A stretch of DNA of 64,000 nt from positions 44,045,684 through 44,109,683 of the forward strand of contig NC_089982.1 of NCBI RefSeq assembly GCF_036417845.1. The letters run 5' to 3'. Numbering within the stretch: position 1 is the first letter of the stretch; each line of letters starts with the position of its first letter. This DNA is from Apteryx mantelli. Lineage: Eukaryota > Chordata > Aves > Apterygiformes > Apterygidae. A program made the translations under genes and the position numbers. The notes under the pieces are model-generated. The model had not been told where the DNA came from. It did not search any database and was given only the letters and a program-made list of their open reading frames with translations. Shown piece after piece: positions 1-64,000 of this stretch.

Positions 1-1282
1 TATATTAGACCTCATAAGGAGCATTCAGAGCAGCTCTGTCAGCAGCACAGAGCCTGACATGAACTGCAGTATCAGTCGATAAGGAAGATGAAAAGGACAG
101 TCCTTTGTGGAAGAACTTTAATTTCACTGTGTGCAGTGCCATTTCTACATTCATGAAACAATGCTGATTGGGGGCTGGGTTTCTACTGCACTCCTGGGAT
201 GATCAGTAGCAGCTGAAAAATTTTAGGATGATAAGGGAGATCTGCCTGAAGCTCACACTGCAGCAGCTGAGAGATCCCAAAGTGTCAGGAAGCATGAGCT
301 ATTAACTCTAACTCCTAACATTCAGTAGCTAACTAGTTTGCTCTGGATGGTGGCTGTCCCCAACTATACAAGGCACTGAACAACTTACTCTAACTGGACC
401 TAGTGTAATCTTGCTCAGTTGTTCCTTTAAAATATTCTCATGCTTCTTAAAGATTTCTTGAATCTTCATCTCTCTTCTGTCTGTGTGTGATAGGCAAAAG
501 GCATAGATCATTGCTAGACTTCCAGTAATATATATTTGTTACCACAGTGGGATCCTCAGAGAGGACCCCAGCAAAGTTCATTTTACATGGGTGTAAACAT
601 CATCTTTCCCAGTTTAGTCATCCATTATATATTTGTCTATAAGAAGCTTACAGAAGAATAACTGAATCTAATAAGGTGATTATGACATTTTATCATCATA
701 TCTTCAGAGAGTTATAACAAAAGAAGCCAGGCAATTTGGAAGATGAGTGCTGAGACATAATAAAAGATTTAATTAAGAAAATTTCAGGACAAGAAGAGGA
801 ATGAATGACTGAACAGTAATTTCTGTTACCCTGCCCAAATATCTATTTCCCACTTCCTAATCACTATGGGAAAAGCCTTTACAGGAGATGAAAAGGAAAC
901 TCACATTTTCTAGACTGACCAAGAATTAGCAGGATTCACAATGCTCTGTTTGCTTCACACTTCTCACATCCTGCCATGTGAAGGGAGGAGAGGATGGGCA
1001 GAAAATGTTTTGGCAGTAGAAGTAGGTAGGATGAGAAGAATTTCACAGGCTATGTCAGTCTTGAGGTACAACAGTATTTTGAAGTTGCTGTTCTCCTGAG
1101 GAGGGAACACTGAAGCAACTGAAGAATATCTTTTTGAAAAATATATTCTGAAGTGCGATTGTCATCTTCTATGATGACCTTCCTCTGTACCGTAGTCATT
1201 TCCACCAGAGAAATAAATTTGTTCTCATCCTTATATGAACAGGATGAAATCATTCTTCCATGTGTAAGTCTTGTCTAATAAC
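1..1282. other. Intergenic stretch, no gene recognised
   Basis: AT-rich unique-looking DNA with frequent stop codons in all frames. No splice-bounded coding exon, RNA gene or transposon was recognised here. Confidence 0.6.
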
Positions 1283-1630
1283 ATCACAGAATCACAGAAT
1301 GGTTGAGGTTGGAAGGGACCTCTGGAGATCATCTAGTCCAACCCCCCTGCTCAAGCAGGGTCACCTAGAGCACATTGCACAGGATTGCGTCCAGGCGGGT
1401 TTTGAATATCTCCAGAGAAGGAGACTCCACAACCTCTCTGGGCAACCTCTTCCAGTGCTCTGTCACCCTCACAGTGAAAAAGTATTTCCTCATGTTCAGA
1501 TGGAACTTCCTGTGTTTCAGTTTGTGCCCGTTGCCTCGCGTCCTGTCACTGGGCACCACTGAAAAGAGTCTGGTCCCATCCTCTTGACACCCTCCCTTCA
1601 GATACTTGTACATGTTAATAAGATCCATAA
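1283..1630 (-). mobile_element. CR1 LINE 3' fragment
   Basis: The left edge has the repeated octamer-like tail ATCACAGAATCACAGAAT, which is the reverse complement of the CR1 3' terminus, followed by the familiar GGTTGAGGTTGGAAGGGACC block. The minus strand reads the last part of the CR1 reverse transcriptase, with key pieces [18 protein letters not shown] and [18 protein letters not shown]. It is 5'-truncated, as most CR1 copies are, and has no full-length ORF. It belongs to the same subfamily as the copy at 31.1 kb but lies in the opposite orientation. CR1 of this type points to a bird or a close archosaur relative. Confidence 0.93.
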
Positions 1631-2241
1631 TAAGAAACATAACTTACTCTCAACGATATGATCAACATAATGTGTACTACTCCTCAAACAGTATCAAACA
1701 CACTGGATTATTGTTGGAGTAACCCGCATCCAGATCAGGCTGAGGGGTTACTGAGGGTCTGTGCTGTAACCCTCCCTCTGTAACCCCTGCTGTAAGCTTA
1801 CTGTCAGCCTCCCAACCAGGTGTTTAGCTGCCTGTGTACCAGCTCTGACACAGCTACATAACCTTGACTCAGACTGCTCTATACTTTTAAGCTGCATATA
1901 TCCTGCTCACAGAGTTTCTTTGAGTCAGCTAAAAATGCCCAAACACACAACCTACAAGGGGGACCATAAAAGCACAAAAGTTTAAGGCAGGTAACCCTGG
2001 CTTCAGATTTTTGAACAAATTCTCTCCCAACAAGTGTTTGCTATATCTAGTGGGTTAGACATACATCAGTAGAGAGATCCTTGGATTTTTTTTTTCCAGG
2101 AAGCATGTATGACTTCAGTGCAGCCAGCATTCAAACAATAAATAAATTAAATCTTGAGGTACATTTACAGAAAACACAGGTAAACAGAATCCTACAAAGC
2201 CATGGCGGATGAGAACTAGAAGACTGCCAAGTTATAACCAG

Positions 2242-2260
2242 AAAAAAAAAAAAAAAAAAA
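2242..2260. repeat. Poly(A) run, 19 bp
   Basis: Uninterrupted A tract. No LINE or processed-gene body was recognised next to it, so it is listed only as a simple repeat. Confidence 0.9.
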
Positions 2261-4358
2261 GACAGGGCAGACTCACATGAACATGAATTGATGTTACTTT
2301 AGGTTTCACTTACAAGCAGGAGTCTTCTAGGACAGAGGTGGTTCTCCAGTTAAGGCAACTTAAGAACTGCACCAGGCAGACACAGCTCACTTCAATGGCG
2401 CAAATAAAGCTTAGCACAAATCACACCTTCAGCTACAGACTACCGTCAATGGTGTTGGTTTAAACTCTTCTCTCTACTATTGAAGCGTATTTACTTTCTT
2501 TTGAAGTTCTGATACAATAAAGATGTCTGCCAGCATCATTTCTTGAAAACCCTGTGAATCATTATTGAAAGAGGAAAGATTCACTCACATATTACCTCCT
2601 CCCCCCCCCCCAAATGCCCTGGCTTCAGCTCTAAGATGAAACAAGACTAGCATCTCTAATTCCCATCTGTAACCTCCCTTTAAGAGGAAACAGAAGCAAG
2701 GATTCTTTGCTGAGCAAATGAGAAACCAGACCTTGCTGACAGGAAATACTTATTCAGAAGCCAGAATCAAGAGAACAGATATCAGACTGAATCAAGAAAT
2801 CAGCAGAAGAATCATCAAATTTTAAAACTGACTTAGAGGAAAGTTAATGGATCCTCTATGACAGAGGGACTTTAACAGAACTGATTTTGAATCAACAGCT
2901 TGTTTTATAGAATTTCTAGCATTTTCAGTTATTTTTTGTTATTATAGCCAGCAACATATTAAGTGTGGAGTGATTAGAAGCCAGGGTATCTAATACATGC
3001 CTTAGGAAGATCACATCCTTTATGCTGGCAACTAAAGACCAAGTGTAAATCCTTAATAATATCTTCATCATTTTTCTAATGCTTTACTCATGGGATTATT
3101 AACAAGTTTGTGATGTTTTCAAGTCATTCTTTGCTAATTTGCAGAATTCACCTAAAAAATTCAGATATATCATTACATAAAATGATGACTGAAGCACTGG
3201 TTCTAAGCAAGACAAAATTTTAGCACGTTTTTGAATGTACTGCATTTTTTTTGGATCCACCATGTAGGTCTTTTTCAGCTACCATGTAAGTATGAATTTA
3301 AATTTAATTGCCCATATCATATTTTCTCCCAGCAATGCTTTCTTCCCAAATGACTTTCATTGCCATTGTATCTGTTACGTTGTGTTTCAGTAACTATCAT
3401 TGGCTAGGCAAGTACCCTAACACCTAATGTTACTCATTCATAGCCCTCATGAGGGCTAAGAATGAGGTCTTGAGCTATGCGTGGCAGAGGAACATCCAAA
3501 AACTAGAGCAGTATCAGTTTTGTTTTTTTCATTTTATATCTGATGATTTTTACACCAGCTGCCTGTTTCTGCATGCTTCTGTTTGGTAATACTGCAGCAG
3601 ATTCTTTCAGCCAGTAACACTCCCTTCTGCCCACTCCTACAGTCACCACCAACCATATATTCAATCACCTGTACAATGGTACAGAGGCCCACAGTCTTCT
3701 CACAGCTTTGCTTCATCATCGACTGAAGAGACTAATCCCACTGTATGGTGAAAAGCAGGAGCATTCATAAGGATATGGTCCCTTCCTTTGTGTCTTGCAT
3801 GGCTTGCTTTGTTTGTCAAGGCATGTAAATGAGAGACTCTTACATAGGAAGGGGCCAGAGAAACATGGAAACATCTGTAATCAGTTTTGGGTAGTTAAGG
3901 TTCATAAGGATATTCCCTGAAATAAAGACAAACAGCTATCAATATGCATATAAACAAAGTTGTATTCAAATTATAGCCTCTTCTGTGAAAGTTTGTCATC
4001 CAGACAGTGACAAAAAAAATTCAGATCATGAATATTGAATAAAATATATATATATATTGACTATAGTAGGAATCATTCAAGGCAAATAGCAAAAATAGGC
4101 TGAAATGTTTACATGAGTCATCTGCAGAACATTTTAAAGCAGTAAGCAATAGGAAAGAGAAAAAGGAAAAAAGGAAAAAAAGATTCACTGAATACAATTT
4201 TTGTGACAAAGATTTTATAGAACTTGAACTGAATGCTATTGACTTTACTGATGGGAACATCAATTAGAGATTTTGTACGATATCACCAAAAGGTAAAAAA
4301 CGGTGTTACTTACTGGATAGGTTTCTTTATATAGGCAGACAAAAGGATTCATGCATTT

Positions 4359-4389
4359 AAAAAAAAAAAAAAAAAACAACAACAACAAC
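4359..4389. repeat. A18 followed by (AAC)n
   Basis: An 18-bp A run passes directly into about four AAC units. This is a simple repeat prone to length change. Confidence 0.9.
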
Positions 4390-5034
4390 TTTAGAACAGA
4401 TAGAAGAGAGTAAGCATAAAGGAATAATTACAAAATACAGATGAAATTGAACAGTCCCACAAAGGGACTTCCCAGCATCATGCAATAATGGCTACTCTAG
4501 TAGAGAGAGGATCATTTGAATTCCTAAATACTACAGGAACATATAACCCATTCTGATAAATGTAATGAACTTGAAAAGAAGGAAAAGGAAGTGTAATCAA
4601 AGTTGTGCAAGTCTCTACCCAATTAAAAACTTGTATGACTGTATACATCCATAGGCTCAGAAATAAAATTCCATTTACAGAGGATTATAAAAAGCATGTT
4701 TGGATGCACAGAAATTTTGCAAACTGGAGGCTACATTACCTTTTAATGTGAGTTGAAATTAATGGTGATCTTTCAACATGGAGATCAGATCTTTCACAAA
4801 TGGAGTTTTCATTTGCCTTTTAACGATAACAGAAACAGAACGTTCGTCTTTGCGATGGTGATACTGGAAATAGTGCTCATACTATTTATTCTCATCCTAA
4901 TGTAGTCTTTCCTTCCTCCTGCTTTAAAAGTTATTTATATTCACATAATAGATATCACATACAAAATAAAGCCTTGTGTCCATATCTTATATAATGCTTC
5001 TCATGAAAAGTGTCTAAGTAACTTCATAAAAAGG

Positions 5035-5165
5035 CATCATTATCCCCACTTATAGAAGGAAGATGGAGGCACAGAGAGATAAGCTAACTTTCTCATGGGG
5101 TCTCAGCATTAATTGCAGATCTAAGGTGACAATCCAGGTGTCCCAATGGCCATTTCAGTGTTTTA
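5035..5165 (-). repeat. MIR-like SINE relic
   Basis: The segment reads like the reverse complement of the MIR core: a block resembling ATTATCCCCA, then GGAGGCACAGAGAGATAAG, then a degraded 'aagtaacttgcccaaggtcac' region. It is heavily diverged, so this is a pattern call from memory of the consensus, not an alignment. An L2-type tail with the same core is the alternative. Confidence 0.45.
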
Positions 5166-8100
5166 TCCACTCCTTCTCCCAACATTGAAAATGATGACCA
5201 AAATAAAAAAACTAACCTCAAACAACAACAAAGAGCCACATTCTCAACAACGTGAAATTTTCAGACACTAATTTTACTACTCTTATTTTTTCCTCCAACT
5301 TTGAAAGTTATACTTACATTACTGGTTATAGTTATAAACTTTTCTCCTTAGGCATAGCAGATGTAAATAACATTATTATTTTTTCAGACAAAAGTGCACA
5401 TGCTAGTATCAACCTGATTCCAGTTACTAGGGCAACAAAGACAACACATGCACTCACACAAAGCACATAAGCCAAACTTCAGTTTGTGCATAAGTTGTGA
5501 CTATCAGCACTGGCAAAGGTTTTAATAACCTGCTCTAGTCTGTTTTTGAAAAAGACAGCAGTAATTTTACACTTCTTTCTGCTGCACCCACCATTTTTCA
5601 TCACATTTCACTTATGGCCTTTGATATCACTCTCAGCAGAAAGCTGTTCTACCTTAAGCGTGGAGATTATTATCATTCCTTCCTTGAGATTCAGGCAACC
5701 GAATAAATGCAATTTCAATAGTGCTTAGCATCAAGCAGCTGCTAGGCTCTAAGGCCAGTGGAACTACAAGGTATTAAAAGTAGTATAGCAGAGTAGGCCT
5801 AAACTATCTAGCACAAATGGACTACATAGGACAAATATAATGCCTGTTATATGAGCAGTAATTTGACATTGAAACAGTAATATTGAGCCTTACATTCTAC
5901 CTAAACAACTCTAAGTTACAGCATCATCTCAAACCTTTATTAAACTCATCTTTGGAAAACAATTCTTATAGAAGTTAATTCACTCATCAATGACATTTTA
6001 GTCACAGCAGTTTCATCTCTGCTGTAAACAACTTGCTAATTGTATTTTTCAGTCTTTACCGTTAGAGACGTGCTAATGGGTTTAAACAAGTCATTACAAC
6101 AGAAAAGTTCTTCAGGAGAAACAATTGCTCAGAGCTCACAAATAAGCTACGCTCACCAGATAAATTGTTGTTGCCTCACATACACACCCACAGCCACTCT
6201 GTTTCTTTCTGAGAGCCTGTGTCTGAGGTGAGCAACATCTATTATCAGTACAGGCATGCAGCAGAGAAATGTTCCATCCTCTCCAAGATCAAGTGTTTAC
6301 AAAATAGAAACAACATTGTACTTTGACAGCTTAGCATTACAAGAAATCATACATTCATTATATTTTCAACAGACATCTGTGTAAATCACTGATCTATAAC
6401 CACCAACTCATGGTACATTCTGGTTTCGATATAACTTAGAATGCCTGACAAGCTTTATGATATTTAAACCAGACATCAATGTGGAAAGTTACAGCTATGT
6501 CTTAACAGAGTTGGGTTTTATAGATTCTATCTTAAATTCACCGTATTTCATATTTTATTTATATACATTTCATTTCACAAAAAAGTAAAGTGCTGTTTAT
6601 GGGACCATAGTGACATTTCATTATATAAATAATAAAATGATATTCTTTATGCAGACCATTCAAGTGTTTGCAGTAAATTCTATGCATAACTATCTGATTT
6701 TTGAAACTGTTATCACATAAATTAAATGTCAATATAATTTTCCTGCCATAAAACTGAAAGTTAATAATAAAATTCTGTGTTAATCAGAACTGAGAGTTCA
6801 TCCTTTCCAGAGAATCATAAATGACTGGTTTATTATTTTTAAACTGGAACATTGTTTGAGCAAGAACGCTATAAAACACAGCTGTCATCTACACAAAGAC
6901 TATCAGTGAAGAAATTTGGTGACTGTTTTCTTTTAATTCAGTTTGAAATAACATTTCAGGCAGCAGTGGCTGGAAACTTGCTGTTGGGATAATAATGTGG
7001 TTTACGGCACCTTCCTATTTTCTCAAAGGAATACTCTTCCTCTTTCTTCGGGCTGTCTAGCAAAAGTGGATTTTTGTGAAGTTAATCAAGGCATTTTGAA
7101 CATACTGCAAAGCATCCTGAAGAATGTTTTAAGTAATATTCAGAACAATTCTGCTTAAGCAGAGAGGAGAATAATGCCTAGGAGGACTCATTTACACTCA
7201 CCCACTTACCAGTATTTCCACTACCTTACTACTTTGCAACTGCCGGAATCATAGATCCAGAATATTCTGTAAGTTTACATTTTCCTCTTAATTCTTCTCC
7301 CTGCAAAGCCCCCTGAATCTCTTAATTGCCCTCCACAAACCATCCTTTGAACAGCCTAACATTCATAAAACAAATGTCAAAATACAGTTCACAGTGCTGG
7401 ACTACAGTGAGGTTTTCTAGGTCAGCAGAGATCTGTTTTTGTTGATATTTCCTTCCTGTGGTGAGCTTAGATTTTTCTCATAAATGCTAATTACTTTAGC
7501 CTTCTGAGTTATCAAAGAGAAATGACTACAGGAAAATTGCTACAAGAATGCCTCCTAGAGCAAAGTTTAAAAAAAAAAAAAAAAGCATTTTCATACATTT
7601 TAAGGGAGAAAGAAGCAAGTGTGAGGCCTTTTTCTGTATGTACCCTTACAAGTGCTTCTAAGGCCTCCAAGTACAGCTCTACTCATTATGTTCTCTTTGA
7701 ATTCCTACACAAGTTTTCATCTGCTTTCTCATGATACAGTTCATTTCAATTTACATGACAATAGTATTTTTGATAATTTAGCATATATCCTTCTATTTAC
7801 ATTAGTACACATTAAGTACAATTCAGAGAGATGCCAATATAGGACTTAAGCATAGACATGTTCATACATATTCAGCTGGGAAGTAGATAATCATTCAGAC
7901 CATGTGTAGAAAAGAAAAAAGCAAAAAAGGTGGGCATATTTTCACATCACACAACACAGCATAGCACAGCTATCCTCAACATAGCACTTACCCAAGCAGT
8001 ATGAGCAGTATGTATATCCACATGTCCCAAAAGCGATACAGAGCTAACAGCACTGTGTTCAGCCTGAGCTAGTAAGCCCTCCCACTCAGAAGCAAATTAA

Positions 8101-9884
8101 GACTAGTCTAGTTTACACTGGCTAGAATATGTGGTACTTTGGTCTTTAGTTTCACTCCCCTGAGGTAGCCTTAACAGGGCTTAACTTCACCCAACCTATC
8201 AACATACAAGATTATTTTCACTAGACATAGCATACCTCACAACGTCTGAAAGTGAGACAGTTTACTGGTCAGTTTATTATCAAGAGGATAGACATTATTG
8301 TGCTAATCACTAATTATTCCAAATTTAGTGGTCTGGCAGAAAGTGGTATCAAAAAAAGCACCAACATCATCATCTAAGGAAATCAGATTCTGGTACATGT
8401 AAGATTTGCAAGTTATAGAGTAGCACCAATGAAGTAGTGCATGCTGACACTGTAGACAGAGATTCCCAAAAGATTTCTCTGGCCCGCTGTAAGTTAGAAA
8501 CACTCTTTACATAATCACAATTACTCACAGAGCTCTGCAAGTCTCCAGAACAGCTTGGCCAGACAGGCTGCCACAGGAAGAACTGAGAAAAACCTGACCT
8601 CATTACAAGGAACGCATCACTTGAATCTAACTTGGCAATAACAAACTAGATTGAGACTGGATCAGTTATCTTCCAGCCTACATCAATTTCTAAGCTTAAG
8701 ATACATGACCAGTTAACTCTCCAGGAGCACAGCAAGTTATCACCTTAATCTTCTGTATACAAAATGGGATTGCCCATTACATATAGAGGAAAGAAATTAA
8801 CCATCAAACTAAATAGGAAAAAAAGAAAGATAAAAAGAATGGATCAAATTTTAGACTAGCAAACACAGCTGTAAAATGAATAGTTAGCACTAGAAGAAAT
8901 GAATGTCAGAATCTAGGAGAAACAACAATACTGACAAAGATTAATATATTCTATTCTGCAAACAGAATATACAGTACCAAATGGACAAGGGGACACAGAA
9001 AAAATCCAGTATGATTTCTGTTAAATTAAGTAAATGACTGTGAAGCTTACCTGTTTATGTTACAACTATTTTCACGGTTAGAATGTGTCTTAAGAAGTCA
9101 GTCACAAATAGTCACTGTTCTGGAATCTGTCCATCCACAAAAGCCTGTTTATTTTACTTTCATTATGAACTGTATCTGCTTGGTGTTAGCATTAACAGAT
9201 ATTAATTAGTTTCAGTGCCCCAGAGAAACATCACCAACCAGTACAATTTGTTGCAGAATTTCTAGGAATTTCTAGCCAATTCACAAGACTAGGACTAGCA
9301 AACAACATGGATTTTCACCTGACAGCAATGTCCCTGTGCCTAGGAAATATCATCAGAATCATTAAAGCAGATTTTGAGAACCTCACACTTCCATGCTTAA
9401 ATATCTCCTCTGAGGAATCTTTTGTAGAGCTGAGCCTAAGAAATGAGGTTTGAAATCTTGAAAATACATCTACCATTGGTCATTCTTTGCCTGCTAAGGA
9501 CCATAGGATCAACTGCTAAAAATCTGATAGCATCAGCTATCAGTATTTGAGAATTCAGGGAGAAAATAACCACGTTTGGGATGTTTTCTCCTCTCTGTAA
9601 GAACTTGTAAGTTGCCATGTTAAAAGCTTAGCACTGGGTTCACATGGTTTAAGTAGATTTAGAACAATCTATTTATTGCTTTAAAAAAAAAAAAATCTGC
9701 ATTACATTTCACTTAAAGATATATGTCTAGAAAGAAAGGAAAGGAAAAGTTTCATGCACCATTTAAGGACTACTTAAACCATCTTTTTGAGGGTCTTATT
9801 GTAAATAGGAATTTGTGCTAAACATAGGAGAGCTTTCTTTCCAAAAGAAGGCCTAGAAGCCCAAGAACTACCACCAGCTCTGCT

Positions 9885-10055
9885 ACAAGGCTTCCTGGGT
9901 GACATTGTACAAATCACTTAGTCACTATTTCTTTCACTTGGAAAATAAAACAGTATTCATTGTGGAGACAACATACAATAAATGAAAGTATTTAAAATAA
10001 TCATTGCATACAAGGTACTGCACATGTAAGCTATTAGTAGATATTATTTCTCTGA
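9885..10055 (+). repeat. MIR-like SINE relic
   Basis: Plus-strand resemblance to MIR: 'gggtgacattgtacaaatcactta' mirrors the MIR core block about losing track of a tRNA-like half, followed by a diverged 'cagtttcctcatctgtaaa' equivalent and a 3' part close to 'gcacatgtaagctattagtagatatt'. Very old and eroded. Confidence 0.4.
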
Positions 10056-11914
10056 TATTGATGAGAAAGGGAAATTATGGAGTTGATCGCACAGTTTTTA
10101 CACAAGCAAAAGTTCCTTTAAGCTTGACAGTCAGAGACTGAAGTTGATAAACCTTCCCAAATTTCAGTCCTCATCAGCCTAAGCAGCAGTAAAATATGCA
10201 GAGTACAGCTCAGCATGAGATACAATCTGTAAATAACTACAGCTGTGAAAGGACTTCATCTTTAATTTCCCTCATTTGAATTTCTATTCATTCTACTCCT
10301 TAATCTTTTGTTCAGTTTTAGTGTAATCTTGGGAAAGAAAATAGTTCAAAGATAAACAAGGGAAACAGGATTAGACAAACTATCAAATGCAAAAAAAAAA
10401 AACAAAAAACAAAACAAAACAAAAAAAAACAACCTCCAAAATAAAGTAATAATAAATTAGACAAAGCAGAATGGTTTTATTGTATACTCATCCTTTGAGG
10501 AAATCTAAGTGCTATGCATTTGTTTGACAAATGTGTATTGTATTTAAAGTCATAAAAACAATTACATTTCCCTCCATCTGTATTGCAGTTTATTGTGCTA
10601 TCCATGATAAAATATTTTAAATTAACTTCTATTAATAAAATCTTCTGTGAACAAAAATAAAAATCAGTTCAGTTTATAAGTCAAATAATTCCTAATAGCA
10701 ATTATCGGTTGCCATGGCAATGACCGAGATTCAGGAAGTATGAAGTTTGCTTGTTTGGCATAGCCAATAGGCTTCCCAGATAGAGGCACAGCAGAGAAAG
10801 TTAAATGCCTGTAGGAAGACAGTACTAAGGTCAGATATTCATCCCACTGGCATTTACACATTGCCATTAAAGTTACATGTTAACACTTAATTATGCTTGA
10901 CTGCCTCCTTTTCCTTCTCTTAAAGCAAATAAATGAAAAATATTATTGTAATAAAAAGTTCCTTCCATGCTAGTCAAATGGATATTTTTTGAAATAATGT
11001 GATTTTCCTTGTGGTATTAGTTTAGCCACTGACATTGTCAAAATATTTGTATTGTATTCATCCCAAATTTATATTTAAGGTGTGAAACATTAAAAAGTGC
11101 CCATGACAATTCAAAAACTACCATTCCAAAATTGTCACAGGTTCTGCTGAAACATGCTTATACAGCTTTAATAAGTTTTTAATGAAAAGTTCTTCTTGGC
11201 TGGAAACGTAGGGTTATTTTCCGTTTAACTACAAACCTTTAAGTATGTAAGTGTAGTGCCTTTCATAACACAGTTGTTAAAAATATAATGCGTGTGAAAT
11301 AAATTTTTATCCTAATGCTTCCTCAAAATGCAGGAAACAGTTATAGGAATTTCACAAACAGATAGACTTGTCAGCAGAAGCGAGGTCCAAAGAGCAAGAA
11401 ATCTTTCTTAGAAATGAATTCACATGAACTCCTTGCATTCCCACATACAAATTGGTAGAATTAGTTTTAATTGCCTTAAAGCATGCAAGTTCCTCACCCA
11501 CAAATGCTGGAACAGTGCCATGAAACAATAGCTCTACAATAGGGAAAGAGAACACAGTATCAAATTAGAAAAACACAGCAACAATACATCTAAATAACAT
11601 CCTAGAATGATATATTCTTCCATGGTAAGAAGCCAAGACATGTTTGTGAGAAAAGCACGCTCCAGGCTGCTCCCCAAATCGAGTGATCAGAACTTCAAAA
11701 AGTCCAAGGACACATAACTCTACCACAGTGTTTAGCCAAGACCTAAACAGGTTAAAAATTAAAGAGCTATAAAAAAAAAAGCTGTAAATTCATGCATTTA
11801 CAGTACCAAAAAGATTCTACAGTGCGAGATAAAAATCACAAGAGGAAATTCCATATTCATCCAAGTAAAAACAAAACCACTACTCAAAAAAATTTAAAAT
11901 TGCAAATACAATGG

Positions 11915-11957
11915 CTATATATATATATATATATATACACACACGCACATATATATC
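11915..11957. repeat. TA/CA microsatellite
   Basis: About eleven TA units run into CA units, an interrupting CGCA, and then more TA units. A compound dinucleotide repeat. Confidence 0.95.
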
Positions 11958-14370
11958 TATCTCCACCCTCACTCCCTCTTGCCTAACAACAGATTCAGTG
12001 AGGTTTGCAGATTTGAGAAAAGTAGATAGAAAGAAAATATTTGAGGAGGCATTTGTTTCTTTTTGTGAGGTTTAGAGCTAGGGGAGAATCTCATATTATC
12101 AGAATTGCAATCTAATACATACAGACTGCCAGAAGCCAACAATCTTTTCATCATTCTTGAAAAGTTTTCCCCAAAATATAAGAATCATTGGCTATAAGCA
12201 TCATTTCCTACCATTGCTACAAACGTAAGCCAGTTCAAGCTTAGTAACTTTGAGCTGTACTCAACATTACCTCTGAAAGCTCTTTAATTGCTTTTCATAG
12301 ACACAAACTATTTTTGAAGTGTGTGAAGTTTCTTTAAATCACTCTTCCCCATTAATTTTAATAGTTTTTCCTAAACCAGAAGTGTGTGCTTTTGATATGC
12401 TAGAAGATTGTTCTTTCTTTTTTAGACAAACTATGCTTATCCCAAGAAAGGTCATCTAGATCCCCTCTTGTTTTAAAAATTTATAAAATTTTACAGTCTG
12501 TTTTCAGTTCCTTAATTTTCCCTCAGTTTTGCATGGCTATTCCTTAATACATGCCTTGGATAACTGCAGAAGATCTGCTGCTGATGAAAATGTCTATTTA
12601 AGACAGATTTCAGAAAACTTAATGATTTTTAACTTATGAATTAGGCCATAAATTTTAGAGCTCCAATCTACAAAGGAGCTTAGCTACCTGGTTACCATTT
12701 TAGCCTATGTGATATTGATATTTTTTAAATTCTTTTCAATGCTCCCTAAACATAGCTCGGTCCAAAAATCTCCTAAGATCTTACCTTTTTTGCAAACGTT
12801 CACATACACAACTAGTCTCGTGCCAAATGTACCAGTGCACTGGGTGCCTAAATCAGAGCAGGCATTCTCCTACCTATCTCAGTCTAGCTAGTACTTCATG
12901 AGCATTCTTGTCAGTTGTGCATCCCAGCAAACAAACAAACAGCAGGTGATGGCAAAAGTCACAGTAGCCAGATTAGGCCACTCCCCATAGACAGCACTGA
13001 TTTTTGTGAATACCATTGGATACCAATGTGGATAGCAATTAGGCCCTTTGAGGGTCTAATTTTCCCTGAAATGTGCAAGAAATTGCAGTACTCTGATCAA
13101 GGGACAGTAGGTTTAAAATTCACCCTTACTGCATTCAGTGTAGATCTGTATACATCTGTATACTCCATGGATCTCAGTCATGTCTAAACTGTAGGACTCA
13201 TGGTCATATCCAGCTCCCATAAAGAAACCAATATCCTTATTCCCAACTTCCTAATGGAACAGCAATGAAGAAAGTTTTGTTCCATCTAGTTTCAATAAGC
13301 AGGAAATTCAGGCACGTTCGTGGAAAGGGAGAAACAGGGCAACGTCTTTTAAACGCATCCCCAATACTCATGATCAGGGGACCTGGACTATCAGTGATGC
13401 TAGAAAGCACATCTGCCCCATAAAATAAATATTGTCTAAGAATCTGCTGGTGCAATCCCTAGCTCTTTCCAAACGCGGTTTACCTTTACCACGTCACTTG
13501 AACTGAATTGTAAGTTTAAGAGTGATACAGACTTGCTGGCCTTGTATTGACATGGCAAGTTAGAAGAGGAAAGATCCACTGGACCTGTATTTTCAACAGC
13601 CCACAAACTGCTGAGATGCTGCAAGCACAGACACAGAATGAATCTCACCGCTGAAATTCACTGACAAATTTCAGACGTTAAAGAGAACTAACGTAAGCAG
13701 TACCTACTAGAGTCACTACAACGGGTTATCTGACAAACTGCGCACAACAGGAGTAACGATGCAGCTAAGCCCCAAATCTGCGTGTTCATAACAAGAAACA
13801 TGAGTTTACTACAGCATTATTTCAACTCCATTTCCACGCAAGAACCAAAACGTCCACTTTTTGTTGCTGCTAGAGAGATGTGACCGAAGTCTGTCGGGCC
13901 CGCAACTAGCGGCAGAAGAACCGCTCAAACCGCGAGGGTGACAGCGAGCCGAGGCTCTCCACACGCGCCCTGCCCGCCAACGGCCGCCGCCCGCCAACGG
14001 CGCTCCCCCGCGGCACCGCAGCGGCCAGCGGAGGCGCCGCCCCGGGCCAGCCGCCGCAGGCGGGCGCTCCCCTCACTCCGTCTCTTCTGGCGGGACTCCG
14101 AGCCGGCCCCAGTGCCGACGCCGCCCGCGGCTCCCCTTCCGCGGCAACTTCGAGGCCGCCCGCCGGACCACCCACCGCGTAAGCAGCAGCGTCGCCGCCG
14201 CACCGCCCTCGCAGCGAGCGGAGGCCGCACGCAGGCCCCTGTCGCCCCGGGCGAGGCTTCCGCCTCGCTCCCTCCTCGCGTAACCCCGAGGCCGCCACGC
14301 GCCACTCCGTCACCTCCCGCGCGTCATCACGGCCGCCGCCCTCACGGCGGCGACGCGCAGGCGCCCGCCG

Positions 14371-14382
14371 CCCCACGTGGGG
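14371..14382. promoter_or_regulatory. CACGTG E-box in a 12-bp palindrome
   Basis: CCCCACGTGGGG is a perfect palindrome centred on CACGTG, the core bound by USF/MYC-type bHLH-zip factors. It lies 65 bp upstream of the candidate ATG in the CpG island. Binding is inferred from the motif only. Confidence 0.55.
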
Positions 14383-14405
14383 CCCGGCCGCGCCCCCGGG
14401 GCCCG

Positions 14406-14415
14406 TCTCGCGAGA
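14406..14415. promoter_or_regulatory. TCTCGCGAGA promoter element
   Basis: A perfect 10-bp copy of the TCTCGCGAGA palindrome, known to be enriched close to start sites of CpG-island and often bidirectional vertebrate promoters. It lies 32 bp upstream of the candidate ATG, so the start of transcription is probably in the immediate neighbourhood. Confidence 0.7.
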
Positions 14416-14446
14416 GCAGGAGCCTCGCGGCGCGGCGCAGTGCGGG

Positions 14447-14495
14447 ATGGGCGCCGCGGGCGAGGCCTGTGGCTTCGCGGACCGGGAGGTGGAAA
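14447..14495 (+). CDS. Candidate first coding exon of an unidentified gene
   Basis: An ATG at 14447 opens a 49-nt frame reading MGAAGEACGFADREVE and ending in a split codon at a consensus donor, GGAAA|GTAAGT. The CpG island, the TCTCGCGAGA element just upstream and the strong donor favour a true first exon. I do not recognise the protein and found no matching second exon before ANXA10, so the rest of the transcript may be non-coding, lie in unrecognised small exons, or skip far downstream. The segment could equally be the 5' exon of a long non-coding RNA or an alternative ANXA10 leader. Confidence 0.35.
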
Positions 14496-14510
14496 GTAAG
14501 TACTCGGAGA

Positions 14511-17500
14511 TGCTAAAGGGAGGGGTTCAGTCTCTCCTCCAGCTCTAAGTAATGTACAGCCTCATATTTGAGGTTCAAAGGAAGGTGCCTACAATAACGG
14601 TGAAGCTGGTAATTTTGAGGATTAGAGCTTTTTTAAAATGTTGTAAATGCGTAGCTGTTCTGGTTTGGGCAGTCAGTGTGCAAACTGTCATCATCTATTT
14701 TTTTTTTTCCCTGAAGTAGGATCCTAGACAATTGCTCTTTTGCAAGAATTATTGTAATATACTGCCTAAGAGTACTTCAGCATGTAGGACTCTGAAAGAG
14801 CTAGGACAGTTCTAGAAATGTAAAAACATTAGTACAAACCTACTATTATTCGCTGGTGATATATTGGACTGAGAACTACTGCTCTCTAGGTCCAAGACTT
14901 TTCATTTTCCTCTGCAAATAAACCACCAGAAAATACAGGTATGAGGTATATTGATGGGATAGTGAGAAAAGTCTTCACTGCAGAATTTTACACTTGCTAA
15001 ATAATAATGCTCCTGCTGTGTCTAGAAACTATGCCCATAATACCTTTCATTATCCAGTGTCTCATTCAAACCCTATTCTGTTCTTTAAATGCCTGCTCTA
15101 GCACTGCTTCATTTGGTTAGCCTTCTGTCGCTGGCTACATTCCACCCTTTAAAAGCTTCCCTTTTCACAATTTGATCATATATTTAACATAATTAAAAAA
15201 AATTAAACAGCACTAAATAGCAAGCATACATAAGCAGATTATGCAGTATGATCTTGCAGTGCAGTGTTCTTGTTCTTTCCAGTCTGCTACCGCAGTTTTT
15301 TGTTTTCCTTTCCTTCTTGTTCTTTATTTTAGTTAGCAACTTGAAATCAAAACAAGGGTTACTGCTATAAAAGGTATTCCACTTTTTGCAAGGGTCTTTT
15401 TTGTACTAATGGCTGCAAGATGGTAAGCCATCACTCTATATGCTCATGCATGCTCACCCAGAAAGGCAAATAGCAGCTGGCTGTAGCCCTTCTAAGGCAC
15501 AGTTTGCCAGTTCCAAAGCCATCAGAGTACTTGTTATTGACTCCTGTGTACACATACTGTGCTCAGAGCTCTTCTCAGACCTAGGGCAGAACCTGGCCTT
15601 GGCAACCCTAAGAGCAATTCACAGGCAGATAAGTGCCCAAAGTTTCTTTTGTAATATGAATACAGACTTGAGAGTTGTGAAAGTTAAGTTTGACTCATAT
15701 ATCCTCCAATGATTCATTGTGTTAAGGTACTTACCACCATATCCTTCCATTTATCGTGATGAGTAAGTTTCTACGCATGCTTATAAGCACCTACAGAGAC
15801 TGTAAATCCTATTGCACACATCGTCACATTTTTAAACACCAAAGGGTGCTATTGTACTAGAGTTGGAGATTATCTCTTTCCACTGTTTCTTCTTTACCTG
15901 TGTCTTGTGCTTATACATTCTGTGTTCTGGTGATGGACTAGTAATTCTACCAGCTCAGGTTATGTTCAGATTCTGTTTCCACCACATAAACTGTATGCTG
16001 AAAGACACAGAGTACCAAGTCCCTTCCCTTTAACACATTACAAATGTGTTTTTCCTAGCTTCCCCATTTCAATTCTCTGAAGAGACTCCAGAGCGATACC
16101 TGAAGCTTATTATACCAATAATGTGAATTTTGTTTTTAATTAATATGTGACTGATATGCTAGATTCTCATTTTCAGGAAAATGAATAGACTAATTTGATA
16201 CTAAATCATTTTTATTTCTCACTTTAATTAAATCATTCTCTTTTAGAAGTATATGGATCTCTAATTAGAAATTAATTACGGCCAGTTATTTTTATTCAAG
16301 GTTTCCATTAGTACAACTTTGAAATTATCCATTACAATGCCTAAGCCTAAATACCTCAAGGAGCAGAACAGGGAGAAGTTTGAAAAAGAACCTTTAGCAC
16401 TGGTGAGAAATCCCACTAGCAGGAAGGACTTGAAGAAGAGCAACTGACCCTTCCTTACTCTTACAAAAAAGAAACAAGCCTCTCCAAAGAGGAAGAACAG
16501 GTAACAAAGTGAGAGAGGAGAAAATTAAGCAGGAACAGAAATGGGAAACTTCTAAGCAAGAAAAAGAAAAAAACAAGCAACCAGGTGTCCAAATCAGTAT
16601 TAAAATTCTCACCCTGTAATTGGGTGAGAATTGCAAAGATTAAACCGAGGGAGAAACAGAAAAAAAGAACGCAGAGCTTCTCACTTCTTGTCCAGTCCAC
16701 CATGAATGTGAGGGCAAATTTTTTTTTTTACTTCCTCTTGCAACAGCTTTTATTTACTTGAACTGTTCATGTGTCCCTCTGACTTTTCTGTCTTTAGTCT
16801 AAACAAACCAGTTCTTTCTGTCTTTCTAGGTTATAATTTCTGCTCTCTTTCACGCTCTCTAGTCCATATTTTCAGAAGGCCAAAACCACCTGTAATGCAA
16901 TTTCTCTGGTCTTTCCCAAAAAGGCAGGATAAGCTCCTACCCTAGAAATGATTCATGCCTCTGAGCAGCTGGATCTTGAAGAAAATATAAAGGTTGAGAT
17001 TATGTTCAGCATGTTCACTCTGAAATGCAAACATTGGATTCATTTTGCTAAGCATTACTTGGAGAAATGTATGTCGCATTTCACTGTTGAAAACCTTGCT
17101 TCTTGCCTTAGAGAGGAAGTGGAAAGGAAGGACAGCCAAGGGACATTCACAAGCAAGAGGGAATTGAAGCTTCCTCTTCTGTTGAACATTTTATCTCAAG
17201 ACTCTGTCATGGCTTCTCCGAGAAAGATTCATTAAAACCAGAATTTAGTTCAGTAATCAGGAAAATGCTTTCCTCGCATTATATGGCTGGGAATTAGTAT
17301 TTCGCAGAATCGTGAATTTTTCTCTACTAACTTAAGCCCTATGGTCCCTGACCACTAAAGGTTTTGACATGACCAGACTAAAACATTGTAATCCTGTAAG
17401 TTTAATCCATTTTGTGTTGTACTGAAGATAACTGTATTGCATTTTAATTACTTATTACAGAAAGAAATATATGTAAAATGAGAATCTGCAAAAGAGAGGC

Positions 17501-19044
17501 TTAAAATGTTCTCATATTCTTGTCAGTGTTTCAAAATATTCATCATCAGGAGACTAGATCCCACCTTAGGTTCTGTCACCACCTTCAGCACCTTGTATGT
17601 GCAATCTTCTAACTGGCCAGGTCAGATTCTTTACAGATCAGTTTGCTTAGCTGTAAAATGTGCTATGTTCCACAGCCATCCTCATAGAGCACTTGAGATA
17701 CAGAGATGTAAAGCAAGTACTTGGTACAATTATAAAGAAAAAAAAAATCTACCATAACCCTAAGGAAAAAGGAAAAAACAAAGATATGGCAGCATGAAGC
17801 TCATTAAGACTTTCATGCTTCACAAGCCTACACTCTATGAAACTCTTCCAGCTGTCTGTAAGGACTGACATGTAATCCCTATGGATAATACACACTGACA
17901 TGCTTGTATTGAAATCAATACTGCAGAGCTCCTACAAACCCAGAGATGGTTCTTAATGTTTAGAAGAGTTGCTAAGATATTGAGGCTATGAAAGAAATGA
18001 TTTTTTTCCTTCTTTCCAAAGTCATCCTAAATTGTAATAAGAAACCTCCAACTTTTAATAGGTGATACAAAGCATGTGATGAATACAGTAACAAAAGCGA
18101 GAAAATTAGAAGTCTAAAACTCCTGTCCAACTATTTCAATAAAATAAACTATCTATACTGACACCCCAATCACGACAGCGGTAGCCCATGCTTCCCATTC
18201 AAGTTGTACTAGAGAATATACAGACTGTTTCCATACCTCTATTTTAAATTCCTCTTTTTTTGAGGAAACTTTGTGTTTTCTCAGTGCTTTAATACAACAA
18301 TAGTTATTGATAATGAAGTAAAACAAGGTAGCAGCTATAAGAAAAGTGGTTTTGCTGTCAGTCTCTAGAATGGTTCAGATTCTGCATAATTCTAGCAGAA
18401 CAATGTTACAGGATTTTTCCTCCTCTCTTTGCAGAATCTTGTAAACTGTAACTGGTGTGAAAACATCAAGGGAGGGCCTCATCCACACGGTTCCACTGAG
18501 GCTGCAAGGATGTGTCCTCATTACTCCAGGTAGCATATGAGGGCTATATAGCATATTTCTATCCATGCTAGGTGGAAATATTTTATAGAGTAAGTGATGA
18601 CCTGAGTGATTCAGCAGAAGGAAAAAAGGAACTAGACCAGATCTAATGCTGAAAGTAAATCATTAACACAAGTAGTTTCTGTAGGTTAACATTTCATTCT
18701 GACTGGCTGAATTCTGATTCTTAAAATCAACACAGTAGAACAGAGGGTGTTGTGCTAATGAGACTGTTTACTTACATAAATAATCTTACTTATTCACATA
18801 TGATTAATGACTAAATACACAGTGCATCTGTAAAACCTGAGGACATACAGTACCAGGCACCGTTCCTGCTTCACTGTTACCTTGGAGCCTAAAGTACTTG
18901 GTATTAGCTTGATTGGATGGTTTCTCTCAATTCTTTAAAATAGAGTAAAAGTTAACTATAACAGTATTAGTTTGCTGAATTGTTAGCTTTATTCTAGGAA
19001 AGTTTCTCTTTTGATCTCAACGGAACTTGGAGACTTGTATCAAA
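14511..19044. other. Stretch between the CpG island and ANXA10 start
   Basis: AT-rich DNA with a possible MIR-like relic around 17.55-17.74 kb and an AT-rich homeodomain-motif patch near 16.2 kb. No coding exon was recognised. It presumably contains the ANXA10 5' UTR and promoter just before 19045, but I see no unambiguous TATA box. Confidence 0.5.
17545..17745 (+). repeat. Possible MIR/L2-like relic
   Basis: The central part 'cagtttgcttagctgtaaaatgtg' resembles the MIR 'cagtttcctcatctgtaaaatggg' block and is followed by a degraded 'agcacttgagatacag' and 'gtaaagcaagtacttggtac' region in the right order. Strongly diverged. Confidence 0.35.
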
Positions 19045-19062
19045 ATGTATTGTGGAGACTAT
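19045..19062 (+). CDS. ANXA10: ANXA10 coding exon 1 (residues 1-6)
   Basis: Encodes MYCGDY, matching the MFCGDY start of annexin A10, and ends at TAT|GTAAGT in phase 0. The upstream context caaaATG has A at -3. The 5' UTR lies just upstream, with its limits not visible. An 11.6-kb intron follows. Confidence 0.93.
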
Positions 19063-22000
19063 GTAAGTATAATAATCTGTTCTGTGAAATCTTTCAAAAT
19101 TCTTTTTTGCTCTTGAGTTGCCACACATGTTGGGAGCCATTCTCCTTCTACTAGTAAAATTAGTTAGGTGAAGTTAACTTACTTCTGATTTATGTCTAAT
19201 TCTGGGATTATTGCAGTATATGCAAACTATCTGAAATGAAGATTAAAATATACAGAATTAACAATTCTAGTCTCATAATTTTAGACCTTTTAAGACAGAA
19301 AAGGTCTTTTACCTCTTTCTGAGTTTCCTATACTTCCACCTAGCTGTAACACAGACACAAAATTATATACCATCACCAAATGGTATTAAAAATAAAAATG
19401 TGAGTTGTTCAGATGATACTCATATATGCTACTATTTTGGTGGGTATATATTTTTTCAATGCACATTTTGTGTAATTACATGAAGTAACTATATAATTTC
19501 ATCATTCATAAGCATTTCTTTTTGCTGGCAATGCATTGCATTCTAAAAGTGACAAATATTTTAAAGCAAAAAAAAATGTTACCTCTATAAGGGCCATAAC
19601 ACAGAAAAAGCTATCTGTTATTGTTCCTAAATAATAATTTATAGCAATTGATTGAATGGTTCCTTTAGCTCTCTTCATGAAAATAAACATTCATACTGCA
19701 ATTTTAACTCCTTATTCTGAAAGCTACTATAGTTATTATTTTGTGACAACAAAATAAGAAATTGCTTTCTGCACCTGGCATACAGATAATTGATTCGGAA
19801 TGGGTTTTAATAATGTGTTTGGTTTTGATGTCAGACTTGGGATCTTGCATTCTTTACTAGACCTGGTTCCAGTTAAGAACTGAAAAGAGATTTTTTTCTT
19901 CTTTTTTATCATTTAATTTCTGTGTTATTGATCTATTTCTGATAACTAAAGCAAGGCAGGAAGAATTAATCCATCTGATAAAGCTGATAGATTTTAATTA
20001 CTATGTTATTAGTGAATTTCTTTTATTTACTATGTTACTAATTATTTAATTATTAAAGTAATTCAATTACTAAAGCAAGGCAGGAAGTCCATCGGATAAA
20101 GCTAGTAGATTCATTTCATTTGGAGAAATCAGGAAGTTCAGTTTCATTTCTTTGACTGATTTATCAAGACCAATTGTATTTAAGTAATTGACACTGCGTC
20201 TGTATATGATATATTGCCTGGTATTAATGTTAGTACATTATAACATAACTTGTAGAGGAAATTATATCACTTTTATGTCATTAAAATTGGTAGATATATT
20301 TGTAAGACAATAATATTATGACGGTTTGATAGTATCATGAAAAAAACTAATGGATTACATGTTAATTCTTAATTGTGGGAGATATTTACATTAGTATTTT
20401 AGGCTTGTTTTAATGTAATCGTTCTGTATTAGTCAGCCCTAAGGACCTCTTTGTCAGAGAAGGAGCTGAAGTTCCTAACTTTGATTCTCTGAACTGCACC
20501 AAAGTAAATGGTGTGAATATTATCTGTCCATTCCTTGCACTTCTAAATATGCAAGGACATACTGGTTAGCTCTTTACTTATCAATCATAGAAGTAAAAGA
20601 GTAGACTGACAAGTGTAGGCAATAGGGTGCAGCTTGGTCTCAAGACAGACATCAAAATCTGACTACAGGCTTTAGCTGAAAAGGTATGGTGAGATTCTCA
20701 GGTTGGGTAAATTGTTATTCTTTATTCCCTGTTTCTCAATGACTTGTGGGATGGGAAGGGAGAGAAATTAAAGGAGGCTTGTATGAAATAGTTCAACAGT
20801 TCCTAAACAGTGAAGCAGACTTGCCTGCAGAGGTATCAGCACAGAATGGGGAGATGTAGTGCAAAGCCCAAGCAGACATAACTCTCCCAGATGTCTGCAG
20901 GTTCCTCAAGATTAAGTGGGTCATGGAACAATAGGTATTTTCTCAGATGAGACTCAGCAACAAAACAGCTGGAAATCACTGATCTAGAGCATTAGGAAAT
21001 TGTGAGCAAAGAAAAGCAGAGCTTACACAGAGGCAGAATGGTGAGACTGAGTCACACTGACATCTTGTCTACTCTCCTTACACACAACCTTAGATTGAGA
21101 ACTGAGCTTAAAAGCACAGTGTAGCTCCAAATACATTTTCAAGAAATCACAATATATTAATATTGGATTGGTTTAGAAGAATAAGAAACATAAAAAAGGA
21201 AATAGAAGTGTTGCTTTCAAAATTATTGATTCTTTAAGATTATCTTCTTTATATTTTATATTACACATACTAGTATTTGTGTATGCCACATATGAATGAC
21301 TGGATGGGAGGTTACCTTGACTGAAATCCACCAACATTAGGAATGAGATGTAGAAAAGTTCTCAGCAGCAATTCTGCCAGATTCAGCAACATGATGTGGC
21401 TTTACTATTAGAGATTACATACAGAAAATGGCTCCCCACAGTACATACAGAGGTGAAACTACCAGAAATTAGGTAAGAAGACATCCATGTCCTTTCTAAA
21501 ATACATATTCAAGGAAAGATGAGAGCTTTTGGAGGAAAAGAATGAATATGCTATGTTTAAAAGTATCCCTTCCATTACTGTATCGTATATTTTTCAATGA
21601 AGTGTGCCATATATAACTATCACAGTAAGTCGAAACTAACTGTGACTTTTTTTATTTAATAATAAAGTTTCACACAAAAGATATCTTTGTAAAAAGCACA
21701 GCTAACTCATAGCATAGTTAGTTCTTAAAGCAGGCATTTTATTTTAGTAGCTATTCCCTCTTGGAAACATTCAGACTAAGGAATCTGGCTTTATCAGCAG
21801 AATGACTTAGTGAACAAATATTATTAGAAGGTTGTTCACACTTTAGATTGCTTTTTCCATCACAAGACTGAATTGTCTGAACTTTACACATCATACAGTA
21901 ATTTGATAAAAACAGCCTAAGCTTTTGCTGATACTTTTGTTGAACTGCTTGCAGCTTTGGTCAGTGGCAGGAAAAGCTGTAACTTCCTTGCTCTTATGCA

Positions 22001-25000
22001 GAAGGAAAGTACAGTGCAAGTATTACTTTTCAGATTTACTACAGATTTTACAGTCCCTTTCCAATCTCTGTCTTTCTTTTGTTTCATTCAGCTAACACCA
22101 TGCAAACATGTTCAGTTTTCACATCTGCTTTGGAACCAGTTTCTTTAAAGGAGTTAAATGCATGTGTGCAAGCAAATGCAGTTATGTATATATAAAGTGC
22201 CCAGCTGGACCAGCTCCATGAAAATAGATCTGTGTTTTTGTAGATGAGGGTATCTTGACATCAGAAAGAGGATTAATGAGTGTTAAAATCATAGAATCCC
22301 CTCTGGGGACTTGTTTGCTTTAGGTACTTGAATACTTTATGCTTCATTGATTTTCTTCCTTCTGGATAATACATATGTTTTTCTCTAAGATACTGCAGAA
22401 GAAAGATGGTATGAAAAACATTTCTCCATGTTCTTGTATAGCATCTGGTCTGAAGTAACCCATAAAATGACCAAATTGCTTTCAGAAATAACCAGAACTT
22501 TGCTCGTCTGCTCCCTGAAGGCATTTTCTTTCTAATAGCTGAATGCTATCTTTCCAGAGTGCTCTATAAAAATGGTATATATGTACCATGGAATGTTAGA
22601 ACTTGGATATCAAAATTAAACCAGTATTTTTTATTACAGGGTTCTTTGTGTTCTTTCAGTGGACCATACCAGACGTTTTCCCTCTGGTTCATTCAGAAAA
22701 TAAGGCTTTATTTCTTTACATTTGCCCATCCTTCTGTTCCTACCAGTAACTTTGGACTTGTTAGTTAATTTATATGGAACGGACAGAGGAATGGCAGTCT
22801 CTTCTAAGTTTTGTGAAAACCAGCTGCTCAATGGAGGTGAGAGATCCAAATTGTTCTTTCACTTAGAAAAACACAACAGTTTAAATTTAACTCTGAGTTT
22901 AAACTCATTTACTTTTTTGGCATAGCATTAGGCAAGCAGTACATGCATAGCATGGACTAAACCACAGGACAAGCCATCTTTTACTTAGCCAGCGGTAGAC
23001 TTGGTAAGGACCTGATGGATTGTGAATGTAGGTGGAGATTCAAGGAGAGAAAATTAACTGATATTGTGGTAGGAGGAATTAAGTAGGAATATAGAGTCAA
23101 AAGAATCTGTAAGAAAACAGTCGCTACTATTTTCAGTGTTTACAGAACAGAACAACTTGTTAAATTACAAAAACATTGCAAAATAGACACCAAACTAATA
23201 TCCACAAAATCTGTGTTCTTGCACCCAGACTGAATGACCAAATATGACTTTGTCCAGCCTAAACCAATAAATATGAGCCCTGTGTGTGCACTTGTGATAA
23301 TGAATATTTTTGAGTGCAGACAACTTGAAGGTACAGCTTAGTATATTAAATTGCATAGTATTCGTATTGCTGTACGTAACGAATGTGTCTGAATATATGC
23401 ACAGAAAAATATGGGGAATATCCACAGAAAAATGGGTGAGTTTTCACATGGTTCATTATGAAGGTGGTGGGAACGTGTAATGAGTAATGAGGCTACCTGA
23501 AGCATATCTGGGTGAAAGAGGAGTTAGGAGCTGACCAAAGCTGTATCATCAACTTGTGCAAAACAAAGTTTTACCAACTTTGGCAGAGTTACACACTGTT
23601 ATAACAATTAAGGATATAGTCCATATTTCTTCCATAGGCTTTGTAGATCACTGTTTCCTTAAACACTATTTCCTTAAAGCAAGATTTTGAATTTTTTTTT
23701 TTTTCAGTGCTCTATTCAGTTTCAGTATACATTAATGTCCCTTTGGGAAGGTATAATTGCATTCAGATATTAGGGAAATAATAAACACCTTACTTATCAT
23801 GGGATCCTCCCTCAGTTTTTATAAATACAAGCTATTTAAGGGAAGAATATTTTTTATGTGATTGATTTATGATTGGTGAAGATAAACTGCCTTGCATCTG
23901 TAAATTATAATTAGGCCAACTTAATGTCCATAAGCAGTAACTTCCTCTTCTGTGCAAGTATCAAAGTCTGTCACTGCTAATAGTCTTTTCTCTCAGGCTC
24001 CATGCTCCTTATACCTTTGCTAATCTGCCTTTCAGAAAATGAAAATGCATAAATGAATTGCTCCTGAAATTCACAGTTGTATTCTGATAATGCATACAAT
24101 TCTTACCAGTGTAACAACTCACATAATCACAATATGTACAGTGGAACACAGGTGGTCTGTGATACAAATGTCAGGTTTGTGCCTGATCCTGCAAAAGGCA
24201 TAGCACTGTTATCAAAGTATATAACTGGAATTGGTGTGCATCTTGCAGGATTGACCCCCAGAGTATAATACTAGTTTCTTTATTACTCTGTCCCATGTCA
24301 CTGAGTCATTGGGTGACTGATTTGTTTACTTGTTTTTAAAATTCCTGTTGATCTTTGGCTTTGGAGAAAAATTGCCATGGAATCACTCAGATTGGAAGGG
24401 ATACTGAGAGATAATCTGGTCCAGCCTCCTGATCAAAACAAGGTCAACGCTGAAGTCGGACCAAGTCAGTCAGAGGTTTGTCCAGTCTGGCCCTGAAAAC
24501 CCAGGAGGGAGATTCCACACCTCTTCAAGCAACTTGTTCCACTGCTTAGTTACCCTCATAGTTTAAAAAAAAAAAAAAAAAACTCATATCCAGGCAACCT
24601 CCCCTGTTTTGATTTATGATCGTTGCCTTTATTTCTTCTGCTGTGCACTTCAGCAGAGAGGCTGGATCCATGTTCTCGATGCCTTCCCCGTACGTACCGG
24701 GGGGGGGGGGGGGGCGGCTGCTGTTGCGTCCCCATCTTGAAGCTGTCTCTTCTCTGGGCTGAGTCCCTCAGCCTCACCTCACAAGACAACTGCCCCAACC
24801 CCTGAGCATCTTGGTGACTCTCCACTGAACTTGCTTCGGTTTATCAATTAGCTCTCCTCGCAGGGTGTCAAACAGCCCGTTCTGGTGTCACTGCTTGGTA
24901 GTTTTGTGCACTAAGGGCAGGATACGAAGCTCCCTGAGGTCAACAAAGAGCTCTGCTAACAATAGCCGTGAGATTTGGATAAAGACCTAGTACTAAAATG

Positions 25001-28000
25001 TTAAATGATCCAGAAATGTTCCTGCTCTTCTTAACTTTCAAAAACATTTCTGTTATTTCAGAATCATAGTTTTGTTTTACTTCTGGGGAGTGGGTCAGAG
25101 AGCATTTTATTTAGAGAAATGAGATTTAGTGAAAGTACCCCTGAATTTTCCTTTGTCATCACCAAGACAACCACAGCAAAACTTTCACTGTTGCAGTTTT
25201 AGCTTTACCATGAAATGTAACTTTTGCACAGGGCAAATAGCAGCATAATGTTGCTGTGGGCATGTGTCTTAAATCTTTGGGTTTTGTTCCCATGTTTAGC
25301 CATCTTTCCTGTTCTAACAATTTTGTATTTCAGTACCTATGTTAGTTATTTTGTACTCCAGTGAACCTCCGAATCACTTTTATTTGAGGAAAGCAGACAC
25401 AGCATACTCCATTTTAGTCTGCAGAGATAACACTACCTTAAACTATAGGAATAAGTATGCAGTAGCTGATGATAAATAAAAACTTAGAATGGAACTTTAC
25501 TACAGAGAGAAACTTTCACATATGTTAAAGCCAGGGTCAGAGGAAGTGCTATGGGCCAGGCCTGCTGTCCTCTGAGAGAAGAAAATAGTCCTTTGTTCTT
25601 TAGTATAACCTGGTGGGGGTCTTAAAATAGCTTAATGCACTAAGGACGTACAAGATTATTCAGGTATTGTAGTAGATTTTCCTGTTTTAAAATTTTACTC
25701 ATAAAGCCAATTTCAGCAGACTAAAGCTGAATTTATGTTAAAGTAATTACCAGAAAAGTTTAGCTTAAAAGAGTCTTTTTCTACAGATCAAAGAATCTTA
25801 TTCAGTCTGTAGATCAAAGGCTGGAATTTAATTTTTAGTATTATAAATGATAACCTACAAGTGCTGAATTATGATTAAATAGTAACAATTTCAAATATCA
25901 AATGTTCAGTCCTTAAGAAAGGGAAAGATTATCAGTGCAATCCTAGCCTTTTTTTTGTCTTAATCCACTGTTCAGTTGATCCTGTTCTCCTTGTGAATTT
26001 TTCTGTCTTTATTCTATAGCAGGTTAGTAACTTGCAGTGTGCTGATTTTTGATGAGGGTTACCACCACCCTGGCTGGGCACATCAGTAATTCTTTACCTT
26101 GTTCCTGTCTAGAGTGGCTTCTAATAAAAGGACAAATTTTTTTTTCCTCTTACTATTTTTAGCAGATGATCCACAGTAATTCTTGATGCTCTGTCTCTCA
26201 GCAGTTACCACCTTGTGTCTTTTATTTTGCAGAGGAAGCTGTAGTGATTCTGCAGGCTTTTATTCACTGTGATTTATGATGTGCTCTCTGGTCTTGAAAA
26301 ATATTTTAGACTAATCTTCAGAAGGAGTTATTGTAATGTGATTTCTGTCTCAAAGCTGTTGGAATTTGATGACGGTACCAGTGTTACACCTTTTCTAATA
26401 ATTCATCGTGATCGATGGGGAGTTGTAACTTGAATTATTCAGAACCCTGTTGGATATTTCATTCACTGGAGGGTGTTTAAAGGTTTATCTCTCCTCTACG
26501 TAGAGAGATTTTTTTTTCTTTCAGATAAATTTCACTTGAGTGTTCGTGATCATGAACACTCTGGTGGATATTTGGAAAAAATCAAATGTATTTTTAATAA
26601 TAAACATTCAGAAAGAAAATTTCAATGGGGAAATGACTTAATGCCCCTGTATAGTGACCATCTCAAGGTATATAGAAGAAAAGTCATGAGATCATATTAT
26701 TAATTTCCCTCTGCTTTTCAGAACTTGGAGGAAAAAGGATGTGCAAACAAAACAGAATTGACCATAGACTCAAAATTGATTGTGCTGTCTTCATTAAAAA
26801 TGAAGTGAAATAGCAGTATGTGCAACTAAACTCCTGCTGTTCTGGCCCTTCTGTGCAGATTGACACTGTTGCTAGCTTTGCATCTCTTAGACACACTTAG
26901 GCAAGCAAACCCTGTGTAGCAACTTTTTTTGGAGTAGGATTTTGCACCCTGGGATCTAGATTCTGGAAGCAGAGCCCCAGCTATTGCAGGCTAACTACTG
27001 CTTTAATGTATTTCCTCATTTTCGTGAGCACATCAGCTGAGCAAAAGAAGGTTGTAACCACAGGCACTTCTAAAATGCTACATGATTGTAACTGATCTTT
27101 GCAAAACAAAATGCCTACCACAGCCTCCTGGCTTATCTCAGTACAGGCCATTTTTGCAAGTGTTCAGTCTTGGTCAACAACCTAAAACTATACCATCTCT
27201 TTCATGCTTTCACTCTCCCCATAAAATTATAGAAAAGGACGTTAGAACAGTCTCCTGCTCAGAAAAGCAACTTCCTGGATTTGTACATTGCTTTTTAAGC
27301 AAGTTTTTTCCTCCTCACCTCTGTGTAGTATCTTGTCAGCACCGGACAGTACTACCACCTGCCATCATGTCATTAAGGCCTGATCCTCTGTGATAGGTGT
27401 ATAGGTTGTTCATGCAGGATTTACTTCAGAGAGGCTACACTGCAGCATCTGAGAATCAATTGCTGTTTCTGCTTACTGTCTACCAAAAAATTTCCTTTGC
27501 TTTGCCTTCAACAGTAAATATTACACAGCTCTGGAATTCTTTGATACTGGATAGAAAATATATGGTTAGAACGTACAACAGGTGGTAAGCTGTCGATATA
27601 TAGATAATCATACTGAACTCAGACCCAAAATTACCTAAATTCAGCTCTAAAGGTTTGGCTCAGATCTGTTTGTGTACGTATTTCAAAAATTCAATGAAAA
27701 CAAATGGAATAAAGGTTAATCGGTAACAAGCCCCTGAAGATTTTGAAATTAAATGCATCAAGTGAACCAGGAATGCTTCTGCAGGCTTATCAAAGACTAA
27801 AATTTTGAAAGTGATCATAGGATAAAACTGACACAGGTTGTGAAAGAATAAAACTTTCTAATAGTAAGATGGGGATTCACCATAAAATAGTAGAGTGCTT
27901 TCCTAAAGGTACAGAACATTGTAACATTAACTCTGTGCGCTATGCCAACAATAAGACATCATTAGTAATGCAGCAATTCCTTCTGAGGATGCTGATAGTG

Positions 28001-31000
28001 TACACTATAAAACGTAGTGCTCGGTTCAGAGAGCTGCTGTATACTGCCAGAATGTTGAGTCTGCCAAGAAGCCAGTCATAAAATCCAAATGTGAGCTACA
28101 CTGAAAATCCTCATCAGAAGTTACCCTCTAACACAAATGTCTGTGTAGGATAAAAGACAAAGCCAAGTACAATGTACACACTGTAAGACAATTTTAATAT
28201 TAAAAACAAACAAAATCTTGTATTTTACTGTGTCTTCTAAAAGTTTTACCTGAAGCTTCATATTTAATTTGATTCTACTTAGGAGCATCTTTAATTAGAT
28301 CCTAGCTAGGAGATTGGTGTTTACCAATTTGGATTTAATCTACTGACTGTGAGCCTGATCCAGTGAGGTGTGGTGAATGCTTTCTAAAAGAAGTGTTCAG
28401 CAACTCTGCTGAACCAAGGGGAAATTGAGCACAGACAAATATCCATTATTTTGCCTGAAAAATAAATTACAAGGACTATGCTCAGTTTTTTGGTCAAAAA
28501 TGTATAATCTGCCTGAATATGCATGTTTTGAAATATTTTTTGCTTTGATCAATCCTCCCATCATATTCTAGCAAATATTTATTCTTGCAAGGCCTTTTTT
28601 TCTTTTGACTGTTTCATGAATAAAGATTTATATCCCCAAATTATTAATGCTTGCCTCGATTCTGATTGAAAAGTGATATCTATTTGGAAAAATACATTTA
28701 TAGTTATGAATCCAAGGATTATGCAGGATTGCACTGCCAAAGCATTCATTAAGTTAGTCAGTTATTTGTGATTCTAAAGCAAGTACCATAAATGCCAAAA
28801 GATCAGTAACTTAGTGGTCCCTTTTGTGACATTACAAAATTAAATATGTGAAAGGATATGCTTTAAGTTAACTAAATCTTTCTGGGATTTGAACTTGTTC
28901 TCTGCTGTCGCAAAGAAAAAGAGCTGGCACTGGTATTTTAAACTAGATTTGAATAAATGCACACATATGCCTACAAATATTTTCTGTTTTTTCCTCTCCC
29001 GTCCTTCTGAGCAGCAAGGGCTGTCACAGGTTCAGAGGGTGCTTAAACTGAATGCCAGAGATGTTTATACTTTCTACCACTGGTGTAAATTGCAGACTTG
29101 AAGTCTTTAATCTTATATGTTACTTGAATTCTGTTTACATCTTACCATTCTTTATTATTATTCCCATCAAAATATTTTCTAGTTGCCCTAACATAATATT
29201 TGATGATGTTTTGGTTTTGGGCTTGTTTTGTTTTTCCTTTCAAGATTGATCAACTATTTTAAAGCCAACAATACTAAATTCCATTTGTCAGGGGGTTTTT
29301 TGGTAAATCAAAAGAACTGCTACAAATACTGATAGCGTACATCAATATACATTTTTGATTCTGCTTTCTAATAGTGTCTTCTAGCGCATCTCTACGTAGT
29401 GATTTTGTTCATTAGTAAGCTTAGTAAAATTTAGGGTGGTTTGTCTGGCTGCCTTACTGATCAGCCAAAAAGCTCATGCATTTCGGTCTCTTTGAGCTGT
29501 GGAGAGTGATGATTGAACTGAGGTCAACATTATTTAACATGGTAGCACTGGGAAAAAAAATCAACATGAACAGAACCTCAGGTACCATCTGGCCAAATAG
29601 AGTCTGATCTCCGCGCCGCTGCAAATGACACATGCTTAGGAAATTTCTGGTGAATGACTTTTGGAGAACATGCACTGTCAGGAATTAGGATGTTATGAGG
29701 ATATGAACTCTGACTTATCTGAAGATCTTAACCTCAGAAACTACTACCCACCATATATGTAAATAACAAGTGAGGCCCAAGATACAAAGACAATTCCCAC
29801 ACCAACAGGTGAAGATGGGATATTGGATATCTTAAAAGATAAGTCTGCAATTCATATTAGGTATAACATCATATATCACTCTCTGAAATTTGGTATGGTC
29901 CCATTGTTTTCTCAAGGGCCAGGATTTCTTTCCATTTTCCCAAAGAATTTTTTCTCACTCTTTTCCTGATCATTTTTCATGAGTAATAGGGCACTTTGTA
30001 TTTTATGCTAAGTTTGAAAAGTAGGACCTTAATTTTAAAATGGACAACAAACTACAGAAGAATATTTGGTGAGTACTTTCCCATTTGTATATAAAGGCGC
30101 GCTGCCATATTAGTAGTTTTTTTAAGTAACTTTTTTAAAAATCTCAAATTTCTGACTGTATATTCTTTTCCCCAATTCTTAACCAGTATTTGCCCCTACA
30201 TTTGCTTGGTAGGTCTGAAGTAATCATCAAACATATTAAGAAATTATGTCCTTTGAACTTAGAAATGCAGAAAGAAATAGATGTTGAGGACTGTCAGGGA
30301 TATCTTGGGATTAACCTTAAAAGATAAAAGAATATTTTCAGAAAAATGTTGGGAAACATGAAGCTGTGGTTACATTTTTATCAGAAAAATATATTAATTA
30401 GTATAAAAATTTTAATTTTTTCCAGGTTCAACTCATACTAGGGGCAACTTCTTCAAATATGCTCTGCTTTCCTAGGGTTTACTGAAAGTTTGATTTCTGT
30501 TTCATAAATTAAAAATTTTGCGTCCTTTTCTCTGTGAAGTGGAGACTGTTTAATCTTACGATTGTTGGTTTTCAGCAGTTATATATGCAGCATTAAAGAT
30601 GTAAAACACCTTAATTAAAGGCTTCTTCTTCCTTTAGCAGATACAGGGAACGATTTTTCCTGCTCCAAATTTTAACCCTATTATGGATGCCCAGTTGCTA
30701 GGAGGAGCCCTACAAGGAATTAGTGAGTATCTTGTCTGATACTTCCAACATGTATTTTCTTACAGAAAACTCTTCTGCAATAGCAAGCATTAAGCAAAGT
30801 AACAGCTCGTAATATTAAAAATATCACCACATGTCTGTTGATTCTTCAAGGTATCACAAAAAGACTCACTGGTGGTTCCAAATAAATGATGCATTTGCAT
30901 TTACAGGAACTCTGAGATGATTAAGATTAATCTAAAGCTTATGCAAATGCTTATAGCAACAAACATTTTCCTTTACAAAATAAGAAGAGATTAGAATTTT

Positions 31001-34000
31001 ATGTTGTGTCACTACTGTGAAGAACAAAAAAGGAAAGTTTTTTAATTGTGACTTCAACAATTAGCTATTACCAGAGGCTAGCATGACTTTTAAAATATCA
31101 GTCATCAAGAAATAGAAATAAACGGAGTAGAAATTTTAAAGTATTGATTATCAGACTCTTTTCAGTGGTGGCCAGTGACAGGACGCGAGGCAACGGGCAC
31201 AAACTGAAACACAGGAAGTTCCATCTGAACATGAGGAAATACTTTTTCACTGTGAGGGTGACAGAGAACTGGAACAGGTTGCCCAGAGAGGTTGTGGAGT
31301 CTTCTTCTCTGGAGATATTCAAAACCCGCCTGGATGCGATCCTGTGCAAGGTGCTCTAGGTGACCCTGCTTGAGCAGGGGGGTTGGACTAGATGATCTCC
31401 AGAGGTCCCTTCCAACCTCAACCATCCTGTGATTCTGTGATCTTTCCCTCAGGAGCAACTCTGGCTTTCAGTCTATAGACGAAAAATGTATTTGTTCACA
31501 AAGTATTTTTCTCTGTTCAGATTTTTGCGTTTTCCTGCTGAACATTTTTGGTATTGCTGAGGGTCAGAATATTGATTATTTTTGATTATCTGAAACATTT
31601 TCATCATGTTAGGATTGTTGTGTGTACTGGAATTTTTATACCTCTTGGGCTTCTCACAGGGCCTTACAGCACCAAATCTTGCATTCTGTTCGTTCAGTTT
31701 CTGTAGTGGAAACGTGAGGATTCAGACTTAATGTCAAATGAAATGCCATGAAGGGTATTATTGATCAAGAACAATCTGAAATGTCTTTTTTGATTAAGTT
31801 GGCTACAGATAAAAAAGTTCGACTTAAACATTTTGCTAGACTTCAAACAGTACTTCTAATGTGATGTTATTAAGATTTCAATACAGAGATGATTCTCTTC
31901 ATTTAATGCTGTAAATAGAAGTGCATTAACCTTACTTTTGATTACCTATGAAAGTACATAGAACAAAGTTTTAGTTTCAAGACAATCTGCAAGATACAAA
32001 GTTCAGCTTCAGAGGAGTTTAAGTCTCCATAGTATTTACAAGCACTGACATGCCTTCTCCTCCCACAAATCTTGCACACAACACTTATCCTTTTGATGAG
32101 GTTGTCACATAAGTTATCCCACTGATTCCAATGGTATTACAGAAATTGAAGAAGTTATTTAGGTGTTTGAATAATTTCCTGAATCCTCCTTACTTTTTAC
32201 TCTACGGACTATATAAGCTGTACAGATTCCTAGCAATAATTATTTTCCAAAGAGTAAAAAGAAATCCTTATACACAGAGTTTCAGTAATATACTGATTTT
32301 GTGAGTTTGGAAATTAATCAAATTGATGTGAAATCAGAGCAGAGCTGAAAAGCTGGTATAATGGTGGCTACATCATCCAGAAGAAAGAGAGCTAAACCTG
32401 CTGTGTGATGAGCAAATACAAGACTTCCTCTGCCAACATGGAAAAAAAGATAATTTACTGCATAAGTGATCGATGAAATTCTCTTTGGAATCCTTGATGG
32501 TTTTGTAGCAGATATTTAGTTACCTTCATCAGCCCCTGCCAATGCAATAATAGAGACCATAATTCTTTTTGTATCCAATGTCAAATTAAATTTGTGTCAA
32601 AATGGAACCTGTGAGTTAAAGATCATGTAATAAAATCTGCATAATTTTTAAGAAGTGTGAAAGATATCTATAACAAATACACACACACACACGCATGCAT
32701 GCCTACATATATATAGTTGTATATATGAGAGAAAGATATATGCACGGTTATTGTGGTTTTTATATCTAAAAAACAATAATTGGTAGAAACATGAGATATT
32801 TTATCCTACTGCATTGAGATGCTACCTGAACCCCATACTTTCTAGTCTAATTCATCTCTGTTACAAGTCTGACAAAGTCAATTGATTTACACTGGGGATA
32901 CATTTTTGCGGTATTGTCATTAAAAAGTTTAGCCATCTGAAATTACCAAGAGCCATCTTTTGGGAAGGAAAAAAATACAAAACCGCTTAAAAAAAATCAG
33001 AATATGTTATTCATTTCTTTTTTTTTCTTTTTTTTGATAAGCAGTCATGGTGATGATAGAAGCGTAGCAGGAAGCTCTAGCCATTAAGCAAAAGATCGTG
33101 GGTAACTTCCAATAAAATAGGCTCAGAAATTGTTTTTAAAGTAATATTTTAATTAATAATTTATCTTGTATAGTTCCTCAGAAAATATATTGTTCAGTTT
33201 TTCAATAAATGCTCTGACTATAAATTGTCATTCTCTTAAAAGAGATCCCTAACTCTGAAATGACAATATAATCAACCTCGAAAGGGCATACAAGTATGAC
33301 TTCCCAGGCTCAGCCACAAATTCTATTAGTATGTCTAGTTCTGATTTGATGAAAGCCACTATCTATTTTATTGATGCTTTCAAATCCATTGCCCTTGAGA
33401 GATATGGCAATGCATCTGATAATAATAATACAGATTACTGTCTATTTTCTAGTATTACACCAGCAAGTGAAAGGTACAATAAGCATGGTAAATAATTGAT
33501 GTTGGTAAGTACCAGTGGGATATTAATCTGTTGTTTGGGGGTTTTTTTGCAAGAAATGTGGTTAATGTTCTTGAACAAAACATGAGCAATCACAAATGTA
33601 AATAAACAACAATGCTTCACTGATTTAGACAGCGTCATGTTTCCTTTTCAGGTTGTGAAAAAGATGCGTTGATTGATATCCTAACACAGCGTTGCAATTC
33701 ACAACGACTTATGATTGCAGAGGCATACAGAGACATGTATGGCAGGGTATGATAGGACCATTTTGTACTTTCCTTACTTCTGCCTCTCCTGTCTTTATTG
33801 TGGTTGGACTTTCTCTCAGGTCAGTCACTGGAAGCAAAAGCCTGGCAGACAGCTGCTTGGCAGCTAGCAGATTGGCACGCAACTTTGCTCATGTAACTAT
33901 CAATACCTCTGAAAGTTTCAAATTGTCATTTATATAGCAGTAGAATTTAAATACGTCTGCTGCACAAACAGAAAAAAGAAGAAAAAAGCACATGGAAAGT

Positions 34001-37000
34001 TTCTTCTTCTGTAGTGTTCACTCTGCTCGTCTGTTGACCTAGCAAGAATCTTTGGAAAGGCATATTTCTTCTTGCATGTGTTTTTTGGGTGTTCTGTATT
34101 ACTTTCTTTAAGTCTTTGGAATATGTCATGAAAGAGTATTCCATATTAGTTAAAATACCAAACAAAAACACCATCCCATCAAGTATAGGTAGTTGGAATT
34201 ATATTCCCTCACTGATTTATGTTCTCATCTCAAGCACTGACATTCTCAGACCTCAAAGCATGTAATTCTATCCATACAGTAAGCATAATACTTGTCAGAG
34301 CTACTTAAATATATGATTCTTTGAAAGGTGTTTCAAAATTTATAAGCTTTCTTTTTCTTTTCCAAATGTATGTTACCCATATTTTTTACATATAACAGAA
34401 GGTGAGTTTTGTTTTGTTTGAACTACTGGACAATTAAGTCTTTGTCATTCAAACATATGAAAAGCCCATCAGAAGAACAATATGAGTTCTTAAACAAATG
34501 GACAGAGACAGATGTCTTGGTTCCATTTCCAGATCTACTATTGCTAACTAAATGACTTTGGAAAAGTTGCTATCCCTGAATTTGCTTCAGTTACCCCAGC
34601 CATGTAAGAGTGAAATAATAGTAACATCCTTTGAAATCCAGTGATGAAAAGTGCTATATGAAACTAGATACTATTGGAAAGTTAAAGAAAAGCACTATGA
34701 TTAAACAGACCAGACGTGCCCATAACCATAATAGAAATTAGCCAAGCATCTTAAATAAAATCCAGTTTTCTTGGATTCTGGATCACCCTGTTCCTCTTCA
34801 GCAACTGATTCATCAGAAGCCTGAAAAACTAACAGCTCACTGGAAAAATGCCGTGAAGGTCAGTGCATGCTTGCTATTGAATCTACCAGTGTGAATGAGG
34901 ACAGTGAGTTTGCAAAAATCCTACCACACAGCCATCAGCCTTAATTAGAGTTAACTAGGAACTGTTCTTTTAAAAACTCTACATTAACTGCTGATGTGGT
35001 GATCTTTTACACTGCCAGTAGAAATATGTATTTTCTTCTTTGGGTAGCTGAACAGTTTTTCAGAGGCAGCCTTTGGGCCACCTTTATAACAAAATACCTT
35101 AAAACTGTGGACCTTTACATATGCTGGAACACTCACTTGCTCTCTTAGAATTGGGGGAAAGAGAGGAGCTGGATTTAATCAGTATATTGGGTTGATTTTG
35201 TGTTGTTACTGATCTCTAGGAGATAAGGAGTCACTGGATTTATTTGAACTGTTACAAAAATTAAAAGATATTAATATTTGTGATGTTTTAAGATGCAGCC
35301 TTGAATAGATGTGTATGTTTTAAACAAAACTTAAAAAAAAGCAATAACAATCACAGGTATTCTTACCTTTCAAAGATTATAACAATGATTGAGATCAGTG
35401 GATCTGAATGATTAAAAGTGTTTTTCTATTATGAAGTACTTATTAGGTTCCCATTACCATTACACATGCAAATCACACAACTTCCATATGCATCCTTGCA
35501 ACATTCCTCATGAAGTTTTAATTTTACTTGTAGAAGACTAAAGCACGTGAAATTACCCAAAGCTGCCTATGATAGTAAAACACTTGAACTCAGCCTTTTC
35601 AAGTTTTAATTTATCTCCTTAACTATTGAACCGTGCTTTGTCCTATTATGTCCACAGCAGTTGGCATTTTTTTAACCGAGCAATATCAAACAGATACCTT
35701 TTCTTAACTATGCAAGATACCTTGCAAGACTCTCAAACACCATAGTCAAAAAATAGTTAACAATAGTTAACTATTAAATAGTTATTAAATAGTTAACTAA
35801 AATAGTTATGTTTTAAATGATTTCTGCTCTACCAGTTATGTTTAAAAATCAGTCAAAGTATTTACAGAAAGAAAAAGAATAAGGCATAAAGGCATAAAAA
35901 TAGAGGAGTTGCCATCTTTAGGTAAAAAAATGAGCTAGTTGATCCTAGATTCCTCTTCTTGAGCACACCTGGACCAGAGCAGAGAGACTTTTCCTAGTTG
36001 ACTGGTAATACTTTTTCAGCAGTTGTTTAACTTTCTTTTTATCCCTAAAATAATGACTAATAATAGATGGGAAAAGCAAGCAAACTTTTCTTATATTGCA
36101 GCAATGGGCTGGAGAAAATCTGAAAATTTTCAAACTCATGGACTCACTCTTGCATACACACCCACAATTCTTATTTAAATGAATCCATTAAGTACTGGGT
36201 ACTCTTGGCAGATACTCTTGATAGCTTTCCCCCAGAAAGTCATTAAACCAGTCTCACCTTTGATCACATGGAAATGGGGTTCAGTAAAAATTAGTTTTCA
36301 TTTAGTTCAGGGATGAAGCAGGAATGCTGAATTTTTGGACTCAGCTGTGACAGTGGATATGCTGTAATGGTCAACGTGGTTAGTGTTCCCTGCAGTTTGC
36401 TTGATTTAACCCTCAAAAGTTTTATCCCTCAAAATCTTGTAGCAGGAACTACTGAACATCTGTTCTGATGTGTCACTTTCTGGACTTCTGATATGCTGAT
36501 GTGTCTTCTTCTGAACTGCTGCGGTTTGCATCTCAGAAGATACTTCATGATGTATCAGTGATAACACTTCATCACTTGTAATCTGTATTAATGGACTGTC
36601 CAATTATCTGTCCTTTAGTATATTAATACACTATTGGACAGATACACCATTCAGCAGTCCCTGCTTATGACTGGTAAACTCTGCAGGAAAAAGAAGACAG
36701 ACAGCTAGGCAATAATGATTTTAGCCTTCCAACTTTAATATATGGTAAGCCCATCAGTCCTGTGTTCCACCCTCTTAATTTCAATTCAGTACGTTCAATA
36801 TGGTAGCCACTGTGCTTGTTCATTTTGTCAATTGTAAAGTGGAACACATCAGAAGGAGAAATAGATTGAAAAGAAGACCATCGATTGGCTGGATGATTCA
36901 GACATACATACAAGCCTTAAGGTTCCTTCTAACAATAAGCCTTCAAGGATTTCTCGTAGCAGAGACAATTAGGAAATGTTAATAATGACAACTTAGAGTT

Positions 37001-40000
37001 GTCTTTTCTTATTTTTCAATACTTCACTTCTCCTAGTTCTGATTGCAGGGTAATTTTTAATTAGTATCCATTTGTATTATTAATCCATTTTCCCACAGGC
37101 ATATTGTCAGAAGTGAAATGTCTTAATGAATTAATTTATATTCCATGTGTGATTTAGTGGTTGTCAAATGCATCTAATGTGCATTCAGTGAAAATTGCAT
37201 ATTGTTTCTTCATCATAAATTTAATTTTATAATGTGCATGTATCCTCCCTCCTTGCTACTCCAGCTACTAATTTGATTATATTCAGATATGTATTCAAAG
37301 CTGAAGTATAGTCCTGTAAAGATGCGCCTTAGAGTTTATACAATGGGAACTGTTTCTAGGATTCCTTTAAATTCAGACTTAGGTCAGAACGTATCTGACA
37401 GCTGCTCAGTGGTGTACAAAAAAAAAGGGGGAAAGAAATCAGCATAAAAGTATCCTCTTAATCAGAAATAGCAGTAGTATAACTAAGAAGCTTTTGGCAT
37501 TCTTAATGTTTTGAAGAATTCTAATGGGTAAAGGGAGAGTGGGCAAGGAAATTCTCATCCTTTAGTAAACTACTGGGCAAGTGAGTACTGAGGCACATGC
37601 ATGGGAGAGGGGAGGTGCTTTTTATGAAGCCAGAATCTGTCAAAAGTAGTGAATTCAGTTTAAATATAATGCATAAATTGAAGCACTTAACCTTCCAGTA
37701 ATCCAAAGCAGATACTTTTATGTACTGGGAGCAATATGGATTTTTTTTTTTTAATCACACAGTGAATAACAATGAGAAAAAGCACAATAAATCTCTTGTG
37801 CTTTATGGGATTTGATTTCCAAATATCCTTAGTTCCCACAAATTCACCTAGGGAATATTTCAGATGCTCTGCCCTGGTACTCTGGTTTCAAAGCCTTTAT
37901 TAGATAGTATTTGCTCTTAACAAACCCATGAATTTTACTTTGTATTCTAATGAACCAAAACCCAACAAGCCTACGTAGTTTACTTGCTTATCTGTCTGTT
38001 GTCATCTCACCCATATTATTAGAAGGAATAGGTACTACTTAAAGAAGAGATTTTTGTTGCTTAGTTTTAGCCAGAAGTGTGACTCTTGAAATAATCCTGA
38101 CTATGCTTTTTTTTTTGTCATCACCCCCCCCCTTTTTTTAAGGATTTGATAACAGACCTAAAAGAGAGTCTCTCTCATCACTTCAAAGAAGTCATGGTTG
38201 GCCTGATGTATCCACCTGCTTCCTATGATGCTCATGAGCTCTGGCATGCCTTGAAGGTACCTGTCTAATTCCGAATTACTAAGAGTCACAGTCAATGACT
38301 ATATTACCTAACATATGTTAAATTGATTTTTTTGACATTGAAATGGTTGATATACTGCTATAAAGGTATTTCATGTATACCAGGATATGACAAATACAGA
38401 GCTATATGAGGCATATTCATTGGTATGTTAAAAACAGTATAGGTAATATCTCAGTTATGCCTTCTCTCCAGGAATTGCAAAACTCTGGGTTAATTTTGGA
38501 GACTACAACCTCTATTCCACACAATTACTCAGTCTTCTACCTAGAGGTTCCCATCTTTCATGTGGGTGGGTATTTTGGAGATGATGAGGGAGCAGCAACC
38601 CACATTTTTTTCTTACTTCCTGGCCCCAGTGCCATGCTCTATGGCTTCACCTCTGAAGACACTGATACTTCTTTAGAAGAACATGTCCTTGCATAAACAT
38701 TTAAAAATTACTCTGTGACAAAGCAATGATCATTCCACTCCAACTGAACTGATTTCACAATTTCAAGAAAAAATTTCTTTTTCTTCTCTGGATCTGAGCC
38801 TGCACTCTTTAAGCAGCTAATGTTTTGAAACAAAAGTAAATACTTTTTCAAACATCATATAATTAAATGGTGAAATTCATTCCCACAGGACACTGTGGAG
38901 GACAAAGGCATAAATCAGTTCATAAAGGACTTTAGCAAGTTCTTAGAAAACAGGTCCGCTGTTGGCTATCGAAAATAATAATCCTCCTTTGCAAATTTCT
39001 TCTCAGGAAATTCCTGAATTGATGATTCCTGCTTTTCATATCTTTTAGATACTGAAACTGATGCAGCTTTTTCTAGAATTAATGATATATTTTTAAATTA
39101 CAGTTGGCAATAAAAAGATTGGGAAATATCATTGGTAGCATCAGAAGTATGACTTTCATTAACATTACTGATTGGATTGGCAAAGTCATGTTTTATCTCC
39201 ATGTGGCTCAAATTCAAACTTTTTTAGGGTATTCTATCTTGACCTGTATTCATATGGCTAAAGAGAAGAGCACGTGTCAGAGTTTACAGGCTTGGGCTCA
39301 ATATCACATTCTCCCATTATCCCAAATGTAGAATATTCATCAACAAGATACATGTCTATATCAAAAGCAGCATATCTTATCTCAATTCAAGCTCATAACA
39401 TGAATTCAAATCCTGTTTCTGTCAACATTAGACTTACTTCATTCCACCACTTACTAACATGCGCGCTGAAATTCAGATTAAGCAAGAGTATATTTGCAAT
39501 ATAGGGCTCTACTACTAATTTTAAATCAGTTTCTATTTAAATGAGTAAACTATGCAAAAGTATGACATACATACAGTCTCCAGCAGAGACTGATAGTCTT
39601 TTGTTACTTTTGATAAATACACTGTATTCTTCTGAAAGTCATGATTTCTACTAGTAACATTTTTGCTTATTTTTTTATGCAGGGAGTAGACATGGAAGAA
39701 AAATGTCTAATTGATATACTGGCCTCAAGGTCGAATATGGAGATCTTCCAGATTAAAGAAGCCTACTTAATGCGTAATTTCATTTATTTATTTATTTTTA
39801 CAAGTGTACAGTAGCAGTTATATTACTAGAGCTCTGGATGTACTAGCATGAGTTAAAGAGGGGACTACAAAAGAGGACTTCTCAAAACTAACTCTTTTCT
39901 CCCCCTCTCCCCCAATAACTATATGTAGGAGGCTGAAGCAAAATTTTGAAGTTTAAAATATGTAGTAACAGTTTAGAGTAGTGCAGCCTATGATGTTTGA

Positions 40001-43000
40001 AATACCTGGAAACCACATGTTGCGATTTTCAAAAATTTTTGTGCATTTTTTTTTTCAAGAAAAGCACATAGGCCGTTTTTCAAACAAGTTCTTAATGCAA
40101 GTTGGACACTCGACTCACCTAGCTTGATGAGGCATTTCTGAGTACGGACTGCCAAGGAGCAGTAGGGCTGCTCTGCAAAAGCAGGGGGAGCTGGGGGGTG
40201 CCGGGGAGGCAGGGCTGCCAGGCAGGACCCAAACACGGCCAGAGCCCCACAGGGCTCAAACGAGGCTCTCAGAGGGCACCGGCCACGGCAGCCGGAATGT
40301 GATCCACATGATTAGGTCCATGCAGAACCTACACAGGTTACTGCAGAATAATGACATTAGAAAATGGACAAATATCAACACACTGCAAGTATTTGCATCC
40401 TATTTATTTATTCTGTTTGTTAATGTGCGTTCAGAGCATTTGTGTTATAGGTGATACATTTTTGTTTTAACCTAGAATATAATAATGATCTTCAACAAGA
40501 TATTGATTCTGAGACTTCAGGTCACTTCAGAGATACGCTTATGAACCTTGCTCAGGTACTGTAAAATAGTATGACTTATATTTCTAAAAATATCAGAACA
40601 ACTTTTGATATTGTTCAAGGAGTCTTAAATTTTAGAGGTGACTGTGGTTAAAGATAGTTCTATAAGGTTGCACTTTTGAACAAGGAGATAGGGAAAAGAA
40701 CAGGAGAGGAAAAGAATTTGAATTCCTTCACCTACTTTTACTTGACTTTGGCTTTCAAATAGAGGCAAAGCTAACTGACTATTTGATTGAATAAATCCCT
40801 GGATATTCGACTGCTGACCCTCAATCTGTCTCTTCTCAAAAGACTCTACTTTCATGTACAAATGAGATTTTCAGTTTTAAAGGTCTGTTTTATCTATCAT
40901 TAAAATATATGGTTCATAATTCAGTTTAGACAGTATGTAAAAATGTTGATATAGCTACATTTGACTGTGGAAGAAAGTATTAAACAGTTCTTTGTTTTAA
41001 CGATCATGTTCTTTTCACAACTAAACAAGCTGAATCACGGTACATTTACACATAAGCAAGAGAATTGTCAGTATTGCACATCAGCTTCTGAAGTTTTACC
41101 AGTTTGCAGTTTTATGTTGCTGAGTTGATCATCCTCGTGACATTTTGAGTCCCCATTCTCGTTATGGTCACCATGCTCGTTATCTTTAAAATGTTTTGTA
41201 AACTGAAGTAAGAAATAATGACAAAAGGACTGTCAGGAGATAATAGCATATGTAAGATATATCTAGATTTCTGTACATATATATGTGTGTGTGTGTGTAG
41301 GTACCTACACATAAATGCACACGCATATTTATAAAAGAAGGGGAAATGTTTTTTACGAAGATTTGAAGTGAGAGCAGGCTTTGTCAACTGAGGTAAAGAG
41401 ATGAAGTGCAGATGTTTCGAAAGTAGAAGCTATAAACAAGAAACATTTTTTTCTAATGGAGTTTTTTCTCCCACAGTAATGAAAGTTAAATCTTGTGACT
41501 GATAGCACAGACATATAACTGCTGCTAAAAGACTTTGCATATTCTATTCTATTCAGTTGCTATAGTGTGACAATTATGGTTTTGATGTTGACACTAAAGT
41601 AAACTAGAATTTATAAAAATTACCCATCAATATAATAAATATATAGCAGCAAAATCCTCTGGAATAGAAAGGTTCTGGAAGAGTTAGTACTTCCTTATTA
41701 AAGTAACAGTTAGAATTTTAATTTAACTAGCATTTAACCTGACCCTGACAGATTATTTTTATTCCCATTCTTTTTATATGGATATTAACTAAAATATGAT
41801 CATTCTCTGGAATTAAAAAAAATAAGTATACATATTGTGGGATTCTCCAGTGAAACTATACCAAGAGTACTTGCTGTTAAATGCTACTGAGGGGAGTGGG
41901 CATTTGACTCATGTAAAGTACTGTTTAACTTATTTTATTGTTCACTTATCTGTCTGTCTTTTGTTTTGTCTCATGTATGTAACTTTATGCAGCCATTCCA
42001 GCATAATTCCTTGAAGTAATTTATCTTCTTACTAGAAATTCCTTTCTTTTTTTGCAAAATACTTAAAATTTAATTAAAATATAAATTAACATGTTTACCG
42101 AGAAAGAGCTGCAAATCAGTCATTCCAAGAGTTGATAGACAATACAGTTCTTATCCCCACTTTCACTTTTTTGGTAAAATGATTGTAAATTCTAAAGTAA
42201 AGTAAATTGCTTCAAACACCTATCATTAAGGCAGTGATTACGTGCTGCTTGAGAATAAGAGTTCTGCACCCCGGGCTGATTTGTGTCCTTACAAGATGAT
42301 TATGGTTAAAAAAGTAATTGTAAAAGTTGGGTGCTTTTTTTCTTTTTCTAACAACCATATAATTTAGATCATAGTATGTTTACTAAATCATATCAGCTTA
42401 ATTTGTGTAACTGAAAAGCTGTTAAATGTATGGCAAAATTAGAATCATCCTTCTGTGGTTTATGTATTGAACTTGCCAAATATTTCCCAGTCTTGAATCT
42501 TAATTTTAGATGATGATTATATGCAGGCAGAATGACCATTGTTTGATATGTTTGCTCTTACAATTTGGGCAGGAAAAAAAAAATTGAGAAAAGAGTCTTC
42601 TCCTGGTAATAAGTATATTGATAAAAAATAAGCAATGAATGGCAGATGTTACTTTTATACTTGTTTTACCTTCATATTTACCTACATATTACAGTATAAC
42701 ATTATAATACTATGGGGGTGTTGGTAAAGTAAAAATTTATTTAAAATGGGATTAAAAACAGGATTGGCTTATGTGGCCAATTTATCCACTTCCACCTTTT
42801 CTTCCTCTCATAAGACCCCCTGTTATTCCAGGATTCCTCCGTTTAGGGGAAATGAGGACATAACATGACAACTTTAGGATATTTTTTACAGTTGCACATT
42901 TAATTATTTAGTACAGTGATCCAAAGTAAAAATATGTGCGTGATACCTCAAGAAATGAGAAGCATCATCATACAGAGAAAACTTCATCTTCTAAACTGTT

Positions 43001-46000
43001 GAAAAAAATGTATCTTTTTTTCCAGGGAACAAGAATGGAAGGATATGCAGATCCTTCTACAGCTGCTCAGGATGCGATGGTAAATGTAATCAGATGTCAG
43101 CTTCTCAAATATAAAAAAAATAAGAACAAATACAAATGTTGAAAAGTGATTTAGGACTTAAAATCTTTTGCTTTTTTTTTTCTTTTTCTGGTGTATTAGA
43201 TCCTGTGGGAAGCATGTCAGCAGAAAACAGCGGAACACAAAAACATGCTCCAAATGATTCTCTGCAACAGGAGTTACCAGCAGTTGTGGATGGGTAATCC
43301 AACAGTTCAGCTGTTTGAACACACAGTAGAGAGGAAGAATCTGACTTGCTAATAAAAACATGGTTTGCATACCAGGAAGCTCAGTGTGCAAAGTATTAGT
43401 CTGAAACTTTAAGCATCCAAGAATCTAAGTGTGAATTCTTTGAGCTCTCAACTCCCACTGGTGTTAAGGGGAGTTTGGAAGTAATGCAAAATTGAACTCT
43501 GCCTGATGACTACAGACAGCTGTAGATAGAACAGATAGACACCACAGTGCCTAATGAAAGAGAGAAGACCATGACCAAAGACATGGGCTATGGCTGTACT
43601 GAGTTTACACACAATGCAAGCAACAGGATGAGGCAGATATTTCTAAACTATTTTCTTGATTTCTCCTAAATTGTACTTTACTATGGGTGAAAACTGCTTG
43701 GGAGAGGCAGTAGGAGTATTTTCAGCAAATGTTAGTATGTCAGACATTTTGCTGTGTGGATGCTTTTCCATGAATGTTTTGAAGTAGTTTTTGATGGGAC
43801 AATTTCTAAGGTCCACATCTGCTCTCTCTTAATTAACACACACAAACACAGAAACGTAACCGGATTGTTTTGATTTAAAGCTAGATAGTCAGACATAATT
43901 ACAGATTGCAAAAAAAAGAATTACGACTTTCCTTCCACTGTAGAACAGAAAACATCTCATACCTGTTTGGTGACAGGTTTGAGATGTCTTTTGCTCTGCA
44001 GTGGGAAGAAAGTCTGTTTGGTGACAAGTTTATCATTCTGCAGCCAGCTGTATTTCTTAAGCCAATTTATAGCAGTACTTTAAAACTACTTTGCTGTAAC
44101 AAATCAACAAATAATTACTCTGTCGTGACTTCTGTGAGGTTAGTAATGATGGGACTGACATTGCATAACAGACCTGGTTATGCTCCCTCTTTGTACCAGA
44201 GATCTGATGCCTGTGCCTGTAAAATGTAGTCCTCCAAAAGCTTAATAGGGGACAATGAGCTGAGACTCTTCCTCATTTCTTAAAGCCTATGTAAGCATGC
44301 CCTGTATATTTGTGCGTGTAAGTCTGGGTACTTGCATGTGATGTTAGTATGGCTTCTCGTAATTTTTGAACCTTTGGCCAATTTTAGCCAAGCTGGAGCG
44401 TGGAAGATATCTTAAAGACATGAAGTTCTTAAAAGCTTTGTAAACAGAGGTAGCTAGATAAAGAATATATTAGAGCTTTCAGTGAAAAAGAGGCTTTGAC
44501 ATGACTTAATTGTTTGTGGTGTATTGGAGAATCAACAGAGGAGAAAGCTCCTGGAAGCCAGGTTTCAAGGTACTCATTTAGATTACCTTACCTGGGGGAT
44601 ATTAATGTAATGAAACACTAATAGTGATAATACTGGAGGTGATGGGAAACAGGGGGGTTGTTCACTCTTGCTGAACTAGAATAAAGAAAGGGTTTTTTTT
44701 CTTTCAAGTTTTTCAGGAGTTCCAAAATATCTCTGGGCAAGACATAGTAGATGCCATTAATGAATGTTATGATGGATACTTTCAAGAATTACTGGTTGCA
44801 ATAGGTAACATAAAAATACTATTTTATGCTAGCAGTAATCTCTTAATAAATATCTGGAATGGTATCTCTGATGCGTTAAAAAGGTATTTTTTTCTGTTAT
44901 TTTTCTCCACTTTCCTCTATTATGTGATTGAAAATTTGGGAGATAATTAATGGATGTAGAAAAGTATATTTGTATAGAAATACTGTTCCATGTTTGTGTA
45001 AATCTAAAAATGTATATATGCAGCACTAAATTGTGAGTGAAAAGGGCTAATATTGGTTATTTGATAACAACCTTCCTGTGTGATCAATGACAAGTACATT
45101 AGTAACTGATCCCACATACATTTAAATCATTGGCAAAATTTTCAGGACTTCAGTGGTATGTAAAAAAGTTCTAAGCTTTATGTGCCTTGGTTTCCCATTT
45201 ATAAAAAATGATAATAATATTTCTTCAGAGATGTCATGTGAGCATATTCATTAACATTTAAAAAGCCCTTCTGTGCAACAGCTGTGAGTACCCAAAAAGC
45301 AGCTGACAAATACAGCCAGCCGTTTGTGTTCACCCTGTTTGTACCTGACAAATATAGTCATGTTTGTGAAAACTGGTAGCTTAACTTTAAGCTGAATCAC
45401 AGGTGGTGCTACCCAGCTTTATATTTCAAAGAGCCCAAAGCCAATAGAAGTGTTTTTACAGTAATCTTCTGTTTTCCTCTTGTGACTTTTTTCTCCTAGT
45501 TCTCTGTGTTCGGGACAAGCCTTCCTATTTTGCTTATAGGCTTTACAATGCAATCCATGTAAGTAGTCTTTCTTCTTCATATATCATAAAAAGTAGCTTT
45601 TCTGTTTTTTGTTTTTTTGTTTATTTTTAAACAAATGCTTATAAATCAGTCCATTCAGTTTTTTAAGGGGTTGATTGATTGTTTTAATGCTTTTGGTACC
45701 TAAATCAATTTAAAAGTAGTAGTGTGTTTGCAAGAGTTGGGATTTAACTGTGTAAAAGTTAAAAGTTTAAATATTTAGATTTCTTTAAAAATATCTGTCT
45801 GGTAACTATCATTTTCTTAAATTTTAAGACCTTTATTTTCTATGGATTGTATCTCCCCCTGCTGTGCAGAACTCAATGTGCGCTTTACAACAATCTATTC
45901 TTATTATGCAGCTTTGTCACTAGAATTTAATAAGTATCATTATTAATTAAATGATGAATTAGTGTTACATGAAAACAAATTGTCAGATTTTCCAGGGGGC

Positions 46001-48656
46001 TCAATGCATATATGCAAAATCTCATATCTTGGTGTATAACTGCTAACAGACTGAACCAAATGAATGTCAAGAAGAAATGTGGGTTAATGCAAAGAATGCT
46101 ACAGACACTTCCCACTGGAAATCACTATAGACATTTCTTTTTGTTTTCATTCATTAGTGAAAATAATGACACATTATGTTATATAAAAAATGTGATGTAA
46201 TGTTTTAAGCCTCAAGATAGAAGACAGTCATAAAATCAGCCATAGGTAAAGTGAGAAGTACCATTTTAGGGCCAGAGTGGCAAAGGTAGGGTTCAAGTCA
46301 GAACCATCCCATAAACCTAGTCAGCAACACTGCAACAGGGTCCCAGTATCCTCTTCCAGATGCTGCCACTACTGCTGTCATGTGTTTTAGCTAAACCAGC
46401 AACAGTGACAGCAAAGGACTGAGGAAGACCCTGTTGGCAGAGAGGAAAAGGCAGTGTTTTTTGAGTGGTCAAAATTGGATTCTGGCACATCATGACATGA
46501 AAAAGCTTTGCCAAAACTACCCCAGGGAAATACCAGCTATCAGGAGAAGAGATGTTTCTCAAAGGCCCTGCATTTAGACTGGTTTTCATGTTAAAACCTC
46601 ATTTTAATTTAAAAAAAAATCATATAGATGGTTTTCTTCTACATTACATTCAGATGATGTGTGTGGTGCAGGAAAAAAAACTCTCAAAGGCTTCAGAATG
46701 AGCATTTGCATTTTATTTTAATTTTTTACTATTTTCACAAAATGTTTTAATAAGCATGGATAGTCTTTGAATGAAAGGTGGGAATTTTAAATTGTTTCTA
46801 TTTTTGCAAACAAGTTTTGTACAGATTATACAAATAGGTTTTTTATACTTCCATTTACAATATAATATAATAAAGCCCACCCAGGATTCTAATGCTTGAA
46901 ATCATAGTCCATGTGGCTTATAAGAGTCCATAATGGCTTGTAAGAACGATTTTAATCTAGCTATCAAACATGTATCAGATTCTCCATAAGCAGGTTTGTT
47001 AACATCACTTACTACTTGCTTTTTGGAGGACTGCCTTTCAATACAAATGGCTAGTTGATAAAATCATCCATTTGGCTTTGAACAATCTGAATTGGTAATC
47101 AGTCCCCCCCAAATCTGTTTTGATCAGTTTTATTGCCCACTAGATGTCACCATTCTCCATACAATAACGATATGAAAATGGATTCATTTAGAAGTTTTAA
47201 AATAAATAATAGTTGAATACAAGCTAGGTAAGTTCTAAGACAATAGTTAAAAATCTCTCTGAATCCACACTGGGCAGCAGCCGGTGTGAAACAGATTGTT
47301 GGCTTCAGTATAGCTTTAGTTGATACATTCCTCGCAAGAAAAGCCACAACAGCTAACTAGAAAACTGAATATCTGTGACTATTGACAAGAGAACATCCGT
47401 TTTTTCTTTTTAAAGTTTCAAAACATGGGTTCACTGATACATGGTGGATTTCTGTTATTCAGTAGTATGACTACTATTATCCAAGCATGTGAAAACTCTG
47501 CAAAATGATAGCTTTGAATCCTTAGATTTTTTTCAGATCCACAATATCTTTATGGGTGGCCTCAATAATTGGCTGTTTAGTAAAAATTAATAAAAGCGTG
47601 TTTAGATAGACACGCTCATACTGTCAAACTGTCAAGTTTCTTCACATCCTTTTTCCTTTTTAGGATTTGGGGTTTCATAATAAAACAGTTATAAGGATTC
47701 TCATCGCTAGAAGTGAAATTGACTTGATGACTATAAGACAACGATACAAAGAGAGATATGGGAAATCACTTTTTCATGATATTAAAGTAAGTTTTTTCAC
47801 ACATTTACATATATTCAGCAGGCACCGTATAGAGTATGTAGACCCCTATCAGAAAAATACTGAGGCTTGAAATCTATTCAGTTGCTTGGTTAAAAAGAAA
47901 AATAGTAATGTATAGAATCTATAACTTGTATCTTACTCAGTGCTTCAGGCTGACTTCAGTAAGTGAATTCTCAACTCACTCTCATCCCACGTGATTTTTT
48001 CCCTCCTCAGTAGCATGAGGAGGACATGAACAGGGCAGGACAGTGTATGCTGAGGAATACTTTGCATGAGTAGTTTCTGCACTAATTGATATCATCATCT
48101 TTCACACAAGCTTGCAAAGTTAGTCTGCTATCACTTAAGTATGAAACTGAGATCAAAATGTGGTCAGTCCTTGTGCTTATGTAGCAACCTTCAGAAAAAC
48201 TATTTCTCTTGTATTCTTGCTGTGCATCTTCAGTCAAAACCCTGGCACTGTTGAATTGTATAACAATGACTCTTAATAAGACACTTTGCAATTTTTTTAT
48301 GTTGCCATATTCCAACTGTAAGACTTCCAGAATTAGCTAATGATTTTTTGGGATTGAACTTGAGAAGCATTAAGCAGATTTGATCCAACCTTTAAAAGCT
48401 AGATCATTTTTAGGTGTCTGAGCAACCAGTAACTGAGATACATGAAATTAAATAGTTTTGGCCTAAAATCCTTGTGAAAATACTATAGATATTTTACAAA
48501 ACCTTACAACAGTACTCTAGTCCTTGTCATACACAAACGGGGAAAATGAGGAAAAATTACAGTCTCAAAAATATTTTTTTCTTTCAGCATTTTGCTTCCG
48601 GACATTATGAGAGTGCCTTACTTGCCATCAGTGCTGGTGATGCTGAAGAATATTAA
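19045..48656 (+). CDS. ANXA10: Annexin A10, complete gene, 12 coding exons, 324 aa
   Basis: Joined exons give a 324-residue protein, the same length as human annexin A10, with clear similarity throughout (for example [38 protein letters not shown] and [16 protein letters not shown]). All introns have GT-AG ends and phases agree across every junction. It contains the four annexin repeats, a fold that binds phospholipid membranes in a calcium-dependent way in most annexins. The GxGT calcium loops are degenerate: they read GISC in repeat 1, GVDM in repeat 2, KTAEHK in place of a GTDE-type loop in repeat 3, and DLGFHN in repeat 4. This fits annexin A10, which is known for lost type II calcium sites, so calcium-independent or weak membrane binding is expected. 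In mammals it is mainly gastric/urothelial. The coding start has A at -3 and exon 1 encodes only six residues. Identity is very secure. Confidence 0.97.
19945..20115. repeat. Direct duplication with 124-bp spacing
   Basis: The string ACTAAAGCAAGGCAGGAAG plus the following 'ccatc(t/g)gataaagct(g/a)(a/g)tagatt' occurs at about 19945 and again at about 20069. The second copy lacks a few bases (aattaat). It looks like a local tandem duplication in ANXA10 intron 1 with AT-rich filler between the copies. Confidence 0.75.
24565..24582. repeat. A18 run inside CR1
   Basis: Homopolymer that replaces the CR1 segment normally reading 'cacagtaaagaa...' at this point; probably a slippage expansion. Confidence 0.85.
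24699..24714. repeat. G16 run inside CR1
   Basis: Sixteen consecutive G bases next to TACGTACC. Runs of this length are uncommon, can form G-quadruplex structures and are a known weak spot for sequencing. Confidence 0.9.
30641..30722 (+). CDS. ANXA10: ANXA10 coding exon 2 (residues 7-33, codon 34 split)
   Basis: Reads [18 protein letters not shown] onward into the start of repeat 1. Ends ATT A|GTGAGT. The acceptor is a TAGCAG tandem, so splicing three bases earlier would insert one Gln; the site used here matches the human exon boundary. Confidence 0.95.
31141..31441 (+). mobile_element. CR1 LINE 3' fragment
   Basis: Plus-strand CR1 tail within ANXA10 intron 2. It reads [18 protein letters not shown] and [18 protein letters not shown] from the end of the reverse transcriptase, then the 3' untranslated part with 'ggttggactagatgatctcc', and finishes with 'tgtgattctgtgat', the diagnostic CR1 terminus. 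It is 5'-truncated and little diverged from the copy at 1.3 kb. Confidence 0.94.
32679..32728. repeat. CA/GCAT/TA microsatellite
   Basis: About seven CA units, then GCATGCATGC, then TA units. Compound simple repeat in ANXA10 intron 2. Confidence 0.9.
33652..33746 (+). CDS. ANXA10: ANXA10 coding exon 3 (residues 34-65)
   Basis: Completes the split codon as AGT (Ser) and continues [18 protein letters not shown] to AYRDMYGR, helices of annexin repeat 1. Flanked by TTTTCAG and GTATGA. The calcium loop position reads GISC instead of GxGT. Confidence 0.95.
34515..34685 (+). repeat. MIR-like SINE relic
   Basis: Plus-strand order of MIR blocks: 'ctaactaaatgactttggaaaagttgct', then 'cttcagttaccccagccatgtaagagtgaaataatagtaa', then 'gatgaaaagtgctatatgaaac'. 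Diverged but in the expected order and spacing. Confidence 0.5.
35430..35630 (-). repeat. Possible MIR-like relic
   Basis: Minus-strand arrangement recalling MIR: 'cattcctcatgaagttttaattttact', then 'gaagactaaagcacgtgaaattacccaaagctg', then 'cttgaactcagcc' which resembles 'ttcgaacccagg'. Weak. Confidence 0.35.
38143..38256 (+). CDS. ANXA10: ANXA10 coding exon 4 (residues 66-103)
   Basis: Reads [17 protein letters not shown] and [17 protein letters not shown], the link from repeat 1 to repeat 2. The acceptor has an unusual polypyrimidine tract made of separate T, C and T runs. Confidence 0.95.
38885..39075 (+). mobile_element. Ancient CR1/L3-type LINE 3' relic
   Basis: The text 'actgtggaggacaaaggcataaatcagttcataaaggactt' followed by 'cttagaaaacaggtccgctgttggctat' matches the 3' region of an old reptile/bird LINE family whose consensus I know as 'gtggaggccaaaagcataaatgggttcaaa' and 'tggaggacaggtccatcagtggctatta'. 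A later piece, 'gatactgaaactgatgcagctttt', corresponds to its 'gatactgggctagatggacctttg' end. Much diverged; lies in ANXA10 intron 4. Confidence 0.55.
39683..39773 (+). CDS. ANXA10: ANXA10 coding exon 5 (residues 104-133, codon 134 split)
   Basis: Reads [18 protein letters not shown] onward to EAYLM and ends ATG C|GTAATT. Repeat 2; the calcium loop GxGTDE is replaced by GVDMEE. Confidence 0.95.
40130..40310. other. GC-rich block in ANXA10 intron 5
   Basis: About 180 bp of GC-rich sequence (stretches such as GGGGGAGCTGGGGGGTGCCG) in an otherwise AT-rich intron. It has no intact ORF, no splice-bounded exon I can support, and matches no element I recognise. It may be an inserted fragment of GC-rich DNA or an unclassified repeat. 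Confidence 0.5.
40476..40555 (+). CDS. ANXA10: ANXA10 coding exon 6 (residues 134-160)
   Basis: Completes codon CAA and reads [20 protein letters not shown] to LMNLAQ, the end of repeat 2. Ends CAG|GTACTG in phase 0. Confidence 0.95.
41284..41299. repeat. (GT)8 microsatellite
   Basis: Short dinucleotide repeat after an ATAT tract in ANXA10 intron 6. Confidence 0.85.
43026..43079 (+). CDS. ANXA10: ANXA10 coding exon 7 (residues 161-178)
   Basis: Reads [18 protein letters not shown], the start of repeat 3. Flanked by TTTTTTCCAG and GTAAAT, phase 0 at both ends. Confidence 0.95.
43200..43293 (+). CDS. ANXA10: ANXA10 coding exon 8 (residues 179-209, codon 210 split)
   Basis: Reads [18 protein letters not shown] to SYQQLWM and ends ATG G|GTAATC. 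The repeat 3 calcium loop is missing: the position of a WGTDE-type motif reads KTAEHK. Confidence 0.95.
44709..44804 (+). CDS. ANXA10: ANXA10 coding exon 9 (residues 210-241)
   Basis: Completes GTT (Val) and reads [18 protein letters not shown] to QELLVAI, repeat 3 helices. The acceptor chosen (TTTCAAG|TT) keeps phase; a second AG eight bases later would not. Confidence 0.95.
45060..45310 (+). repeat. MIR-like SINE relic
   Basis: Reads 'gtgatcaatgacaagtaca' and then 'tatgtgccttggtttcccatttataaaaaatgataataatatttcttcagagatgtcatgtgagcatattcattaacat', which follows the MIR order 'ctgtgcctcagtttcccatctgtaaaatggggataataa' and 'ttgtgaggattaaatga'. In ANXA10 intron 9. Confidence 0.55.
45500..45558 (+). 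CDS. ANXA10: ANXA10 coding exon 10 (residues 242-261)
   Basis: Completes GTT and reads [19 protein letters not shown], entering repeat 4. Ends CAT|GTAAGT in phase 0. Confidence 0.95.
47664..47786 (+). CDS. ANXA10: ANXA10 coding exon 11 (residues 262-302)
   Basis: Reads [18 protein letters not shown], then [19 protein letters not shown] and HDIK. The SEID acidic ligand of repeat 4 is kept but the GxGTD loop is DLGFHN. Ends AAA|GTAAGT. Confidence 0.96.
48588..48656 (+). CDS. ANXA10: ANXA10 coding exon 12 (residues 303-324 and stop)
   Basis: Reads [18 protein letters not shown] and AEEY then TAA, the usual annexin A10 C terminus (human ends GDAEDY). The 3' UTR follows. No AATAAA is present before the transposon at 48939; the next good one is at 51942. 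Confidence 0.96.
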   Translation, partial: HFASGHYESALLAISAGDAEEY

Positions 48657-48938
48657 GCAAGACAATGATGAATTCTGATGTCTGTATAAATCCATTTTAA
48701 GTAGAAATTGAAGCTATACACAATAATCTATAACTGTAAGCTATCCCTATATTACAAGAAAAATTAGTCTTACACGTTTCCTAATTTTAAAACTTGAAGC
48801 AGGAAAAAATGTACACAAATGTTTCCTATCAGGAACATTGTTTTATCCCTACTTCTGATCAAATCATATCTGTTTCTATGATTAATGTAAACTAGTAAAA
48901 AAAAATTAGTAAAATAACTTTATCCAGATACATGTTTA
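48657..48938 (+). other. ANXA10: ANXA10 3' UTR, extent unclear
   Basis: AT-rich sequence directly after the stop codon. It contains no canonical AATAAA, so the transcript either uses a variant signal here or continues through the transposon to the AATAAA at 51942. Confidence 0.5.
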
Positions 48939-48951
48939 CAGGCATACCTCG
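48939..48951 (+). repeat. Tigger 5' terminal inverted repeat
   Basis: CAGGCATACCTCG, directly after the TA target duplication. Pairs with the inverted copy at the other end of the element with one mismatch. Confidence 0.93.
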
Positions 48952-49302
48952 TTTTATTGCGCTTCGCTTTATTGCACTTTGCAGATATTGTGTTTTTTAC
49001 AAATTGAAGGTTTGCATCAACCCTGCATCAAGCAAGTCTGTCGACACCATTTTTCCAACAGCATGTGCTCACTTCGTGTCTCTGGGTCACATTTTGGTAA
49101 TTCTCACAATATTGCAAACTTTTTCATTATTATTATATCTGTTACAGTGATCGGTGATCAGTGATCTTTGATGTTACTATTGTAATTGTTTTGGGGCACC
49201 ATGAACTGCACCTGTATAAGACAGCAAACTGAATCGATAAATGTTGTGTGCACCCTGACTGCTTCACCGACCGGCCATTCCCCCGTCTCTCTCCCTCTCC
49301 TC

Positions 49303-49419
49303 AGGGCTCCCTTTTCCCTGAGACACAACAATATGGAAATTAGGGCTCCCTTTTCCCTGAGACACAACAATATGGAAATTAGGGCTCCCTTTTCCCTGAG
49401 ACACAACAATATGGAAATG
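49303..49419. repeat. Three tandem 39-bp units in the Tigger element
   Basis: The unit starting AGGGCTCCCTTTTCCCTGAG occurs three times head to tail with exact 39-bp spacing (49303, 49342, 49381). Copies 1 and 2 are identical; copy 3 differs only in the last base. In the frame of the transposase each unit reads RAPFSLRHNNMEI. It lies just before the presumed transposase start, and in my memory of Tigger1 the unit is single. Confidence 0.95.
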
Positions 49420-49440
49420 AGGCCAATTACTAACCCTGCA

Positions 49441-50580
49441 ATGGCCCCCAAGCATTCGAGTGAAAGGAAGAGTCGCACGTCTCTCACTTTAAATCAGAAG
49501 CTAGAAATGATGAAGCGTAGCGAGGAAGGCATGTCGAAAGCCAAGACAGGCCGAAAGCAAGGCCTCTGGCGCCAAACAGTTTGCCAAGTTGTGAAGGCAA
49601 AGGCAAAGTTCTTGAAGGAAATTCAAAGTGCTTCTTCAGTGAACACACAAATGATAAGAAAGTGAAACAGCCTTCTTGCTGATACGGAGAAAGTTTTAGT
49701 GGTCTGGATAGAAGATCCAACCAGCCACGACATTCCCTTAAGCCAAAGCCACATCCAGAGCAAGGCCCGAACTCTGTTCAGTTCTGTGCAGGCCGAGAGA
49801 GGTGAGGAAGCTGCAGAAGAAAAGTTTGAAGCTAGCAGAGGTTGATTCATGAGGTTTAAGGAAAAAAGCCATCGCCATAACATGAAAGTGCAAGGGGAAG
49901 CAGCAAGTGCTGATGTAGAAGCTGCATCAAGTTATCCAGAAGCTCTAGCTAAGATAATTGATGAAGGTGGCTAAACTAAGCAACAAATTTTCAATGCAAA
50001 TGAAACAGCCTTATATTGGAAGAATATGCCATCTAGAGCTTTCATAGCTAGAGAGGAGAAGTCAATGCCTGACTTCAAAGCTTCAGAGGACAGGCTGACA
50101 GCAAGAGAACTCGAACTGACAGCAAAAGAACTGGAATTAAAAGTGGAGCCTGAAGATGTGACTGAATTGCTGCAATCTCATGATAAAACTTTAATGGACG
50201 AGGAGTTGCTTCGTATGGATGAGCAAGGAAAGTAGTTTCTTGAGATGGAATCTGCTCCTGCTGAAGATGCTGTGAACATTGTTGAAATGACAACCAAGGA
50301 TTTAGAATATTACATAAACTGAGTTGATAAAGCAGAGGCAGGGTTTGAGAGGATTGACTTCAGTTTTGCAGGAAGTTCTGTTGTGGGTAAAATGCCATCA
50401 AACAGCATCGCATGCTACAGAGAAATCCTTCGTGAAAGGAAGAGCCAGTCGATGTGGAAAACTTCATTGCCGTCTTGTTTTAAGAAATTGCCACAGCCAC
50501 CCCAGCCTTCAGCAGCCGCCACCCTGATCAGTCAGCAGCCATCAGCATCGAGGCAAGACCCTGCATCAGCAAAAAGATGA
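49441..50580 (+). pseudogene. Tigger transposase remnant, inactivated
   Basis: From ATG 49441 one reading frame can be followed to 50580 with no frameshift. The N-terminal part (RTSLTLNQKLEMMKRSEEG, TGRKQGLWRQTVCQVV) is the CENP-B/psq-type helix-turn-helix DNA-binding domain of pogo-like transposases. In-frame stops are TGA at 49663, TGA at 49843, TAA at 49972, TAG at 50233 and TGA at 50320; the first has the look of a CGA to TGA change. The catalytic motif that normally reads NVDET reads NANET here (Asn codon at 49999), losing the first Asp of the DDE triad. The rest of the DDE core is missing because of a deletion near 50100, after which the acidic C-terminal part resumes (ELELKVEPEDVTELL). 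No active enzyme can be made. Confidence 0.9.
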
Positions 50581-50811
50581 CGACTCACTGAAGGCTCAGA
50601 CGATGGTTAGCATTTTTTAGCAATGAAGTATTTTTTTAATTAAGGTATGTACATTGTTTTTTTAGACATAATGCTATTGCACACTTAATAGACTACAGTA
50701 TAGCGTAAACATAACTTTTATATGCACTGGGAAACCAAAAAATTTGTGTGACTTGCTTTATTGCAATATTCGCTTTATTGCAGTGGTCTGGAACTGAACC
50801 CACAATATCTC

Positions 50812-50824
50812 CGAGGAATGCCTG
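50812..50824 (-). repeat. Tigger 3' terminal inverted repeat
   Basis: CGAGGAATGCCTG, the inverted partner of the 5' end, followed immediately by the second TA. Confidence 0.93.
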
Positions 50825-50826
50825 TA

Positions 50827-52265
50827 TTATTTTTTTAACATCCCAATCATTAGATAATAAAGATAGCCTCTTGAAGAACCTACACACTTCTCCATCAGAG
50901 AGAAAGTACATTTTACTTCATTTACTGTTAGCGCATGATTTCTTCCTTAAATGACATTTTTGCCGTTTTTCCCACTTCTCATACCTCACCTTTTATGCTC
51001 TTGAACTGCATTATTTTAGTTACTATCGTAAGCATCTGCTCCTGTCTATTAACAGTCACTCACCCAAGCGTGATTTTGTATTCTCTTTCATTTAGCACAC
51101 GTACCTAATGCATTTATCTTTTTCTGTTTTAAACTAAAGGAGAAATTAGAATCAGGTATCACAAATAATTCTTGATTTAGTGTCATGCCCTGAAAATCAC
51201 TGGAAGATAAAACATTATATGGCTTTGAGAAATTAATTCAGCATTCTAAAAGATTAAACTTTAAAATACTATTTGCATCTTCGAAATTTAAAGCATTAAT
51301 TGAATACTGACATACAGAATGCCCAGGTATTTCTAGGATGCCCCTTATTATAATTCATGAGTTAAGATCTGACTAATAATAGATAACACTTTACACCTAA
51401 ATAAGGTTTCAAAACAAAACACTTCACCAAATACTAGCAAAAATTTATTTTGACAACAAATTGTGACAACTCTTAAGTGTATCTTCCTACTAATCAGCAT
51501 GAGTAGAGGTGGCAGAACTTGATCAAGGCTTCCTCCCAAAAGAAAACATCACGCTATAAATATCTTACGAGTGTAGTAAGTGCAGCCTATCCATGCAGCT
51601 TTCTAGCCTGTTTGTATCTCCTGTCAGTCTCTTGTGTAATTAGATTCACAAGGGAAAATGTAGTAATTTTACATTAAAACAACTACCTTTGCTTTTTCCT
51701 GTAGCTACAAAGTTTCCAAGTTAACATAGATATTTGACTATTTAAAACAAGCATTGTGACTTCTGGTAACTATAGGTCAGTATGATTGAACAGAGTACCA
51801 TTATAAAAACATACAAATAACATGTTTGCTTTTATGCAGTTTGCATCCGTCCTTTCCATAGCTCTGTGAGAGTTATGTGTTTTCAGTGTACCAGTTTTTA
51901 CAAACACCAATTTTGATTATGCTTCAAAAGTGTTGTTTTACAATAAACTTGAAATTTTGGTTGAGGGTACCTGTTGGGTTTGACAAATTTGAAAATATTT
52001 CAGCTACAAAGCTGGAACTTAAGCCAGAACTTTGGAAGGAAGGGACCTAGGAGGAAAAATACAGAACTAGAGTACGAATGAGACAAGCGCTCCCCAATTC
52101 GTTATCATTAACAAAACTCGAAGCCTATTTGAGTTTTATCACGGTTTTGCACCTGCAGTTACATGTAGCTAACCGCAGCCGTATCACACCACCGCGTAGC
52201 TGCTTCATATTAACGCTGCGTATTTGCATACAGGAATAAAAAAATAATAAAGTTCTCTCGGCAGC
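50827..52265. other. Intergenic stretch between the transposon and the TRIM-like promoter
   Basis: AT-rich unique DNA without a coding exon that I can support. It includes a good AATAAA at 51942 that could end ANXA10 transcripts, and passes into the CpG island from about 52.27 kb. Confidence 0.5.
51942..51947 (+). terminator. ANXA10: Candidate ANXA10 poly(A) signal
   Basis: AATAAA followed about 15-40 bases later by a GT-rich stretch (GGTTGAGGGTACCTGTTGGG), the usual arrangement of a vertebrate cleavage site. It is the first canonical signal after the ANXA10 stop but lies 3.3 kb away, beyond the transposon, so the assignment is tentative. Confidence 0.35.
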
Positions 52266-53555
52266 AGGCAGCCCGGAAACTCCTGCGTCACGGGGGCGTT
52301 CCCCGAGGTCGGCAGGACCGCGGCGCGGAGCCGGCAGCCGGGCAAACCGCCCACTGCGCCCCGGCGGCCGCGGATTTAACGCCCGCAACCGGCGGCGGCG
52401 GCGGGTGCTGGCGCGCCGCCGCTCGCGCGCCCGTTGGGAGGAGCCGGGTCCTAGCGCGCACCGGCAGCGCTGCCGCCACCGGTCGCACAGCCACCACCCA
52501 GCGCCCTTGCCCCGCCTGTGACGCTGCCGCACGCCCCCTGTGCTCTGACTGGAAGGCAGCAGTGTCAATCTCGCGCCTTCCCCAAATCGCCACCACGGCT
52601 GCTCCCTGCCCCGCCCTCCACTGCCGGGTTCCACTTCCTGCGAAGTTGGCGGCTGGAAGGGGCGGTTGAAGTTCGAAGCTGGCGGCGCCGTTGGCGGTGG
52701 GCCCGCCCGCTCCCCCCCCCGCACCCGCAGCCCGCTAGCGGCGGGGCCCGCAGCCGCCTGGCGCTGATCTGGAGGGAGCGGCGCCGTGTGGCGAGGCGGG
52801 GGCTCCCAGCCGGGCCGCCTGCGTGCCGGGCCGAGGGGGGGAGGAGCCGCGGCCTCGGCCGCGCAGTTGCCTGTCGCAGATGGAGGCCAGCCTGACGTGT
52901 GCCGTGTGCCTGTCCCTCTTCGAGGAGCCGGTCACGCTGCCGCTGTGCTCGCACAACTTCTGCCGGGACTGCGTGCTCGAGTGCCTGGCCTCGGCCGAAG
53001 CCGCCCGCCTGCAGCAGCAGCGGGGCCAGGGGCAGGCCCGCCTCTCGCGGGGAGGCCCGGGGCAGGGCGCTGGCGGCGCCGCGGCCGCCACCCGCGTGTC
53101 GTGCCCGCTGTGCAGGAAGCTCTGCCCGCTGCCCCGCGGCGGCGCCGCCGCGCTGCCCGTCAACACCACCTTGGCGGAGGTGGTGAAGCTCTACCGGTCC
53201 GGCACGGCGGGGGCTGCCAAGGCGGCCGAGGCAGAGCAGGGCCCGGGGCCTGGCCTGTTCTCCCCGCTGCCCCTCGGGGGAACCTGCCAGAAGCATCCGA
53301 GCCGCCTGGTGCAGCTCTACTGCCGGATGTGCCGCCAGGCGGGCTGCGGACAGTGCGTGTCTGAGGAGCACCAAGGCATTTTCCACTCTGTCAACCTAAT
53401 AGACACTGTGTATCAGGAGGAAAAAGTAAGCGCGGCGCTTCCTCCCTGCGCCAGGGGTTGGGCCGGGAGGTCGGGCTGTCGCGGAGGGGTCCCAGCCGAC
53501 CTGGGTCGCTCTTGTTCAGAAACGCGGGGAGAAGCGCAGTGTCGTGGGTAGGCGA
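52266..53555. promoter_or_regulatory. CpG island covering promoter and exon 1 of the TRIM-like gene
   Basis: Very G+C- and CpG-rich, about 1.3 kb. Upstream of the start codon it contains an ETS-type site (ACTTCCTG at 52633-52640) and an Sp1-type GC box (GGGGCGG at 52659-52665). No TATA box near the likely start, consistent with a broad housekeeping-type promoter. Confidence 0.85.
52880..53425 (+). CDS. TRIM-like exon 1 (residues 1-182): RING and B-box 2
   Basis: ATG at 52880 (GCAGATGG) begins MEASLTCAVCLSLFEEPV. This start was chosen because the RING begins five residues in, as in other TRIM proteins; the open frame upstream has only a GTG at 52823 and no ATG. The exon carries the complete RING and B-box 2 and ends GAGGAAAAA|GTAAGC in phase 0. 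It is entirely within the CpG island, which explains the Ala/Gly/Pro/Arg-rich codon use. Confidence 0.93.
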
Positions 53556-56500
53556 AAGGCAGCGAGGGAGAGCGCCGCTTTGAACGCGTGGGCACTCGTG
53601 TGCGGAGCAGCGGAGTGTAGCTTGCCGTGCTGCCGCCAGGCTTCACGTACAGGGCACCAGGCTATCTTACAGTACCGTGCGATCTGAACAGAGCTTATCA
53701 AAGCACCTTAAGAGTTAACATTTTTTTTTTTTGTAAATGAAGACTTGTACTTCTGCTGTAGTAACACACGGATGCGAACAGTTATTTAACTCCGTGCTTT
53801 GATCTGTTTTTTCCAAGTCCAGAAAGATGCTAGTTCTGTTAACCAGAAACACACAGGTACTTTGTTTATAGGTTCTCTGAGTTGATTTAGGTAATTCGGA
53901 TGATAGCTAATTACCTACTTAGAAGTAGCTTAGATAAATAAAATTTAATAACTATACAACAGAAATATATTCCAGCAACTGGCAGGCCTACTGTTTTTTG
54001 TGTTTGGGGTGTTTTTGTAGTAGTAGAAGAGTTTTTTTTTTTTTATCAAAACAGCTAGCATTCTGGTAAAGTGAGTTTTTCACGCCCTACTTAAACCAGG
54101 TGCTGGATAGCATGCCATAAAACAGTTCTGATACACAGTATTGAAACAGTGCTAAAGAGGATAAGTGTTGTGGCTATTGTAGCTAAGAAAATAAGCCAGT
54201 CATGACAAAACATTAATTTGGAGCCAATGCTTTAATATTCTGCCCTGAACATAATTCTTTACTGACCAGAGCCAGAATTGGAGAATGTAGTTTATGTCCT
54301 TAGTAAAGGAAAAGGTTAATGTTTGTTTTTTCAGACTTTGTTTCATATATAGGTAATGGACTAATTAGAAAACACAATTTTGAAGGTGATGTAGGATTTA
54401 TCATGTACTAACTAGAGGCTTCAGGGTGGTAAAGGGGTAGATTTTCCATTAGCTGTATATGATGGCTGACCTCATGTGTAGTAACAGTTTAACAATAACA
54501 GTAACAGTTTAACAGTTTTATAAGGCAGGTGTTTTCATGGAGTCTACATCTTTTGCAATGGATGGTTTGGTCATTAAAAGTTTACATGCGGCATTGGCTA
54601 TTTTTAAAGCCCGAAGTTATTCTTGCACTGATTTCTCTATGCCCCCTTTCCTCCCTCACCAGAGTTGCCTGTCCCCGAAAGAATTGGGGGATAACAGTCT
54701 TTGTAGTAGACTATGTTTAAAAACAAACAAAATAACTCAGTTGTGGACAGCTTTCTATTTTGTCAGTGTGAGGCATAATATTTTGAAAAAAGAGACTAAC
54801 TCAGATTTGTTTGTCAAACTGGAATAATATAACAATGTTATATTTTGATAGATGTGTCTGAGGGAGGAGGATAAAAAGAAGATGGAGGAAAAACAGACTT
54901 TTGTTGTAGCTGTACAGTAATTGTAGCAAAATGTTGTATTGTAGGTGAGCCTAAAAACATTAGAGAAATCGCAAATGGAAGTTTGTTTACTGTTCCAAGA
55001 AAGTGTGAAATGTTATTAAGTGATGGTTTGTATCACTGCCTTTGTTTATATGTTGTACAGAACATCCCAAGATAATTTCAAGATAACCACAGAAATGTAT
55101 GTATTTTATGGAGTGGATAATGCTGTAACAAGCTTTTCAATTGCTGTCTTTACAGTTAACCTTCTTCAGTAGTCTGAAAAAACTGAGAATAATAAATGAG
55201 AAGCTGATGAATGAAATCTCAAGTCATCCAGATGATACTGACGTGAGTTACAGATGCTGGGTTTTGGGGGAGGGGTTATATGTAGCTTGATAGCAACAAC
55301 TTGGTTCTTTACTCGTTGTAGGTTAATCACGACATGGAGCATGCTGGTACTCTCTGTGGTTTAGACATGTTCTGAACTTAGTTAGGAATGTGACTTCAGT
55401 ATAGACTTTGCTACTGCAACTTCATCTGCATTTACATTCTCTTGCTTCTAGATAATGCTGACCAATGAAGCAGAGATAATTGCACTGGAATTTGGAGAAA
55501 TATTCAAAACTCTGGAAATGAAGAAAAAGCAATTGCTAGATGATGTTGAAAACCAAAGAAGTAAAAAAGAGAAAGAATTTCAGGTTTGGAAGAAAATGAA
55601 GGAAACTCACAAGAAAACCATTGAGAATTTTCTGAAGGACTGTGAAAAGCTTGTTCATGAATGTGATCCTCAGTGTTTCCTGGAGGTGATAGCCTTTCTA
55701 TTGCTACTTGACATCATTTGTATAATCCTCAAAATGTCATGTACAGCCTGACACATTATAGATTATGATTACAATAATGACTGGATCAGGGAAAACTAAA
55801 TTAAATAAATTTAAAAAATTAAGAATTTGGACTAAAATAATTTGACACTTCATACTTTTTTATAACATGCTTTTTACTATAGCAAAGTTTAAAAAGCATT
55901 TCTTGCAGTTAACCCATGGTATTTAATAGAATTTACTAATGCTTTTTACTTTCTTTACATTAAAAAGAAACTGATGAAATTGACTGTATAGTTATTGTTG
56001 TAACACTTGCTGTATTATGTTACCAGCTCTGAAAGTAAGCTGGTTTGATGCTGGGTAAGGGAGTTATTTCCTAGTACTGCTATCAACGTTGTCTTGCATT
56101 TATATGCTTGTTCATGTTTATTTTCAAATATTCTGTATATTGAGCACTTTCATTGCATCATTAAATTTGTGAGATACTAAAACTTTTGAGGGGGAAGACT
56201 GGAGCCAGAATTGATAATTTTCTGTAGTGCACAGGGGAGTACCGTACCAGATAACTGACTTAAGTTGAATTACACTGATTCAAAAACCTACTGTACTCTT
56301 TGCATTGAGGTGTGCAATGGAGATATATTAGCTTATTCAAAGCTAGCTTAAGTACCCTGACAAACACTGTATCAAGTAGTTTATATGCTTCTGTATAATA
56401 CTCTGAAAGTCTTTGTCATAGTCTTTAGGGGAACTGGAGATACAAACATCCTTTAATTAATTTTGAGATAAATGCTAGAGGAACAAAAGACGCAAGCTCA

Positions 56501-59500
56501 GTCATCACTGTTACTGCAGCTAGGCTAGACCTTTCATCTGACTCTAAACCAGCTAGATTATTTATGTCCAGGACTGTAGCTGCTGTTGTTTGAAACTTAG
56601 TGCAGCCTTCAGATATGGGTCTAAGAAATCACCGAATTCTGTGCTTCCTTTAACTTCAGTGTTCATGTATACATACCTCTGCTAAGAAACTGCAGCACAT
56701 TGCTATTTCCTGCAACTGTTTTTTTTACTGTCCTCAGATAAATGAGAAGTTGAAGTACTTGGAACTTGACCAAGTTTCTGGTAACTCAACTTGTCTTAGG
56801 GAAAATTTCACTTTCAGGTGAAAGTGACCCCCATTTATGGAAGAAGTGTCCTGAATCCAGTGATCAGTATGCTTCAAGCTTACCAGCTTTTTCCACCATA
56901 TCAGTACACAGCTGATTTTGGTGAGGTGTATTCTTTAAGATTCATTGTACTGAGGTCATCAGTGTCTCATAGGGAAGGAGCTAGTCTATAATTTACTTTG
57001 TTGTTGTTGTTGTTACTTGTTCTTTGGTAAGTAGTCACTTGAAGGACTATAGCAAAATGCATTTCATACTGCTATGATTTGGCTGATTTAAAACTAAAAG
57101 ATGGCTTTTTTTTTTTTTTTAACCTCGGTATAATAACATCTTGAGAGCAGTTAGCAGATGTTTCCCTCACCAAGGAATACAAAATAGTCCTTCATTTGAA
57201 TATTTACAAATATCTGAACATCTAAAATGCATGAGATAACTGTATAGTTCATGACTCATACTCTGAATGCTTTTCTTTGGCTCTCAAGAAATCTCTCTTT
57301 GTCCTCAACACAAAATATTATGGGACTGGTCATTCTCTCCCAGAATTGCCTTTTCTTATATGTGGCTGTTTTTATTATTATTATTTGAACAGTGTGTGTA
57401 TTAATATTTATACACACACATGTGTATATATACATATAGATGTATACACACACATATGTATATATAAAATGTTAAAAGGTTTATCACCTATAGTTCTGTG
57501 AAATCAAGGTAGGGAGTTTAATCTCAGAAGTATTTTAATAAAGCAATAGTTTCCTCTCGTAAGTTGGTGGAAAACACACTCATATGAATTCTTGTTTTAT
57601 TTATAGGTGGCCTGTGGCTTGAATACAAGGTATATATGTATTTTTTTCGTACTTTATTTCTTTTCTTGTAAATTCTTAAGATCAAAAGAATAGTTATTTT
57701 AGATGTGGCTATAGATATCCACTTAATGAAAATAATGTTTAGTAACTAAGTTATTAATGCTTGTGGATTTTTGGATGCTGCATGTGCCAAATTTTAGGCG
57801 GTATGTGTCAATAACTTGTGATGTGCTATCTGGGATCAGATAATCAGCCTACTGGATATCAATCTTTGAATCAGCTCACTAACAAAAACTGTAATATAGG
57901 AATTCATAAATACAGGGTTATTGGACTTTTTTAGATACCTTATTTGAAATGGAATCGGGAGTACTGGAGTGTGTACTACTTGTTCAGTTATAAAATATTT
58001 GGAGTTAACAATAGAAGCTTTTACAGCATGGCTCTTTAAATGTAAGAGCATATATGAAGATCCTGCAGTATCTTCATTTTCATTGTTTGCAGTACATTTA
58101 CCCTGAATGCCATATATTTCCTTCTAAAGGTTCTTAATTAAATTTCTTATCACTTACATGACTGCAATTATTTAAAGGTCAGTGAAGCGGTGGTTTTTGA
58201 GAAAGAATATTGAAAATGGAGTTCTTCAAAATATTTTGTGGTTCAGACTAACATCAGCAATGTCCTCTGAAAGAGTACAATTTTGATTCAGATACAGCCC
58301 ATTAATAACAGGGGGGTTTTAAAATCTTTTGACTGAATTAAGACACTTCTTTTTGCAATTTTCTTTTTCCATGAAACCTAATCCAAATGAATCTTCAAGT
58401 AATAAAGTTTAAAAAAAGAAATTTAGGAAACTATCAATGTTTTATTGAAGACTTCTTCAGGTTTTTTTCCCTTTTACTTACTTTTTTCAATAATTTTTTT
58501 ATTAAACAATTTAATTTTGTTGTTGGCATCTGAGCCTTAATAAAAAGGGGTTTTTTTAAGTGTGGGGTTTTTTTTTTTCATTTTCCAGAATGAAAACTCA
58601 GCTTGACCTGATGAATATAGCATCCAGCTATGAGAAGCCACCAGAGTATACCCAAAAGAAAATGGATATCAAACCTGTGGTTAATGAAATCTTGGCCTTG
58701 AAGTTAATACCAGTTAATGTAGGTGTAGTTAAAGGTAGGTAAGGAGGATTTAATATAGGACAGATTCAGGAAGGCACTTTAGGAACCCACAGTTTGTGGA
58801 ATTCATTGCTGATAAACATTCTAGATGGCAAAACTATGCATGAGTTCAGAAAGCATCTGAACAAATTAATAGAAGACAAGTTCATCAAGGCTTTTAAACA
58901 AATTTTGTGGATGCTTTCTCTCCAGAAAGTGCCTAAGCTGTGTTTTTGGAAGCTGGGAGAAGTTTCATTTTAATTTTCCTATAAAACCTGTATGACCATT
59001 GTCAGAAATGTAATACTGAGCTAGATGGATGTTTGTTGTAGTGTAATACCAAAGTTGTCTACACCCTGATTAAATAAATATTTTAACCTGTAGGATAAAA
59101 AAAAGTGAGTGCTGCATCAGAGCAGTTAGAAAAGCTCTTAAGCAGGCATCTTGCTTTGCATCACAGGAGTTTAGATAAGTGCTAGAGTCTTAGTTGCTTA
59201 GGGCAAGGTAAGTTTATTCTTAATTGGAATCTATATTTAGATGCACAGGAACCTTTAAGGATGCAAATACAGGAATAAAATGATTTTAGTCACATGTGGC
59301 TCTTTGAACACTGCAGCAAGGGTTTTCTGTCTTTTGCAGGGTGGGGGTGGGGGTCAGGTTTTTTTTAATGCAAGTCCAGTATTAAGTATATAATACAAGA
59401 CTCATAATGCCTGTAGTGCCTTTCAGTATCTTACCTGCAGTCTATATTTCATTGCCTGGTATCCTGTATATTTTGAAAATATCTGCTGAGGTTTTTTTTT

Positions 59501-62500
59501 TATCAGTGTAAACTTCATATTTAAAATAGTACTTGGTTGATTTATAAAAACAGAATATTTTTGTCACAATTTTGTGTCTAGAAAAATATTTGTATTATTT
59601 TTCATACTTGGATGTTCTCCAATCAATATATTTTTTTTTCCTTTTAATAGATCTACCTTCTCAAGGAAATGAGAACTCAGCTAACAATACTGTATCTAAA
59701 AATAACGTAAAGCAATGGAAAGACCAGAAAAATATACCCAACATGTTTCTTGTAAGTAATTGGCTATGAGGTTACAACGCTGGATAGTATTTTGTTTTGT
59801 CTTTGATATCAAAATGGGCTATAATGTCTGATGCAAAACATCTTTCAGCCAGTAGCAGGACAGGAGGAAGCACTAGCAGATGGTGGTCGGATCTGTACTC
59901 GCTTAATGTCAATATCAGAAATGTCAGCATTTCAAAATATGAGTCATGAGGTATGACTGAACATCTGTTGTAAGTATGGCTAAGTTATTAATTGTTACAA
60001 CACAACTTTCTAAATATGTTTGTATACTTTTTTTTCACTTTTATTTGGAGACAGGTACCCTTCCAATTCTGGAATGTAAATCTGATAAAGTTATTAAAGC
60101 TGCCAGGATTTAATTTTTTCTTCAGAAAACTAGAATTTGATGGTACTTAGTGACTTAAAATACAAATATTTTAATGGGGCTTTTTCAGACACATCTGTAG
60201 CTTTCTAATCCAAATAGGATTCTCTATTGCTTATTTGAAGAGGAAGTAACTTGCTGGTGTTCTGGGTTTTTTGAAGATAATAGGCAGACCTGGAGTGAAT
60301 TCTAAATTCCTGAAACTTTGACATGAAGCTGAAACCAGTCTCTTTTTAGTTGTATCTCCAGTGATCTAGTTATGAAACTTCTCCACTCCCCCCCCGACAC
60401 GCACACTTATTTCAGTCCCATGTGGGTGGCTCAGTGTGGAGTATTGTTCTGTGCAGGGATGAATCTTTTTGCAGTTAGTGGAGTGTGACTGGCAGTTAAT
60501 TGTTTAATGTATGTATTCAGAATAGCAATAGCAGGTGAACACACTAGAAGTCGCTTAGGCACTCTAAATATGCCATTATTATTATTTATTGTTTTGTAGA
60601 AGACATTCGACTCTCTTAGTCCCACTGAGAATGTAATTTAATATTTGATTGTATCTAATCAAATACTGCATTATTTTCAGATGGTGGTTGTTCATGACAG
60701 AGCTTGAGAATTTGTCATTTAATATGACTCTAAGCTAGTATTTTTTAAACATTTTCAGCTTTGGCAGTCATCTTGTATACTTTTTTTCCTCTATAGTTTC
60801 CTATTTCAGTATCTATTTTGTCATTAGGGTCCCATGTGTATCTTGTTTTTAAAGATCTTTTTTCATAATGATGTGGTTTCTGTTGACTTCTAGCAGCAAT
60901 GGAGACAAAAAACCTATCATAAATGCTATAAAATATGCAAACAGCTTTTTTTATCTTAGCATTGTACATAACTATTTTACAATTTCTGAATCCACAGATG
61001 CTCTGTTTTACTTAACAGGATTCATTTCTGTAATTGTAGGAGCTACGTTATAAATACTACATGGAACATCAGAAGCTGTCTCATGAGTTCAAGATACAAA
61101 CTCTACCTGCAAATAAAAAGTATAAATGTGTAACCACTGAGGCTTTGAAGAATAAGTCCTCAGGAGTTCCTTTTGTATCTTCATCTACTAAAGCAAACAA
61201 TGCAGATAGAGTAAAAATGGGAAGCTTGCAAAGAGCAGATGGTTTTGATGAGATAAGCTTTTCCAGTACTAGTAATCAGAGCATTCCATCCACAAACTTG
61301 AATTTTTCTGAAACAAATAGTGACTTTAAATTTTTTCATGAAAAAAGGTCCCAGGAAATAAGCACACTGGCCTTATCGGAGAACTCTAATGGCTTAGTAA
61401 TGAAAGAAAAAATACCAGTGCAGTCGTCAGCAGTTATGGTTTCCAATGAAATGGATGCAAATTCCAGCGCTTCATCTGGTTTAAAACCATCAGCATCAGT
61501 ACCTGTTACTGTTTCAGGTTCAGCATTTTTAGATATTTCTGCAGAGAGAGTTTCTGCTTCACCTTTTGCTTTCAGTGCATGTAACAACTCATTACCCAGG
61601 TTTATTAAAGACGCAGCTACAGTTTCCTTTACAAAGAAAGACAGTAAATCTATTTTCCCTACATTTTATCTAGGGAAATGTGATCCTGAGGATAAAATAG
61701 ATGACCAGGATGAAACTAAATTTATGAAACTTAGCTCTGTAACTAAAACTACTGTTTCTAATGCTTCAACCAGTCCTAATTTAGAATCAGCAGAAAGTGA
61801 GAAACCTGTTTTTTCGTTTGCCTTTGGCAATTCAGAAAGAGATCGTTTCACAGTATCTGGAGCCAGCAATTCATTTAAGGTTTTACCATTACCCTCATTT
61901 TTTAACCAATCAGAGAAGCCATCTGACCAAAATGCAACACGTCACATGGGAGAAAATACAGTTTCTCCAAACGAAGCTATAGAACGCTGTATGCTAAATC
62001 CATCGGTCTTGTTGGAGCAAACTGCTAATACCTCAGAATCCATCACTACTGTAGCTTATAGTACTTCAGAAACCAGCACTGCAGCTGGGGTGAATGATGT
62101 TTCTGAGACCCCCCTTCACCACAGCAATTATGTTTTTTCCTTTGCAAATAACTGTCTTCAGCTGCCTTCACCAGTGTTTTCATTTGGAGGCATTGTCAAA
62201 AATACCTCCGATTCACTGACTTCCTCCTCAGTGCTTTTCTCTAAAAGTGGCACTAAAAAAAATGAAAAAAAGAAAACAGAATCTCCAGACAAAACACTCT
62301 TAAATCTAGAAAAGTCAGTGTCTCTAGAGTGTACAGAGCCTGCTTCTAAACAAAGTGGTCCAAAATGTGCAGATTCTTTTTTTCCCATGAACTCTTCTAA
62401 GAAGGTTGAAAATGAAAAAACAATTGCTGATAGTAATTCTTCTTTTAGTCAGCCTTTGTGTTCAGCTGCCATTCCTGATAAAGAAGAGACTGCCTCTTTC

Positions 62501-62836
62501 ACTCAACTTACTACGTCAACAAAACAAGAAATAAAGGTAAAAGATGAAGACGGTAGAATTACTGCTGAAAACAACTATTCCTGTGCTAGGAAGGAGGATG
62601 AACCTGAGTCTGTACTGTTTCAGAATGAAGCTTGTTCTGTTCCTGACACATGCAGTGATTCATTTTTAGGAGGCTCTACACTTATCGTAAATGAGGCAGG
62701 AGGAATACCAAGTGACACTGATTCTGACACTGAAGAGCTAAGTCAAACATCAACCTCTAGTGATAACAGCAGTGCATCAGAATATTTTTCTGTTGCAGAA
62801 GACAAAATATCTGCTAGAGGAAAATCAGAGACATGA
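52880..62836 (+). CDS. TRIM-like RING/B-box/coiled-coil protein with an FxFG tail, 9 coding exons, 1047 aa
   Basis: Nine exons with GT-AG ends and agreeing phases join to 1047 residues. The RING is C3HC4 at C7, C10, C23, H25, C28, C31, C75 and C78, with a 43-residue Ala/Gly/Gln-rich insertion between C31 and C75. B-box 2 uses C136, H139, C148, C151, C156, C159, H164 and H169. Residues 183-289 are predicted coiled coil, completing an RBCC (TRIM) module, so E3 ubiquitin ligase activity and dimerisation are expected. No SPRY, NHL, FN3 or COS domain follows. Instead residues 450-1047, from one large last exon, are Ser/Thr-rich and disordered-looking, with FSFAFG at 707-712, FSFGG at 829-833, VFSFAN at 813-818, a basic patch KKNEKKK at 855-861 and an acidic/Ser patch near 1000-1016. 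I do not recognise the orthologue. Intact frames and splice sites argue that it is functional. Confidence 0.9.
55156..55242 (+). CDS. TRIM-like exon 2 (residues 183-211)
   Basis: Reads LTFFSSLKKLRIINEKLM and ends in DDTD at GAC|GTGAGT. Start of the coiled coil; phase 0 both ends. Confidence 0.9.
55452..55685 (+). CDS. TRIM-like exon 3 (residues 212-289), coiled coil
   Basis: Reads IMLTNEAEIIALEFGEIF, then a charged heptad-rich stretch (KKKQLLDDVENQRSKKEKEF) and finally DCEKLVHECDPQCFLE, a signature common at the end of TRIM coiled coils. 234 nt is also close to the 231-234-nt coiled-coil exon typical of TRIM genes. Ends GAG|GTGATA. Confidence 0.92.
56818..56925 (+). CDS. TRIM-like exon 4 (residues 290-325)
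   Basis: Reads VKVTPIYGRSVLNPVISM to YTADFGE, with acceptor CTTTCAG and donor GAG|GTGTAT. An alternative donor seven bases... earlier (TTTTG|GTGAGG) would break the frame with exon 6, so the later site is preferred. Confidence 0.82.
57393..57470. repeat. Imperfect CA/TG/TA microsatellite cluster
   Basis: Alternating TGTG, CACA and TATA tracts in intron 4 of the TRIM-like gene, including ACACACACATGTGTATATAT. Confidence 0.85.
57607..57629 (+). CDS. TRIM-like exon 5, 23-nt microexon (residues 326-332, codon 333 split)
   Basis: Between TTATAG and GTATAT lies 23 nt reading VACGLNT plus AG of the next codon. With exon 4 ending in phase 0 and exon 6 starting with the single base A, this is the only piece found that restores the frame (AG|A = Arg). 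It is supported by phase rather than by similarity. Confidence 0.7.
58589..58734 (+). CDS. TRIM-like exon 6 (residues 333-381, codon 382 split)
   Basis: Acceptor TTTTCCAG then A|ATG AAA ACT, reading MKTQLDLMNIASSYEKPPEY and later KPVVNEILALKLIPVNVGVV. Ends AAAG|GTAGGT in phase 1. Confidence 0.88.
58757..59060 (+). mobile_element. Ancient CR1/L3-type LINE 3' relic
   Basis: In the intron after exon 6. Blocks appear in the order known for an old reptile/bird LINE 3' end: 'gagttcagaaagcatctgaacaaattaatagaagacaagttcatc', 'gaagctgggaga', and 'gaccattgtcagaaatgtaatactgagctagatgga' against the consensus 'ccactgtcggaagacaggatactgggctagatgga'. Same family as the relic at 38.9 kb. The link is by memory of the consensus. 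Confidence 0.6.
59651..59751 (+). CDS. TRIM-like exon 7 (residues 382-415)
   Basis: Completes GAT and reads LPSQGNENSANNTVSKNN and on to IPNMFL; ends CTT|GTAAGT in phase 0. Polar, probably disordered linker. Confidence 0.88.
59849..59950 (+). CDS. TRIM-like exon 8 (residues 416-449)
   Basis: Reads PVAGQEEALADGGRICTRLM to SHE between TCTTTCAG and GTATGA; phase 0 both ends. Confidence 0.88.
61040..62836 (+). CDS. TRIM-like exon 9 (residues 450-1047 and stop), FxFG tail
   Basis: A 1797-nt last exon starting GAG CTA CGT after TTGTAG and ending ACA TGA. It encodes a Ser/Thr/Asn-rich tail without predicted globular domain. Nucleoporin-like motifs are KPVFSFAFG (704-712) and PVFSFGG (827-833). A hydrophobic run TLIVNE at 996-1001 followed by SDTDSDTEE (1007-1015) fits a SUMO-interacting motif with acidic/CK2-type flank. 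The 1.8-kb open frame in AT-rich DNA is strong evidence of selection. Confidence 0.93.
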   Translation, partial: ELRYKYYMEHQKLSHEFKIQTLPANKKYKCVTTEALKNKSSGVPFVSSSTKANNADRVKMGSLQRADGFDEISFSSTSNQSIPSTNLNFSETNSDFKFFHEKRSQEISTLALSENSNGLVMKEKIPVQSSAVMVSNEMDANSSASSGLKPSASVPVTVSGSAFLDISAERVSASPFAFSACNNSLPRFIKDAATVSFTKKDSKSIFPTFYLGKCDPEDKIDDQDETKFMKLSSVTKTTVSNASTSPNLESAESEKPVFSFAFGNSERDRFTVSGASNSFKVLPLPSFFNQSEKPSDQNATRHMGENTVSPNEAIERCMLNPSVLLEQTANTSESITTVAYSTSETSTAAGVNDVSETPLHHSNYVFSFANNCLQLPSPVFSFGGIVKNTSDSLTSSSVLFSKSGTKKNEKKKTESPDKTLLNLEKSVSLECTEPASKQSGPKCADSFFPMNSSKKVENEKTIADSNSSFSQPLCSAAIPDKEETASFTQLTTSTKQEIKVKDEDGRITAENNYSCARKEDEPESVLFQNEACSVPDTCSDSFLGGSTLIVNEAGGIPSDTDSDTEELSQTSTSSDNSSASEYFSVAEDKISARGKSET

Positions 62837-62881
62837 ACAGAGTGAAATAGAAGATAACTATGCTTAAATGAGCTGGAACAA

Positions 62882-62887
62882 AATAAA
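62882..62887 (+). terminator. Proximal poly(A) signal of the TRIM-like gene
   Basis: AATAAA 46 bases after the stop, followed by a GT-rich stretch (AGTGGGGATACCTTGTGGTT). Would give a very short 3' UTR. Confidence 0.7.
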
Positions 62888-63946
62888 CACTACATAACAT
62901 TAAAAAGTGGGGATACCTTGTGGTTTTACAGTTTTATTTTCCATGATTCTTGCCAGTTGAGGTATATCTGTGCTAGAAACATAACTGCTTGTCAGCAGCT
63001 ACAGTTCAATAGAGTAAAATATTTTTATGGTACAAACCCAAACTGAAGAAACAACCAAAAATGCCATGTGCTATTAAAGACTAAGTTTAGCCATACATAC
63101 CACATACTTAGGAATACAGGCTTTCCAAGAAATGTCACTGGGGCATGTGAAGGGTCGTGTGGGGATTGAGGTGTCCCCGAAGGCAGGTTCGATGAAGCCT
63201 TTGCACCAGAAAGCAGTATCCTGCTGTTTTAGTACAACAGCACTGTACTAGGGTCAAGTCAGAAAGAGAGTACAGACAATAACATCCACCTGGGAAGCGG
63301 GGGTTGAGAAGACCCAGGGCAAAATAGTTTAAAGAAGGACACTGAAGGACACTATCTGTTGAAAATTGTTTTGCTTCATCTCCCGTTGGCTATATTCTGT
63401 TTCTATGCTGTACTTAATGCATACTGAAGGTACAACTTCTAATGTCATTTATTTCAATAATGTCTTTTATGCATTTAAAATTGAAGCACTATATGAATAT
63501 TCTTGTTATATGTGAGGGACAGATATCAGCTACACTTACAAAATGCTACCTTTATGAAAAGTAACTGTCAAACGGTGAATTTTCATTATCCTTTTGGCAG
63601 CAGTTGGGGAATTAGTGGACAGATATTCACTTGTTTGATGAAAGCATTAGGAGAATATAGGTTTTAATGTAACAAAATCTCCATAAAAAGTATGTGTAAT
63701 GATAGAAAAAAAGCAAAATAGTATTTTTGACTTTAAGTATTAAGGATACAGAACTCATTGAATTTTTTAGTTCGTAAAATATGTGAGGATAAAAATGCTA
63801 TCCTTTCTGATTTGTTAACTGTTTTGTTGCATCTGAAAGATAATTGTTCTTTAGCTATTAGAATATGTGGATGGTAATACTATTTCAGGCTAAAGCTCCA
63901 TCTTATTTAGTGTTCAGTCTCCAGTAGGAGCTAGTTCCAGATTTTA

Positions 63947-63952
63947 AATAAA
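63947..63952 (+). terminator. Possible distal poly(A) signal
   Basis: AATAAA in TTTTAAATAAACAAATCC about 1.1 kb after the stop; the downstream element cannot be judged because the window ends soon after. Confidence 0.4.
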
Positions 63953-64000
63953 CAAATCCTGTATTAGGCAGATATGTCAACCTCCTAAGTATTAGACCAT

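Follow-up and report, generated by a model that had tools for sequence, protein, structure and literature searches.

A bird TRIM-type gene with a candidate NUP98 GLEBS-like exon and a tail carrying few FxFG motifs

An intact eight-exon gene at positions 52880-62836 on the + strand of the window (the whole stretch of 64,000 nucleotides from Apteryx mantelli that was analysed) encodes a protein of 1011 amino acids that appears, from its RING and B-box, to be a TRIM-type E3 ubiquitin ligase. Its C-terminal half would carry a NUP98-derived GLEBS-like element followed by a tail with few FxFG motifs. The reading that we favour, and to which we give somewhat better than an even chance, is that this ligase is docked on RAE1. 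It is favoured because the gene combines a RING and B-box with NUP98-like exon ends and phases, an EE pair, and the first rank among 4927 candidate exons. A preliminary description of this DNA had proposed a TRIM-type ligase with a nucleoporin-like tail; that proposal gains strength from a GLEBS-like exon whose ends match those of the NUP98 exon, whereas the FxFG evidence for it is weak, there being two FG among 599 residues.

Gene model and TRIM-type front end

Exon 1 (52880-53425; all exons and motifs given here are on the + strand) carries the start codon, the RING and the B-box. It is preceded by an in-frame stop at 52736 and lies within a CpG-rich stretch (52201-53500) with a GC content of 0.72 and a CpG o/e of 0.90. 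The putative coiled-coil region falls in exon 2 (55156-55242, 87 nt) and exon 3 (55452-55685, 234 nt), both of which have GT-AG borders and keep the frame. The splice model then places a micro-exon of 23 nt, a usual size in TRIM genes, at 57607-57629 (exon 4). An 80-nt exon at 56738-56817 is a possible alternative that also preserves the frame; a model lacking any exon at this position contained 83 stops and was discarded. Exon 5 (58589-58734) aligns with TRIM59-like and TRIM13-like proteins, and exon 6 (59651-59751) is a linker in the splice model. Exon 7 (59849-59950), with 34 codons in phase 0/0, encodes the GLEBS-like PVAGQEEALADGGRICTRLMSISEMSAFQNMSHE and is a candidate homologue of the NUP98 GLEBS exon. 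The last exon in the splice model, exon 8 (61040-62836), begins with ELRYKYYMEHQK, where the GLEBS match ends, and continues into the long tail. Its open frame runs over 598 codons, a length with a chance probability of about 2e-17, and reaches the stop codon at 62834-62836, shortly 3' of which an AATAAA (62882-62887) forms a possible poly(A) signal. All introns of the spliced model are GT-AG and internal stops are absent, and an Rfam scan returned no matches at the gathering score.

The RING domain (amino acids 7 to about 80; 52898-53119) is identified by Pfam and by PDB matches to TRIM2/TRIM3, with its last Cys pair placed by eye. Pfam zf-RING_UBOX matches amino acids 7-39 (E 2.9e-7) and zf-B_box matches the B-box 2 at amino acids 135-171 (53282-53392; E 3.5e-7), both over the cut-off. 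The coiled-coil region was placed by homology, through alignments with a TRIM59-like protein (amino acids 1-299) and TRIM3 (amino acids 70-256). At E<=1 the whole protein matched 11 Pfam families, of which nine are RING-type or zinc-finger kin and the other two are the B-box and Nup98_GLEBS. The C-terminal domains usual in TRIMs, as found in subfamilies C-I to C-XI, are absent from these 11. The preliminary description is borne out both on the presence of the RING and B-box 2 and on this absence.

For the comparison with other TRIMs, 16 loci were tried, seven of which had no open frame fitting the RING pattern and were dropped; two of the nine that were kept are the same gene. The best matches of amino acids 1-345 among these nine rows were to the loci that we take, from their sequences, to be TRIM59 (85.9 bits) and TRIM13 (72.0 bits), with the next at 50.4 bits. 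A tree grouped the window gene with the same two loci at a support of 82/86, which is not starred and concerns a gene on a long branch. When the TRIM59-like protein served as the query, 73 rows resulted and the window gene came last, represented by its RING piece alone (27.6 bits). Among the rows above it, the C38 gene was inspected and, judged by eye, looks like another TRIM type; the inspection covered a minority of these rows and did not extend to the C22 gene (L056). No close paralogue of the window gene was found. The long branch favours the view that this is a decaying gene without function, which we nevertheless regard as highly improbable given its 1011 open codons, the intact splice sites of its eight exons, its CpG-rich 5' end and the AATAAA after its stop.

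The GLEBS-like exon and its likeness to NUP98

A GLEBS-like exon (59849-59950, together with the start of the exon at 61040) had been missed in the preliminary description, and it is the stronger link of this gene to the nuclear pore. Its likeness to GLEBS was proposed before any scan, and Pfam afterwards listed Nup98_GLEBS (PF21240), which was the top match for a 111-aa fragment. The match of exon 7 had E-values of 0.095 with the whole protein and 0.019 with the fragment, and its scores of 13.2 and 15.5 bits fall below the curated cut-off of 27. Five of nine shuffled or reversed controls matched unrelated families at E 0.014-0.18, and none matched Nup98_GLEBS. A phmmer search of the PDB with the GLEBS piece returned 22 chains, nearly all of them fluorescent proteins (best E 0.18), with NUP98 absent, and exon 7 was absent from the matches of a PF21240 search of its own genome at E<=10. 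Likewise, tblastn with the protein against a 50-kb NUP98 region (C1:1830000-1879999) revealed neither GLEBS nor further NUP98 homology in the best 15 rows. Given that the sequence match alone is weak and was missed by several searches, the case for kinship with NUP98 rests on the exon boundaries.

In the same genome, the NUP98 exon (PPTGSD..KSLE) has 36 codons in phase 0/0 and is followed by an exon starting with ELRLEDYQ, and exon 7 of the window gene (PVAGQE..MSHE) has 34 codons in phase 0/0 and is followed by ELRYKYYM. The 3' end of the exon thus lies at the same codon and in the same phase as that of NUP98, and the 5' end is in phase, with a two-residue gap within the exon. When the NUP98 GLEBS exon plus 13 residues was aligned with amino acids 297-1011 of the window protein, the local alignment picked about amino acids 380-425 (46 residues from amino acid 380). 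The aligned stretch begins at residue 1 of exon 7 and spans the E/E junction; since the NUP98 query had been trimmed to begin with its exon, only the start on the window side was free. Identity amounts to 14 of the 46 aligned residues. The alignment score was matched by 12 of 10,000 shuffles of the stretch and by 6 of 5,000 shuffles of the whole protein, and the end-to-end score was reached by none of 20,000. Exon 7 ranked first among the 4927 candidate exons, with a score of 28 versus 14. The first half of the GLEBS-like motif is poorly conserved. The EE pair is present, with SHE/ELR (the slash marking the exon junction) aligned to SLE/ELR of NUP98. Residues E201/E202 of NUP98 form two conserved salt bridges with Rae1, as described in the available sections of PMC3783196, and in the accessible part of PMC9147866 the pair that the aligned GLEBS motifs conserve fully is EE. 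On the sequence evidence as a whole, we judge that exon 7 is very probably a descendant of the NUP98 GLEBS exon.

The EE pair is also common to the GLEBS motifs of BUB1, BUBR1 and BuGZ, which bind BUB3 (PMC9147866, in the same part). The element could accordingly be imagined to bind BUB3 and not RAE1, in which case the ligase would act where the BUB3 partner BuGZ does, on the spindle or at kinetochores. We consider this improbable, given that both the exon ends and the sequence agree with NUP98, and that the matches of the 111-aa fragment at E<=10 comprised Nup98_GLEBS together with a pilin family and did not include Mad3_BUB1_II. A search of the bird's own genome for BUB1-type GLEBS exons gave four matches, none over the cut-off, and the comparison of NUP98 with BUB1 is therefore one-sided.

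Tail motifs, gene neighbourhood and a possible decoy role

The FSFAFG and PVFSFGG motifs that had first drawn attention to the tail are indeed present. A motif scan places VFSFAFG, of FxFG type, at 61808-61828 (within PVFSFAFG, 61805-61828) and VFSFGG, also FxFG, at 62174-62191 (within PVFSFGG, 62171-62191). The same scan gave VFSFAN, an FxF without G, at 62132-62149 and the degenerate FxF PFAFS at 61562-61576. When the 599-residue tail was shuffled 20,000 times at constant composition, FxFG was expected 0.07 times against two observed (P 0.002), and FxF 2.0 times against six (P 0.011); VFSF, a pattern chosen after being seen, occurs three times against 0.02 expected, as in none of the shuffles. 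There are two FG dipeptides versus 1.24 expected (P 0.36), and FG enrichment was dropped as evidence on this account; GLFG does not occur. The tail thus has motifs of FxFG type and lacks the many FG repeats of FG nucleoporins. FG-repeat tails are expected on the disordered side of charge-hydropathy, and amino acids 431-1011 are not on that side. Relatives of the tail in its own genome were limited to itself and one match at E 2.98, and none was confirmed among 67 pattern-matching stretches in a collection of genome contigs or 16 in a collection of viral contigs.

These properties bear on the view that the resemblance to GLEBS arose by chance, and that the protein is a TRIM of unusual make-up, Ser-rich in its tail and with no link to the pore. 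The lack of FG enrichment and the charge-hydropathy result fit this view, as do the weak sequence score and the several searches that missed the GLEBS match. We nonetheless hold it to be unlikely, because the exon ends and phases agree with NUP98 and exon 7 ranks first of 4927.

The window gene is located between ANXA10 and a DDX60-like gene, the order in this bird being annexin exons (+), window gene (+) and DDX60-like gene (-). It thus sits between two genes that the preliminary description names as neighbours in humans, where DDX60 and DDX60L are placed next to ANXA10. No interferon-response (ISRE) or GAS cores were found at 50.5-53.5 kb; the whole window contains three full ISRE cores versus 1.07 expected, the nearest 3.2 kb 5' of the start codon. 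The antiviral role that had been suggested is hypothetical.

In one rival reading the protein would be a natural decoy of TRIM-nucleoporin type, or a restriction factor. Viral proteins or capsids seeking RAE1-NUP98 or FxFG nucleoporins would bind the tail, or the RAE1 that it holds, and would then be ubiquitinated or disrupted, as by TRIM5-type factors. An engineered fusion of the TRIM5 RBCC with the NUP153 FG region restricts HIV-1 but largely ceases to do so once a single FxFG is mutated, according to the available text of PMC3795039. Sarbecovirus ORF6 tails have been crystallised with Rae1-Nup98; however, the accessible part of that report (PMC9376891) describes no detected contact of these tails with the NUP98 GLEBS, and RAE1 would therefore need to bridge. 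The two FxFG motifs and the adjoining DDX60-like gene speak for a decoy, but the motifs are two only, the DDX60 neighbourhood is by itself weak, and the stretch at 50.5-53.5 kb is devoid of ISRE/GAS cores. On balance we find this reading rather doubtful. It is equally doubtful that birds carry a natural TRIM-NUP98 chimera, with a captured GLEBS exon, as an integrated decoy that offers viruses RAE1 and FxFG surfaces and ubiquitinates what binds. If true, the gene would be a natural counterpart of the engineered TRIM5-NUP153 fusion.

Proposed mechanism and comparison with known systems

RAE1 is an mRNA-export factor that NUP98 grips with its GLEBS region. For the RAE1-docked ligase, we propose binding of the GLEBS-like hairpin to the beta-propeller of RAE1 and dimerisation through the putative coiled coil; the RING would ubiquitinate RAE1, its RAE1-NUP98 neighbours, or proteins coming to RAE1. 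The ligase would in effect be stationed on the machinery of mRNA export, either at the nuclear pore or close to it, and the gene may serve in the ubiquitin tagging of proteins at the pore, which is a target of several viruses. Confirmation of RAE1 binding would establish a TRIM with a targeting part captured from a nucleoporin. TRIMCyp is a TRIM with a cyclophilin module, and a nuclear-pore module in its place would make this protein a counterpart. Confirmation would also provide a testable function for a bird TRIM possibly without a mammalian counterpart. Moreover, RAE1-NUP98 is the target of several viral proteins, so a docked ligase would make host weaponising of this site directly testable.

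TRIM59 and TRIM13 (TRIM subfamily C-XI) have the RING, the B-box and, if the placement by homology holds, the coiled-coil region in common with the window gene. They differ in having one open frame each, with hydrophobic membrane-type segments at the end (by eye), whereas the window gene is split into eight exons and ends in a GLEBS-like/FxFG tail. The available portions of PMC10445537 present TRIM215, from duck and chicken, as a TRIM of birds that has no homologues in mammals and is a distant relative of TRIM59 and TRIM13; a membrane segment is apparently absent from the duck protein. This description fits the window gene, which may be TRIM215, the comparison being one of description and not of locus or tail. 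Absence from mammals, suggested for humans in the preliminary description, is supported only indirectly, by this account of TRIM215.

The GLEBS region of NUP98 shares with the window gene the exon ends, the phase 0/0 and the EELR core; the exons around it carry repeats of GLFG type (LFG), whereas in the window gene the motifs are few and of FxFG type, and the front end is that of a TRIM. TRIM34, by the title of PMC13189347, is a TRIM that interacts with the nucleocytoplasmic transport machinery, and RAE1 is named 67 times in the available text; it is, however, a SPRY-type TRIM, and the single mention of GLEBS there falls in the reference list. The engineered TRIM5-NUP153C fusion was made in the laboratory from another TRIM and another nucleoporin, with 29 FG motifs in human NUP153C, but it joins an RBCC to a nucleoporin FG region (PMC3795039, available text), an arrangement that the window gene would share.

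Gene model and genomic neighbourhood

The window corresponds to C5:44045684-44109683 in the 1.5-Gb assembly of Apteryx mantelli, and the TRIM-like gene under study spans 52880-62836 of its + strand. The spliced model joins eight GT-AG exons into a frame of 1011 residues with no stop within. The 5' end of the gene is CpG-rich and is preceded by an in-frame stop at 52736, and an AATAAA sequence is located at 62882, past the gene end. The last exon (exon 8, 61040-62836) is open over 598 codons, for which the chance is approximately 2e-17 given its composition. Exon 4 is only 23 nt long, which is a typical size for a TRIM exon. The frame is also kept if an 80-nt exon-like segment (56738-56817) takes its place, and this segment could serve as an alternative exon within the coiled-coil region.

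Annexin exons are found upstream in the + orientation (Pfam matches at 39.7 and 44.7 kb), and we presume these to represent ANXA10, the name given in the preliminary description. Exons for a DDX60-like helicase are located past the window end on the - strand (Pfam DEAD, 2e-7; PDB kDDX60, E 0.003). Therefore, the TRIM-like gene sits between these two genes, which the preliminary description gives as neighbours in humans.

Several repeats were also observed. Ends of retrotransposon ORFs, presumed by eye to be CR1-like and as such a mark of bird DNA, occur at 1368-1643 (-) and 31087-31356 (+), as well as at a locus downstream of the window, where the piece gave no Pfam match at E<=0.1. A DNA transposon remnant at 49186-50600 (+), presumably Tigger-like, includes a 39-bp tandem repeat at 49303-49422. 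The scanned piece of this remnant had no Pfam match. Of 568 initial candidates in the genome, 40 were scored, and these include at least 39 other long matches that are 85-90% identical.

The TRIM portion and its relatives

Both the RING and the B-box exceed their Pfam cut-offs, and the Pfam scan of the protein revealed no TRIM C-terminal domain, which agrees with the original view of a TRIM-like ligase that lacks the usual domain at this end. Against the PDB, the first 468 residues best match TRIM3 (1.2e-11) and then TRIM2 (1.2e-9). We compared residues 1-345 with nine other TRIM entries from the same genome, two of which represent one gene; 16 loci were tried and seven were left out because they had no fitting open frame. 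The closest are two proteins that we presume to be TRIM59-like (85.9 bits) and TRIM13-like (72.0), followed by an entry at 50.4. A tree groups the gene with these two proteins, although the support (82/86) is not strong and the branch of the window gene is long. Against this grouping, when the TRIM59-like protein served as the genome query, the window gene ranked last of 73 rows with its RING piece only, which may be explained by its split exons and long inserts. A genome search with residues 1-473 gave 50 places in all, of which seven are the window gene itself and the rest have E values of 0.001 or worse, and thus no close paralogue was found.

Between its two halves (window 52973-53101), the RING carries approximately 20 more residues, rich in Ala, Gly and Gln, than those of the two nearest relatives. 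The loci of these relatives are single open frames, whereas the window gene is multi-exon; they could have descended from a retrocopy of a multi-exon ancestor like the window gene. Elsewhere, several dozen B-box matches of near-equal score are spread along contig C4, at about 0.34-15.6 Mb, and over numerous small contigs, which has the appearance of a single TRIM gene amplified on a very large scale. Two copies separated by 11 Mb share 97.5% identity across 7.9 kb, with RING/B-box and, further on, SPRY-like frames recognised by eye.

A GLEBS-like exon and the tail motifs

Ahead of all scans, the translated stretch RICTRLMSISEMSAFQNMSHE|ELRYKYYMEHQK was noted for its likeness to the GLEBS motif of NUP98 in its C-terminal half; conservation is poor over the first half. 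The Pfam model Nup98_GLEBS (PF21240) matched the whole protein at E 0.095 and was the top match to a 111-residue fragment at E 0.019, both scores being under the curated cut-off of 27 bits. Five of nine shuffled or reversed controls matched some unrelated family (best E 0.014-0.18), and none matched Nup98_GLEBS. Treated as a single named model, the fragment value becomes 0.019/24,736, or about 8e-7, a figure that depends on the hypothesis having been named beforehand. Other searches did not recover the relationship: NUP98 was absent when the GLEBS-like piece was run by phmmer against the PDB, a whole-genome PF21240 search at E<=10 returned NUP98 and one other weak place but not the window exon, and the 15 best matches listed from tblastn across 50 kb of the NUP98 region did not include the GLEBS.

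Comparison with the bird's own NUP98 (C1:1850298-1850393) is more informative. Its GLEBS exon has 36 codons in phase 0/0, runs from PPTG to SLE, and is followed by an exon starting ELRLEDYQ; exon 7 of the window gene (59849-59950) has 34 codons in phase 0/0, runs from PVAG to SHE, and is followed by ELRYKYYM. The NUP98 exon, extended by 13 residues from the exon after it, was aligned locally with residues 297-1011. In the best alignment, which is 46 residues long (14 identical), the match spans the E|E junction and begins at residue 380, the first of exon 7, although only the window side of this end was free to vary given that the NUP98 peptide had been trimmed to begin with its exon. Its score was reached by 12 of 10,000 shuffles of residues 297-1011 (6 of 5,000 with the whole protein), and none of 20,000 reached that of the end-to-end comparison. 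Exon 7 also ranked first against the NUP98 exon (28 versus 14 for the runner-up) among 4,927 candidate exons (phase 0, 30-42 codons) drawn from both strands of 241,655 bases (the window and other loci, some overlapping; NUP98 loci and duplicate loci of the window gene omitted). On these grounds of sequence and exon structure, we consider it very likely that exon 7 derives from NUP98.

The 599-residue tail contains two FxFG motifs (0.07 expected, P 0.002) and three VFSF motifs (0 of 20,000 shuffles, for a pattern picked once the tail had been read). FG dipeptides are not enriched over chance (2 versus 1.24 expected). The FxFG motifs of the preliminary description are thus genuine, yet they do not make the product an FG-repeat nucleoporin. 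Searched against the same genome, the tail recovered nothing but itself and one further match at E 2.98.

Proposed function and comparison with known proteins

The GLEBS motif of NUP98, crystallised as residues 157-213 (PMC9376891), rests on the RAE1 propeller as a long hairpin, where E201 and E202 contribute two salt bridges that yeast and human share through conservation (PMC3783196). By alignment, the corresponding glutamates of the window gene product are residues 413 and 414, with an intron between them, and therefore RAE1 binding is the most likely role to be predicted for the exon. The main alternative is that it binds BUB3 instead. EE is the fully conserved pair among aligned GLEBS motifs, and its change to AA disrupts the binding of BuGZ to BUB3 (PMC9147866). 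We judge the gene to encode a TRIM ligase with a probably NUP98-derived GLEBS exon, which confirms the features seen in the preliminary description, and supports in part and sharpens its interpretation. Such a ligase would dock on RAE1 through this exon, a mechanism toward which we lean with modest confidence; that the protein serves as an antiviral decoy seems unlikely.

Among the openly licensed papers listed by our searches, none reported a TRIM with a GLEBS motif. A survey of duck TRIM genes describes TRIM215 in duck and chicken as a distant relative of TRIM59 and TRIM13 that lacks mammalian homologues and, in duck, apparently a membrane segment (PMC10445537). This description fits the window gene, and we propose that the two may be the same. 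When the RBCC of TRIM5 is joined in the laboratory to the NUP153 FG region, the fusion restricts HIV-1, an activity that is largely lost on mutation of one FxFG; this shows that an RBCC-nucleoporin arrangement can work (PMC3795039).
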